From positions 155,802 through 196,849 of the forward strand of contig NZ_JQIU01000007.1 in NCBI RefSeq assembly GCF_002379365.1: 41,048 nt of DNA. The letters run 5' to 3'. This DNA comes from Brachyspira sp. G79. GTDB taxonomy: Bacteria > Spirochaetota > Brachyspiria > Brachyspirales > Brachyspiraceae. This document shows positions 1 through 41,048 of this stretch, one piece after another; position 1 is the stretch's first letter, and each line of letters opens with the position of its first letter. A program made the translations under genes and the position numbers. The notes under the pieces are model-generated. The model did not search any database, was not told the DNA's origin, and saw only the letters and a list, made by a program, of their open reading frames with translations.

Positions 1-1
1 T

Positions 2-682
2 TCTCATATACCTGGTTCAGATGATAAATTAGAAGTTCAAAGAGAATCTATTATCAATTTAATAAGAAGATCAAACAGCAATGAAGCTTTTTTGGACTAT
101 ATATCATATACATATACTATACTAGAAAATGACATAATAAGACAGATAATCTCCATCTCTTGGATTAAAGGCAATGGTATTGAGGATAGAATTATTAATG
201 ATGATAAATTTGAACTTAATAATAATGAGCTTATAAATTACATATCTATACTCTTGGTATTAAGAGATATAATGCATACAAGCTATATAGCCTCTCTTCC
301 TATATACTATGAATACAAGTATGAACCAAAAGAGTTTATAGATAAAGCCAGAGAAATGATAGAGCATTCTATATCAAATATATCAACACTAGAGCATATT
401 AATCCCATATTTATAGCAATAGCAGCTAAAAGTGTTTTACCATATTCTATAACAAATGATGAGCTTTCAAGTTCTTCTAAATTAATAGCAATACTTTTTA
501 ATTTGTCAAGAATAATGGCTTCATATCCTTATACTGATAAAATTATAGAAAACACTCAGCCTATATTTTCAAGTGCTTTGTATAACTTGGTAAACAACGC
601 TTCTTTTTTGGGACTGGATTATAAAATGGTTAGGGTAATATATGATAAAGCAAAAACAGGAGAAATAAAGTGGAAAAACTAG
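2..682 (+). CDS. Hypothetical protein, 5' end outside the window
   Basis: The frame is open from base 2, so the gene begins before the window; the TTG at 92 is only an internal codon. The visible 226 residues are mostly helical-looking and soluble, rich in Ile, Asn, Ser and Glu, with no transmembrane segment and no motif I recognise. It ends at a TAG that overlaps the GTG start of the next gene by 13 bases, which points to translational coupling and a shared job with the membrane protein that follows. The function is unknown. Confidence 0.75.
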   Translation, partial: SHIPGSDDKLEVQRESIINLIRRSNSNEAFLDYISYTYTILENDIIRQIISISWIKGNGIEDRIINDDKFELNNNELINYISILLVLRDIMHTSYIASLPIYYEYKYEPKEFIDKAREMIEHSISNISTLEHINPIFIAIAAKSVLPYSITNDELSSSSKLIAILFNLSRIMASYPYTDKIIENTQPIFSSALYNLVNNASFLGLDYKMVRVIYDKAKTGEIKWKN

Positions 683-1713
683 CAAAATATAATATCACTT
701 TTATAGTAGCTGCTGTATCATCTTTAACTATAATATCGATGTGTGCATACATGATAGTGAATATGCATACTTATATTATGAGAGTATTAATGTTTATAGA
801 GTTTTTATGCTCTTTTTATTTTGTATGTGTTTTCTTCTATAAGATGAACAGATACTCAAGAATAGAACTTTTCTTCTATCTTATTGTATATTTAGTACCA
901 TTTGTATTATCAATATTAGGTCTTTTTTATATAACTAACTTTTTCTCTCTAAACAGAGTATTTTTAAGAGAAAATATTGCAGCCTCTTTCCTTACAAGAG
1001 GATATCATGTATTATTTATATTTTATATATCACATATAATATATTTCTTTTATTTGTTTAGTGCTGAAAATAAAACCAGCTTTTATTCTCTTATATCATC
1101 ATATTTTATAATAACTATTTCTATCATTATGGCTATAATATTTATAGTATTATACGGAGTAATAAACTGGGTATTTGACAATAAAATCATTACATCTTAT
1201 GAAAACACAAAAAATGAAATTGTATATGAAGCAGAACTTGCTTTTTCTCAAAATGCTGATAATGATAAATTAGAGTATGAAGGATTTGCTAAAAGCTATA
1301 ATATGGCGGCAATTTATTATGAAAATGAACTTAAATACAGAACTAATAATTGGGAAGATTTCGAAAGCAGACATTTGCTTTTTGAAGCAGCTATTATGCA
1401 GGGAAATGGATTCTTATTTATAGGAAGCGGAAAAGATTTTACATATCCTTATTATATGTTTATACTAATATACGTAATAGTAAACTCTTTAATATTAACT
1501 TGCTCAATAATATTCTTTAAGATTTTCCTTACTAACAAATTTAGTAATTATGTTCATATTATGATAAAGGGTTTTAAAGAAGATAGTTATATATATGCCA
1601 TAGAAACAGAAAATATGGATAATACCGAAATTAAAACTTTATCAGAACTATACAATAAAAAATTATTAACTTATAAATATAGAGAAAGATTTATTAAGAT
1701 GTTCACTAGATAA
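670..1713 (+). CDS. Multi-spanning membrane protein of unknown function
   Basis: A 347-aa protein starting at a GTG that overlaps the preceding gene. Hydrophobic segments lie near residues 10-32, 36-56, 66-88, 108-130, 138-165 and 260-285. A polar loop of about 90 residues (roughly 170-258) precedes the last segment, and a charged tail of about 60 residues follows it. The layout resembles a sensor or scaffold with one extracytoplasmic or cytoplasmic domain, but I see no HAMP, GGDEF, kinase or phosphatase motif. It is probably co-transcribed with the upstream gene. No clear terminator was seen in the 237-bp A+T-rich gap that follows. Confidence 0.8.
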   Translation: MEKLAKYNITFIVAAVSSLTIISMCAYMIVNMHTYIMRVLMFIEFLCSFYFVCVFFYKMNRYSRIELFFYLIVYLVPFVLSILGLFYITNFFSLNRVFLRENIAASFLTRGYHVLFIFYISHIIYFFYLFSAENKTSFYSLISSYFIITISIIMAIIFIVLYGVINWVFDNKIITSYENTKNEIVYEAELAFSQNADNDKLEYEGFAKSYNMAAIYYENELKYRTNNWEDFESRHLLFEAAIMQGNGFLFIGSGKDFTYPYYMFILIYVIVNSLILTCSIIFFKIFLTNKFSNYVHIMIKGFKEDSYIYAIETENMDNTEIKTLSELYNKKLLTYKYRERFIKMFTR

Positions 1714-1950
1714 TATTATTATCCATTTTATATTTCTAATTTGCAAGTATTTTTTATAAGTTTAATATAATAAATATATTTTTGTTTTATCAATTTTTTC
1801 TAAATCAATATTTTTATATTATAGATGTTTATGTGTAATATTTTTTTAAATTTTTTGTTTTGATTTTTACAACCATACTTGATAAAAATATTAATATACA
1901 GTATTATATATAAATATAATGTTTTAATATATTATTAAAGAGATAAATAT

Positions 1951-2859
1951 ATGATTAAATACAGAGAAATTAACTGCAAATCAGCTTTAAATAAAATAGA
2001 TAATGAATATGGATTTTGCTATGATTTAAATATTTACAGAGGATGTATCCATAAATGCTATTACTGTTTTGCTGTATATTCTCATAAATATATTAATTCA
2101 AAAGATTTTTTTGGTGAAATATTTGTAAAAAAGAATATTGCAGAAGTTTTAGAAAAAGAATTAGCATCAAGAAATTGGAAAAGAGATATTATTAATCTAG
2201 GAAGTGTTACAGACAATTATCAGGAAGCAGAAAAAGATTATAAACTTATGAGAGATGTTTTGAAACTATTAATAAGATATAAAACTCCAATGTGTATATC
2301 CACAAAAAGCGATTTGATATTAAGAGATTTTGACTTGATAGATGAGCTTTCAAGTATAGTACCTGTAAGAATAGCAACAACAATAACGGCATTAGATGAA
2401 AAATTATCTTCATTAATAGAGCCTAATGTAATAATCCCAGAGAGAAGATTAAATATATTAAAAGAGTTTAAAAAGACAAAAGCTGTAACAGCAGTTCATA
2501 CTATGCCAGTAATGCCTTTTATTACAGAAAATGAAATTGAAAATATTTTTAAAAAAGTGAAAGAGTATAATATAGACTATTGTGCAACAGATGTTCTCAA
2601 ATTAAGAGGAGAATGTAGAAAGATATATTTAAACTTTGTTAGGCGTACATTTCCAGAACATTATAAAAAATATTTGTATATTTACGGAAGCGATGGGCTT
2701 TTAAAAGATGAATATAAAGAAAAACTATACTCAAAAATAGAAGCACTAGAAGAAAAATATAATATTACATATAAAACTAAAGAAGAACTCAATACAGAAG
2801 ATAGTGTTTATAATAGATACAAGAATAAAGTGCTGGAAGAAGAGCCTAGTTTATTTTAA
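1951..2859 (+). CDS. Radical SAM protein, SplB-like class
   Basis: A 302-aa protein with a CxxxCxxC radical SAM cluster motif at C32, C36 and C39, within the segment YRGCIHKCYYC. The YRGCxHxCxYC form is typical of the SplB/COG1533 group (spore photoproduct lyase-like). The TIM-barrel part fills most of the chain (about 20-220), and the C-terminal 80 residues are charged. The actual substrate is unknown; members without the full lyase signature are common in non-sporulating bacteria. The start is an ATG preceded by AAAGAGA. It stands alone between A+T-rich gaps. Confidence 0.85.
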   Translation: MIKYREINCKSALNKIDNEYGFCYDLNIYRGCIHKCYYCFAVYSHKYINSKDFFGEIFVKKNIAEVLEKELASRNWKRDIINLGSVTDNYQEAEKDYKLMRDVLKLLIRYKTPMCISTKSDLILRDFDLIDELSSIVPVRIATTITALDEKLSSLIEPNVIIPERRLNILKEFKKTKAVTAVHTMPVMPFITENEIENIFKKVKEYNIDYCATDVLKLRGECRKIYLNFVRRTFPEHYKKYLYIYGSDGLLKDEYKEKLYSKIEALEEKYNITYKTKEELNTEDSVYNRYKNKVLEEEPSLF

Positions 2860-3167
2860 TTTTACATCATAATATATTAAATCAATATAAATTCATTTTT
2901 TATTAGTATTATTTTACAATTAATATTACGTAATTCATCATAAAATAACAAACTTAAAAAATTCTTTGTCAATTACTTTGAAACAACCAATATATATTTT
3001 TTTTATACTTTTAAATATAATTAATATTTTTATATTATAAATAAATTTTATATAAATTTTTTTATTAATATTATAACACTATATATATAATTACATAGTA
3101 TTATTAATATTATTTAAAATAAATATATGGTTTTAAAATATATAATAAATTAATATATATAAATAAA
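2860..3167. other. A+T-rich gap without a gene
   Basis: About 300 bp of nearly pure A+T sequence between the radical SAM gene and the heptamer-repeat locus. I see no ORF with a ribosome binding site, no strong hairpin and no dispersed-repeat ends. It may simply separate the two transcription units. Confidence 0.6.
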
Positions 3168-3196
3168 TTGACATATTTAATTAATTAGTGTATAAT
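3168..3196 (+). promoter_or_regulatory. Perfect consensus sigma-70 promoter of the heptamer-repeat/lipoprotein locus
   Basis: TTGACA at 3168-3173 and TATAAT at 3191-3196, separated by exactly 17 bases. Transcription would start near 3203, about 25 bases before the leader ORF and about 285 bases before the lipoprotein start. The consensus match suggests a strong promoter, so control is likely to come after initiation. Confidence 0.85.
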
Positions 3197-3227
3197 TTCA
3201 AGTAACTATTTACTTAAAGAGAACATT

Positions 3228-3380
3228 ATGACAAGCATCAAGCATCAAGCATCAAGCATCAAGCATCAAGCATCAAGCATCAAGCATCAAGCATCAAGCA
3301 TCAAGCATCAAGCATCAAGCATCAAGCATCAAGCATCAAGCATCAAGCATCAAGCATCAAGCATCAAGCATCAAGCATAA
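3228..3380 (+). CDS. Leader ORF built of heptamer repeats (50 aa)
   Basis: ATG at 3228 is preceded by AAAGAGA at about the right distance (the same sequence precedes the gene at 1951). The peptide is Met-Thr followed by six copies of SIKHQAS and a final SIKHQA, then TAA at 3378-3380. It is wholly encoded by the 7-bp repeat, whose period is coprime with three, so all three frames stay open through the tract. The number of repeat units therefore decides which frame leaves the tract and where translation stops. No family is recognised. The role as a regulatory leader peptide rather than a functional protein is inference. Confidence 0.5.
   Translation: MTSIKHQASSIKHQASSIKHQASSIKHQASSIKHQASSIKHQASSIKHQA
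3232..3378. repeat. Tandem heptanucleotide repeat, 21 perfect copies of CAAGCAT
   Basis: Exactly 147 bp made of 21 identical CAAGCAT units with no interruption. The unit has two G or C of seven against a far more A+T-rich background. Perfect short tandem repeats of this length are prone to slipped-strand mispairing and are the hallmark of phase-variable (contingency) loci. The tract lies between a consensus promoter and a surface lipoprotein gene. It is not CRISPR: there are no spacers. Confidence 0.97.
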
Positions 3381-3439
3381 TAATATTATTTTATTTATTA
3401 CACATCATTATTTTATATCAAAAAAATTATTATGATAAC

Positions 3440-3463
3440 AAAGTCATACCTTTTGACTTTTTA
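3440..3463 (+). terminator. Weak hairpin/attenuator candidate in the lipoprotein leader
   Basis: AAAGTCA (3440-3446) pairs with TGACTTT (3454-3460) around a 7-base loop, followed by a short T stretch. Only two of the seven pairs are G-C, so it is weak as a terminator. It lies between the heptamer tract and the AAGGAG ribosome binding site at 3475-3480, and only one of the three leader reading frames would carry ribosomes across it. Confidence 0.35.
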
Positions 3464-3487
3464 TAAAAATATTTAAGGAGTAAAACT

Positions 3488-5467
3488 ATGAAAAAGTTTT
3501 TTTTACAATTTTTTATAGCAGCTTTAGTAACCATTATTGCTGTAAGCTGTTCTAAAAGCCCAACAAATCCATCAGGAGGTATTAACACACCTGCCAGTCC
3601 TAGCGAATTTGTAGAAAAATTAAAATATATAGGCATGGTAAAGGCAGGAGAGCAGGAGTGGAATTTTGCGACTATTAGTCAATCTGGAAATGTTTTGACA
3701 GTAAAGCCTATGAATAATAATAAGTCTGGATATTTAAGAGGGCTTGAAAATTATATAAGAGAAAAAATATATGAAATTGAAGAAAGTTTTCAATATGAAG
3801 TGAACTTTATCACTTCTGACAGTACTGCCTCAGACGGATCGGAACCCAATTCGCAAGCAAACAGTAATCCTTTAGAAGCAAAAATAACTTTTGATGACAA
3901 ACAAACTGGAAACCCAGTAACTGATGCAAATTTTAAAGACGGCTTTATATTAAAAATAGAAGCTAATGCAAATTGGGCAGTTACACCTGAGGCTACAGAA
4001 GAAGATTATAAAAAATCTATCAATCAATTAGGCACTATAAATGTAACAGGTAAAAGCGGAAATACTTTTGCTGTTAATTTTGGCGATTTAAATGTAACTA
4101 AAGAAAGTCAATATAGATATACTGCTAACTTAACTATAGACGCTAACGGCAAAACTGATACTATTGATTTACTTAACTTTGTAAATGCTATAGAAGGACA
4201 AATATCAAAATCAAAAACAGAGTATTTAGAAATATCTTATGTATCTATTAGTAGTGAAAATAGTTTCTATATTAGTTTTAATCAGGTATCTGCTAATAAA
4301 GTAATAAATAATTCTGTTAATCTTCAGGTAAACTTTAGTGGAAATTTAAGCTTTGCTAAAAGAGATTTGAGTATAACTATTAACAGCATACCTGAAATAG
4401 TTACAGACAACAGAGGTGAATATAAATCTGCTGAGTTTAATATTTCTACAGATGCAGAAAGTATAGGTTTTCAATCTACATCAATAGTAGAAACAACTTC
4501 AACAGGAATAAAAATTGATTATATTTCTGCCTCTTATTATAAAGAAGATGGAGCTGCATCTATACAATTGCAAGGTAATGATCTATTAAATGCCCATAAT
4601 ACTTTAAAAGCAGGAGAAACTGCAGAATTTGAAATAACTTTCACAGCAAGAGCTAGCGGATATAATGATAAAACAGATGTAAAAGTTACTCTTAAAATTA
4701 GAAAAGGAGATGACTTACCTGATATAACATTAGATGAGTTTAATACTTGGCTTAATACTATTGAAGTAAGCGGATTCAGCAAAAGTGTAGGCTCTGCTTC
4801 TCTTACTCTTACAGCATCAGCAGATACTACTCCAGATACAGCTTTAAATAACATTAAAGAGGCTTTGAAAAAACTTTCTAAAGATAAAATAGTTATTGAT
4901 GATTATAGTATAAATTATTTAAGCTGGAGTACATTCCCTACAGGAAATAAAGACGGCATTATAAATGTATATAGCATAGAGGCAGCAGAAGGATATGCAT
5001 TCAGTGATGAGTTAAATAATGGCGGCTATGCTAATTTTACAATAACAGTTAAAGCTGCATCAAGCTGGCCTTTAAATATATCTATAGAAGGTGCAGGTTC
5101 AAGTTCTTCAAATCCTTTAACTGTTAATTTGGGAGACGGAACTGTAAATACTCAAGTTTCTTATACAATAAAATATCCTGAAAATGCCCAACAGGCATAT
5201 AATATAAGCGTATCATCATTAAAACAGGCTGATTCAATAACTGACAGCTGGGGTTTAGTTGGTAATCAACTTTTTAATCAATATAATAGTTCGGCAGTAT
5301 TGGAGATACAGTCTTATGCAGTTCAAAATATAATAAATGATCAGAACATAGCTAAAGATTCATCTCAAGTTTATAAAGTTACTTTAACTGTAAACTATAG
5401 TATGAATGGTTCAGTTTTAGAAGATATTGATTTGTATGTAAAATTGGTTAAAGATTATTCTGCATAA
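3488..5467 (+). CDS. Large surface-type lipoprotein, probably phase-variable
   Basis: A 659-aa protein with a lipoprotein signal: basic Met-Lys-Lys, a hydrophobic stretch and the lipobox AVSC with the lipidated Cys at 21, followed by a Ser/Pro/Asn/Gly-rich tether (about 22-40). The rest is rich in Thr, Ser, Asn and Ile with many beta-strand-like segments and no Cys, suggesting tandem beta-sandwich modules on the cell surface. AAGGAG at 3475-3480 gives a strong ribosome site 7 bases before ATG. The gene lies under the 3168 promoter, behind the heptamer leader. A TAA ends it at 5465-5467, but the same frame stays open for another 47 codons. The function (adhesin, antigen) is inferred from type only. 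Confidence 0.85.
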   Translation: MKKFFLQFFIAALVTIIAVSCSKSPTNPSGGINTPASPSEFVEKLKYIGMVKAGEQEWNFATISQSGNVLTVKPMNNNKSGYLRGLENYIREKIYEIEESFQYEVNFITSDSTASDGSEPNSQANSNPLEAKITFDDKQTGNPVTDANFKDGFILKIEANANWAVTPEATEEDYKKSINQLGTINVTGKSGNTFAVNFGDLNVTKESQYRYTANLTIDANGKTDTIDLLNFVNAIEGQISKSKTEYLEISYVSISSENSFYISFNQVSANKVINNSVNLQVNFSGNLSFAKRDLSITINSIPEIVTDNRGEYKSAEFNISTDAESIGFQSTSIVETTSTGIKIDYISASYYKEDGAASIQLQGNDLLNAHNTLKAGETAEFEITFTARASGYNDKTDVKVTLKIRKGDDLPDITLDEFNTWLNTIEVSGFSKSVGSASLTLTASADTTPDTALNNIKEALKKLSKDKIVIDDYSINYLSWSTFPTGNKDGIINVYSIEAAEGYAFSDELNNGGYANFTITVKAASSWPLNISIEGAGSSSSNPLTVNLGDGTVNTQVSYTIKYPENAQQAYNISVSSLKQADSITDSWGLVGNQLFNQYNSSAVLEIQSYAVQNIINDQNIAKDSSQVYKVTLTVNYSMNGSVLEDIDLYVKLVKDYSA

Positions 5468-5611
5468 TACGTATTGGATTTAAGTATGAATATATATGAT
5501 AATGCTGCAGTTATTAATAATTTATCAAAAGTAGATAGTTATATATTCAGTGATACAGTGTTTGATACTTCAACTGGTATAACAATTGACTACTTCTCAA
5601 ACTTGGCTTGA
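5468..5611 (+). pseudogene. In-frame tail after the lipoprotein stop, a module remnant
   Basis: Directly after the TAA of the lipoprotein, the same frame continues for 47 codons to a TGA at 5609-5611. The tail contains TSTGITIDYFS, close to TSTGIKIDYIS inside the lipoprotein (about residues 337-347), and its first part also resembles the preceding internal strand pattern. It is therefore a decayed or alternative C-terminal module, separated by one stop codon, rather than random sequence. An ATG at 5486 lies in this frame but lacks a clear ribosome site. Confidence 0.55.
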
Positions 5612-5638
5612 TTAATTTCAATCATTATTTTCAAAAAA

Positions 5639-5669
5639 GGCTGTCTGCTTTTTGCGGGCAGTCTTTTTT
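5639..5669 (+). terminator. Intrinsic terminator of the lipoprotein unit
   Basis: A stem of about 9 pairs (GCTGTCTGC with GCGGGCAGT, including G-U pairs) around a T5 loop, followed by CTTTTTT. It lies after the in-frame tail, so the tail is part of the transcript. Confidence 0.85.
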
Positions 5670-5877
5670 ATGAACATAATAAATTAATTATAATAATTCA
5701 ATATAAAAGCCAATTTATAAAAATTGTTGATAAAAATATATACAATTATAAAAAAATTTATTATACTTATAGTAAGAATTGATGTTTATATGTGATATTA
5801 GTATACATAATACTTTATTTTATCATGTCTCTCATATTCTTATCAAAAATATATTTTAATAATCTGGAGTTCTTTAT

Positions 5878-8055
5878 ATGAAGGATAAAATTTTCGGTGT
5901 ACTGCAAAGGGTAGGAAGATCATTTATGCTTCCTATAGCCGTACTTCCTGTTGCAGGTTTGTTTTTAGGTATAGGAAGTTCATTAACTAATACCACAATG
6001 CTTGAAACCTATAATTTAATGGGTATCTTGGGGCCGGGTACTATTGCTTATGATATATTATCAGTATTAAGTGAGGCTGGTAATATCATATTTGGAAACC
6101 TTCCCATTATATTTGCTATGAGTGTAGCTATAGGTATGGCAAAAAAAGAGAAAGAGGTTGCTGCTTTATCTGGAGCTATAGCATTTTTTGTAATGCATGC
6201 TTCTATAGGTAAAATGATACAAGTTATGGGCGGAGCTGAAAAACTTTTGGCTGGATCTACTACAAATGTTGTAGGTATATTATCACTTCAAATGGGTGTA
6301 TTCGGTGGTATTATAGTAGGTCTTGGAGTAGCTGCTTTGCATAATAAATATTATAATATAGAGCTTCCTCAAGTATTGTCATTTTTCGGCGGTACAAGAT
6401 TTGTTCCTATAATATCTTCTATAGTATTTTTAGTAGTTGGTATATTGATGTATTATGTATGGCCTCCAGTACAGGTTGTCATGAATAAATTAGGAGACTT
6501 AATAGCTGGTTCTGGTTATATAGGTACTTTATTCTATGGTATAATAGAGAGAGCATTAATACCTTTCGGACTTCACCATGTATTCTATACTCCATTATGG
6601 CAGACTTCACTTGGCGGTACTATGATGATAGACGGCAATTTGGTAGAAGGTGCTCAAAACATATTCTTTGCTCAGTTAGGCTCCCCTACTACAACTGCTT
6701 TCAGTGTTGAAGCTACTCGTTTTATGACTGGTAAATTCCCATTTATGATATTCGGTTTACCTGGTGCTGCTTTGGCTATGTATAAAACTTCAAGACCAGA
6801 AAAAAGACAGGTAGTAGGTGCTTTGCTTTTCTCTGCTGCCCTAACAGCTATGCTTACTGGTATTACTGAGCCTATAGAGTTTACATTTATATTCGTAGCT
6901 CCTATATTTTATGCTATTCACTGTGTACTTGCAGGTATATCTTTCATGCTTATGCATATACTTCATGTTACAGTAGGTATGACATTCTCTGGCGGTTTTA
7001 TAGACTTGTTGTTATTCGGTATAATACAAGGCAATGCTAAAACTAATTGGGTATGGATAGTAATAGTTGGTGTTGTTTATTTCTTTGTTTACTATTTCCT
7101 ATTCTCTGCCTTAATTAAAAAATTCGATTGGAAAACACCTGGAAGAGAACCAGATACAGAAGAGCCTAAACTATATAGAAGATCTGATGTTGAAGCTGCT
7201 AAAAATGCAGGAAAAGAAGGTGAATCATCTCCAGCATCTAAATATGAAGAAGCTCCTTTAATAACATCAGGGCTTGGCGGAAAGAAAAACATAAGCGATG
7301 TGGACTGCTGTGCTACAAGACTTCGTATAACAGTATTTGATGCCTCTAAAGTTGATGATGCTCTATTAAAACAAAGCGGTGCTGCTGGTATTATCAAAAA
7401 AGGAAATGGTATACAGGTAATATACGGACCTAAAGTTACTGTAATAAAATCAAGACTTGAAGATTATTTGCATGATCCTATAAGTGATGAAGAAGTATCT
7501 GTTAATACTGCAAATACTGCGTCAGAAACAGTAAAACAGGAAGAAAAGAAAGAAGAGCCTTCTGCAGATAAAAAAGAAGAGAATAAAGAAACTACTTCTT
7601 TGGTAGATAAAGTATATGCTCCTATAAAAGGTAATATAGTAAAATTAGAAAGTGTTAAAGATGAAGCATTCTCAAGCGGTGCTATGGGTAAAGGTATAGC
7701 TATAGAACCTAAAGAAGGTAAAGTATATGCTCCTTTTGACGGTATAATAGAGACTGCTTTCCCTACAAAACATGCTATAGGATTAACTTCTGATAATGGA
7801 GTTGAACTTCTTATCCATGTTGGTATGGATACTGTAAAATTGGGCGGTGCTCACTTTATTTCACATATAGAAGAAGGACAAAAAATTAAAAAAGGTGATT
7901 TATTATTGGAATTTAATATTGAAAAAATAAGGGGAGAAGGATATCCTACACTTACTCCTGTTATAGTAACAAATTCTGATGATTATTCTGAAGTTAATGT
8001 TATAAGTGCTTCTTCTGTAAATATAGGTGACGATTTGCTTGATATAAAAAAATAA
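5878..8055 (+). CDS. PTS permease EIICBA, glucose/N-acetylglucosamine family
   Basis: A 725-aa membrane permease with all three PTS domains in the order IIC-IIB-IIA. The IIC domain (about 1-425) has many membrane segments and the conserved ITEPIEFTF motif. The IIB domain (about 460-535) has the phospho-cysteine in DCCATRLR; C478 is the expected site. A Lys/Glu-rich linker leads to IIA (about 600-725) with GAMGKGIAIEP, H632 and the phospho-acceptor H647 in IHVGMDTV. It takes up and phosphorylates a hexose or amino sugar; the sequence does not let me choose between glucose, GlcNAc or maltose-type substrates. nanA and nagB elsewhere in the window favour amino sugars, which is inference. It is monocistronic, with a terminator right after it. 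Confidence 0.9.
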   Translation: MKDKIFGVLQRVGRSFMLPIAVLPVAGLFLGIGSSLTNTTMLETYNLMGILGPGTIAYDILSVLSEAGNIIFGNLPIIFAMSVAIGMAKKEKEVAALSGAIAFFVMHASIGKMIQVMGGAEKLLAGSTTNVVGILSLQMGVFGGIIVGLGVAALHNKYYNIELPQVLSFFGGTRFVPIISSIVFLVVGILMYYVWPPVQVVMNKLGDLIAGSGYIGTLFYGIIERALIPFGLHHVFYTPLWQTSLGGTMMIDGNLVEGAQNIFFAQLGSPTTTAFSVEATRFMTGKFPFMIFGLPGAALAMYKTSRPEKRQVVGALLFSAALTAMLTGITEPIEFTFIFVAPIFYAIHCVLAGISFMLMHILHVTVGMTFSGGFIDLLLFGIIQGNAKTNWVWIVIVGVVYFFVYYFLFSALIKKFDWKTPGREPDTEEPKLYRRSDVEAAKNAGKEGESSPASKYEEAPLITSGLGGKKNISDVDCCATRLRITVFDASKVDDALLKQSGAAGIIKKGNGIQVIYGPKVTVIKSRLEDYLHDPISDEEVSVNTANTASETVKQEEKKEEPSADKKEENKETTSLVDKVYAPIKGNIVKLESVKDEAFSSGAMGKGIAIEPKEGKVYAPFDGIIETAFPTKHAIGLTSDNGVELLIHVGMDTVKLGGAHFISHIEEGQKIKKGDLLLEFNIEKIRGEGYPTLTPVIVTNSDDYSEVNVISASSVNIGDDLLDIKK

Positions 8056-8080
8056 AAAGTAAAAAACAAATAATATAAAA

Positions 8081-8117
8081 ATAGGAGAGTTATTAATTTA
8101 GCTCTCCTATTTTTTTA
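8081..8117 (+). terminator. Intrinsic terminator of the PTS gene
   Basis: ATAGGAGAG (8081-8089) pairs perfectly with CTCTCCTAT (8102-8110), followed by a T run. Confidence 0.9.
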
Positions 8118-8174
8118 TTTTATTTTTTTATTGCATTTTTTCTATTTTATTATTATATTATCAATATAATTTTT

Positions 8175-8203
8175 TTGATTATTAATTAATAATATTTGAT
8201 AAT
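8175..8203 (+). promoter_or_regulatory. Promoter candidate for the chemoreceptor gene
   Basis: TTGATT (8175-8180), 17 bases, GATAAT (8198-8203). It overlaps the TTG at 8196 that would open a longer frame, which supports the downstream ATG at 8253 as the true start. Confidence 0.5.
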
Positions 8204-8252
8204 ATTACCGAAAAATGTTAATTTATTAATTAAAAGATTTGGAGAATTATTT

Positions 8253-10058
8253 ATGAATGATAACAAAAAGAAGTATATATTAATGCTTAAATTTTTACTT
8301 CCATTTGCTGGGTTTATAATAGTTATAGTTGCAGCGTTGATGTTATATTTTATACCTAGGTACGAAAGAGAATTTGCCTTAGAGATAGAGTCTAATATGT
8401 ATAAGAATGAAACATCAGTTACTACTTGGCTTAATTATTATTATTCACAAATAGAAGTTTTAGCAGCATATTGTAAATATGAAACAGATTATACTCAAAT
8501 GCTTGATTCTTTTAAGGAATTAGAAAGCATAAAAGAAGAGATTAAAAATATACATTTCAGCGGAACAGTATCATATAAAGACGGAGGATTATTGGTAATA
8601 GTATACGGAGATAATATTGAAGGATTTGACCAAACTACTAGAGAATGGTATATAGAAGCTAAAAAAAATCCTTCCAACATATTTATAAGCTCTCCATATA
8701 TAGATGCAGAAAGTAAGGAAACAGTTATTACTATATCCAAAGGCGTAACATTAAATGGAAGTTTTATAGGTGTAATTGGTATAGATATATCTTTTAAAAA
8801 AATATCTGAGCTTTTGCTTAGCAATAGCGACAGTAAATATTATATAGCATTAGAAGATGGGCTATTTATTACTCATTCGGACAATACTTTAATTTTTAAT
8901 AAACAAAGAACTATATATACAGAACTTAATGCTCCTAAACTCAATGGAACAGATTATACTTCTAGTATTGGTAAATCCAAATGGACAGCCGTGTATGATA
9001 TACCTAATACTCCTTGGCTTTTAGTTGGAAATGGAAGTTCATCTTATCTTAATAATAAAATAATCACACTTTCTATTATAATGGTTGTTGTTGCTATAGG
9101 ATTTTTATTAATTCAGTTTGTACTTGTTATGTTAAATGTTACACCATTATCTCAAACTTTAGATAGAGCTATAGATGTTATAAAAAATATGACAGATAAA
9201 CATTTCAATGCTGTATTTGAAGATAAGTTATTAAAAAAGTCTGACCAAACAGGTGTTTTAGTAAATTCTATACAGAATATGCAGAAATCTCTTGGAAACT
9301 CTATACATTCTCTACAAGAATCTTTAAATTTTATTAATAATGAAATAGATACAGTTTCTGATGGAAGTACAAATTTATCTGACAGAACTAATACTCAGGC
9401 TTCTTCACTTGAGGAATTATCTAGCTTAATAGAATCTTTATCATCATCACTTGATGAAACAAATATTCAGTCTAATGATGCTAAGGATATGAGTGTAAAA
9501 GTGGCAGATGCTACTAAAATAGGGGTTGAATCCTCTTCAGAAATTATAAGCAGTATGAGTGAGATATCTGAATCTAGTAAAAAAATATCAGAAATGACAA
9601 AACTTATACAGTCTATTGCTTTTCAGACAAATATACTTGCATTAAATGCAGCAGTTGAGGCTGCAAGAGCTGGGGAGCAAGGTAAAGGTTTTGCTGTAGT
9701 AGCAAGCGAGATACGTTCTTTAGCCCAGAATGTTGATGAAACGGCTAAAAATATTACTAATACTATTAATGATGCTTTAGCAAAAGTAGAGGCTGGAAAT
9801 AAAGCCGTTGAAAACTCTTCAAAAATACTTGAGGATATAGAATCTTTAGCACAGGATATGCTTACTAAATTAAGCTCTATCTCAGAGAGAGCAGTTATAG
9901 AGGCTGACAGTATAAATCAAATTAATGTTTCTGTAAGACAGCTTAATTCTATTACAGGTGAAAATAGTAATTTAGCAGAGGCAAATGCTAGTTCCACAAA
10001 AGAAGTAAGAACAAAAATAGAAGATATGGTTGAACAAATTAATAGTTTTAAATTTTAA
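8253..10058 (+). CDS. Methyl-accepting chemotaxis protein with a Cache sensor
   Basis: A 601-aa transmembrane chemoreceptor. The start at 8253 is chosen because GGAG lies 8 bases upstream and the resulting N-terminus (charged, then a membrane segment at about 8-34) is normal; the frame extends 19 codons further up without a ribosome site. The periplasmic part (about 35-268) shows dCache features: REWYIEAKK, SSPYIDAES and GVIGIDISF. A second membrane segment lies at about 270-297. The cytoplasmic half holds the signalling hairpin (about 453-491) with FQTNILALNAAVEAARAGEQ, which contacts CheA and CheW. The ligand is unknown; Cache receptors often bind amino acids or other small molecules. Confidence 0.92.
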   Translation: MNDNKKKYILMLKFLLPFAGFIIVIVAALMLYFIPRYEREFALEIESNMYKNETSVTTWLNYYYSQIEVLAAYCKYETDYTQMLDSFKELESIKEEIKNIHFSGTVSYKDGGLLVIVYGDNIEGFDQTTREWYIEAKKNPSNIFISSPYIDAESKETVITISKGVTLNGSFIGVIGIDISFKKISELLLSNSDSKYYIALEDGLFITHSDNTLIFNKQRTIYTELNAPKLNGTDYTSSIGKSKWTAVYDIPNTPWLLVGNGSSSYLNNKIITLSIIMVVVAIGFLLIQFVLVMLNVTPLSQTLDRAIDVIKNMTDKHFNAVFEDKLLKKSDQTGVLVNSIQNMQKSLGNSIHSLQESLNFINNEIDTVSDGSTNLSDRTNTQASSLEELSSLIESLSSSLDETNIQSNDAKDMSVKVADATKIGVESSSEIISSMSEISESSKKISEMTKLIQSIAFQTNILALNAAVEAARAGEQGKGFAVVASEIRSLAQNVDETAKNITNTINDALAKVEAGNKAVENSSKILEDIESLAQDMLTKLSSISERAVIEADSINQINVSVRQLNSITGENSNLAEANASSTKEVRTKIEDMVEQINSFKF

Positions 10059-10060
10059 TA

Positions 10061-10113
10061 TTTATATAAAAGAAATGGCTTTTTATATAGGTCATTTCTT
10101 TTATATAAATTTT
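10061..10113 (+). terminator. Terminator after the chemoreceptor gene
   Basis: A 17-bp perfect inverted repeat (10061-10077 with 10093-10109) around a 15-base loop, followed by T-rich sequence. It is rich in A-T pairs but long; it probably ends the transcript. Confidence 0.7.
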
Positions 10114-10134
10114 CTTCACAAAATATATATTATA

Positions 10135-10324
10135 CTTGTTTCAAAACTAATTTCATTTATGATTGCAAGGACTAGACCTGAGAAATACACAGTTATCCTC
10201 TCTGCCGAAAGACTGCATATTTGATACTAAAATGATAATTTATACAACATATAAAACATTGTTTTTTAAATTTATTAATTAATAAAATTTTATATATAAT
10301 CTTGTCTGGCATTTCTTAAATAAG
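10135..10324 (+). repeat. Dispersed intergenic element, copy A
   Basis: It starts with CTTGTTTCAAAA followed by CTAA (10135-10150) and ends with a degenerate inverted end (about 10301-10324). Inside is a conserved block with GACTGCATATTTG (10210-10222), a segment ending ATATAAAACATT, and ATTTTATATATAATCTTGTC. The same blocks in the same order occur in inverted orientation at 36011-36259, and the right half also at 15060-15185. The middle (about 10160-10210) is less A+T-rich and differs between copies. No coding potential is seen. It fills the gap between the chemoreceptor and the phosphatase. Confidence 0.75.
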
Positions 10325-10355
10325 TCTATTAATTTATAATTTAATAAAAAATTAT

Positions 10356-11450
10356 CTATTTTAATTTAAATGCTGCAATAGTAAAATCATCATCAGGTAC
10401 CATATATGAAAGATATTCATAAAAATCTTTTTCTATATTCTCCATTACTTTTTCTATTTTATTACTTCTATTATCATAAAGAACTTTTTTTAATCTATCT
10501 ATACCATATAAATCGTACTTATTCTTTGATTTTGATGCTTCTGTTACTCCATCAGTATAAAAAAATAATATGTCATTTGTTTTTATATCAATTGTTTCTT
10601 CCTCATATTTTGCTTTTGGAAAAAGCCCTATTATAGTACCTCCCTTAGTAAATTCATTTATACTATTTTCTCTTACTAAAAGCATTGGAGTATGAGAGGC
10701 ATTTGAATATGTAAGTTTTTTATTTTTTAAGTCTATTTCTGCTATAATCATAGTAAGATAATAGTTAATTGGAAGTATCTGTAATAGGTAGTTATTTATA
10801 TCATACAAAAAAGAACTTACAGATTTGAAAGAAGAGGCCAAATTTCTAAAAGCTGTTTTAAACATAGCAGTAATGATTGCCGCCTCTACACCATGTCCGC
10901 TTATATCAGACATAATAAACAGTATTCGGTTATTATCTATATTTACATAATCAAAAAAATCTCCGCCTATTACTTCAAATGGTTTATATAATGATGCTGA
11001 AGTAATATAATTATTGTTTGGCATTTTATTTGGAATCATGTATTGCTGAAGTTTTCTTGCTTTTTTCATATCTCTCTTATATTGTTTTTTTATATTATCA
11101 AGTACATCATATCTTCCTAAAATATAGCTGTTTTTCTCTTTTAAGTCTATTATTGCCTTTTGATAATCATTTATTACAGAACTATTTATTTTTGAAAATC
11201 TGTATATTTTACCGTCTAATATCTTTTCTTCTATTTCTTTATATTCTTTAATTAAATACGTTTTTGTTAAATATTTGTAAAGTATAAATGAAGGAACAAA
11301 AAATAATAAAAATAATAGAAACAATAGTATAAATATAAATTTATTTTCATAATACGAAATAGAAGCTATATTAAGAAGTATAAACAGCACTAGAAATACT
11401 ATAGAAATAAATTTTAAAAATATTAAAATACGCTCATCTTTCATTTTCAT
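10356..11450 (-). CDS. Membrane-anchored PP2C-type (SpoIIE/RsbU) serine phosphatase
   Basis: A 364-aa protein. Two adjacent membrane segments (about 8-32 and 37-59) are followed by a short helical linker and a PP2C/SpoIIE phosphatase domain (about 125-364). Its metal-binding motifs are visible: GGDFFDY (near 162), DISGHG (near 181), FYTDGVTEA (near 295) and DDDFT near the end. Such enzymes dephosphorylate anti-sigma-factor antagonists or similar partners. No partner gene lies next to it. The ATG at 11450 is preferred over a TTG two codons upstream; neither has an obvious ribosome site. It is transcribed divergently from nanA. Confidence 0.9.
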   Translation of the reverse strand: MKMKDERILIFLKFISIVFLVLFILLNIASISYYENKFIFILLFLLFLLFFVPSFILYKYLTKTYLIKEYKEIEEKILDGKIYRFSKINSSVINDYQKAIIDLKEKNSYILGRYDVLDNIKKQYKRDMKKARKLQQYMIPNKMPNNNYITSASLYKPFEVIGGDFFDYVNIDNNRILFIMSDISGHGVEAAIITAMFKTAFRNLASSFKSVSSFLYDINNYLLQILPINYYLTMIIAEIDLKNKKLTYSNASHTPMLLVRENSINEFTKGGTIIGLFPKAKYEEETIDIKTNDILFFYTDGVTEASKSKNKYDLYGIDRLKKVLYDNRSNKIEKVMENIEKDFYEYLSYMVPDDDFTIAAFKLK

Positions 11451-11498
11451 ATACAAAACTTTATATTACAATAATGAATTATAACAAAAAGATTATAG

Positions 11499-11564
11499 TT
11501 TGCAAATATTTTTTGCAAAATAAAGAGTATAGATATTGCAAAAATTGGACTTACTTTATACAAT
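11499..11564 (+). promoter_or_regulatory. nanA upstream region: promoter candidate and three TTGCAAA boxes
   Basis: TTGCAA (11536-11541), 17 bases, TACAAT (11559-11564) form a promoter candidate for nanA. TTTGCAAA (11499-11506, a palindrome), TTTTGCAAAA (11511-11520, a palindrome) and TTGCAAAA (11536-11543) are three similar boxes; the last overlaps the -35 hexamer. This is an arrangement expected of a repressor operator, but no regulator gene lies in the window. Confidence 0.4.
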
Positions 11565-11619
11565 ATAGATATATTAAGCATACATAAACGCTTAATAAAT
11601 TTTTTTAAGGAGAAGTAAT

Positions 11620-12516
11620 ATGAATAGATGCGAAGGTATATTATCAGCTCTAATGACTCCATTTACAAAAGAAGGTAAATTGGACGAAAATGTTTTAAGA
11701 AAATATGTAAGACATAATATAGACCGCATGAAAGTAGATGGTTTATATGTAGGAGGTTCTACAGGAGAGGGACTTCTTATGTCTAAAGAAGAAAGAATGG
11801 CAGTTTTTGAAATAACAAAAGAAGAGGTTGCTGGTAAAATTCCTCTTATTGCTCATGTAGGTACTTTAAATCTTAATGAAGCATGCGAAATGGCAAATAA
11901 AGCTGAAGAATTAGGTTATGATCTTATTTCTGCTGTTACTCCATACTATTATCCATTCTCTTTTGATGATATTAGCAAATATTATAATACTATATTAAAC
12001 TCTACAAGCAAAACACCTATTGTTATATATTTCTTACCTACACTTTCAAATAACAGTATATCTTTAGATGATTTTGGAAAATTATTTGAAAATGATAGAG
12101 TAATGGGTATAAAATACACTTCATCTGATTTGTTCCTACTTGAAAGATTAAAACAAAAATTCCCTACAAAAATGATGTGGGCAGGTTTTGATGAATTATT
12201 AATAGCTTATGCTTCTTATGGTTTAAGATCTGGTATTGGTTCTACTTACAATATTCAAGCTCCATTGGCTAAAAAAGTTATAGAAGCTGTTGAAAAAAAA
12301 GATATGGAAGAAGCTTTAAAAATTCAGCATAATATGAATGATGTAATATCAACTTTATTAAAAGTAGGTATATATCCAGCTCTTAAAGAATGTATTACTT
12401 TCTACGATCCTTCCGCTGTTTCTTACTGCAGAGCTCCTATGGGTTCAAAACCTCTTGGTGAAACTGAAAAAGCTTTATTAAAGAGTATGTTTGATAAATA
12501 TTTATCTAAACTATAA
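11620..12516 (+). CDS. nanA: N-acetylneuraminate lyase
   Basis: A 298-aa member of the DapA/NanA class I aldolase family that splits sialic acid into N-acetylmannosamine and pyruvate in the cytoplasm. The match to NanA, rather than DapA, is close: GGSTGE at 45-50, YYYPFSF at 109-115, Tyr137, and the Schiff-base Lys165 in GIKYTS, with the last two at the same numbers as in E. coli NanA. GIGSTYNI near 206-213 is also typical. AAGGAG lies 7-12 bases before the ATG. A nanQ-like gene follows after 91 bases, and nagB of the same pathway is at 37.5 kb. nanE, nanK and nagA are not in the window. Confidence 0.93.
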   Translation: MNRCEGILSALMTPFTKEGKLDENVLRKYVRHNIDRMKVDGLYVGGSTGEGLLMSKEERMAVFEITKEEVAGKIPLIAHVGTLNLNEACEMANKAEELGYDLISAVTPYYYPFSFDDISKYYNTILNSTSKTPIVIYFLPTLSNNSISLDDFGKLFENDRVMGIKYTSSDLFLLERLKQKFPTKMMWAGFDELLIAYASYGLRSGIGSTYNIQAPLAKKVIEAVEKKDMEEALKIQHNMNDVISTLLKVGIYPALKECITFYDPSAVSYCRAPMGSKPLGETEKALLKSMFDKYLSKL

Positions 12517-12538
12517 TTAAAAAAGTATTATTTTTTGA

Positions 12539-12579
12539 TGTTATGCTTATTAAACATAATTGTTCACGTGTGCATAACA
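12539..12579 (+). promoter_or_regulatory. Inverted repeat between nanA and the nanQ-like gene
   Basis: TGTTATGC (12539-12546) pairs with GCATAACA (12572-12579) around a 25-base loop. No T run follows, so it is more likely an RNA processing or stability hairpin, or an operator, than a terminator. Confidence 0.45.
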
Positions 12580-12607
12580 GCATTAAAAAATTATTAAAGG
12601 ATTTATT

Positions 12608-13072
12608 ATGATATTAAAACCAATAAACAGTGAATTTAATCAGGATTTTCATGATACTATATGGAAAGCAAAAAACTATATTAGAGATCATTATGATGAA
12701 TTAAAAAAACTTCCTAACGGGAAACATTTACTAGACAAAGAAATTTGTGAGGGTGCTTTTATCAATGTTGCAGAATATGATAACAAAGATAATCCGCCTT
12801 GGGAATCTCATTTAAAATTTGTTGATATTCAGATTATATTTGAGGGGGCTGAAGATTTTATCATAGCAAATACTTCTACTTTAAAGCCTAAAACTTATGA
12901 TGAAAAAACAGATTATCATGATTGGGAAGGTGAAGGAACTGTACGCTTAACTTTATCTCAGGGAGAAATTTTGATACTTCTTCCTTATGATGCACATAGA
13001 GTAGGACTTCCTCCAAAAACTGGAAAAACTCATGTTAAAAAAGCTATAGTAAAAGTTCCATATAAAGCTTAA
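12608..13072 (+). CDS. nanQ: YhcH/NanQ/EbgC family protein, probable sialic acid anomerase
   Basis: A 154-aa cupin-like protein of the YhcH/YjgK/YiaL (DUF386) family. Family traits seen: the central VDIQIIFEG strand, the P-x-D-A-H-R-x-G segment near 130-137 and the C-terminal KKAIVKV. E. coli NanQ (YhcH) speeds interconversion of sialic acid anomers, which helps NanA. The position directly after nanA supports that role; the related EbgC has a different partner, so the exact substrate is inferred from context. AAAGG lies about 8 bases before the ATG. It is probably in one transcript with nanA, ended by the terminator at 13095. Confidence 0.82.
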   Translation: MILKPINSEFNQDFHDTIWKAKNYIRDHYDELKKLPNGKHLLDKEICEGAFINVAEYDNKDNPPWESHLKFVDIQIIFEGAEDFIIANTSTLKPKTYDEKTDYHDWEGEGTVRLTLSQGEILILLPYDAHRVGLPPKTGKTHVKKAIVKVPYKA

Positions 13073-13094
13073 TAAAAATTAATAAAAAAATTTA

Positions 13095-13127
13095 AAGACT
13101 GATGCTAGAATTAGTATCAGTCTTTTA
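13095..13127 (+). terminator. Terminator of the nanA-nanQ unit
   Basis: A 13-pair stem (13095-13107 with 13112-13124, one G-U pair) with a GAAT loop, followed by TTTATTT. Confidence 0.9.
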
Positions 13128-13224
13128 TTTGTTCTAAAATTATTTTAATAATTATTAGTAATAGTTTAAATATTTAGTGGAACAATTTTATTTTGTAAAC
13201 AGACACACTTTATATAGAATTATA

Positions 13225-13552
13225 TACTTTTTGACGTACAGCTCTGCTGTTTTTGCCCGAGGTACACTTCGCGAAAAAACAATTGCTATAATTTTATATT
13301 TTAAAGATATGTATTAAATTGTAGGATATGACTTAAATTTAGGCTAAAAATGCAGGCTTTTGCTACTTCGGGCTGTGTCTGCTTCTAACCACACAGGCGT
13401 ACTTCGTATGTGGCACACCTATCTACGGTACGCAGAGCGTGCAGACAGGGTACAAACGAACTTGCTAGCATCATGACTGTGAAGCCCTCAATATTTTAAA
13501 TTTAAAAAATTAATTTTTTGACAAACTATATTTTTTAGGTATATACCTACAT
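13225..13552 (-). repeat. Dispersed intergenic element, copy C, with G+C-rich island
   Basis: A patch much richer in G+C than its surroundings and without an ORF. Its right edge (13479-13525) is an inverted copy of 14957-15005 in copy B: both share TTTGTCAAAAAATTAA, then TTTTTTAAATTT and GGGCTTCAC (read on the minus strand here). It also contains TTCGCGAAGTGTACC (minus strand, near 13261-13275), shared with the island at 31475-31590. Reading rightward out of the element, TTGACA at 13518-13523 is followed after 16 bases by TATATA. The rest of the gap to 13680 shows nothing else. Confidence 0.6.
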
Positions 13553-13679
13553 ACATATACAAAATTGCAAAAAACTATATTTATTTTTGATAAGTTATAG
13601 TTGTTTAAATTCAGCATAAAATATGTGACTTACAAAAATTGTCTCTTAATATATTTTCAACATATATATCATAAGCAAA

Positions 13680-13718
13680 AAGCACTATGATAAATAATTA
13701 AATATTATCATAGTGCTT
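13680..13718. terminator. Bidirectional terminator after the flavoprotein gene
   Basis: AAGCACTATGATA (13680-13692) and its exact inverse (13706-13718), with T-rich sequence on both outer sides. It serves the minus-strand flavoprotein gene and could block rightward transcripts coming from copy C. Confidence 0.85.
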
Positions 13719-13751
13719 ATTTTTATTTTATTGAAAAAGTTTTATTAACGG

Positions 13752-14702
13752 CTATTTTATAGTTTCAAATTTCATTTCTCTGAATTTCTTATATTCTTCT
13801 TCTATTTCGCTTTTTTTCGACATAAAATTTTCTCTTGTATGAAGTATTTCCTGCAAATGAACAGCCCTTGCTTCATTGATATTTCTGTCTCTTATAAGTC
13901 CATTTTCAGCAATTACAAATTTATATTTTCCATTTTCATCTTTTACTAAATCGCCACCCGCACCGCATACAGCACATTCAAAATTAAATTTCACTCCGTC
14001 CCAATGCTCATCACCTTGATATATTAAAGAAGAATGACATCTAGGGCATAATCCCAAATCAGTATCTCCAAGCCATTTTCTTTCATTAACGGGTGTATTT
14101 ATCGCATCAACAATATTTTTACCCATCTGATAAGCTCTTTCTAAATAGTCTTTATGTATTAAAACATTACCAGGTCTTCCAACACTAGTAGCCAAATACA
14201 TATCAACAACTGTCATAGATTGAGTAAACATTGTAGCAGCAAGTCCTTCCAAACTCATAGTCTGCCAATCATGTTTGGATCCGCCTACAGCTATAAGACC
14301 TGCAACTGTATGAGGGTCCTCTTTTACCTGCCCTATTTGTATTCTAAAAGATAATTCGTATGCCAAAAATCTCTGAGCAAAAGATAAATATAGAGAAGAA
14401 GGAAGGAGATCATATGTAGGACAACCTACTATTATACCTTGACATTCATTCATAACATTTACTATTTTATCCATATCATCTTTTTCTTTGTAAATACAAC
14501 CCTTATACTCCCCACCTTCTTTAAATATTTTACCCATAGCTATAGTACAAGATTCACATCCTGAGCATGGTTTTATATTGTAATCAAACAGATTAATAAG
14601 TACTACTTCACCGCCTGCATCTTTGATAGCTGTTAAAGCTTGTTTCACCAAAATTTCACTATTGCCATTATGTCTTCCAGCTACTATTCCCATAACTTTC
14701 AT
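13752..14702 (-). CDS. Flavodoxin-fold iron-sulfur flavoprotein (NADPH-dependent FMN reductase family)
   Basis: A 316-aa protein. Residues 1-190 form a flavodoxin-like FMN reductase domain with the phosphate-binding start GIVAGRHNGNSE. A cysteine cluster (C46, C49, C52 in CSGCESC, plus C69) matches the iron-sulfur flavoprotein type; GCPTYDLLPSS is the second flavin loop. The extra C-terminal part holds a zinc-ribbon-like pair CPRC and CAVC (about 218-246) and a charged helix, which makes the protein longer than usual Isf proteins. It probably moves electrons in the cytoplasm, partner unknown. AAGGAG lies before the ATG. Its leader of about 140 nt carries several hairpins, and inverted dispersed repeats flank it. 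Confidence 0.82.
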   Translation of the reverse strand: MKVMGIVAGRHNGNSEILVKQALTAIKDAGGEVVLINLFDYNIKPCSGCESCTIAMGKIFKEGGEYKGCIYKEKDDMDKIVNVMNECQGIIVGCPTYDLLPSSLYLSFAQRFLAYELSFRIQIGQVKEDPHTVAGLIAVGGSKHDWQTMSLEGLAATMFTQSMTVVDMYLATSVGRPGNVLIHKDYLERAYQMGKNIVDAINTPVNERKWLGDTDLGLCPRCHSSLIYQGDEHWDGVKFNFECAVCGAGGDLVKDENGKYKFVIAENGLIRDRNINEARAVHLQEILHTRENFMSKKSEIEEEYKKFREMKFETIK

Positions 14703-14848
14703 AAAATATAATTCTCCTTTTTATAAAAATGATTATTACTGGACAGGCTGCCAGTCTTCGTTTTTGAATATAAAAGAGTAAATTATCGAAGTTTATCGGA
14801 AATCTTATATTAAAGAACTAATATAAGCCCTACCTTATTAACACATAT

Positions 14849-14876
14849 AGCATACAATATATTTTAATATTGTCAA
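14849..14876 (-). promoter_or_regulatory. Promoter of the flavoprotein gene
   Basis: On the minus strand: TTGACA (14871-14876), 16 bases, TATGCT (14849-14854). The transcript would have a leader of about 140 nt containing a perfect 9-bp stem (14804-14812 with 14819-14827) and smaller stems (14787-14791 with 14756-14760; 14738-14742 with 14751-14755). I do not recognise a known riboswitch class. Confidence 0.55.
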
Positions 14877-14935
14877 TATAAAAATATGATATTATCTACT
14901 GAATTTTATGAACAATTAAAGCATGTAAATTTTAG

Positions 14936-15190
14936 TACATACCTAGACAATTACAATTTGTCAAAAAATTAATTTTTTAAATTTTGATATTTGCAGGGCT
15001 TCACTACCGTACCGCTACCAACTTCTTTTTGACTTAGCAAAGCAAACCTTCGATAAAGCAATCGCTAAAGACTGCATATTTGTGTATTAAAATAACAACT
15101 TACACAATATATAAAACATTATATTTCATAATTTCAAAATTAAATAATTTTAAAGTTAATATTGTCAAGTACTTTTGAAACAAGTATAAT
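14936..15190 (+). repeat. Dispersed intergenic element, copy B, with promoter-like ends
   Basis: The left part (14957-15005) matches copy C in inverse; the right part (about 15067-15184) matches copies A and D: GACTGCATATTTG, ATATAAAACATT, and the end TTTTGAAACAAG. Both ends resemble outward promoters: leftward TTGACA (14959-14964), 17 bases, TATGTA (14936-14941), pointing at the flavoprotein gene; rightward TTGTCA (15162-15167), 17 bases, TATAAT (15185-15190), pointing antisense into the transporter gene. The middle is G+C-richer. No ORF is present. Confidence 0.7.
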
Positions 15191-15194
15191 AGTA

Positions 15195-16136
15195 TTATTT
15201 ATTTTCTTTTATAACATTATTATGAACAAAGAACATCATATTAATAAACACATAAAGTATCATCATACTTGCTATTATAAGCTCAAATATAGCTATAGCA
15301 CCCCATACATTTGAATATTCTCCATTAATACTTTTTGAATAATTAGCATATTTAAGCAAAGCCTGAGCACCAACAGCCAAAGGGAAAGTATAAGCTGCAA
15401 ATAAAGGTATAAACTTAATTCTAAAAGCCCTTATAAGAGATAAATAAACCTTAAATGTGGTAAATAATCCCAAAGCTAAAAGAAAATTAAGCAAGGCAGT
15501 ATTGTAAGTTTGAAAAGCTGCTAAATAGCCGCATAAACAAAGATTAGCAGGAGCACCCATTACAGCAAAAGCAGGAAATCTGTCATCAGGTAAAGGTTCA
15601 TGAAAAATAATTCGGTAAAATATAAAAGGAAATATTACAATATAAAGAATAGTTCCTATATAAACTATTATTTGAGACACTTGAGGAAAACCCATATTAG
15701 CACCGCTAACAGCAGCAACAACTATACCAACAGGAGGAACAAACCAGCTAGGCACCATATGATGTAAATCTTTTAAATTAATTCTGTGTGCTATAAATGT
15801 AAAAGCAAATATTATATGTACAGCAATTGCAATAAACCACATAGCTATACCAAGAGGTCTTATAAACTGTACCACAGAAGAAGATATAACCATAACAGCC
15901 ATATCAAGAGTAGGAATAGTGCTTCCTGCAACTGGGTGTTCTAAATCATTTAGGAAATCACCAAATGATGAAAATATTTTAGTTATGACTGTAAGTATTA
16001 AAATAGATGAAATTACAGCACCAATATAAGCAAAATACTTAATGCCAGTAAATATAGTCCAAGCATTAAATATACCTCCTATACCAAGTGCTAAACCAGT
16101 AAGAGCCAAAGGCATTTTATTAATTTTATTTATCAT
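15195..16136 (-). CDS. TehA/TDT-family membrane transporter
   Basis: A 313-aa integral membrane protein with about ten hydrophobic segments, matching the tellurite-resistance/dicarboxylate transporter (TDT) family, which also includes plant SLAC1 anion channels. Family marks are MPLALTGLALGIGGI near the start and HPVAGSTIPT near residues 67-76. The substrate (C4-dicarboxylate, anion or other) cannot be read from sequence. The ribosome site is weak. Its stop lies 5 bases from the end of copy B, and no separate terminator was seen there. Confidence 0.85.
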   Translation of the reverse strand: MINKINKMPLALTGLALGIGGIFNAWTIFTGIKYFAYIGAVISSILILTVITKIFSSFGDFLNDLEHPVAGSTIPTLDMAVMVISSSVVQFIRPLGIAMWFIAIAVHIIFAFTFIAHRINLKDLHHMVPSWFVPPVGIVVAAVSGANMGFPQVSQIIVYIGTILYIVIFPFIFYRIIFHEPLPDDRFPAFAVMGAPANLCLCGYLAAFQTYNTALLNFLLALGLFTTFKVYLSLIRAFRIKFIPLFAAYTFPLAVGAQALLKYANYSKSINGEYSNVWGAIAIFELIIASMMILYVFINMMFFVHNNVIKENK

Positions 16137-16176
16137 TTTATTACACTTTATTATTTGAATATACTAAGCATTATAA

Positions 16177-16210
16177 AAAGAGGTTCTCATATTATAATGA
16201 AAACCTCTTT
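16177..16210 (-). terminator. Terminator of the rpoBC unit
   Basis: AAAGAGGTT and AACCTCTTT (16202-16210 with 16177-16185) form a 9-bp stem, followed on the minus strand by a T run. It also covers the space before the TDT gene, so that gene needs its own promoter. Confidence 0.85.
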
Positions 16211-16221
16211 AATTAAATTAT

Positions 16222-19200
16222 TTATACGGTTATTTGCATAACCTCTTCTTCTTTATCGGTAGTTTCCACAGTATCTTTTTTATCTAAATCTCCGCTATTT
16301 TTGTTATAGACATGCAATTTATTATATAATTTAACACCAGTACCTGCAGGTATCAAATGACCTATAATAACATTTTCTTTAAGCCCTAGAAGTTTATCAA
16401 CTTTTCCTTTAATAGCAGCATTAGTTAAAACTTTAGTAGTTTCTTGGAAAGAAGCAGAAGATATAAAGCTTTCAGTATTTAAAGCAGCCTTAGTTAATCC
16501 TAAAAGTACTGGCTTACCGCTTGCAGGAGAACCGCCAGCTTCTTCATAGCGTTTATTTTCTTCTTCAAACTCATATTTATCTACATACTGACCTACAATA
16601 TATTTGGTATCGCCTGGATCGGTAATTTCAAGTCTTCTTAACATCTGTCTTATAATGAGTGCAAAGTGCTTATCATTAATGCCTACACCCTGCTGCTTAT
16701 ATACACCCTGAATCTCTTCAAGCAAATAAGTCTGTAAAGCCAAATCTCCCTGAGTTTCTAATATGTCATGAGGATTTATTTTACCAGCACATAACTGAGT
16801 ACCAGTTTTTACATAGTCTCCGTTTCTTACAAGAAGCATTTTACCATGAGGAACTAAATGTTTAGTTTCATCAAATTCATTTCTGATTTTAACTACTTTT
16901 TTACCCTTATGAGAACCACCTATTTCAACCTCGCCGTCAATACCTGCAATAATAGCAGTATCTTTAGGTTTCTGAGCTTCAAGTAATTCCTGTACTCTAG
17001 GAAGACCTCCAGTAATATCCCTACTTTTTTGCTGTATACGAGTAGTTTTGGCTATAACTTCCCCTATTTCAACTTTTTGGTTATTTTCAACCATAAGCTG
17101 AGCACCATTAGGTATATCTGTTTCAAAAGGATCACCCTCGCCTGTAATTAATATCTTAGGCTGCATACTGGCATCTTTAAACTCTTGAATGATATTGGTT
17201 ACGTTTCCAGTCTGTTCGTCTATGGATTCAACTAAAGTTCTTCCAGGGATAATATCCTGCCATCTTACAATACCTGATTTTTCAGAGATAATAGGTTCAT
17301 TATAAGTATCAAAGCTAGCTATAACAGTATTAGGTTCTATGAATACATGTTCATCAACTTTATACTCACTTCCCACTTTAATAGCAAGAGAGTGTTTTAC
17401 TCCTGTAATCATCACATATTTATCATCATCAGTAACTATCAAAGTACCATTATGAGTAGCTTTTATTTCATTTCCGTCTTTAGTATTGGCAATAACGTCT
17501 CCTATAAGAACTTTAGAATTATTTTCAACTAGTAATTCTTTTATAGTATTTTTCTCAAATTTTTCAAGTACACGTCTTATAACCAAATCACCCTTTCTAG
17601 CAGTAATTTTTACACCATTAGGCTGAACAACATAATTTGAGAATTGTTCTATATATATAGGATAATTAACTTTAACTTCATTTTCTTCAACCATCTGAGT
17701 AGCAACACCACCGATGTGGAAAGTTCTCATTGTAAGCTGAGTACCCGGCTGACCAATACTTTGAGCAGCAACAACACCAACGGCCTCTCCAATAGAAGCA
17801 AGATTATTAGTAGATAAACTTCTTCCATAACATTTCTGACAAACACCCATTCTACTTTCACAAGTAAGAGGATGTCTTATTCTTATTTTTTCTATGCCAG
17901 CTTTTTCTATAATATCCCCAATCTCTTCAGTAATTTCAGTATTAGCAGGGCAAATAAGCTCTTTAGTAACTGGATGATAAATATATTCATTACTGAAGAA
18001 ACCAACTATACGGTTTTTAAGAGGGTCAATAATTTCATCCCCAGATTTTATAGCTTCTATTTCAATACCTTTAACAGTACCGCAGTCATGCTCAGAAACA
18101 ACAACCCCAATAGCAACATCTACTAATCTTCTAGTAAGATAACCAGCATTAGAAGTTTTTAATGCTGTATCGGCAAGACCTTTTCTAGCACCGTGTGTAG
18201 AAATAAAGTATTCTTGTACAGTAAGACCTTCTTTAAAGTTAGATATAATAGGAAGCTCAATAATTTCACCAGAAGGTTTAGCCATAAGTCCTCTCATACT
18301 AGCAAGCTGTCTTATCTGCTGCTTAGAACCTCTAGCTCCTGAGTCTGCCATTATATACACTGGATTAAATCCGTCTTGGTCTTGTCTTAAATTATCCATC
18401 ATAGCTTCAGTTATTTTACCTTCAACAGTAGTCCAAAGGTCGATAACTTTCTGTTTTTTCTCATCTGTAGTAATAACACCATTTTGATATTGATTTTCAA
18501 TAAACTCTACCTGTTTAGTAGCCTCTTCTATCTCATGCTTTTTCATTGGAGGTATAAGTATATCAGCTATAGAAATAGTAGAAGCAAATACAGTAGCACT
18601 TTTATATCCAAGTTCTTTGATATCATCAAGCATATTAACTGTTACAGCTGTACCATGTTTTAAATATACTTCATGAATAAATTTAGCTAAATCTTTACTG
18701 TTAAAATCTCTGTTTTGAAATCTAAAATCTTCTGGAATAACTTCATTAAATTTTAATCTTCCAACAGAAGTTTCAAGGAATTGTTCCTCCCCATCTTTAT
18801 TTTTCATCAAGACTTTAATTCTAGCCTCAAGCTCAACCAAATTATTGTCATAGGCAAGAAGAGCATCTTTAGGAGAAGAGAATATTTTTCCCTCACCTTT
18901 AATTCCAGTTCTTAATTTAGTTAAATAACTAATACCAAGTACTATATCCTGAGTAGGGTTAACAATAGGTTCTCCGTTTGCAGGGTTTAATATATTATGA
19001 GGAGCAAGCATCAAAGTCCAAGCCTCAATCTGAGCCTCAGCAGAAAGCGGAGTGTGAACTGCCATCTGGTCGCCATCAAAGTCAGCATTATAAGCATGAC
19101 AAACTAATGGGTGAAGCTGAATAGCCTTTCCTTCAACAAGTACTGGTTCAAATGCCTGAATACCAAGTCTGTGAAGTGTAGGTGCTCTGTTTAATAGAAC

Positions 19201-20424
19201 AGGATGCTCTTTAGCTATTTCTTCTAATACACCCCAAACTTCTTCTCTGCCCTCTTCTACAAATCTTTTTGCCGATTTTATATTATGAGCTGAATTAATT
19301 TCAACTAATTTTTTCATAATAAATGGTTTGAATAATTCAACAGCCATTTTTTTAGGAAGACCGCATTGATGCATTTTAAGTCTAGGACCAGCAACAATAA
19401 CAGAACGACCTGAATAGTCAACACGTTTACCCAAAAGGTTTTGTCTGAAACGTCCCTGCTTACCTTTAAGCATATCAGAAAGCGATTTTAAAGGTCTGTT
19501 ACCAGGTCCCTTAACTACTTTTTTACGTCTGCTATTATCAAATAAAGCATCAACAGCCTCCTGAAGCATTCTTTTTTCATTTCTTATGATAATATCAGGT
19601 GCTCTTAACACTAATAATCTTCTTAAACGTATATTTCTATTAATAACTCTTCTATATAGATCATTCAAGTCTGAAGTAGCGAAACGTCCGCCGTCAAGCT
19701 GAACCATAGGTCTTAAATCTGGAGGAATTACAGGCACTACATCAAGTATCATCCAAGTAGGATCATTTCCGCTAGCCTTAAAGTCTTCAAAGATTTCAAG
19801 ACGCTTTCTTAAACGTCTGTCGCTCTTCTCCCCTTTTTTAATCATCTCTTCTCTGAGCTTTCTAATCTCTTCGTCCATATCAAGGTCTTTAAGCATATCT
19901 CGTATGCCCTCAGCACCTATACCTATTCTTATGTTATCGCCGTATCTATCTAAAGCCTCATTATATTCATCTTCAGTTAAAAGATCGCCTTTTGAATATG
20001 CACTATCGCCTGCATCAATAACAACGTATCTTTCAAAATAAAGTACACTTCTTAAATGAGCAATATTCATATTAAGAAGAAGTCCTATTCTTGAAGGTGT
20101 GTTTCTATAATACCAAATATGAGCAACAGGAGCAGCCAATTCTATATGCCCCATTCTCTCACGTCTTACCTTAAAATGAGTAACTTCAACACCGCATTTA
20201 TCGCAAACTACACCTTTATAACGAATACTTTTAAACTTACCGCAGTAACATTCATATTCTTTAGTAGTTCCGAATATCTTTTCACAAAAAAGTCCGTCTC
20301 TTTCAGGTCTTAAAGTTCTATAGTTGATAGTTTCAGGTTTTTTTACCTCACCATAACTCCATTCTCTCATAACCTGAGGACTTGCTATACTAATTTTTAT
20401 TTGGTCAAAGTTTGAAAATTGCAT
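16222..20424 (-). CDS. rpoC: DNA-directed RNA polymerase subunit beta'
   Basis: A full-length 1400-aa beta' subunit. The N-terminal zinc site is C59, C61, C74 and C77. The catalytic magnesium loop NADFDGD holds D448, D450 and D452. The second zinc cluster includes [11 protein letters not shown] near residue 870. The trigger loop region and C-terminal [20 protein letters not shown] are intact. AGGAG precedes the ATG, which lies 20 bases after the rpoB stop, so the two are co-translated from one message. Confidence 0.98.
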
Positions 20425-20443
20425 ATACTTAAACTTCTCCTAA

Positions 20444-23400
20444 TTATTTAAAAATCTGTGTTTTCTTTTTAGTTTTTTGTCTAAGCTCTTTTTCAGTAGA
20501 AGGAAGCTGATTGCCCTCTTCATCATGAATAGTAATATTAAGACCCAAACCTCTAAGCTCCTGAACTAATACATTAAAGCTTTCTGGTATACCCGGAGAA
20601 GATATAACATCACCTTTAACAATAGATTCATATATTCTAGCACGTCCTGTCATATCATCTGATTTAACAGTTAAGAACTCTTGAAGCATATTTGCAGCTC
20701 CATAAGCCTCTAATGCCCAAACTTCCATCTCTCCTAAACGCTGACCTCCAAACTGAGATTTACCTCCCAAAGGCTGCTGAGTAACAAGTGAGTAAGGACC
20801 TGTACTTCTAGCATGTACTTTATCTTCAACCAAGTGGTTAAGTTTAAGCATGTACATATATCCTACAGCTACTTCATTTTTGAAAGGCTCTCCTGTTCTT
20901 CCATCATAAAGTCTAACCTTTCCATTAGGATTCATACCGCTTGTAACAAATGCTTCTCTCAAAGCCTCTTCTTTTGGTCCTTCAAATACTGGACAAGCAT
21001 ATTTAAGTCCCATTTTATGACCAGACCAACCGAGTAACATCTCAATTACCTGACCTATATTCATACGTGAAGGTACACCTAATGGGTTAAGACATATATC
21101 TACTGGAGTGCCGTCTTCCAAGAAAGGCATATCCTCTATAGGCATAATTCTAGCAACAACCCCTTTGTTACCGTGACGACCTGCCATTTTATCGCCTTCC
21201 TGTATTATACGTTTTTTAGCTAAAAATACTTTTACTACTTCCTCAACTCCCGGCTTCAATTCATCTCCGTTTTCTCTGCTGTATACTCTTACATCTATAA
21301 CAGTACCCTCTTTACCATGAGGAACTCTTAAAGAAGTATCTTTTACATCTCTTGCTTTTTCACCGAATATTGAGTGAAGAAGTCTGTATTCTGGAGTTAT
21401 TTCAGTTTCACCTTTTGGTGTTACTTTACCTACTAATATATCTCCTGCTTTTACCTTAGCACCTATTCTTACAATACCTCTTTCATCTAGGTTTTTGAAA
21501 GCTGAATCTGATACATTAGGTATATCTCTAGTAATGTTTTCTTTATCTAATTTTGTTTCGCGTGCTTCTACAGAAAACTCTTCTATATGAATGGAAGTAA
21601 ATACATCTTCCTGAACTAATCTTCTGCTTAAAAGTATAGCGTCCTCAAAGTTGTATCCTTCAAAAATCATGAAAGCAGCTAAAACATTTCTTCCAAGTGC
21701 TAACTCACCATGGTCAGTTGCAGGTCCGTCAGCTAGAAGTCCCCCAGCCTTAACTACATCTCCCACATTTACTACAGGTCTTTGGTGATAATTAGTATCT
21801 TGGTTAGTTCTTTGATATTTTACCAATTCATAAACATCAAAATCATCATCACTGTTTTGTTTTGTAGGTTTAATTATGATTTCATCATGTACAACTTTTA
21901 TAACCTTTCCTGCTCTTTTTGCATGAACTGCTATTCCAGTACCAGGCTGACAAATTTTTGCCTCTACACCTGTTCCCACTATAGGAGCTTCTGGATAAAG
22001 CAAAGGAACACTTTGACGCTGCATGTTTGAACCCATCAAAGCTCTGTTAGCATCGTCATGCTCTAAGAATGGTATTAATGAACTTGAAAGAGAAACTATT
22101 TGCTGAGGTGAAACGTCCATATACTGAACCTGATCTGGTGAAGAATATGGGAATTCACTTCTGTATCTTGTTGATATAAGATTTTCTTTAAATGTTCCAT
22201 CTTCATTTAAAGGAGCATTAGCATCAGCAATATGGTATCTCTCCTCATCATGTGCTGTTAAGTATTCTATTTCATCTGTTACTTTTCCGTCAATTACTTT
22301 TCTGTATGGAGTTTCTAAAAATCCATGTTTATTAATCTTAGCATAAGTAGCAAGTGAAACTATAAGTCCGATATTTGGTCCTTCTGGTGTTTCAATAGGA
22401 CATATTTTACCATAGTGAGTATGGTGTACGTCTCTTACTTCAAAACCTGCTCTGTCTCTAGTAAGACCGCCCGGACCTAATGCGTTTAATCTTCTTTTAT
22501 GTGTAATCTCTGATAATGGATTGTTCTGATCCATGAACTGAGATAATTGGCTTGTACCGTAAAACTCTTTTATTACAGCCTGTATAAGTTTAATGCTTAC
22601 AAGAGACTGAGGAGTTACTGCTTCCATATCCTGCATCTGCATTCTTTCTTTGGCTATACGCTCCATTCTAGTAAATCCAGCTTTTATTTGTATAGCAAGC
22701 AATTCTCCTACGCTTCTTACACGTCTGTTTCCTAAGTGATCTATATCATCTAACTGTTCTTCATTAATAAATACTTTTATTAAAAAACGAATAGTCTCTA
22801 TTATATCTTTATGCCTTAAAACTTTATCCTGTTCGCTTTCAGGGAAGTTTAATCTTTTATTGATTTTATAACGTCCTACATCACCCAAGGCATATAATTT
22901 AGGATCAAATACCAAATCATTACAAGTTCTTACAACGTTTTCTATTAAGGCAGGTTCACCTGGTCTTATAACATTGTATATTTTTGTACATGCTTCTTCT
23001 TGATTTTTTGTAGTATCTTTATCTAAAGTATTAATTATAGTAACATTATCTTTTATTGCTTCCATATTTAATACTGATATTTCTTTAATTCCACTCATTA
23101 AAAGTCTTTCAGCAAGGTTTGTATTGATAAGTTCACCAGGGTTTAATATAATTTCATCTGGGTTTTCTGTATCAAATACTGTAGAATAAGAACGTCTTCC
23201 TATTAGGGCTTCTTTCTTTTCATCATCTGAAAGTTTTTCTAACGATATATTATCTACTTCATAAAATAATTTCAAAATTTCTTCATTAGTTGTGATACCA
23301 ATAGCTCTCAAAAATACTGTAACAGGAAGTTTTTTCTTTCTGTCTATTCTGACATACATAATATCTTTTTTGGTATCAAGTTCAAATTCAAGCCAAGTAC

Positions 23401-23965
23401 CTCTATCTGGAATGATTTTTGCTACAAACATAGCATCTCTGTCGCTTCTATTGAAAACAACACCAGGAGATCTGTGAATTTGAGAAACTACAACACGTTC
23501 AGCACCATTAATTATAAATGTGCCTCTATCTGTCATAGCAGGTATATCACCTACAAAAATTTCTTGTTCTATAATTCTTTCTGGGTCTCTTACAGTTAAT
23601 TGAACTTTTATTTTAAAAGGATAAGCGTAAGTTTTATCTCTTCTTCTAGCTTCTTTTTCTGTAATTTTAGGCTCTCCTATAGAATAGGAGATGAATTCTA
23701 TCTGCATTTTCTCATTGGAAGCCACTATAGGAAATATAGAAGTTAATACTTCTTGCAATCCTTCATTTTTTCTTTTATTTTCAGGTACATCCTTTTGAAG
23801 GAAGCTCTCGTATGACTCTTTCTGTATAGCGAGGAGATCAGGAGGTTCTATTACGGAAGCGGAACGTGAAAAGTTTACACGTCCATTTTCTATCCTATAT
23901 TTCTTTGCGAACTCTACCCCTCGTTCTGGATATACTTTATTATCTATCTGAATGTTATTGGCCAT
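20444..23965 (-). CDS. rpoB: DNA-directed RNA polymerase subunit beta
   Basis: A full-length beta subunit (1173 aa). The start at 23965 (MANNIQ) is chosen because GGAG lies just upstream; the frame runs six codons further to a TTG, through the ribosome site. The rifampicin-binding cluster is SQLSQFMDQNNPLSEITHKRR followed by LNALGPGG. Asn494 stands where E. coli has Ser531; Asn here is known in spirochetes and gives natural rifampicin resistance. The catalytic regions GRHGNKGVV and EMEVWALEAYGA are intact. It is preceded by an attenuator-like hairpin at 24023. Confidence 0.98.
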   Translation of the reverse strand: MANNIQIDNKVYPERGVEFAKKYRIENGRVNFSRSASVIEPPDLLAIQKESYESFLQKDVPENKRKNEGLQEVLTSIFPIVASNEKMQIEFISYSIGEPKITEKEARRRDKTYAYPFKIKVQLTVRDPERIIEQEIFVGDIPAMTDRGTFIINGAERVVVSQIHRSPGVVFNRSDRDAMFVAKIIPDRGTWLEFELDTKKDIMYVRIDRKKKLPVTVFLRAIGITTNEEILKLFYEVDNISLEKLSDDEKKEALIGRRSYSTVFDTENPDEIILNPGELINTNLAERLLMSGIKEISVLNMEAIKDNVTIINTLDKDTTKNQEEACTKIYNVIRPGEPALIENVVRTCNDLVFDPKLYALGDVGRYKINKRLNFPESEQDKVLRHKDIIETIRFLIKVFINEEQLDDIDHLGNRRVRSVGELLAIQIKAGFTRMERIAKERMQMQDMEAVTPQSLVSIKLIQAVIKEFYGTSQLSQFMDQNNPLSEITHKRRLNALGPGGLTRDRAGFEVRDVHHTHYGKICPIETPEGPNIGLIVSLATYAKINKHGFLETPYRKVIDGKVTDEIEYLTAHDEERYHIADANAPLNEDGTFKENLISTRYRSEFPYSSPDQVQYMDVSPQQIVSLSSSLIPFLEHDDANRALMGSNMQRQSVPLLYPEAPIVGTGVEAKICQPGTGIAVHAKRAGKVIKVVHDEIIIKPTKQNSDDDFDVYELVKYQRTNQDTNYHQRPVVNVGDVVKAGGLLADGPATDHGELALGRNVLAAFMIFEGYNFEDAILLSRRLVQEDVFTSIHIEEFSVEARETKLDKENITRDIPNVSDSAFKNLDERGIVRIGAKVKAGDILVGKVTPKGETEITPEYRLLHSIFGEKARDVKDTSLRVPHGKEGTVIDVRVYSRENGDELKPGVEEVVKVFLAKKRIIQEGDKMAGRHGNKGVVARIMPIEDMPFLEDGTPVDICLNPLGVPSRMNIGQVIEMLLGWSGHKMGLKYACPVFEGPKEEALREAFVTSGMNPNGKVRLYDGRTGEPFKNEVAVGYMYMLKLNHLVEDKVHARSTGPYSLVTQQPLGGKSQFGGQRLGEMEVWALEAYGAANMLQEFLTVKSDDMTGRARIYESIVKGDVISSPGIPESFNVLVQELRGLGLNITIHDEEGNQLPSTEKELRQKTKKKTQIFK

Positions 23966-24022
23966 ATTAAAAGATCTCCACAATTAAACGCTTTTTATAA
24001 TTGAATTGACAAAAACAGTAAT

Positions 24023-24053
24023 AAGAAGGGTACAAGCGTATCATACCCTTCTT
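24023..24053 (-). terminator. Attenuator-like hairpin between rplL and rpoB
   Basis: A perfect 10-bp stem AAGAAGGGTA/TACCCTTCTT with an 11-base loop. On the minus strand the following T content is modest, fitting partial termination, as known between rplL and rpoB in other bacteria. Confidence 0.7.
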
Positions 24054-24097
24054 AATATTTAAATCATTAAATGTTAATGATATATTTACAAAAATAA

Positions 24098-24484
24098 TTA
24101 TTTAACTTCAACTTTACCGCCTGCAGCTTCCAATTGTTTTTTGATTGCTGCTGCTTCATCTTTAGAAACACCTGATTTAATAGTTTCTCCGCCTTTTTCT
24201 ACTGCATCTTTAGCTTCTTTTAATCCTAAGCCACTAACTGCTCTAACTTCTTTAATAAGAGCAATTTTTTTATCAGCTTCAAAACCTGTAAGAATGATAT
24301 CAAATTCATTTTTTTCTTCTTCTGCTGGAGCTGCTGCACCGCCTGCTGGAGCTGCTGCTACTGCTGCAACTGGCATAGCTGCTGTTACATTAAATTTTTC
24401 TTTAATAGCTTCTACTAATTCATGAAGCTCGATAACTTTCATTTCTTCTATTGCTTGTAATATTTCTTCTTTACTTAAAGCCAT
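24098..24484 (-). CDS. rplL: 50S ribosomal protein L7/L12
   Basis: A 128-aa stalk protein that recruits translation factors to the ribosome. It has the N-terminal dimer domain (1-33), an Ala/Pro-rich hinge (about 35-55) and the C-terminal domain with IALIKEVR and [17 protein letters not shown] lies before the ATG. It follows rplJ by 61 bases. Confidence 0.98.
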
Positions 24485-24545
24485 TGTTTATCTCCTTAAA
24501 TATTGTTTAATAATTTTCTTTAGTTTTTAATAATTTTTCAGCATA

Positions 24546-25070
24546 TTAAGCTGATTTCTTCTTTTCTTCTTCAACACTGTCAAGCACATAAGCAAGCTCT
24601 GATATAATGCTTTGCAAACTGTTTGCAAAACTTGATATAGGAGACTCGAGTGCTGTAACAAGATGAGAAAGCAAAACTTCTCTTGGCGGAATATTTGCTA
24701 CAACCTGTACTTGTGCTGGGTCAAGTAAATCTTCACCCATATAGCCGCCTTTAATTTTTATTTTGTCATTTTTCTTAGATGCTTCGCTTATTACTTTAGC
24801 TGCACCTGGTACATCTTCCTTAGCAAATACTACTGCTGTAGGATTGACAAACATTTCATCTTTTACTTCTCTGCCTAACTCTTTTAAAGCAATATCAACT
24901 AAAGAGTTTTTACATATTTTCATTGAAGAAGAAGTCTTAGCTAGTTCACGTCTTAAATCTGTGAGCTGAGATACTGTTACTCCTCTGTAATCGAAGAACA
25001 CCAATCCTGCACAGCCGCCAATACTTTCTTTAAGAAATGATACTGTTTCAATGTTTTTCTTATTAGGCAT
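24546..25070 (-). CDS. rplJ: 50S ribosomal protein L10
   Basis: A 174-aa stalk base protein that carries L7/L12 dimers on its C-terminal helix. The FFDYRGVTVSQLTDLR segment and the NPTAVVFA strand are typical. The 104-bp gap upstream, towards rplA, is where an L10 autoregulatory leader lies in many bacteria; I see two copies of TTTAGCGA there but did not establish the fold. GAGG precedes the ATG. Confidence 0.97.
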   Translation of the reverse strand: MPNKKNIETVSFLKESIGGCAGLVFFDYRGVTVSQLTDLRRELAKTSSSMKICKNSLVDIALKELGREVKDEMFVNPTAVVFAKEDVPGAAKVISEASKKNDKIKIKGGYMGEDLLDPAQVQVVANIPPREVLLSHLVTALESPISSFANSLQSIISELAYVLDSVEEEKKKSA

Positions 25071-25174
25071 ACTACCACCTCTATTATATTAAACCATTTC
25101 ATTCTAACTATTCATATAATGGGATCACAAAATATGACTTCGCTAAAAACAAAACAGGCTTATCGCTAAATTAA

Positions 25175-25876
25175 TTACATTTTGATTTTTTTATGATCTA
25201 TTTTTATACCTACACCCATTGTAGATGTTACACCTACTGCTTTAATGTATTCACCTTTCAAATCTGTAGGTTTTTTTCTTAAAATCTCATCATAGAATGC
25301 TTTGAAATTTTCATTTAATTGAGAAGCATTCATAGAAGCCTTACCAATACCCATTCTCACTATACCATTTTTATCAGCTCTGTATTCCATCCTTCCAGCT
25401 TTGAAACTTTTTACAGCCTGAGCTATATCAAGTGTAACTGTTCCTGTTTTTGGGTTAGGCATAAGACCTTTTCTTCCGAGAATTTGTCCTAATTTACCTA
25501 CTTCTTTCATCAAATCTGGTGTAGAAATAGCAACATCAAAGTCAGTATATCCGCCTTTAACTTTATCTATTAAATCTTCAAAACCAACTTCCATAGCTCC
25601 TGCTGCTTTTGCCTCATCAGCTTTCTCACCTTGAGCAAATACTACTACTCTTTTTTCTTTACCAAATGCATTTGGGAATGATAATGTATCTCTTATTGAG
25701 TGTTTTGGTAATATATTAAGGTTTATTGTTACCTCAATAGTTTCATCAAATTTACAGGTAGCGTTTTTCTTAGCTAAATCAATAGCCTCTTCTACTGAAT
25801 AGAGTTTTAATCTCTCTACTTGCTTACGTATAGCGTCGTAACGTTTGCCACCTATTTTCTTTTCTTTTGTTGCCAT
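25175..25876 (-). CDS. rplA: 50S ribosomal protein L1
   Basis: A 233-aa L1 of normal length, with the signature region [14 protein letters not shown] near residues 130-145. It binds 23S rRNA in the mobile L1 stalk and, in other bacteria, its own message to repress the L11 operon. It follows rplK by 75 bases, with a purine-rich ribosome site before the ATG. Confidence 0.98.
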
Positions 25877-25951
25877 AATTATTTTCTTCCTTTACTTTCA
25901 AACGTCTACTTCCATTTATCCAAATTAATAAATGGTATGCCTATTAAAATA

Positions 25952-26374
25952 TTATTCTACTTTTATACCCATAGCACGAGCTGTACCCGCAACTATCTTT
26001 TTAGCTGCTTCTATATCATTAGCTGACATATAAGCCATTTTTTCCTGAGCTATTTCTTCAAGCTGCTTTTGATTGATCGTAGCAACCTTAGTTTTATTAG
26101 GCTCCCCAGAACCTTTTTCTATGCCCAATTTTTTCTTAATCAAAGTAGAAGTAGATGTACCTTTAGTAACAAATGTATAGGTTTTATCTTCATACACTGT
26201 TATATAGGTATTTAATATTTGCCCTTTCATTTTAGAAGTTTTAGCATTAAAATCTTTAACGAAAGCGGCTATTTGTATCTGCTTCTGACCCAATGCTGGT
26301 CCTAATGGTGGAGCAGGTGTTGCCTCTCCGCCCGGTATGCGAACCTTTACAATACCAACTACTCTTTTAGCCAT
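25952..26374 (-). CDS. rplK: 50S ribosomal protein L11
   Basis: A 140-aa L11, normal length, with the Pro-rich start GGEATPAPPLGPALGQ and the C-terminal rRNA-binding half ending GTARAMGIKVE. It forms the GTPase-associated centre of the ribosome and is the target region of thiopeptides. GAGGTAG lies before the ATG. It follows nusG by 27 bases. Confidence 0.98.
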   Translation of the reverse strand: MAKRVVGIVKVRIPGGEATPAPPLGPALGQKQIQIAAFVKDFNAKTSKMKGQILNTYITVYEDKTYTFVTKGTSTSTLIKKKLGIEKGSGEPNKTKVATINQKQLEEIAQEKMAYMSANDIEAAKKIVAGTARAMGIKVE

Positions 26375-26401
26375 TTTTACTACCTCTTGATTTATTTATT
26401 T

Positions 26402-26989
26402 TTATAATTTCTTTACTTTACTAAACTCTAATTCTGTAGGAGTACTTCTGCCAAATATTTCTATTTTCACAGTTACTTTTCCCTTATCAGAATTAATATT
26501 CTCTATAACTCCATTCAAACCATTGAAAGGCCCGTCTATTACCTGAACCTTTTCACCTATATCAAATTCCATTCCTATAATTTCATTTATTTCTGTTTTA
26601 GATTTCTCATCTCTATTTTCAAATATACGAGCAACATCTGCCTCACTTAAAGGAGTAGGTATTATATTACCTTCTTCCTTAGTTGTAGCATGACTGCCTA
26701 TAAAGCCTGCAACACCAGGAGTACGTCTAACCATAGACTGTGTTGCATCATTCATAACCATCTTTACTAAAACATAGCCCGGATAAAAAAATTCTTCTTT
26801 AGATACTTTCTTTCCATTTTTTGTAGAAGTTACAGTTTCAGAAGGTATATATATATCAACTATTAAATCAGACATGCCATTTTCTTTAGCCCTTTTCTCT
26901 ATACGTTCACGAACTTTATTTTCATAACCATGCTGAGTATGAACTATATACCATTTATAATCTTTTATATCAGCCATTTCTTCAGACAT
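26402..26989 (-). CDS. nusG: Transcription termination/antitermination factor NusG
   Basis: A 195-aa protein with the NGN domain (about 10-120) and a KOW domain near the end, with GEKVQVIDGPFNGLNG. It couples RNA polymerase to Rho or to ribosomes. The start at 26989 uses AGGTG 8 bases upstream; a GTG three codons earlier overlaps the secE stop and is an alternative. It is tightly coupled to secE. Confidence 0.96.
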   Translation of the reverse strand: MSEEMADIKDYKWYIVHTQHGYENKVRERIEKRAKENGMSDLIVDIYIPSETVTSTKNGKKVSKEEFFYPGYVLVKMVMNDATQSMVRRTPGVAGFIGSHATTKEEGNIIPTPLSEADVARIFENRDEKSKTEINEIIGMEFDIGEKVQVIDGPFNGLNGVIENINSDKGKVTVKIEIFGRSTPTELEFSKVKKL

Positions 26990-26994
26990 ATTTT

Positions 26995-27315
26995 TCACCT
27001 ATTATATCTATTTTTTCTCATGTAGCGAATAGCAAAATATATTACAAACAAAACAACTACAGCCAATACCAACACCAATGTAATTTTTGAAGATATCAAA
27101 CCACCTAAAATAGAACCGTCCAACAAAGCCCTAACCACAAATGTCACAACATAGTCAGCAGCACCCAAAAAAATAGAAGCTGCTATAAGCAAAATTATCA
27201 CCACAACTGTTTGATTTATAACATCTTGACGAGTAGGCCATACACTTCTTTCAAAAAGCTCTTTCTTAATTTCTTGTATAGAATTCAAAAAACTATTTTT
27301 CTTTTTATCTGCCAT
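26995..27315 (-). CDS. secE: Preprotein translocase subunit SecE
   Basis: A 106-aa SecE with the conserved ERSVWPTRQDVINQT amphipathic helix before the membrane segment (about 35-64). Unlike the minimal one-segment SecE of most bacteria, a second hydrophobic stretch (about 77-97) follows, then a basic tail. It clamps SecY in the plasma membrane. The stop overlaps the alternative nusG start. Confidence 0.93.
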   Translation of the reverse strand: MADKKKNSFLNSIQEIKKELFERSVWPTRQDVINQTVVVIILLIAASIFLGAADYVVTFVVRALLDGSILGGLISSKITLVLVLAVVVLFVIYFAIRYMRKNRYNR

Positions 27316-27358
27316 AAAGCTTACCTTAAATTATTTTTTTTAATAATTAAGAATCATT

Positions 27359-27431
27359 CAGGTCAGACAGGAGTCGAACCTGCAACACCCGGTTTTGGAG
27401 ACCGGTGCTCTACCAATTGAACTACTGACCC
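27359..27431 (-). tRNA. trnW: tRNA-Trp (anticodon CCA)
   Basis: A 73-nt cloverleaf on the minus strand: acceptor GGGTCAG/CTGACCT (first pair G-U), D-arm with AATTGG, anticodon stem CCGGT/ACCGG with the loop CTCCAAA (anticodon CCA), and T-arm GCAGG/CCTGT with TTCGACT. The CCA tail is not encoded. It lies between rpmG and secE, as in many bacteria. Confidence 0.97.
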
Positions 27432-27467
27432 AAAATTTATAAATATATCCTCTTTAAAAAGAATTAT

Positions 27468-27644
27468 TTATCTTGATACTTTTAATTCCTTATGAATTGT
27501 ATGTTTTTTATCATGAGGACAATATTTTTTTAGCTCTAATTTTTCTGGTACATTTTGTTTATTTTTAGTTGTTATATAATTTTTTCTTTTACATTCTGTA
27601 CATTGAAGATGTATTTGTTCGGTTTTTACTTTAGCACCTGCCAT
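27468..27644 (-). CDS. rpmG: 50S ribosomal protein L33
   Basis: A 58-aa L33 recognised by the central [12 protein letters not shown] and LELKKYCP. It has C15 and C18 and a third Cys at 42, but the fourth zinc ligand of the C+ type is replaced: CPHDKKH instead of CPxCxKH, so zinc binding may be lost or use His44. GAGGAG lies 6-11 bases before the ATG. It is the first gene after the promoter at 27691. Confidence 0.95.
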
Positions 27645-27690
27645 TGTTAGCTCCTCAAATTTATATCACCTATAATTTACAAGGTATCCT

Positions 27691-27719
27691 ATTATATACC
27701 TAAAAATAATTTATGTCAA
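27691..27719 (-). promoter_or_regulatory. Consensus promoter of the rpmG-trnW-secE-nusG-rpl-rpo cluster
   Basis: On the minus strand: TTGACA (27714-27719), 17 bases, TATAAT (27691-27696), a perfect consensus match 47 bases before rpmG. All genes down to rpoC follow in the same direction. Confidence 0.88.
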
Positions 27720-27730
27720 TAACTAAATAC

Positions 27731-27771
27731 AAAAATAATGTTTTATATAAAACTATAAAAACATTATTTTT
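27731..27771. repeat. 14-bp inverted repeat between divergent promoters
   Basis: AAAAATAATGTTTT (27731-27744) and its exact inverse (27758-27771). It lies between the rpmG promoter and the lrgA promoter. The AATAATGTTTTA core also occurs inside dispersed copy D (near 36070-36083), so it may be a remnant of that family or a shared binding site. Confidence 0.55.
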
Positions 27772-27786
27772 AATAGTATTAAACTA

Positions 27787-27815
27787 TTGAAAAACAGATA
27801 AGATATATATATAAT
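27787..27815 (+). promoter_or_regulatory. Promoter of lrgAB
   Basis: TTGAAA (27787-27792), 17 bases, TATAAT (27810-27815), 41 bases before the lrgA start. Confidence 0.7.
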
Positions 27816-27855
27816 TTATAGCAAATTTTTTTATTTTAAAAACGGAAAATTAAAT

Positions 27856-28215
27856 ATGAAACTCATTAAACAATTTACAATCATTTTTTCTATATACTCT
27901 ATCGCTGATATTTTAAGCAAAACATTGAAACTTCCAATACCAGGTAATGTAATAGGAATGATACTTCTATTTATACTGCTTATGCTTGGAATAGTAAAAG
28001 AAAATCACATAGATGAAGCAAGCGATATATTAATAGCAAACATGTCAATGCTTTTTATACCGGGTACTTTAGCTATAATGGACGAATACAAATATGTAAA
28101 AGATGAAATTATACCTTTTGTAATCATATGTGTATTTATGGTAGTTGTTATTATGGCGGCTACTGGATTATCTGCACAAATACTCGAAAAATTATTATCA
28201 AAATTAAGAAAATAG
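27856..28215 (+). CDS. lrgA: LrgA/CidA holin-like membrane protein
   Basis: A 119-aa protein with four hydrophobic segments and the family motif LPIPGNVIGMILLF near residues 26-39. In Gram-positive bacteria CidA/LrgA proteins act with LrgB in control of murein hydrolase activity and in carbon overflow; a pyruvate-transport role is reported for LrgAB/PftAB-type pairs. Which applies here cannot be told. lrgB follows after 30 bases. Confidence 0.88.
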   Translation: MKLIKQFTIIFSIYSIADILSKTLKLPIPGNVIGMILLFILLMLGIVKENHIDEASDILIANMSMLFIPGTLAIMDEYKYVKDEIIPFVIICVFMVVVIMAATGLSAQILEKLLSKLRK

Positions 28216-28245
28216 TATAATACTAAATTAGTCAGGAGATCAATT

Positions 28246-28956
28246 ATGAAAGAACTATTTATACAAAATCCTATAATACCAATAGTAATGACTCTAATAG
28301 CATACATTATATCATACACAATATATATAAAAACTAAACTTCCTATACTAACCCCGCTAGTAACTAGTGTAATATTAGTTGGTTTTTCTCTATACTTTAT
28401 GAAAGTACCATATAATGTATACAATGAAAGCGGCGGTAAATTTATAAACGCTCTTGTAGGACCTGCAACTGTAGTTTTAGCCCTCCCTATATATAGAAAC
28501 CTACCTATACTTAAAGCAAATCTAGCTGTTATATTAATAAGCATAGCAATAGGAAGCTCTATAGGAATAACTGGTATATTTATATCAGCAAAATTACTCG
28601 GTATATCTGAAGAGTTATTCCCTTCTCTATTAACAAAATCAGTTACAACTGCAATTGCTGTAGATATTACTGCAAATATGGGAGGAATGAGATCTATTAC
28701 TGTTTTATCGGTTATTATTTCAGGAGTGGTTGGTGCTATAATCGCTCCATTTGTATGCAAAATATTTAAAATAAAATCGCCTCTAGCTATAGGGCTTGCA
28801 ATAGGAACATCTTCGCATGCTGTGGGAACAAGTAAGGCTATAGAAATAGGAGAAACAGAAGGAGCTATGTCTGGACTTGCTATAGGAGTTGCTGGAGCTT
28901 TAACTGTTGTACTTCTTCCTATTCTTTATAAACTGCTTTTAATGATATGGGCTTAA
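28246..28956 (+). CDS. lrgB: LrgB family membrane protein
   Basis: A 236-aa partner of LrgA with about seven membrane segments. Family marks are LVGPATVVLALPIY (near 70-83), LTKSVTTAIAVDI and GTSSHAVGTSKAIEIGE (near 187-203). CAGGAGATC gives a good ribosome site before the ATG. A long antisense frame across this gene is a composition artefact. Confidence 0.93.
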   Translation: MKELFIQNPIIPIVMTLIAYIISYTIYIKTKLPILTPLVTSVILVGFSLYFMKVPYNVYNESGGKFINALVGPATVVLALPIYRNLPILKANLAVILISIAIGSSIGITGIFISAKLLGISEELFPSLLTKSVTTAIAVDITANMGGMRSITVLSVIISGVVGAIIAPFVCKIFKIKSPLAIGLAIGTSSHAVGTSKAIEIGETEGAMSGLAIGVAGALTVVLLPILYKLLLMIWA

Positions 28957-28959
28957 ATA

Positions 28960-29373
28960 CTATCTTATATTAGATTCCATAATATTTACTATATCATTAT
29001 TTCTAAAATACACATTGAATGTATTTTCATCATCGCCGCATTCTACTCTTGATTCTATACTGCCGTCTTCATTTATTTTTATCAGTATTTTATATATATC
29101 TATATTATTATACCAATCATCATCTACATCTTTAAACATAAAGTCTCCATAGGCATTTTTAAGCTCCTCTCTTGAGTCTGATAATATATTAACATGAGAT
29201 TTCAAATTATTAATAATATCTTCAAGTTTCCAAACTTTATGTATACCTATATCAAATAATGTTTCCAAATGTTTGCCAAAAACTTTCATAGGTTTAAATA
29301 CTTTATACAACTCCCAATCATCTTCTTTTATATTAGCATCTTCTACATCAACTAAATCTTCCATATTTATCAT
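28960..29373 (-). CDS. Hypothetical acidic protein
   Basis: A 137-aa, strongly acidic, soluble protein (many Asp, Glu and Asn) with no motif I recognise and no signal peptide. GGAG precedes the ATG at a good distance, and another small gene ends 26 bases upstream, so the two are likely one unit. Its stop lies 3 bases from the lrgB stop (convergent). The acidic, small character recalls immunity-type or SMI1-like proteins, but I see no evidence for that. Confidence 0.7.
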   Translation of the reverse strand: MINMEDLVDVEDANIKEDDWELYKVFKPMKVFGKHLETLFDIGIHKVWKLEDIINNLKSHVNILSDSREELKNAYGDFMFKDVDDDWYNNIDIYKILIKINEDGSIESRVECGDDENTFNVYFRNNDIVNIMESNIR

Positions 29374-29399
29374 AAATTATCTCCAAAAAATATATTTTA

Positions 29400-29624
29400 T
29401 CAGTCTATTTTTTTATTAACTATATAAAGTAAAGGCAAAGCAATACCTGAAAATATTATTATGCTGTAAAAAAGCCCTTCAACATCCAAATAATATTTGT
29501 AGCCAATAAAAGCTGATTCTTTTCTAAAAGGAGTTGGTTTACTGTCGCCATCTGGTCCTTTGCATTCCTGCTCTGAAAATAATACTATAAACATAAATGA
29601 TAATATAAATAAATATTTCTTCAT
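29400..29624 (-). CDS. Small exported or membrane protein
   Basis: A 74-aa protein with an N-terminal signal-like segment (about 3-17), a short polar part rich in Lys, Asp and Pro (about 19-50) and a second hydrophobic segment (about 50-69) near the C-terminus. No family is recognised. AAAGAGA lies upstream of the ATG. It is likely co-transcribed with the acidic protein gene downstream. Confidence 0.6.
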   Translation of the reverse strand: MKKYLFILSFMFIVLFSEQECKGPDGDSKPTPFRKESAFIGYKYYLDVEGLFYSIIIFSGIALPLLYIVNKKID

Positions 29625-29809
29625 AAAATAATCTCTTTTTTATATATAAAATTTTAGTATATTAAAAAAAATTAATAAGTCAACACTTAATTTTTATTGT
29701 TGTAAAATTTATTTAAATAAATATTTTTAATTACTGTATATGGTTATTTTTTTATTTTTAGATTATAATATTTTTCAAAATAATCTTAAAAAAAGAAGAA
29801 ATAAATATC

Positions 29810-30478
29810 ATGAATGAAAATACTATAGTTTCTAAATTAACAAAAATATATGAAGAGTACGGATATAAAAAAATAAAATTAAGCAAATTTGAAGATTATA
29901 ATTTATATAATAATTATAAAGATTTTCTTCAAACAGAACATATATTAACATTTATGAATCTAAATGGAAATCTTCAGTCATTAAGACCAGATGTTACATT
30001 ATCTATAGTTAAAAAAGTTCTAAAAGATAATGATAAATACACAAAAAAGTTATACTACATAGAAGATATTTATAAAATAGATGAAGTTTCAAATGAGTAT
30101 GAAGAAATACAACAAGTAGGCGTTGAAATAATAGGAACTTTAACTAAATATTCAAATTTAGAAATTATAAGTATGGCAATAGATAGTTTAAAATCAATCA
30201 ATAAAGAATATATACTCGAAATATCAAGCATAGATTTTATGTCTGCTTTAATAGATGAGCTTAACCTAGATGAAGATAAAAAATTAGAAATTCTTAAATT
30301 AATATACAACAAAAATAAACATGATTTAGAAAAAACATTAATATCAAATAATATAGACGATAAATTAAAAAGCTATATTATATCATTAATAGATATGTCT
30401 GGAAATTATAAAGAAGTATTAGAAAAAATAGAAAATATAATAATAAACGAAAAATGCAGCAGGCATATGATGAATTAA
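29810..30478 (+). CDS. hisZ: HisZ, N-terminal part (frame broken at about 30454)
   Basis: The first 214 residues of a HisZ (ATP phosphoribosyltransferase regulatory subunit, HisRS-like fold): LRPDVTLSIVKKV, LYYIEDIYK and QQVGVEIIGT are class II synthetase-like motifs in HisZ form. The frame then leaves homology and stops at 30478, while the remaining HisZ sequence continues in the -1 frame from 30454. One extra A in the A5 run at 30450-30454 would fuse both parts into about 370 aa, the normal HisZ length. The hisG in this window is the short form that needs HisZ. A real mutation, a recoding site or a sequencing error are all possible. Confidence 0.75.
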   Translation: MNENTIVSKLTKIYEEYGYKKIKLSKFEDYNLYNNYKDFLQTEHILTFMNLNGNLQSLRPDVTLSIVKKVLKDNDKYTKKLYYIEDIYKIDEVSNEYEEIQQVGVEIIGTLTKYSNLEIISMAIDSLKSINKEYILEISSIDFMSALIDELNLDEDKKLEILKLIYNKNKHDLEKTLISNNIDDKLKSYIISLIDMSGNYKEVLEKIENIIINEKCSRHMMN

Positions 30479-30921
30479 AAAGCCTATTAGTGGTATTTGA
30501 AAACTATAATAACTTTGAAAATATACTCTTAGATTTTTCTATAGAAAGCAAATTAGGATATTATAATGGTATAATTTTTAAAGGATATATAAAAGGAAAT
30601 AATGATGCTGTACTTTCTGGAGGAAGATACGATAAATTATTAGACAAATTCAATGCTCATACACAAAATAAAAATAAAAAAAATGCAATAGGCTTTGCAG
30701 TTTATATGGATAAATTATACAAAAAAAATACAGAAAAAAATGAGTATGACTTTGATATATTAATACTATATAAAAGCGGTGATGAAAAAGAATTATTGAA
30801 TAAAGTACATAGTTTTATAAGAGAAGGAAAGAAAGTGAGAACAGATATGTATACTGATGAATATAATACTGAATATAATTATAAACAAAAATACATATTT
30901 GATAATAATACTCTAGTATAA
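30454..30921 (+). CDS. hisZ: HisZ, C-terminal part (frameshifted)
   Basis: It continues the HisZ fold with KLGYYNGIIFKGY, the GGRYDKLLDKF motif 2/3-like segment and AIGFAVYMDKL. It opens at an ATG that overlaps the upstream part by 25 bases, but no ribosome binding site is visible before it, which argues against it being a separately started gene. The last 50 residues are a variable tail. Together with 29810-30478 it makes one complete HisZ. Confidence 0.75.
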   Translation: MQQAYDELKSLLVVFENYNNFENILLDFSIESKLGYYNGIIFKGYIKGNNDAVLSGGRYDKLLDKFNAHTQNKNKKNAIGFAVYMDKLYKKNTEKNEYDFDILILYKSGDEKELLNKVHSFIREGKKVRTDMYTDEYNTEYNYKQKYIFDNNTLV

Positions 30922-30924
30922 TTA

Positions 30925-31068
30925 TTAATTAACTTTATTTTTATTATCAAACAATACTATTCTTGTAACTGTAGGATTAAGTTTTACTATTGTTCCATCA
31001 TCAAGTTTATGTTCGGTTAACATATTATTAGTTTTTTTTAAATTTAATTTTTTTACTTTTTTATGCAT
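30925..31068 (-). CDS. Small basic protein, 47 aa
   Basis: A short ORF running against hisZ. Support: a strong ribosome site, AGGGGGG, 5 bases before the ATG, and a promoter (31090-31117) placed so that the leader would be under 20 nt. The peptide begins MHKKVKKLNLKK (basic), then has a hydrophilic, strand-like half with DDGTIVKLNPTVTRIVLF. No family is recognised. It ends 4 bases after the hisZ stop on the other strand. Confidence 0.6.
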   Translation of the reverse strand: MHKKVKKLNLKKTNNMLTEHKLDDGTIVKLNPTVTRIVLFDNKNKVN

Positions 31069-31089
31069 ATAATCCCCCCTTTATTTAAA

Positions 31090-31117
31090 AGTATATAAAT
31101 AATAATATGATTGTCAA
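31090..31117 (-). promoter_or_regulatory. Promoter of the 47-aa gene
   Basis: On the minus strand: TTGACA (31112-31117), 16 bases, TATACT (31090-31095). The gap from here to 31475 is A+T-rich with nothing else seen. Confidence 0.65.
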
Positions 31118-31474
31118 GAAAATATGAAAAAATATTATTTTATCAAGTTTTTAACACATTATCAAACATTATTAGAAAATAAAATAATAGAATATTAATT
31201 AAAAATATAAACACTTTTCTTCACATTATATTTAATCATAAGTAAATTTACCTTACTCTTATAAAATTATACTTAATTTTATATATAAACAACTCTTATA
31301 TATAAAAAGTGAAATTTATAAGCAATTAAAATCGGACTTTTTTGCAAAACTATTCTATATTATTTATAGTGATTAAAATATATTATTTTCAAATTTAAAA
31401 CTTATCTTTACCTGCAAATGCTAATGTTATATTTTAGTCTAAATTTTATAATTTATTCTCAAATATAATTAATA

Positions 31475-31590
31475 CAATTTGATAATCATTTTAATACTTG
31501 CACTTTCGCGAAGCGTGCCGACGAAGTCTTACTACGACCGAAGGAAGTACCATTAGGTATAGTGTCGGAAGCAACTCTTCCAAAAGTTTA
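31475..31590. repeat. G+C-rich intergenic island, copy E
   Basis: A compact patch far richer in G+C than its A+T-rich flanks, with no ORF. It shares the core TTTCGCGAAGYGTRCC with copy C (here 31504-31519, there inverted near 13260-13275). TTCGCGAA is itself a palindrome. It sits just past the apbE stop and may help end that transcript. Confidence 0.5.
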
Positions 31591-31607
31591 ATAAAAAATT
31601 TATAAAC

Positions 31608-32609
31608 TTAAAAATTTTCATTAGTTACAATATAAAGCTCTCCTTCTGGAGTTACTATATAAGCCTCTTTATATTTAAAAGCTTCATTTGTGAAAAAGTT
31701 AGTACCCATCAAAAATGCAGTAGTAGATAATGCATCCGCCTCTTCAGCATTGGTATGTACTATTGTAGCAGATATACTATTATAGGTAGGGTACCCTATT
31801 TCAGCATCTATTATATGATGATAATTAGTACCGTCCTGAGTAAAATATCTTTCATAATCGCCGCTTGTAACTATAGTACAATTTGTAGCTTCTAGTAATC
31901 CTAAATAACCGTCAGCATCATTTCTAGGATTTCTTATCGCTATAACCCAAGGATTGCCCTTACTATTTATTCCGTTAGCATATGTATCTCCGCCATAATC
32001 TATTAAATAATTTTTTATATTATTTTTAGCAAATACATCTTTTAATTTTTCTATTATATATCCTTTTCCATATGATCCGAAATCAAATGTTAATGGCTTT
32101 GATAATTTTAACATTTTTTTACCATCATCATTTGTTATTATACTCAAAGCTGAATAATCTATGTATGACAAGGCCTTATCTATATCTTCTTTTAATGGAA
32201 CAGTTTGATTTTCTTTAACGCCAAATCCCCAAAGCTCTATTAAGGGTCTTATACTTATATCAAATGAAGAGCTTAATTTAGAATATCTCAAACCTGTTTC
32301 AAATATATGTGCAAGCTCATCAGATACTGCTATATTAGTTTCACCGCCTAAACTTTCTTTATTTATTTTAGCTATTTCAGAATTAACATTATATGGATTT
32401 AATATATTATCTATTCTGTTAATCTCATTTGTAATATCCTGTGTTAACTTACTCATAACTTTATCAGAAGTTTGTGCCGTTATATTGAGTATTGTATCAC
32501 TTATTATTAGAGTTGTTCTTATGTATTTATCTCTGCTTCTGTAAAAAGAAATCGCTATTATTAATGCTAATGCTATTATAGGTATAGCAAAATAAATCTT
32601 ATTTTTCAT
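31608..32609 (-). CDS. apbE: FAD:protein FMN transferase
   Basis: A 333-aa ApbE. An N-terminal membrane anchor/signal (about 5-22) exports it to the periplasm. Flavin- and metal-binding parts are visible: FDISIRPLIELWGFG, FDFGSYGKGYIIEKL and HHIIDAEIGYPTYN. It attaches FMN covalently to Thr of membrane redox proteins such as Rnf or Nqr subunits, none of which lie here. The frame reaches back to an ATG at 32684, adding 25 residues before the signal; the ATG at 32609 gives a normal signal sequence and is preferred, although its ribosome site (CGGA) is weak. Confidence 0.9.
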   Translation of the reverse strand: MKNKIYFAIPIIALALIIAISFYRSRDKYIRTTLIISDTILNITAQTSDKVMSKLTQDITNEINRIDNILNPYNVNSEIAKINKESLGGETNIAVSDELAHIFETGLRYSKLSSSFDISIRPLIELWGFGVKENQTVPLKEDIDKALSYIDYSALSIITNDDGKKMLKLSKPLTFDFGSYGKGYIIEKLKDVFAKNNIKNYLIDYGGDTYANGINSKGNPWVIAIRNPRNDADGYLGLLEATNCTIVTSGDYERYFTQDGTNYHHIIDAEIGYPTYNSISATIVHTNAEEADALSTTAFLMGTNFFTNEAFKYKEAYIVTPEGELYIVTNENF

Positions 32610-32700
32610 AAATAAATCCGTACATTTTTTATTTAATAAAACACTTATTAAAAATGATTGTAAAAATGATATTTTTAATCTCATTATTTATAAAATAGAT

Positions 32701-32800
32701 TTGTTTTAAAACTTAATTAATAAAAATTATACTATTTTATTTTTTAGTATTTTGTAATTTTATATTTAATCTTGTCAAGTATTTTTGAAACAAGTATAAT
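32701..32800 (+). repeat. Dispersed intergenic element, copy F: short internally deleted form
   Basis: It starts TTGTTTTAAAACTTAATTAA and ends AAGTATTTTTGAAACAAG (to 32794). The order of blocks equals that of copy D read on the minus strand (including TTTTTAGTATTTT), but the G+C-rich core and the GCATATT block are missing. The right end gives a promoter-like pair TTGTCA (32772-32777), 17 bases, TATAAT (32795-32800), facing the secreted-protein gene at 33016. Confidence 0.7.
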
Positions 32801-32934
32801 TATATAAAGTAAAGAATATTTACTAGCATATATAAAAGTTTAATATATATTTTTATATAATGTTTGATATGTAGTGTATATTAATAAAAAAATAATTATT
32901 CTGTAAAAAAATTGTAAAAATAAAGTAAATTCTA

Positions 32935-32962
32935 TTGACATTAATAGCTTTTCTGCTATACT
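32935..32962 (+). promoter_or_regulatory. Promoter of the PepSY-like gene
   Basis: TTGACA (32935-32940), 16 bases, TATACT (32957-32962), about 53 bases before the start codon. Confidence 0.75.
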
Positions 32963-33015
32963 TATAATTGTAAAGATAATTTACAGGGTATTAATAGAAA
33001 TTAAGGAGATTAAAT

Positions 33016-33447
33016 ATGACTAAAAAATTATTTGCTTTATTAATAACATTAACAGTAATTTCGACTTCAAGTCTTTTTGCTGATTGGGTAGTACCTGCTT
33101 CTGCACTTCCACAAAGAGCAAGAACATTTATAAAAAGAGTTTATCCTCAGGCACAAATATGGAAAGTGGAGAGAGATGGAGGAAAATTTGAAGTTAAATT
33201 ATCAAACGGAGCTTCTATAGACTTTTCAGCTAACGGAACTTGGCTTAATATAGACGGAGAATATAACGGAGTACCTATGAGCGTATTGCCTCAGGCAGTT
33301 GCCAATACAGTAAGAAGATCTTATCCTCAGGCTAGAATGATAGATGTAGAGAAAGAATGGGGTAATTATAAAATAAAACTTAATAATATGATGGAATTAT
33401 TCGTATCAGCTAATGGACAGTTAATGGGACAAAAATGGGACGATTAA
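33016..33447 (+). CDS. Secreted PepSY-like (DUF2874) protein
   Basis: A 143-aa protein with a classic signal peptide, likely cut after Ala22 (SLFA/DW), so it is periplasmic or secreted. The mature part is two similar repeats of about 60 residues: ALPQRARTFIKRVYPQAQIWKVE and AVANTVRRSYPQARMIDVE begin each, followed by KFEVKLSNG/NYKIKLNN and a strand ending in FSANG/VSANG. This is the PepSY-like/DUF2874 pattern, of unknown ligand. AAGGAG precedes the ATG. It is monocistronic with its own promoter and terminator. Confidence 0.85.
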   Translation: MTKKLFALLITLTVISTSSLFADWVVPASALPQRARTFIKRVYPQAQIWKVERDGGKFEVKLSNGASIDFSANGTWLNIDGEYNGVPMSVLPQAVANTVRRSYPQARMIDVEKEWGNYKIKLNNMMELFVSANGQLMGQKWDD

Positions 33448-33488
33448 AACAAGGTTTATGAAAGAATAGCGGTTTATGAAAAATACTA

Positions 33489-33521
33489 AAAAAAGAGATG
33501 TTTTCTTAAGCATCTCTTTTT
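33489..33521 (+). terminator. Terminator of the PepSY-like gene
   Basis: AAAAGAGATG (33491-33500) pairs with CATCTCTTTT (33511-33520) around a 10-base loop, followed by T-rich sequence. Confidence 0.88.
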
Positions 33522-33577
33522 ATATTTAACATTTAAAATTATTATTAGTAAACTGCTCAAGCAGTTCTATTAATTTT

Positions 33578-33700
33578 TTATTGTATTAGTATTTCCGCCA
33601 CAAAAAATCCAATAAAAAACATTACACTTGTAATCAACTGTAATATAAAGATTTTAGTAACAAGTTTCTTATAAATCCAACCAATAATTATTAAAATAGT
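33578..33700 (-). pseudogene. Remnant of a small membrane protein gene
   Basis: On the minus strand, 40 open codons after a TAA read as a hydrophobic peptide containing IGWIYKKLVTKIFILQL and FFIGFFVAEILIQ, then TAA. It has no usable start codon at its beginning, and a neighbouring frame contributes a short plausible piece upstream, so it looks frame-broken. A small hairpin (AACTGC/GCAGTT, near 33551-33566) follows the stop. It could alternatively use a rare start. No family is recognised. Confidence 0.35.
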
Positions 33701-33722
33701 TTAGAAACAACTCTATTACTAT

Positions 33723-33751
33723 TTGAAAAAATGTTCCTTATACATTATAAT
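33723..33751 (+). promoter_or_regulatory. Promoter of hisG-hisD
   Basis: TTGAAA (33723-33728), 17 bases, TATAAT (33746-33751), 35 bases before hisG. No T-box or His-rich leader peptide fits in so short a leader. Confidence 0.6.
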
Positions 33752-33785
33752 ATTTTTTAAATAATTTTATAATATAAAAAAGAAT

Positions 33786-34412
33786 ATGAATATGATTAAT
33801 ATAGCATTACCTAAAGGAAGATTAGTAAATAAAGTGTATACTCTGTTTGAAAAAATAGGATATGAAAACAAAGAACTATTGGAAGATAACAGAAAATTAG
33901 TATTTGAAAATAAGGATAAAAATGTAAGATACCTTATAGTAAAGCCATCAGATGTCGGAATATATGTTGAGAAAGGAGTTGCTGATATTGGTATTGTAGG
34001 AAAAGATATACTTCTTGAAAATAATCATGATGTATATGAGCTTCTTGATTTGAAATTTGGAAAATGTAAGGTTTGTATGGCTTCTGTCAACGGATATAAA
34101 GAAGATATTGAGAGAAGATTAAGGGTTGCTACAAAGTATGTTAATATATCAAAAAATTATTTTAATTCTATAAACAGAGACGTTGAGATAATAAAATTAA
34201 ACGGCTCTATTGAATTAGCCCCTATACTCAATTTATCTGATGTGATAGTTGATATAGTAGAGACTGGAAGCACTTTAAGAGAAAATAACCTTGTAGTTAT
34301 AAAAGATATTATTGATTATATAAGTGCAAGGCTAATAGTTAATAAAGTAAGCTATAAGTTTAAAAATGATTTAATAAAAAAAATAGTAAAAAATATAGAA
34401 GAAGTTTTATAA
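33786..34412 (+). CDS. hisG: ATP phosphoribosyltransferase, short form
   Basis: A 208-aa catalytic subunit of the first step of histidine synthesis (ATP + PRPP). It has INIALPKGRL at the start, the KPSDVGIYVEKGVADIGIVG segment, and the PRPP loop DIVETGSTLREN near 160-171. It lacks the C-terminal regulatory domain of the long form, so activity is expected to need HisZ. A second ATG two codons in is an alternative start. hisD follows after 12 bases. Confidence 0.95.
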   Translation: MNMINIALPKGRLVNKVYTLFEKIGYENKELLEDNRKLVFENKDKNVRYLIVKPSDVGIYVEKGVADIGIVGKDILLENNHDVYELLDLKFGKCKVCMASVNGYKEDIERRLRVATKYVNISKNYFNSINRDVEIIKLNGSIELAPILNLSDVIVDIVETGSTLRENNLVVIKDIIDYISARLIVNKVSYKFKNDLIKKIVKNIEEVL

Positions 34413-34424
34413 GGAATTAGTATT

Positions 34425-35699
34425 ATGATAAAAGTAATTAATTATAAAGAATGCCAATCATTAGATGATATATTATTAAGAAGTCAATTTAGCTATGATG
34501 ATGTTAATGAAAAGGTAAAAGCAATACTTGAAGATGTTAAACAAAACGGAGATAATGCTTTAAAAAAGTATGCTGAAATGTTTGATAATGCTAAAATAGA
34601 TAATTTAAAAGTAACAGAAAAAGAGATAGAAGAAGCATATAATAGAGTTGATGAAAAGTTTAAAGAAACATTAAAACTAGCTTATAACAATATAGAAAAA
34701 TTCCATAAAAAACAATTAAAAAACAGTTTTATAACCAATGAAGAAGACGGCATTGTTATGGGTCAGATTGTAAACCCTATAGAAAAAGTAGGTGTTTATA
34801 TACCGGGCGGCACAGCAGTTTATCCTTCAACAGTGCTTATGAATGTTATACCTGCAAAAGTAGCTGGAGTAAGCGAAATAATATTAGTATCACCTCCAAA
34901 CAAAGAAGGAAAAATTAATGATAATATACTTGCTGCAGCAAAAATAGCTGGAGTAAATAAAGTATTTAAAACAGGAGGAGCTCAGGCAATAGCGGCTTTA
35001 AGTTACGGTACAGAGTCTATACCAAAAGTATATAAAATAGTAGGACCAGGAAATATATATGTTGCTATGGCTAAAAGACTTGTATATGGAGAAGTGTCTA
35101 TAGATATGGTGGCAGGACCAAGTGAAGTATTAATAATAGCAGATGAAACTGCAAATCCAATACATATAGCCTCTGATATGCTTGCACAAGCTGAACATGA
35201 TAAATTAGCTTCAAGCATATTAATCACAACAAGTAAAAATATATCAGAAAAAGTAAAAGAAGAATTATATAAACAATTAGAAAAATTAAGCCGTAGGGAT
35301 ATAGCGATAGAATCTATAGAAAATAACGGCAGAATAATATTAACTGAAACTATAGATGAAGCAGTATATATAAGCAATGAAATAGCTCCAGAGCATTTGG
35401 AGATAAGTATAAAAGATCCTTTCTCTGTATTAAGCAAAATAAAAAATGCAGGGTCAATATTTTTGGGTGATTATACTCCTGAAGCATTGGGAGATTATTT
35501 ATCAGGTGCTAATCATGTAATACCTACAAGCGGAACAGCTAAGTTTGCATCTCCATTATCAGTAGATGACTTTATAAAAAAATCTTATATAACCTACTAC
35601 ACTAAAGAAGCATTAGAAAAAGTGAAAGACAATATAATTAACTTTGCAGAGCATGAAAGTTTAGAAGCACATGCCAATTCTGTAAAAGTAAGGTTTTAA
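34425..35699 (+). CDS. hisD: Histidinol dehydrogenase
   Basis: A 424-aa zinc enzyme of the last two steps of histidine synthesis (histidinol to histidine). Marks: VGVYIPGGTAVYPST, IVGPGNIYV, the DMVAGPSEVLIIAD signature, AQAEHDKLAS with a zinc-binding Gln-His pair, and the C-terminal HEXLEAH-like HESLEAHA. AAGGA precedes the ATG. Only hisG and hisD are together here; no other his genes follow, so the pathway is scattered. Confidence 0.96.
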   Translation: MIKVINYKECQSLDDILLRSQFSYDDVNEKVKAILEDVKQNGDNALKKYAEMFDNAKIDNLKVTEKEIEEAYNRVDEKFKETLKLAYNNIEKFHKKQLKNSFITNEEDGIVMGQIVNPIEKVGVYIPGGTAVYPSTVLMNVIPAKVAGVSEIILVSPPNKEGKINDNILAAAKIAGVNKVFKTGGAQAIAALSYGTESIPKVYKIVGPGNIYVAMAKRLVYGEVSIDMVAGPSEVLIIADETANPIHIASDMLAQAEHDKLASSILITTSKNISEKVKEELYKQLEKLSRRDIAIESIENNGRIILTETIDEAVYISNEIAPEHLEISIKDPFSVLSKIKNAGSIFLGDYTPEALGDYLSGANHVIPTSGTAKFASPLSVDDFIKKSYITYYTKEALEKVKDNIINFAEHESLEAHANSVKVRF

Positions 35700-35744
35700 C
35701 ATATATGAACTTTAATATAATAATTTACATAAATATATAAATAA

Positions 35745-35870
35745 AAATTTGCCATATTATTTTTTGAAAAAAGAAATAAGGAATATTTAGTTTGGGAGTT
35801 TAGATTTAAAGATATGAATAATTATAATAGTATTTATCTATATAAAGAAGCAAAATATGTTATTAAGTAA
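35745..35870 (+). pseudogene. Possible 3' gene fragment
   Basis: Forty-one open codons end at TAA 35868-35870 and read as a plausible polar protein tail (containing KEYLVWEFRFKDMNNY), with no start codon at the beginning. It may be the end of a decayed gene. The rest of the gap from hisD to 35964 shows nothing else. Confidence 0.25.
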
Positions 35871-35964
35871 TAATAATAAAAATTTTTAAGTTTTATAGTT
35901 TATTATTGCTCTTTCTAGTTAATGTAGACTTTATCAAATATGCAAAAGTACAAATATATTAATA

Positions 35965-35999
35965 TTAATAACTGGAGATAGTTTTTCCTCAGTTATTAA
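35965..35999. other. Inverted repeat after hisD
   Basis: TTAATAACTG (35965-35974) pairs with CAGTTATTAA (35990-35999). It is a possible RNA hairpin; no T run follows on the plus strand. Confidence 0.4.
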
Positions 36000-36010
36000 A
36001 TGATATTAAA

Positions 36011-36259
36011 CTTGTTTCAAAAGTACTTGATAAGATTATATATAAAAATTTAACAATTTATCAATCATAAAAATAATGTTTTACATGTTATATAAATTAT
36101 TATATTAGCATGTAAATATGCAGTATTTTTGCTTCTTTGGGGCACCACCGAGTAGGTGCCTATTCGGCAAAAGAAGTGTGGTCTGGGGCAAAGCCCCAGT
36201 TATAAAAATACTAAAAATCAAAACAGTATAAATATTTCTTAATTTAGTTTTGAAACAAG
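36011..36259 (-). repeat. Dispersed intergenic element, copy D: complete, with perfect inverted ends
   Basis: A 249-bp unit bounded by CTTGTTTCAAAA (36011-36022) and its exact inverse TTTTGAAACAAG (36248-36259). Read on the minus strand it matches copy A block by block. The core holds two strong hairpins: CTTCTTT/AAAGAAG (36132-36138 with 36170-36176), enclosing GGCACC/GGTGCC, and CTGGGGC/GCCCCAG (36183-36199). No ORF and no evident target duplication. Its right end is 11 bases from the deoB stop, so the G+C-rich hairpins may also end deoB transcription. Confidence 0.8.
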
Positions 36260-36270
36260 TCTATTGACAA

Positions 36271-37428
36271 TTACAAGAAACAGCCTTCTAATTTTGTACA
36301 CCCTAGAAGATGTTTTTCTATTGAAGCGGCTATTGATACAAATGAATCTTTCTCTCCTATATTAATATTCTTTTTTAAATTTTTTCCATATGCTAATATA
36401 GGAATATACTCCCTTGTATGATCACTTCCTTTATATGTAGGATCGCATCCATGGTCTGCTGTTATAATAAATAAATCATCATCATTCAAATTATCAGTCA
36501 TCTCTGGTATATATTTATCAAACTCTTCCAAAGCATTTTTATATCCTTTAGTATCTCTTCTATGACCATAAAGCATATCAAAATCAACCAAATTGGTAAA
36601 TATTAATCCTTCATTAATTTCCTTAATAGCTTTTATAGTTTTTTCTATGCCGTCAAGATTATTTTTATTTGTGAGTCTGTTTTCGGTAATGCCCACTCCT
36701 GCAAATATATCGCTTGTTTTTCCTATTCCGACAACTGGAAGATTATGATTTTTTAATCTATCAAGCATAGTTTCTCCGCTTGGAGGCACAGAATAATCAT
36801 GTCTTCTTTCTGTTCTTTTATAACTGCCTTTAGTTCCTATATAAGGACGAGCTATAACTCTTGCTACAGGTGAATATTCATTACATATTTCAAGAGCTTT
36901 TTTGCATATACTATATAATTCATCTATAGATATTATATCTTCATGAGCTGCAATTTGAAGTACAGAATCTGCAGAAGTGTATACTATCAAAGCACCGTCT
37001 TTTAATTGTTCGTCTGCATAATCATCTATTACTTCAGTTCCAGAATAAGGTTTATTACATACTACCCTTCTTTTTGAAAACTCTTCTATATTTTTTATAG
37101 TAATTTCTGGAAAACCATTAGGATATGTATTAAAAGGCTTTTCCGAAACAAGTCCTGCTATTTCCCAATGTCCTGTAGTAGTATCCTTTGCCTTAGAAGT
37201 TTCCATAGCCTTTCCATAATATCCTAAAGCATTATTATTTTTGGCAACTCCCTTTATATCTATAATATTCCCAAGTCCCATTTGCTCCATATTAGGAAGA
37301 CTTATTCCGCCTTCAGCTTCGGCTAAATGAGCAAGTGTATTAACTCCTTCATCACCAAATAGAGCTGCATCAGGCAAAGCACCTACTCCGCAGCTGTCTA
37401 CCACTATTAAAACAGCTTTCTTTTTCAT
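36271..37428 (-). CDS. deoB: Phosphopentomutase
   Basis: A 385-aa alkaline-phosphatase-fold enzyme that interconverts (deoxy)ribose 1- and 5-phosphate in nucleoside salvage. Metal and active-site parts: VVDSCGVGALPDA at the start, KDTTTGHWEIAG (with the phospho-acceptor Thr), VDFDMLYGHRRD, and TADHGCDP with DHTREYIP near the end. The ATG at 37428 with AGGA upstream is preferred to a TTG two codons earlier. It follows nagB on the same strand but after a terminator. Confidence 0.96.
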   Translation of the reverse strand: MKKKAVLIVVDSCGVGALPDAALFGDEGVNTLAHLAEAEGGISLPNMEQMGLGNIIDIKGVAKNNNALGYYGKAMETSKAKDTTTGHWEIAGLVSEKPFNTYPNGFPEITIKNIEEFSKRRVVCNKPYSGTEVIDDYADEQLKDGALIVYTSADSVLQIAAHEDIISIDELYSICKKALEICNEYSPVARVIARPYIGTKGSYKRTERRHDYSVPPSGETMLDRLKNHNLPVVGIGKTSDIFAGVGITENRLTNKNNLDGIEKTIKAIKEINEGLIFTNLVDFDMLYGHRRDTKGYKNALEEFDKYIPEMTDNLNDDDLFIITADHGCDPTYKGSDHTREYIPILAYGKNLKKNINIGEKDSFVSIAASIEKHLLGCTKLEGCFL

Positions 37429-37485
37429 ATACAAAATCCTATACTTAAATTTATATATCTATATAACCATTTTCAAAGAATAATA

Positions 37486-37513
37486 TAAAAAGGACAGCAT
37501 TATAAGCTGCCCT
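37486..37513 (-). terminator. Terminator of nagB
   Basis: On the minus strand AGGGCAGC pairs with GCTGTCCT (one G-U), 37506-37513 with 37491-37498, followed by TTTTT. Confidence 0.82.
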
Positions 37514-37537
37514 AAATTATAAGTATTATTTTTTTAA

Positions 37538-38299
37538 TTATTTTTTATTAGCTTTTTTCTCTTTAAGTTCTGGTATAGCGTCAGCCAATTCCTGATCTAT
37601 AACAACAACTACATCATTATGAAGTTTTAAAAATGTAACAGGACATTTAGTAGTAATTTTATCATTAGTTAAAAGCTCTTTCATAGCGGAAGCCTTTCCT
37701 TTACCGATAGCAGCTATAACTATTTTTTTAGCTTTTAATATTCCTCCCATACCCATACTGAATGCTTCTTTAGGAACATCTTTTTCTGAGGCAAAAAATC
37801 TTGAATTAGCTTTTATAGTTTTTTCATTGAGTTTGACACACAAAGCATTTGCATGCAAAACTTCATCAGGCTCATTAAATGCTATATGACCATTAGGACC
37901 TACTCCTAATAATTGTATATCTCTAGGAAATTTTTCTATTTTTTTATTGAAATCATCTAATATTTTTTCTTTTTCACCTATACCGCTTGGAACAAAAGTA
38001 TTTTTCTTATCAATATTAACATGGTCAAATAAATTTTTATTCATAAAATATCTATAGCTTTGTTCATTTTTTGGGTCTAATCCTTTATACTCATCTAAGT
38101 TTACAGACTTAACATTTTTAAAATCTATTTCTTTTTTCTCATAGGCTTTTATTAGATAAGGATACACAGCCTCAGCAGTACCTCCTGTAGCAAGACCTAA
38201 AACTGCATCTTTTTTTACCTTTAGTAAATTAATGATTTCTGCGGCTGTTTTTTTTCCTACTCCTTTAGCATCTTTTGCAATAATTAATTTTAAACCCAT
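37538..38299 (-). CDS. nagB: Glucosamine-6-phosphate deaminase
   Basis: A 253-aa enzyme that turns glucosamine-6-phosphate into fructose-6-phosphate and ammonia, joining amino-sugar and sialic acid breakdown to glycolysis. LGLATGGTAEAVYP is the phosphate loop; SVNLDEYKGL holds the catalytic Asp; GVGPNGHIAFNEP holds the catalytic His and Glu. Asn stands where E. coli has Asp141, as in the monomeric Gram-positive type, and the protein is shorter than the E. coli allosteric enzyme. AAGGAG precedes the ATG. nagA is not in the window. Confidence 0.95.
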   Translation of the reverse strand: MGLKLIIAKDAKGVGKKTAAEIINLLKVKKDAVLGLATGGTAEAVYPYLIKAYEKKEIDFKNVKSVNLDEYKGLDPKNEQSYRYFMNKNLFDHVNIDKKNTFVPSGIGEKEKILDDFNKKIEKFPRDIQLLGVGPNGHIAFNEPDEVLHANALCVKLNEKTIKANSRFFASEKDVPKEAFSMGMGGILKAKKIVIAAIGKGKASAMKELLTNDKITTKCPVTFLKLHNDVVVVIDQELADAIPELKEKKANKK

Positions 38300-38359
38300 A
38301 ATATATACTCCTTAAAAATTTGGATTATCATATTTTTCATAAAATAGCCTACTAAAAGA

Positions 38360-38388
38360 ATTATAACACATATGTAATTTATTATCAA
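38360..38388 (-). promoter_or_regulatory. Promoter of nagB
   Basis: On the minus strand: TTGATA (38383-38388), 17 bases, TATAAT (38360-38365), 60 bases before the start codon. Confidence 0.65.
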
Positions 38389-38479
38389 ACAATACAAATT
38401 TTTTATTAATTTTTTATCTTGATTTTGATATAAATAAATATACAATTCTTGATAACAAAAATCGCTTAAGGAAAATTCT

Positions 38480-39139
38480 ATGAATACTATAAAAATAAAA
38501 GGAGCTATATTTGATTTTGACGGTACTTTAGTTGACAGCGAAAGTTTATATACAAAAGCACTAATTCATACTGCATCCGAAATGAATACACTTAAAGACT
38601 TTGATTTCAAATCATTGGCTGGATATCAAACTAATGATATATATAATTTTCTAAAAAATAACGGATACTATGTACCTGATAATTTTTTTAAAGAGGCAGA
38701 AGTTTATTTTCATGAAATAATAGAAACAGATTTGGAAACATTTGATGGTGTTATTGAAACATTGGAAAGATTAAAAAGTATTGATATTGTTATAGCTTCA
38801 AACAGTAATATAGATTATGTAAAAAGAATGGCTGAAAAAAAATCTATAGCAAAATATATAAAAGACTATTCCTGTCATAATGAAAAACTAAGAGCAAAAC
38901 CTGAAGCAGATTTATTTCTTAATGCTTTTGAACTTTTAAAAAAATATAACAATAATATAAAAAAAGAAGATGTAATAATATTTGAAGACAGTATTGCAGG
39001 AGTAATAGGAGCTAAAAAAACTGGTATAAAAACGGCTGCAATTACAAATACCTACAGCAAAGAAGAATTATTAAAAAATGGAGCTGATATTGCAGTAGAT
39101 AGAATAGATAAAGTACTAGAATATATAGAACTTATATAA
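38480..39139 (+). CDS. HAD-superfamily phosphatase, beta-phosphoglucomutase-like
   Basis: A 219-aa cytoplasmic hydrolase. Motif I FDFDGTLVDSE near residues 11-21 holds the nucleophile and acid Asp; motif II IASNSN near 108; motif III Lys in RAKPEADLF near 138; and motif IV FEDSIAGVIGA near 170. The cap lies between motifs I and II. Substrates of such proteins are sugar phosphates or similar and cannot be assigned here. AAGGA precedes the ATG. Confidence 0.9.
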   Translation: MNTIKIKGAIFDFDGTLVDSESLYTKALIHTASEMNTLKDFDFKSLAGYQTNDIYNFLKNNGYYVPDNFFKEAEVYFHEIIETDLETFDGVIETLERLKSIDIVIASNSNIDYVKRMAEKKSIAKYIKDYSCHNEKLRAKPEADLFLNAFELLKKYNNNIKKEDVIIFEDSIAGVIGAKKTGIKTAAITNTYSKEELLKNGADIAVDRIDKVLEYIELI

Positions 39140-39154
39140 AAACGATTTAATAAA

Positions 39155-39191
39155 AAATAAAGGGAGGATTAAAAAATCACTCCCTTTTATT
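39155..39191. terminator. Bidirectional terminator between the HAD gene and glyA
   Basis: AAAGGGAG (39159-39166) pairs with CTCCCTTT (39180-39187), with T-rich sequence on the plus side and A-rich sequence on the other, so it serves both converging genes. Confidence 0.82.
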
Positions 39192-39221
39192 TACAATAAT
39201 AAACCTACAATATATAAAAAA

Positions 39222-40622
39222 TTACATCTCAGATATATATTTATACATTGGGAATTTTTTACATAAAGCAGCAACTTTTTTTGCCACAGAGTTTATCACT
39301 TTTTCATTATCACTATTACTTAAAACCTCATCAATATACTGAGTTAATTCCATAACATCTTTTTCTTTTAAACCTCTTGTAGTTATAGCAGGAGTACCAA
39401 GTCTTATACCGCTTGTAACCATTGGAGATTCTGTATCATAAGGTATACCGTTTTTATTTGTAGTGATATGTGCTTTATCTAAAACTGTTTCAGCAACTTG
39501 TCCTGTTATACCTTTAGATTTTTTTACATCAACTAATATTAAATGAGTATCTGTTCCGCCTGAAACTAATTCATATCCTTTTGATAAAAACATATTAGAC
39601 ATAGCTTCAGCATTTTTTAAAACCTGTTCCTGATATTTAACAAATTTAGGGTCTAATGCCTCTTTAAAACATACAGCTTTAGCAGCTATAACATGCATTA
39701 AAGGTCCGCCTTGTATACCCGGAAATATTGTTTTATCTACTTTTTTAGCTAAATCTTCTTCAGTAGAAATAATATATCCGCCCCTAGGTCCTCTCAAAGT
39801 TTTATGAGTAGTTCCAGTAACAAAATGGGCATGTTTAACAGGATTTGGGTGAAGTCCTGCTGCTACTAGTCCTGAAATATGTGCCATGTCTACCATTAAC
39901 ATAGCTCCAACCTCATCTGCTATCTCTCTAAACTTTTTAAAATCAATTACTCTAGGATAAGCACTTCCGCCTGCTACTATTAATTTAGGCTTAACTCTTT
40001 TGGCTATATCTCTTACTTCATCATAGTCAATCTGCATAGTATCTTTTCTAACACTGTAATGTTCAAAATTATATATCTTACCAGAAAAGTTTACATTTTT
40101 TCCATGAGTTAAATGTCCGCCTGCATCAAGAGATAAACCTAAACAAGTATCACCCGGCTGAAGTACAGCCATATAAACGCCCATATTAGCCTGAGAGCCA
40201 GAATGAGGCTGCACATTTATAAATGGTGCTTTAAATAGTTTTTTTGCTCTTTCTCTAGCTAAGTTTTCAACAATATCAACTTCACTGCATCCGCCATAAT
40301 ATCTTCTTGACGGATAGCCTTCAGCATATTTATTTGTAAATATTGAGCCCTGAGCTTCCATAACAGCACGTGAAACTATATTCTCACTTGCTATTAACTC
40401 AAAACCATTAACTTCCCTTTTATACTCATTTTTCATTGCAGCAAATATCTCTCTATCAGCTGTCTTTAATGGAACTTCTGATACATAATATTTTGGAGCA
40501 GGTATTTTTTTCTCTGCTGTTTTTACTGCTTTTTTACTAGCTGCAGTTTTTTTAGCTGCTGCAGTTTTCTTACTAGATTTTGACGAAGCTTTTTCTGCTG
40601 ACTTTTTTTTAGATACAGCCAT
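39222..40622 (-). CDS. glyA: Serine hydroxymethyltransferase with a histone-like N-terminal tail
   Basis: A 466-aa PLP enzyme that makes glycine and methylene-tetrahydrofolate from serine. The core (about 50-466) is complete: [33 protein letters not shown] and the PLP lysine K274 in [13 protein letters not shown]. Ahead of it lies a tail of about 44 residues made almost only of Lys, Ala, Ser and Thr (14 Lys in the first 39), resembling histone H1-like tails; normal bacterial GlyA has about 415-430 residues. GGAGGAAAC directly before the first ATG supports translation of the tail. It is monocistronic. Confidence 0.95.
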
Positions 40623-40652
40623 GTTTCCTCCAATGAATTTTTATTTACAGTA

Positions 40653-40681
40653 ATGATATACTAATATAATTTTTTTTTCAA
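40653..40681 (-). promoter_or_regulatory. Promoter candidate for glyA
   Basis: On the minus strand: TTGAAA (40676-40681), 17 bases, TATCAT (40653-40658), 31 bases before the start. Confidence 0.4.
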
Positions 40682-40823
40682 TTATCATACATATCATATG
40701 TATATTTTTTTAACTTTTTATTATTTTTTTTCTACATTTAATTTTAATATTTAAACTCAATTAATTAAAAAAATTAGCGAAATTATATTTTATATATTGA
40801 TTTTTTTATTTTAAATGTTAGAA

Positions 40824-40855
40824 TATACTAACAAATTATATAACTATACTAACAA
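40824..40855 (+). promoter_or_regulatory. Direct repeats before the last gene
   Basis: TATACTAACAA occurs at 40824-40834 and 40845-40855, 21 bases apart (two helical turns). GTTAG upstream makes a small palindrome with the first copy. This could be an operator, or a tandem -10 region. Confidence 0.4.
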
Positions 40856-40877
40856 TTTTAAAAACAGGATTTCTTTA

Positions 40878-41048
40878 ATGAGAATAAAAACTATAATATA
40901 TTTAATTATAATAACTATTATAACAAATAAAGCATACTCCTATAATTCAAAAGAAATTAATAATTTTTATAATAATTATTACTCTTCAAGCTATAATATA
41001 AAAGAAATAGAAAATAATAATTCAAAAACATTTCAAAATATATATGCT
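40878..41048 (+). CDS. Secreted protein of unknown function, 3' end outside the window
   Basis: ATG at 40878 with AGGA about 10 bases upstream; the frame is open for 57 codons to the window end. The N-terminus is a signal peptide (basic MRIK, then an Ile-rich hydrophobic run, probable cut near Ala19-Ser21). The mature start is rich in Asn, Tyr and Ser. No family can be assigned from so short a part. Confidence 0.7.
   Translation, partial: MRIKTIIYLIIITIITNKAYSYNSKEINNFYNNYYSSSYNIKEIENNNSKTFQNIYA

Follow-up and report, generated by a model that had tools for sequence, protein, structure and literature searches.

Phase variation through simple sequence repeats (SSRs) is well known. In the lex2A/lex2B locus of Haemophilus influenzae, a small upstream gene contains the SSR, a two-ORF layout also found in the Brachyspira loci described below, although the lex2A unit is a tetranucleotide, unlike those of Brachyspira. 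The placement of a repeat within a leader ORF is likewise already known, and leader-peptide phase variation has been experimentally proven for pil1 and pil3 of Streptococcus gallolyticus (Danne et al. 2014, PMC3894217). In pil1, as at the locus reported here, the SSR (22 GCAGA units in pil1) lies in a short leader ORF between the promoter and a surface gene, the copy number moves the frame and the leader stop, and leaders in the long state extend to the stretch ahead of the gene (PMC3894217). Neither leader peptides nor Brachyspira are mentioned in a 2025 review of phase variation (PMC11868660). Phase variation is also unmentioned in the Brachyspira genome papers PMC3532143, PMC2897892, PMC2650404 and PMC4476648, an absence that is weak evidence, as it comes from an incomplete open-access search; in two other Brachyspira papers (PMC5415613, PMC4267127) the term occurs once each.

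Some members of the genus Brachyspira cause swine dysentery or intestinal spirochaetosis. We analysed a stretch of 41,048 nucleotides from Brachyspira sp. G79 (NCBI RefSeq assembly GCF_002379365.1, contig NZ_JQIU01000007.1, positions 155,802 to 196,849 of the forward strand), hereafter called the window, in which a CAAGCAT array precedes a lipoprotein gene. Judging from the sequence, this array quite probably forms a contingency locus that depends on the frame in which a leader is translated and is turned on and off by slippage.

The locus in the window

The first-pass annotation had described a perfect TTGACA-17-TATAAT promoter, an ATG with a ribosome site, 147 bp of flawless 7-bp repeats filling a 50-codon ORF, and a lipoprotein gene next to it; all of these features were found again in our analysis (Table 1). 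The array consists of 21.0 copies with a 100% match and 0 indels, and a TAA follows directly on its 3' side. It is a perfect short repeat with a unit that is not a multiple of 3, placed so as to shift a frame, as is expected of an SSR contingency locus. Two adjacent CAAGCAT units were encountered 0 times in 100 shuffles of the window, hence a chance match is not expected.

Table 1 Features of the window locus, with two further arrays of the same genome and one array at the start of a coding sequence. Window positions are counted from its first nucleotide; n is the number of repeat units.
Feature	Location	Strand	Remarks
Promoter	TTGACA 3168-3173, 17-nt spacer, TATAAT 3191-3196	+	12/12 consensus match
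AAAGAG, likely ribosome site of the leader ORF	3216..3221	+	Sequence; AAAGAG also in the orthologue L053
Leader ORF	3228..3380	+	Sequence; ATG at 3228, 50 codons at n = 21
CAAGCAT array, 21 copies	3232..3378	+	Stop-free and start-free in every sense frame
Leader from array end to gene, 109 nt	3379..3487	+	Frames close at +2, +57 and +88 nt
Weak hairpin AAAGTCA-TACCTTT-TGACTTT	3440..3460	+	Also in the orthologue L053
AAGGAG, ribosome site of the lipoprotein gene	3475..3480	+	Sequence; Shine-Dalgarno-type 6-mers show the top enrichment in the leader set
Lipoprotein gene, 659 aa	3488..5467	+	Signal peptide ending ...AVSC (lipobox)
CAAGCTC x11	G000:C8:1307202, L139 (window's own genome)		Upstream of another lipoprotein
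ATCGC x24	G000:C8:350082, L179 (window's own genome)		Upstream of a glycine/sarcosine/betaine reductase subunit gene
CAAGCAA x17 at coding-sequence start	L140:1581-3080	-	N6/N4 DNA methylase with Mrr-type nuclease domain

At the sequenced n = 21, the leader comprises 50 codons and stops 2 nt past the array. With n = 22 it would be extended to 81 codons, its stop lying 88 nt past the array, beyond the hairpin and 21 nt before the ATG of the gene, while n = 23 would give 73 codons, the stop being placed 57 nt past the array for n = 20 or 23. The long frame traverses the hairpin (-3.5 kcal/mol, with a T-rich tail) and meets its stop just past it; the hairpin was not called as a terminator in a consensus terminator scan of the window leader. 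Taken singly, the open frame of this leader, with its stop 21 nt ahead of the ATG, is not significant (P = 0.17). The window is predicted to be in the short, OFF state, 22 copies being the predicted long state. More generally, and beyond what the first-pass annotation stated, a frame switch should recur with every third copy: 19, 22 and 25 copies are expected to be long, 18, 21 and 24 short, and 20 and 23 intermediate.

A Pfam search of the window lipoprotein returned no family. Its AlphaFold model has a mean pLDDT of 84.5, and the best PDB matches of the model are tandem domains of adhesins, cadherins and immunoglobulins (Ig), with low whole-chain TM scores; the protein is thus predicted to consist of Ig-like beta-sandwich domains in series, an architecture known from adhesins. 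Its 659 aa compare with 817 aa in the L053 orthologue; what is left of the absent C-terminal part can be read just past the stop codon, at window positions 5468-5611.

Related arrays in the genus Brachyspira

The search covered 26 Brachyspira genomes, one per species, and 367 other Spirochaetota genomes. CAAGCAT arrays of at least three units occur in 9 of the 26 Brachyspira genomes and in 0 of the 367 others; they sit at unrelated loci, with a gene downstream on the sense strand. Relaxed patterns gave a unit set of CAAGCAT, CAAGCAA, CAAGCTC, CAAGACA, CAAGAAT and CAAGGCT, together with GAACTCA, GAACCGC and the pentamer ATCGC, the last being present in at least five copies in 17 of the 26 genomes; as the census is pattern-based, further unit types may be missed. 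A CAAG core is recurrent among the units, and none of the nine has a length divisible by 3 or carries a start or a stop in a sense frame. A promoter-like pair is found upstream of 56 of the 59 related arrays, and a leader ATG is open into the array at 57 of the 59 loci, compared with 28.9 expected. The repeat in a separate upstream ORF, which the first-pass annotation considered unusual, is in fact the rule at tens of loci in the genus and has a proven precedent in S. gallolyticus pil1 (PMC3894217). At many loci the ATG lies 6-9 nt past the -10 box, as for leaderless translation; the distance of 6-7 nt in L139, L132, L127, L130 and L138 suggests leaderless translation of these leader ORFs.

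Homologues of the window lipoprotein carry an array in the equal position, made of 8 CAAGCAT units in L053, 15 CAAGAAT units in L059 and 13 ATCGC units in L060, while a paralogue (L059:4714) and the L061 homologue are without one. The G79 genome contains at least two further loci besides the window (Table 1), and the reductase subunit gene at one of them is a metabolic gene, which is unusual as the target of a contingency repeat. Three viral contigs have CAAGCAT arrays, all in unrelated repeats; the plasmid collection gave no match, and an Rfam search of six loci returned nothing. Other long SSRs were also seen, namely TTTG x28 at a contig end (L057:1-112) and AATATTATTG x9 (L051:9956-10045).

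The copy number was found to diverge at nearly unchanged flanks. The arrays of L051 and L052, which belong to different species, count 15 and 3 units, and their flanks agree at 149/150 and 394/399 positions; for L131 and L133 the counts are 19 and 11, and the flanks agree at 143/150 and 383/400. Between species (L051/L052), the copy number hence changes much faster than the flanks, as contingency loci are expected to do. Many draft contigs terminate inside arrays.

Lipoproteins, among them a BspA-type LRR lipoprotein (L169), are the commonest targets of the leader arrays. Other targets are MCP chemoreceptors (L058, L056), glycosyltransferases of families 11 and 61 (L164, L168) and an MBOAT acyltransferase (L162). 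Such targets are typical contingency genes, which supports the reading of the arrays as switches. Families F and H had also been considered as chemoreceptors; Pfam gave no support to this assignment, and they are now regarded as membrane-type proteins of unknown family. Past the CAAGCAT arrays of L048 and L050, chemoreceptor-like genes are cut short, with 323 and 82 aa vs 595 aa in L058. Some arrays lie within coding sequences: the methylase of L140 (Table 1) is a candidate phase-variable methylase (phasevarion) in Brachyspira, and CAAGACA x19 and x11 (L131 and L133) are located near the N-terminus of a cNMP-binding protein, in the open phase in one genome and in a closed phase in the other. 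The arrays inside L140 and L131/L133 would be classical intragenic switches.

Open frames and a shared box in the leaders

The 54 SSR leaders were reduced to 18 clusters and one representative of each was tested; grouping on common 11-mers joins some AT-rich leaders that are not related, leaving fewer independent tests. In 15 of the 18 clusters one frame reaches to within 25 nt of the gene start and the others typically close, whereas the same reach is expected in 2.7 clusters from dinucleotide shuffles (Fisher P = 5e-8 for reach) and in 3.2 clusters from 72 real upstream regions without arrays. A joint statistic that adds the second frame was not relied on. Typically the long frame stops at the TGA of an ATGA overlapping the start of the gene, or else it continues into the gene without a frame change. 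When related leaders are compared, its substitutions are spread evenly over the codon positions (42/56/44); a conserved leader peptide was rejected on this ground, and the feature preserved is the openness of the ribosome path, not the peptide. Among the scorable loci, 41 of 46 are in a short phase, which is above the expected 2/3 (P = 0.0008, with loci that are not independent). This excess agrees with the OFF state being favoured and leaves room for the opposite sign: the short phase might even be the expressed state.

After Shine-Dalgarno motifs, ATTGCA is the most enriched 6-mer in the leaders. The form [AG]TTGCA is present in 31 leaders, with 4.1 expected over 55 leaders; in the comparison with control regions it is found in 31 of 54 leaders and in only 3 of 72 controls. 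The box, which has the consensus TcTtTtgttATTGCAaaaAttttT, is seen in L139, L132, L176, L165, L060 and others; the window leader does not contain the box. It is mostly positioned 28-107 nt past the array, in differing reading frames, and is therefore probably read as nucleic acid. One may speculate that there is a genus-wide network of leader frames that relies chiefly on translational coupling where the gene starts, not on a terminator, and in which a trans-acting RNA or protein reads the shared ATTGCA box and gates many switches together, though we consider such a network rather improbable.

Mechanism and comparison with known systems

The following mechanism may be proposed. After initiation at the leader ATG, ribosomes would read through the array, where no frame contains a stop. 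Slippage by plus or minus one 7-bp unit would change the frame in which they exit from the array. In one of the three copy-number classes (n = 19, 22 or 25 in the window), ribosomes would travel through the leader and beyond the hairpin and terminate at, or close to, the ribosome site and start codon that belong to the gene, which would then be expressed, the gain arising either from translational coupling or from protection of the leader against premature termination; in the remaining classes an early stop would turn the gene down. We infer that ribosomes do translate the leader, that ON corresponds to the long state and that populations undergo slippage. The ribosome sites of the genes are more occluded than those of control genes (0.28 vs 0.45 unpaired, P = 0.011), and translational coupling fits the loci because of these occluded sites and the ATGA overlaps. 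Against a frame switch, each gene has a good ribosome site of its own and could be translated without the leader. The first-pass annotation had proposed that copy number tunes or switches the lipoprotein; at the level of sequence, switching has good support from the frame test, from copy-number divergence at near-identical flanks and from the choice of targets, while tuning seems less likely than an ON/OFF frame switch.

Several other explanations have to be considered. In a transcription attenuation of the pil1 type, ribosomes on a long leader would melt a premature intrinsic terminator that forms when the leader is short. This mode is proven for GCAGA repeats in S. gallolyticus (PMC3894217), and it could make use of the weak hairpin with a T-rich tail that the window's long frame passes, or of the stronger ones in L164, L166 and L173. 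However, the consensus scan called no terminator in the window leader, such a hairpin is missing from 9 of the 18 clusters, and the leaders fold much as shuffles do (mean z -0.7). An intrinsic terminator as a general rule was rejected on the first two of these results, and folding as a general rule is weak on the third. We thus regard attenuation as possible but unlikely; it fits a minority of leaders, those with hairpins. Rho-dependent polarity, by comparison, requires no hairpin.

The same switch could also operate with the opposite sign: initiation at the gene would be blocked by a long leader ORF that extends over its start, so that the long class would be OFF and the two short classes ON. 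The 41 of 46 loci in a short phase and the genes' own ribosome sites speak for it, but several families have a long frame that is continuous with the gene, the long frame has to be the ON state at related intragenic loci, and ATGA overlaps usually help re-initiation; this sign is accordingly judged improbable. It is more doubtful still that the array is a nucleic-acid element whose length matters through spacing or through binding of a protein or small RNA, and not through the frame. The recurrent CAAG core, the ATTGCA box in many leaders and the case of H. pylori, where a small RNA recognises the repeat in the leader of tlpB, a chemoreceptor gene (PMC8295292), are all compatible with such an element, yet the frame layout is shared by homologous lipoproteins whose units are not the same (CAAGCAT, CAAGAAT, ATCGC), and the open frame and stop-free units are left unexplained. 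The equal position and orientation at many unrelated loci, the open-frame test and the enrichment of a leader ATG make it very improbable that the array is a neutral microsatellite in an untranslated leader, even though short repeats can drift without function.

The frame switch offers a testable account of how Brachyspira may diversify its surface lipoproteins, chemoreceptors and glycan enzymes. A switch whose repeat lies in a leader ORF suits exported proteins, because the repeat stays outside the signal peptide, and expression states might be predicted by extracting the copy number modulo 3 from sequence data that already exist.

Of the described systems, the leader of H. pylori tlpB is similar in that a variable repeat lies in the mRNA leader of a chemoreceptor gene, but there the repeat is a homopolymeric G-tract, a target of the small RNA RepG that exerts graded control with no leader ORF (PMC8295292); the window leader has no G-tract. 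H. influenzae hmw1A and hmw2A also have heptamer SSRs ahead of surface genes, located, however, in the promoter (PMC2651432). The TAACTGA heptamers of Beggiatoaceae are direct repeats of the same length upstream of many genes; they differ in having stop codons in the sense frame, in lying a few nt from start codons and in being proposed as a regulator binding site (PMC4679880), whereas the units in the window are stop-free and the array is 109 nt from the ATG. The closest system remains pil1 (PMC3894217). As in pil1, the SSR of the window is in a leader ORF with its own start signals, and a frame change shifts the leader stop. Unlike the Brachyspira loci, pil1 has a strong intrinsic terminator (-18.7 kcal/mol), and both of its out-of-frame classes are ON. 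A strong terminator between leader ORF and gene was not found in the window leader and is absent in 9 of the 18 clusters, and the Brachyspira loci, though they would operate much as pil1 does, were not filed as pil1-type attenuators because they mostly lack this element, which defines the pil1 mechanism. Instead, they typically have one long frame, often ending at an ATGA, and mostly heptamer units, in an arrangement that is repeated genus-wide, suggesting that leader-ORF repeat switching, proven in one streptococcus, may be a wider strategy.

Follow-up and report, generated by a model that had tools for sequence, protein, structure and literature searches.

The element at positions 36008-36262 of the window, the whole 41,048-nucleotide stretch of Brachyspira sp. 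G79 DNA analysed here, very probably belongs to a family of non-autonomous MITEs of an IS5-family insertion sequence (IS). A sequence-only reading had proposed a non-autonomous, MITE-like element with terminal inverted repeats (TIRs), a proposal now supported by empty sites, target duplications and an IS with the same ends. Copies are shorter than 1 kb, contain no transposase gene and are associated with a 3-bp AWT target-site duplication, traits by which MITEs are recognised.

Anatomy of the element and its copies

The copy that drew attention, copy D, is a full-length MITE of 255 bp on the plus strand (profile E 5.6e-61). Its 12-bp inverted ends at 36011-36022 and 36248-36259 are perfect, as first read, and the element reaches past them: empty-site comparison and a position-coupling test place the borders at 36008 and 36262, with ends AGACTTGTTTCAAAA. 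The left end reads AAACTTGTTTCAAAAGTACTTGATAAG and the right end, as reverse complement, AGACTTGTTTCAAAACTA. A 3-bp target duplication, ATT, lies on the left (36005-36007) and right (36263-36265), assigned from the empty site GATATTAGCAATTAC in genome G017 and from the coupling test. Within the plus-strand element, a conserved left block (36020-36130), defined by a consensus of 79 copies and by blast to the chimeric IS relic L321, is followed by a G+C-rich hairpin core (36120-36200) with stems CTTCTTT..AAAGAAG and GGGGCAAAGCCCC, which also occurs in a second repeat family. No ORF of at least 80 aa overlaps copy D, in line with the earlier view that it lacks one.

These ends are far more frequent than controls. 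The 12-mer CTTGTTTCAAAA occurs 74 times in the host's own genome (G000, 3.29 Mb) versus 4 times for its reversed control, the 15-mer AGACTTGTTTCAAAA 35 times (17+18) versus 0 for its control, and a weight matrix of the ends finds 7 matches in the window versus 0.3 in shuffles. Used as a query, copy D finds about 45 distinct places in G000.

The family profile recovered copies D, A, B and C in the window as well as a core-only relative. Copy A (10132-10327, minus strand) is a full-length MITE of 196 bp (E 9e-28) with ATT on each side; it has both ends and, as originally described, the opposite orientation to D, and convergent genes flank both D and A. The partial repeats reported at 14936-15190 and 32701-32800 are real. 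The first, copy B (14936-15187, minus strand), is a chimera, with a left end of the present family on the 15187 side and an end of the second family, TACATACCTAGACAATTACAATTTGTCAA, on the 14936 side. The other, copy C (32697-32797, minus strand), is a complete 101-bp deletion derivative that retains both ends and has AAT on each side, and the element is absent from the corresponding site in G017. A solo degenerate end lies at approximately 33702-33714 on the minus strand (weight matrix score 20.4 at 33720). The core-only relative (13285-13530, plus strand; profile match positions 52-226) lacks the ends of the present family and probably belongs to the second.

The consensus of 79 oriented copies begins with the left end AGACTTGTTTCAAAACTACTTGACAAGATT, which holds a conserved, putative promoter-like TTGACA box, and continues as a conserved A+T-rich left block to ...ATATGCAGTC; the repeated block GACTGCATATTTG is the reverse complement of this inner edge of the left half. 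Next come a G+C-rich hairpin core, which varies among copies, and the right end TTTAGTTTTGAAACAAGTCT. TIR starts lie 91-384 bp apart across copies.

The 5-mer flanking the 88 copies with both ends is mostly TAWTA. Its middle base is coupled between left and right (two-by-two counts 37, 7 and 9, 32; Fisher p 6e-9), and coupling is confined to positions 2, 3 and 4 (p 0.001, below 2e-4 and 0.003), with positions 1 and 5 uncoupled. With coupling limited to these three central bases, the duplication is the 3-bp AWT within a TAWTA target. The outer flank positions, nearly always A on the left side and T on the opposite side, are uncoupled and therefore belong to the element.

Insertion sites and distribution

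A search for empty sites in relatives, by which the sequence-only reading could be checked, found many copies with clean empty sites in related species. The site of copy D is empty in G017 and in B. innocens, and others were found in comparisons among G000, G003, G017, G018 and further genomes. For example, AATAAATAATA-element-TAATAGATAAAAC corresponds to AATAAATAATAGATAAAAC when empty, and GTAGAAAATAATA-element-TAATAGTCAGG to GTAGAAAATAATAGTCAGG. At L085:231, empty CATTC becomes CATT-A...T-ATTC when filled, which agrees with a 3-bp duplication. Other clean empty sites match copies in G000 (L008, L175), G017 (L180), G003 (two in L085, L231, L229) and G018 (L113, L103). Some copies (L011 and L111) are common to G000 and G017; because copies are shared between species, the insertions differ in age, many of them being old. 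Non-orthologous copies, empty sites and inverted ends elsewhere are thus all on record, the reverse of what a set of repeats fixed at orthologous positions would present. Separately, the two copies in L085 (G003:C2, a contig of 25.5 kb) have empty sites in G017 that resemble coding sequence; genes on this small plasmid- or phage-like contig may therefore be disrupted.

Genus-wide, the end sequence proved common: the 15-mer AGACTTGTTTCAAAA occurs in 21 of 25 Brachyspira genomes and in 0 of 16 from other spirochaete genera, with zero control matches. Among Brachyspira, the number of 15-mer ends per genome ranges from 0 to about 159, with 79+80 in G003, 40+30 in G018 and 15+19 in G017. Within the spirochaete genomes covered, the family occurs in Brachyspira alone. 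No DNA match to it was found in plasmid and phage collections; IMG/VR gave 46 single 16-mer matches, but no stretch with such a match has another strong end, and all are taken as chance.

In the host genome, 44 of 46 copies with at least one end overlap no predicted gene. The 46 lie between convergent, tandem and divergent genes in 14, 26 and 6 cases, versus 16, 64 and 30 among gaps longer than 150 bp, a bias consistent with insertions into genes and promoters being selected against. When contig C7 of G000 is compared with G017, a copy sits precisely at 3 of 20 synteny breakpoints (copy A, G000:C7 34215 and 47649), a coincidence no more than suggestive of element-associated rearrangement. For copy A, this loss of synteny leaves no empty site to be read in G017. 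A 539-bp end-to-end pair with masked bases inside was also seen at L220/L060 (G000:C8 near 890300-890800).

Probable partner insertion sequence, descent and the hairpin core

A transposase gene with the same ends, the second line of evidence by which the original proposal could be judged, was found in G041 as part of a multicopy IS5-family IS. PF01609 (DDE_Tnp_1) turns up in few Brachyspira genomes (4 of 26), and in its G041 match the transposase C-terminus runs into a right end of the family's type. Protein searches located 13 places in G041, most at contig ends, along with decayed relics in G023, G020 and G018; a weak match in G010 (E 6e-4) probably reflects a different transposase. G041 has 29 occurrences of the 14-mer end, again mostly at contig ends, as a collapsed multicopy repeat is expected to look. 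Most of them are of two kinds: left ends AGACTTGTTTCAAAAGTACTTGACAAATC, after which a coding start follows (LSKCDWFKKTYLFLLEELRKVYKGFNNGRPRKL...), and right ends that carry the C-terminal part of the transposase. A single one of them (L359) is a MITE.

The C-terminal piece from G041 matches the IS5 models NF033581 (E 2.7e-28, profile 145-284) and PF01609 (7e-20). It passes the cut-offs of PF01609 and PF13359, and scores 99 bits against an NF033581 cut-off of 140 bits that applies to the whole protein, the C-terminal half alone being available. The left and right ends of the G041 IS lie on separate contigs, the middle ~100 aa are absent from the assembly, and both ends stand together solely in a decayed, whole-length relic of 766 bp (L324, G023). 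At L348:1597-1745, the open frame at the IS N-terminus begins only with a TTG that follows a stop codon. In three of four relatives the annotated coding length is not a multiple of three, and with the two observations together a programmed frameshift is possible. An IS3-type (rve) transposase has more than 80 matches in G041 as well, and one of them interrupts the IS5-type element in L284.

The G041 IS and the MITE share ends and target context. The MITE consensus left end agrees with it at 26 of the first 27 positions, and in both the stretch CTTGACAA is found at the left end only. Unlike the MITE, the IS encodes a DDE transposase, and its interior differs beyond ~27 bp, which makes it a cousin and not the direct parent. 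In the MITE-rich genomes G000, G003 and G017, neither PF13359 nor the protein itself was found. With no partner transposase found in their own genome, the window copies look stranded, and the MITEs of this species have presumably ceased to move.

A closer link is provided by L321 in G020, whose left 105 bp are 81% identical to the MITE consensus and whose right 115 bp are 87% identical to the G041 IS, with TAATA on each side; the left block of copy D matches its 5' region. Such a structure is what an intermediate of internal deletion should look like; it suggests an origin of the MITE leader in an IS of this family. An IS tail fused to an existing MITE by recombination would have the same look, and the direction of descent is one that we infer. 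Together, the shared ends and this chimeric relic point to movement of the MITEs in trans by the IS transposase. Under such a scheme, the ends AGACTTGTTTCAAAA, together with CTTGACAA at the left end, would be the binding and cleavage sites of the transposase, and the element, either cut out or copied in trans, would insert at 5'-TAWTA-3' with duplication of the central 3 bp (AWT). An IS relative would have lost most of its transposase gene and kept the 5' leader and ends, with the G+C-rich hairpin core then gained or kept, presumably as a passenger.

Other partners were considered and rejected. A Tn3-type origin (TIME), prompted by the TAWTA target, is contradicted by the absence of PF01526 in 12 genomes and by a duplication of 3 bp rather than 5. 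For an IS3/rve transposase, the G000 match has no nearby end, and the few ends near rve matches in G018, G024 and G041 are neighbouring copies, not gene termini. In the DNA stretches analysed, long end-to-end pairs enclosing an ORF contained only host genes between unrelated copies.

A second interspersed family, seen at window positions 14936-14964 and at many places in C7 of G000 and in G017, has ends TATATACYTAAACAAYTATAATTTGTCAA and TTTTTGACAAACTTAAAAATTTTTAGTATATA. The G+C-rich core is common to both families despite their different ends. The idea that this core represents an RNA/DNA module with a function, or under selection of its own, which at least two unrelated miniature-element families of Brachyspira captured and spread, is improbable. 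That the core itself is the mobile unit (REP-like or a hairpin element), with IS5-type ends hitch-hiking, is highly improbable: its presence between the second family's ends and the joining of one end of each family in copy B are what such a unit would leave, but the insertion boundary is the IS5-type end and not the core in every clean empty site, and the 101-bp copy C has both ends without the G+C-rich core. Least probable of all is a conserved structured RNA or regulatory element (e.g. a bidirectional terminator) held in place by selection and transposon-like in looks only. Copy D does fold strongly as RNA (z -6.3), 4 of 17 pairs in the core hairpin are compensatory, and the convergent setting of D and A extends to the genome (14 convergent to 6 divergent, versus 16 to 30 for the longer gaps); yet counter-selection against promoter insertion also yields a convergent excess, and Rfam matches in the window are limited to one tRNA. 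Empty sites with 3-bp duplications, non-orthologous insertions and ends shared with an IS stand against this account. The empty sites and duplications refute it as an explanation of how the element arose, although individual copies may have been co-opted for a function.

Relation to known elements and significance

Supported by computation in every defining trait that it could address, the Brachyspira elements add a new family to the IS5-type MITEs, which are known from Porphyromonas and Neisseria (PMC4596501). Known examples are BrickBuilt and MITE464/PgRS of Porphyromonas gingivalis and ATR of Neisseria, for which ISNme1 is the proposed parent (PMC4596501). Like the Brachyspira elements, these are short, gene-less and intergenic, with TIRs matching an IS5-family IS and of a related pattern (GAGACCTTTGCAAAA and GAGACTGTTGCA versus AGACTTGTTTCAAAA; PMC4596501). 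They differ in sequence and host; target duplications of BrickBuilt are irregular, whereas those of the Brachyspira family are a clear 3-bp AWT in TAWTA. Internal tandem repeats were not seen in the Brachyspira MITEs, a further point of difference.

Among IS elements, transposases on Acinetobacter, Spiroplasma and Geminocystis plasmids, those of the first two annotated as IS5 family transposases, are 43-51% identical to the G041 C-terminal piece. Their elements come from other phyla and have ends of the kind GACTTCTTGCAAAA, with TTGC for TTTC; the one in Acinetobacter, a more distant relative within the IS5 family, has the end GATCTCTTGCATAAATCA and TAATA on each side. The Correia elements of Neisseria are likewise small TIR elements with promoter-like sequence in their ends, a likeness of style only; their TIRs differ from those of the Brachyspira family.

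The sequence-only reading could point to no named Brachyspira element of this kind, and the papers searched contain no description of one either; going by these, this appears to be the first MITE family for Brachyspira. Its very uneven copy number marks past bursts, and copies, some of which lie at rearrangement breakpoints, could serve as strain-typing markers. With an identifiable parent type and a candidate direct intermediate, the family opens the origin of a bacterial MITE to test.
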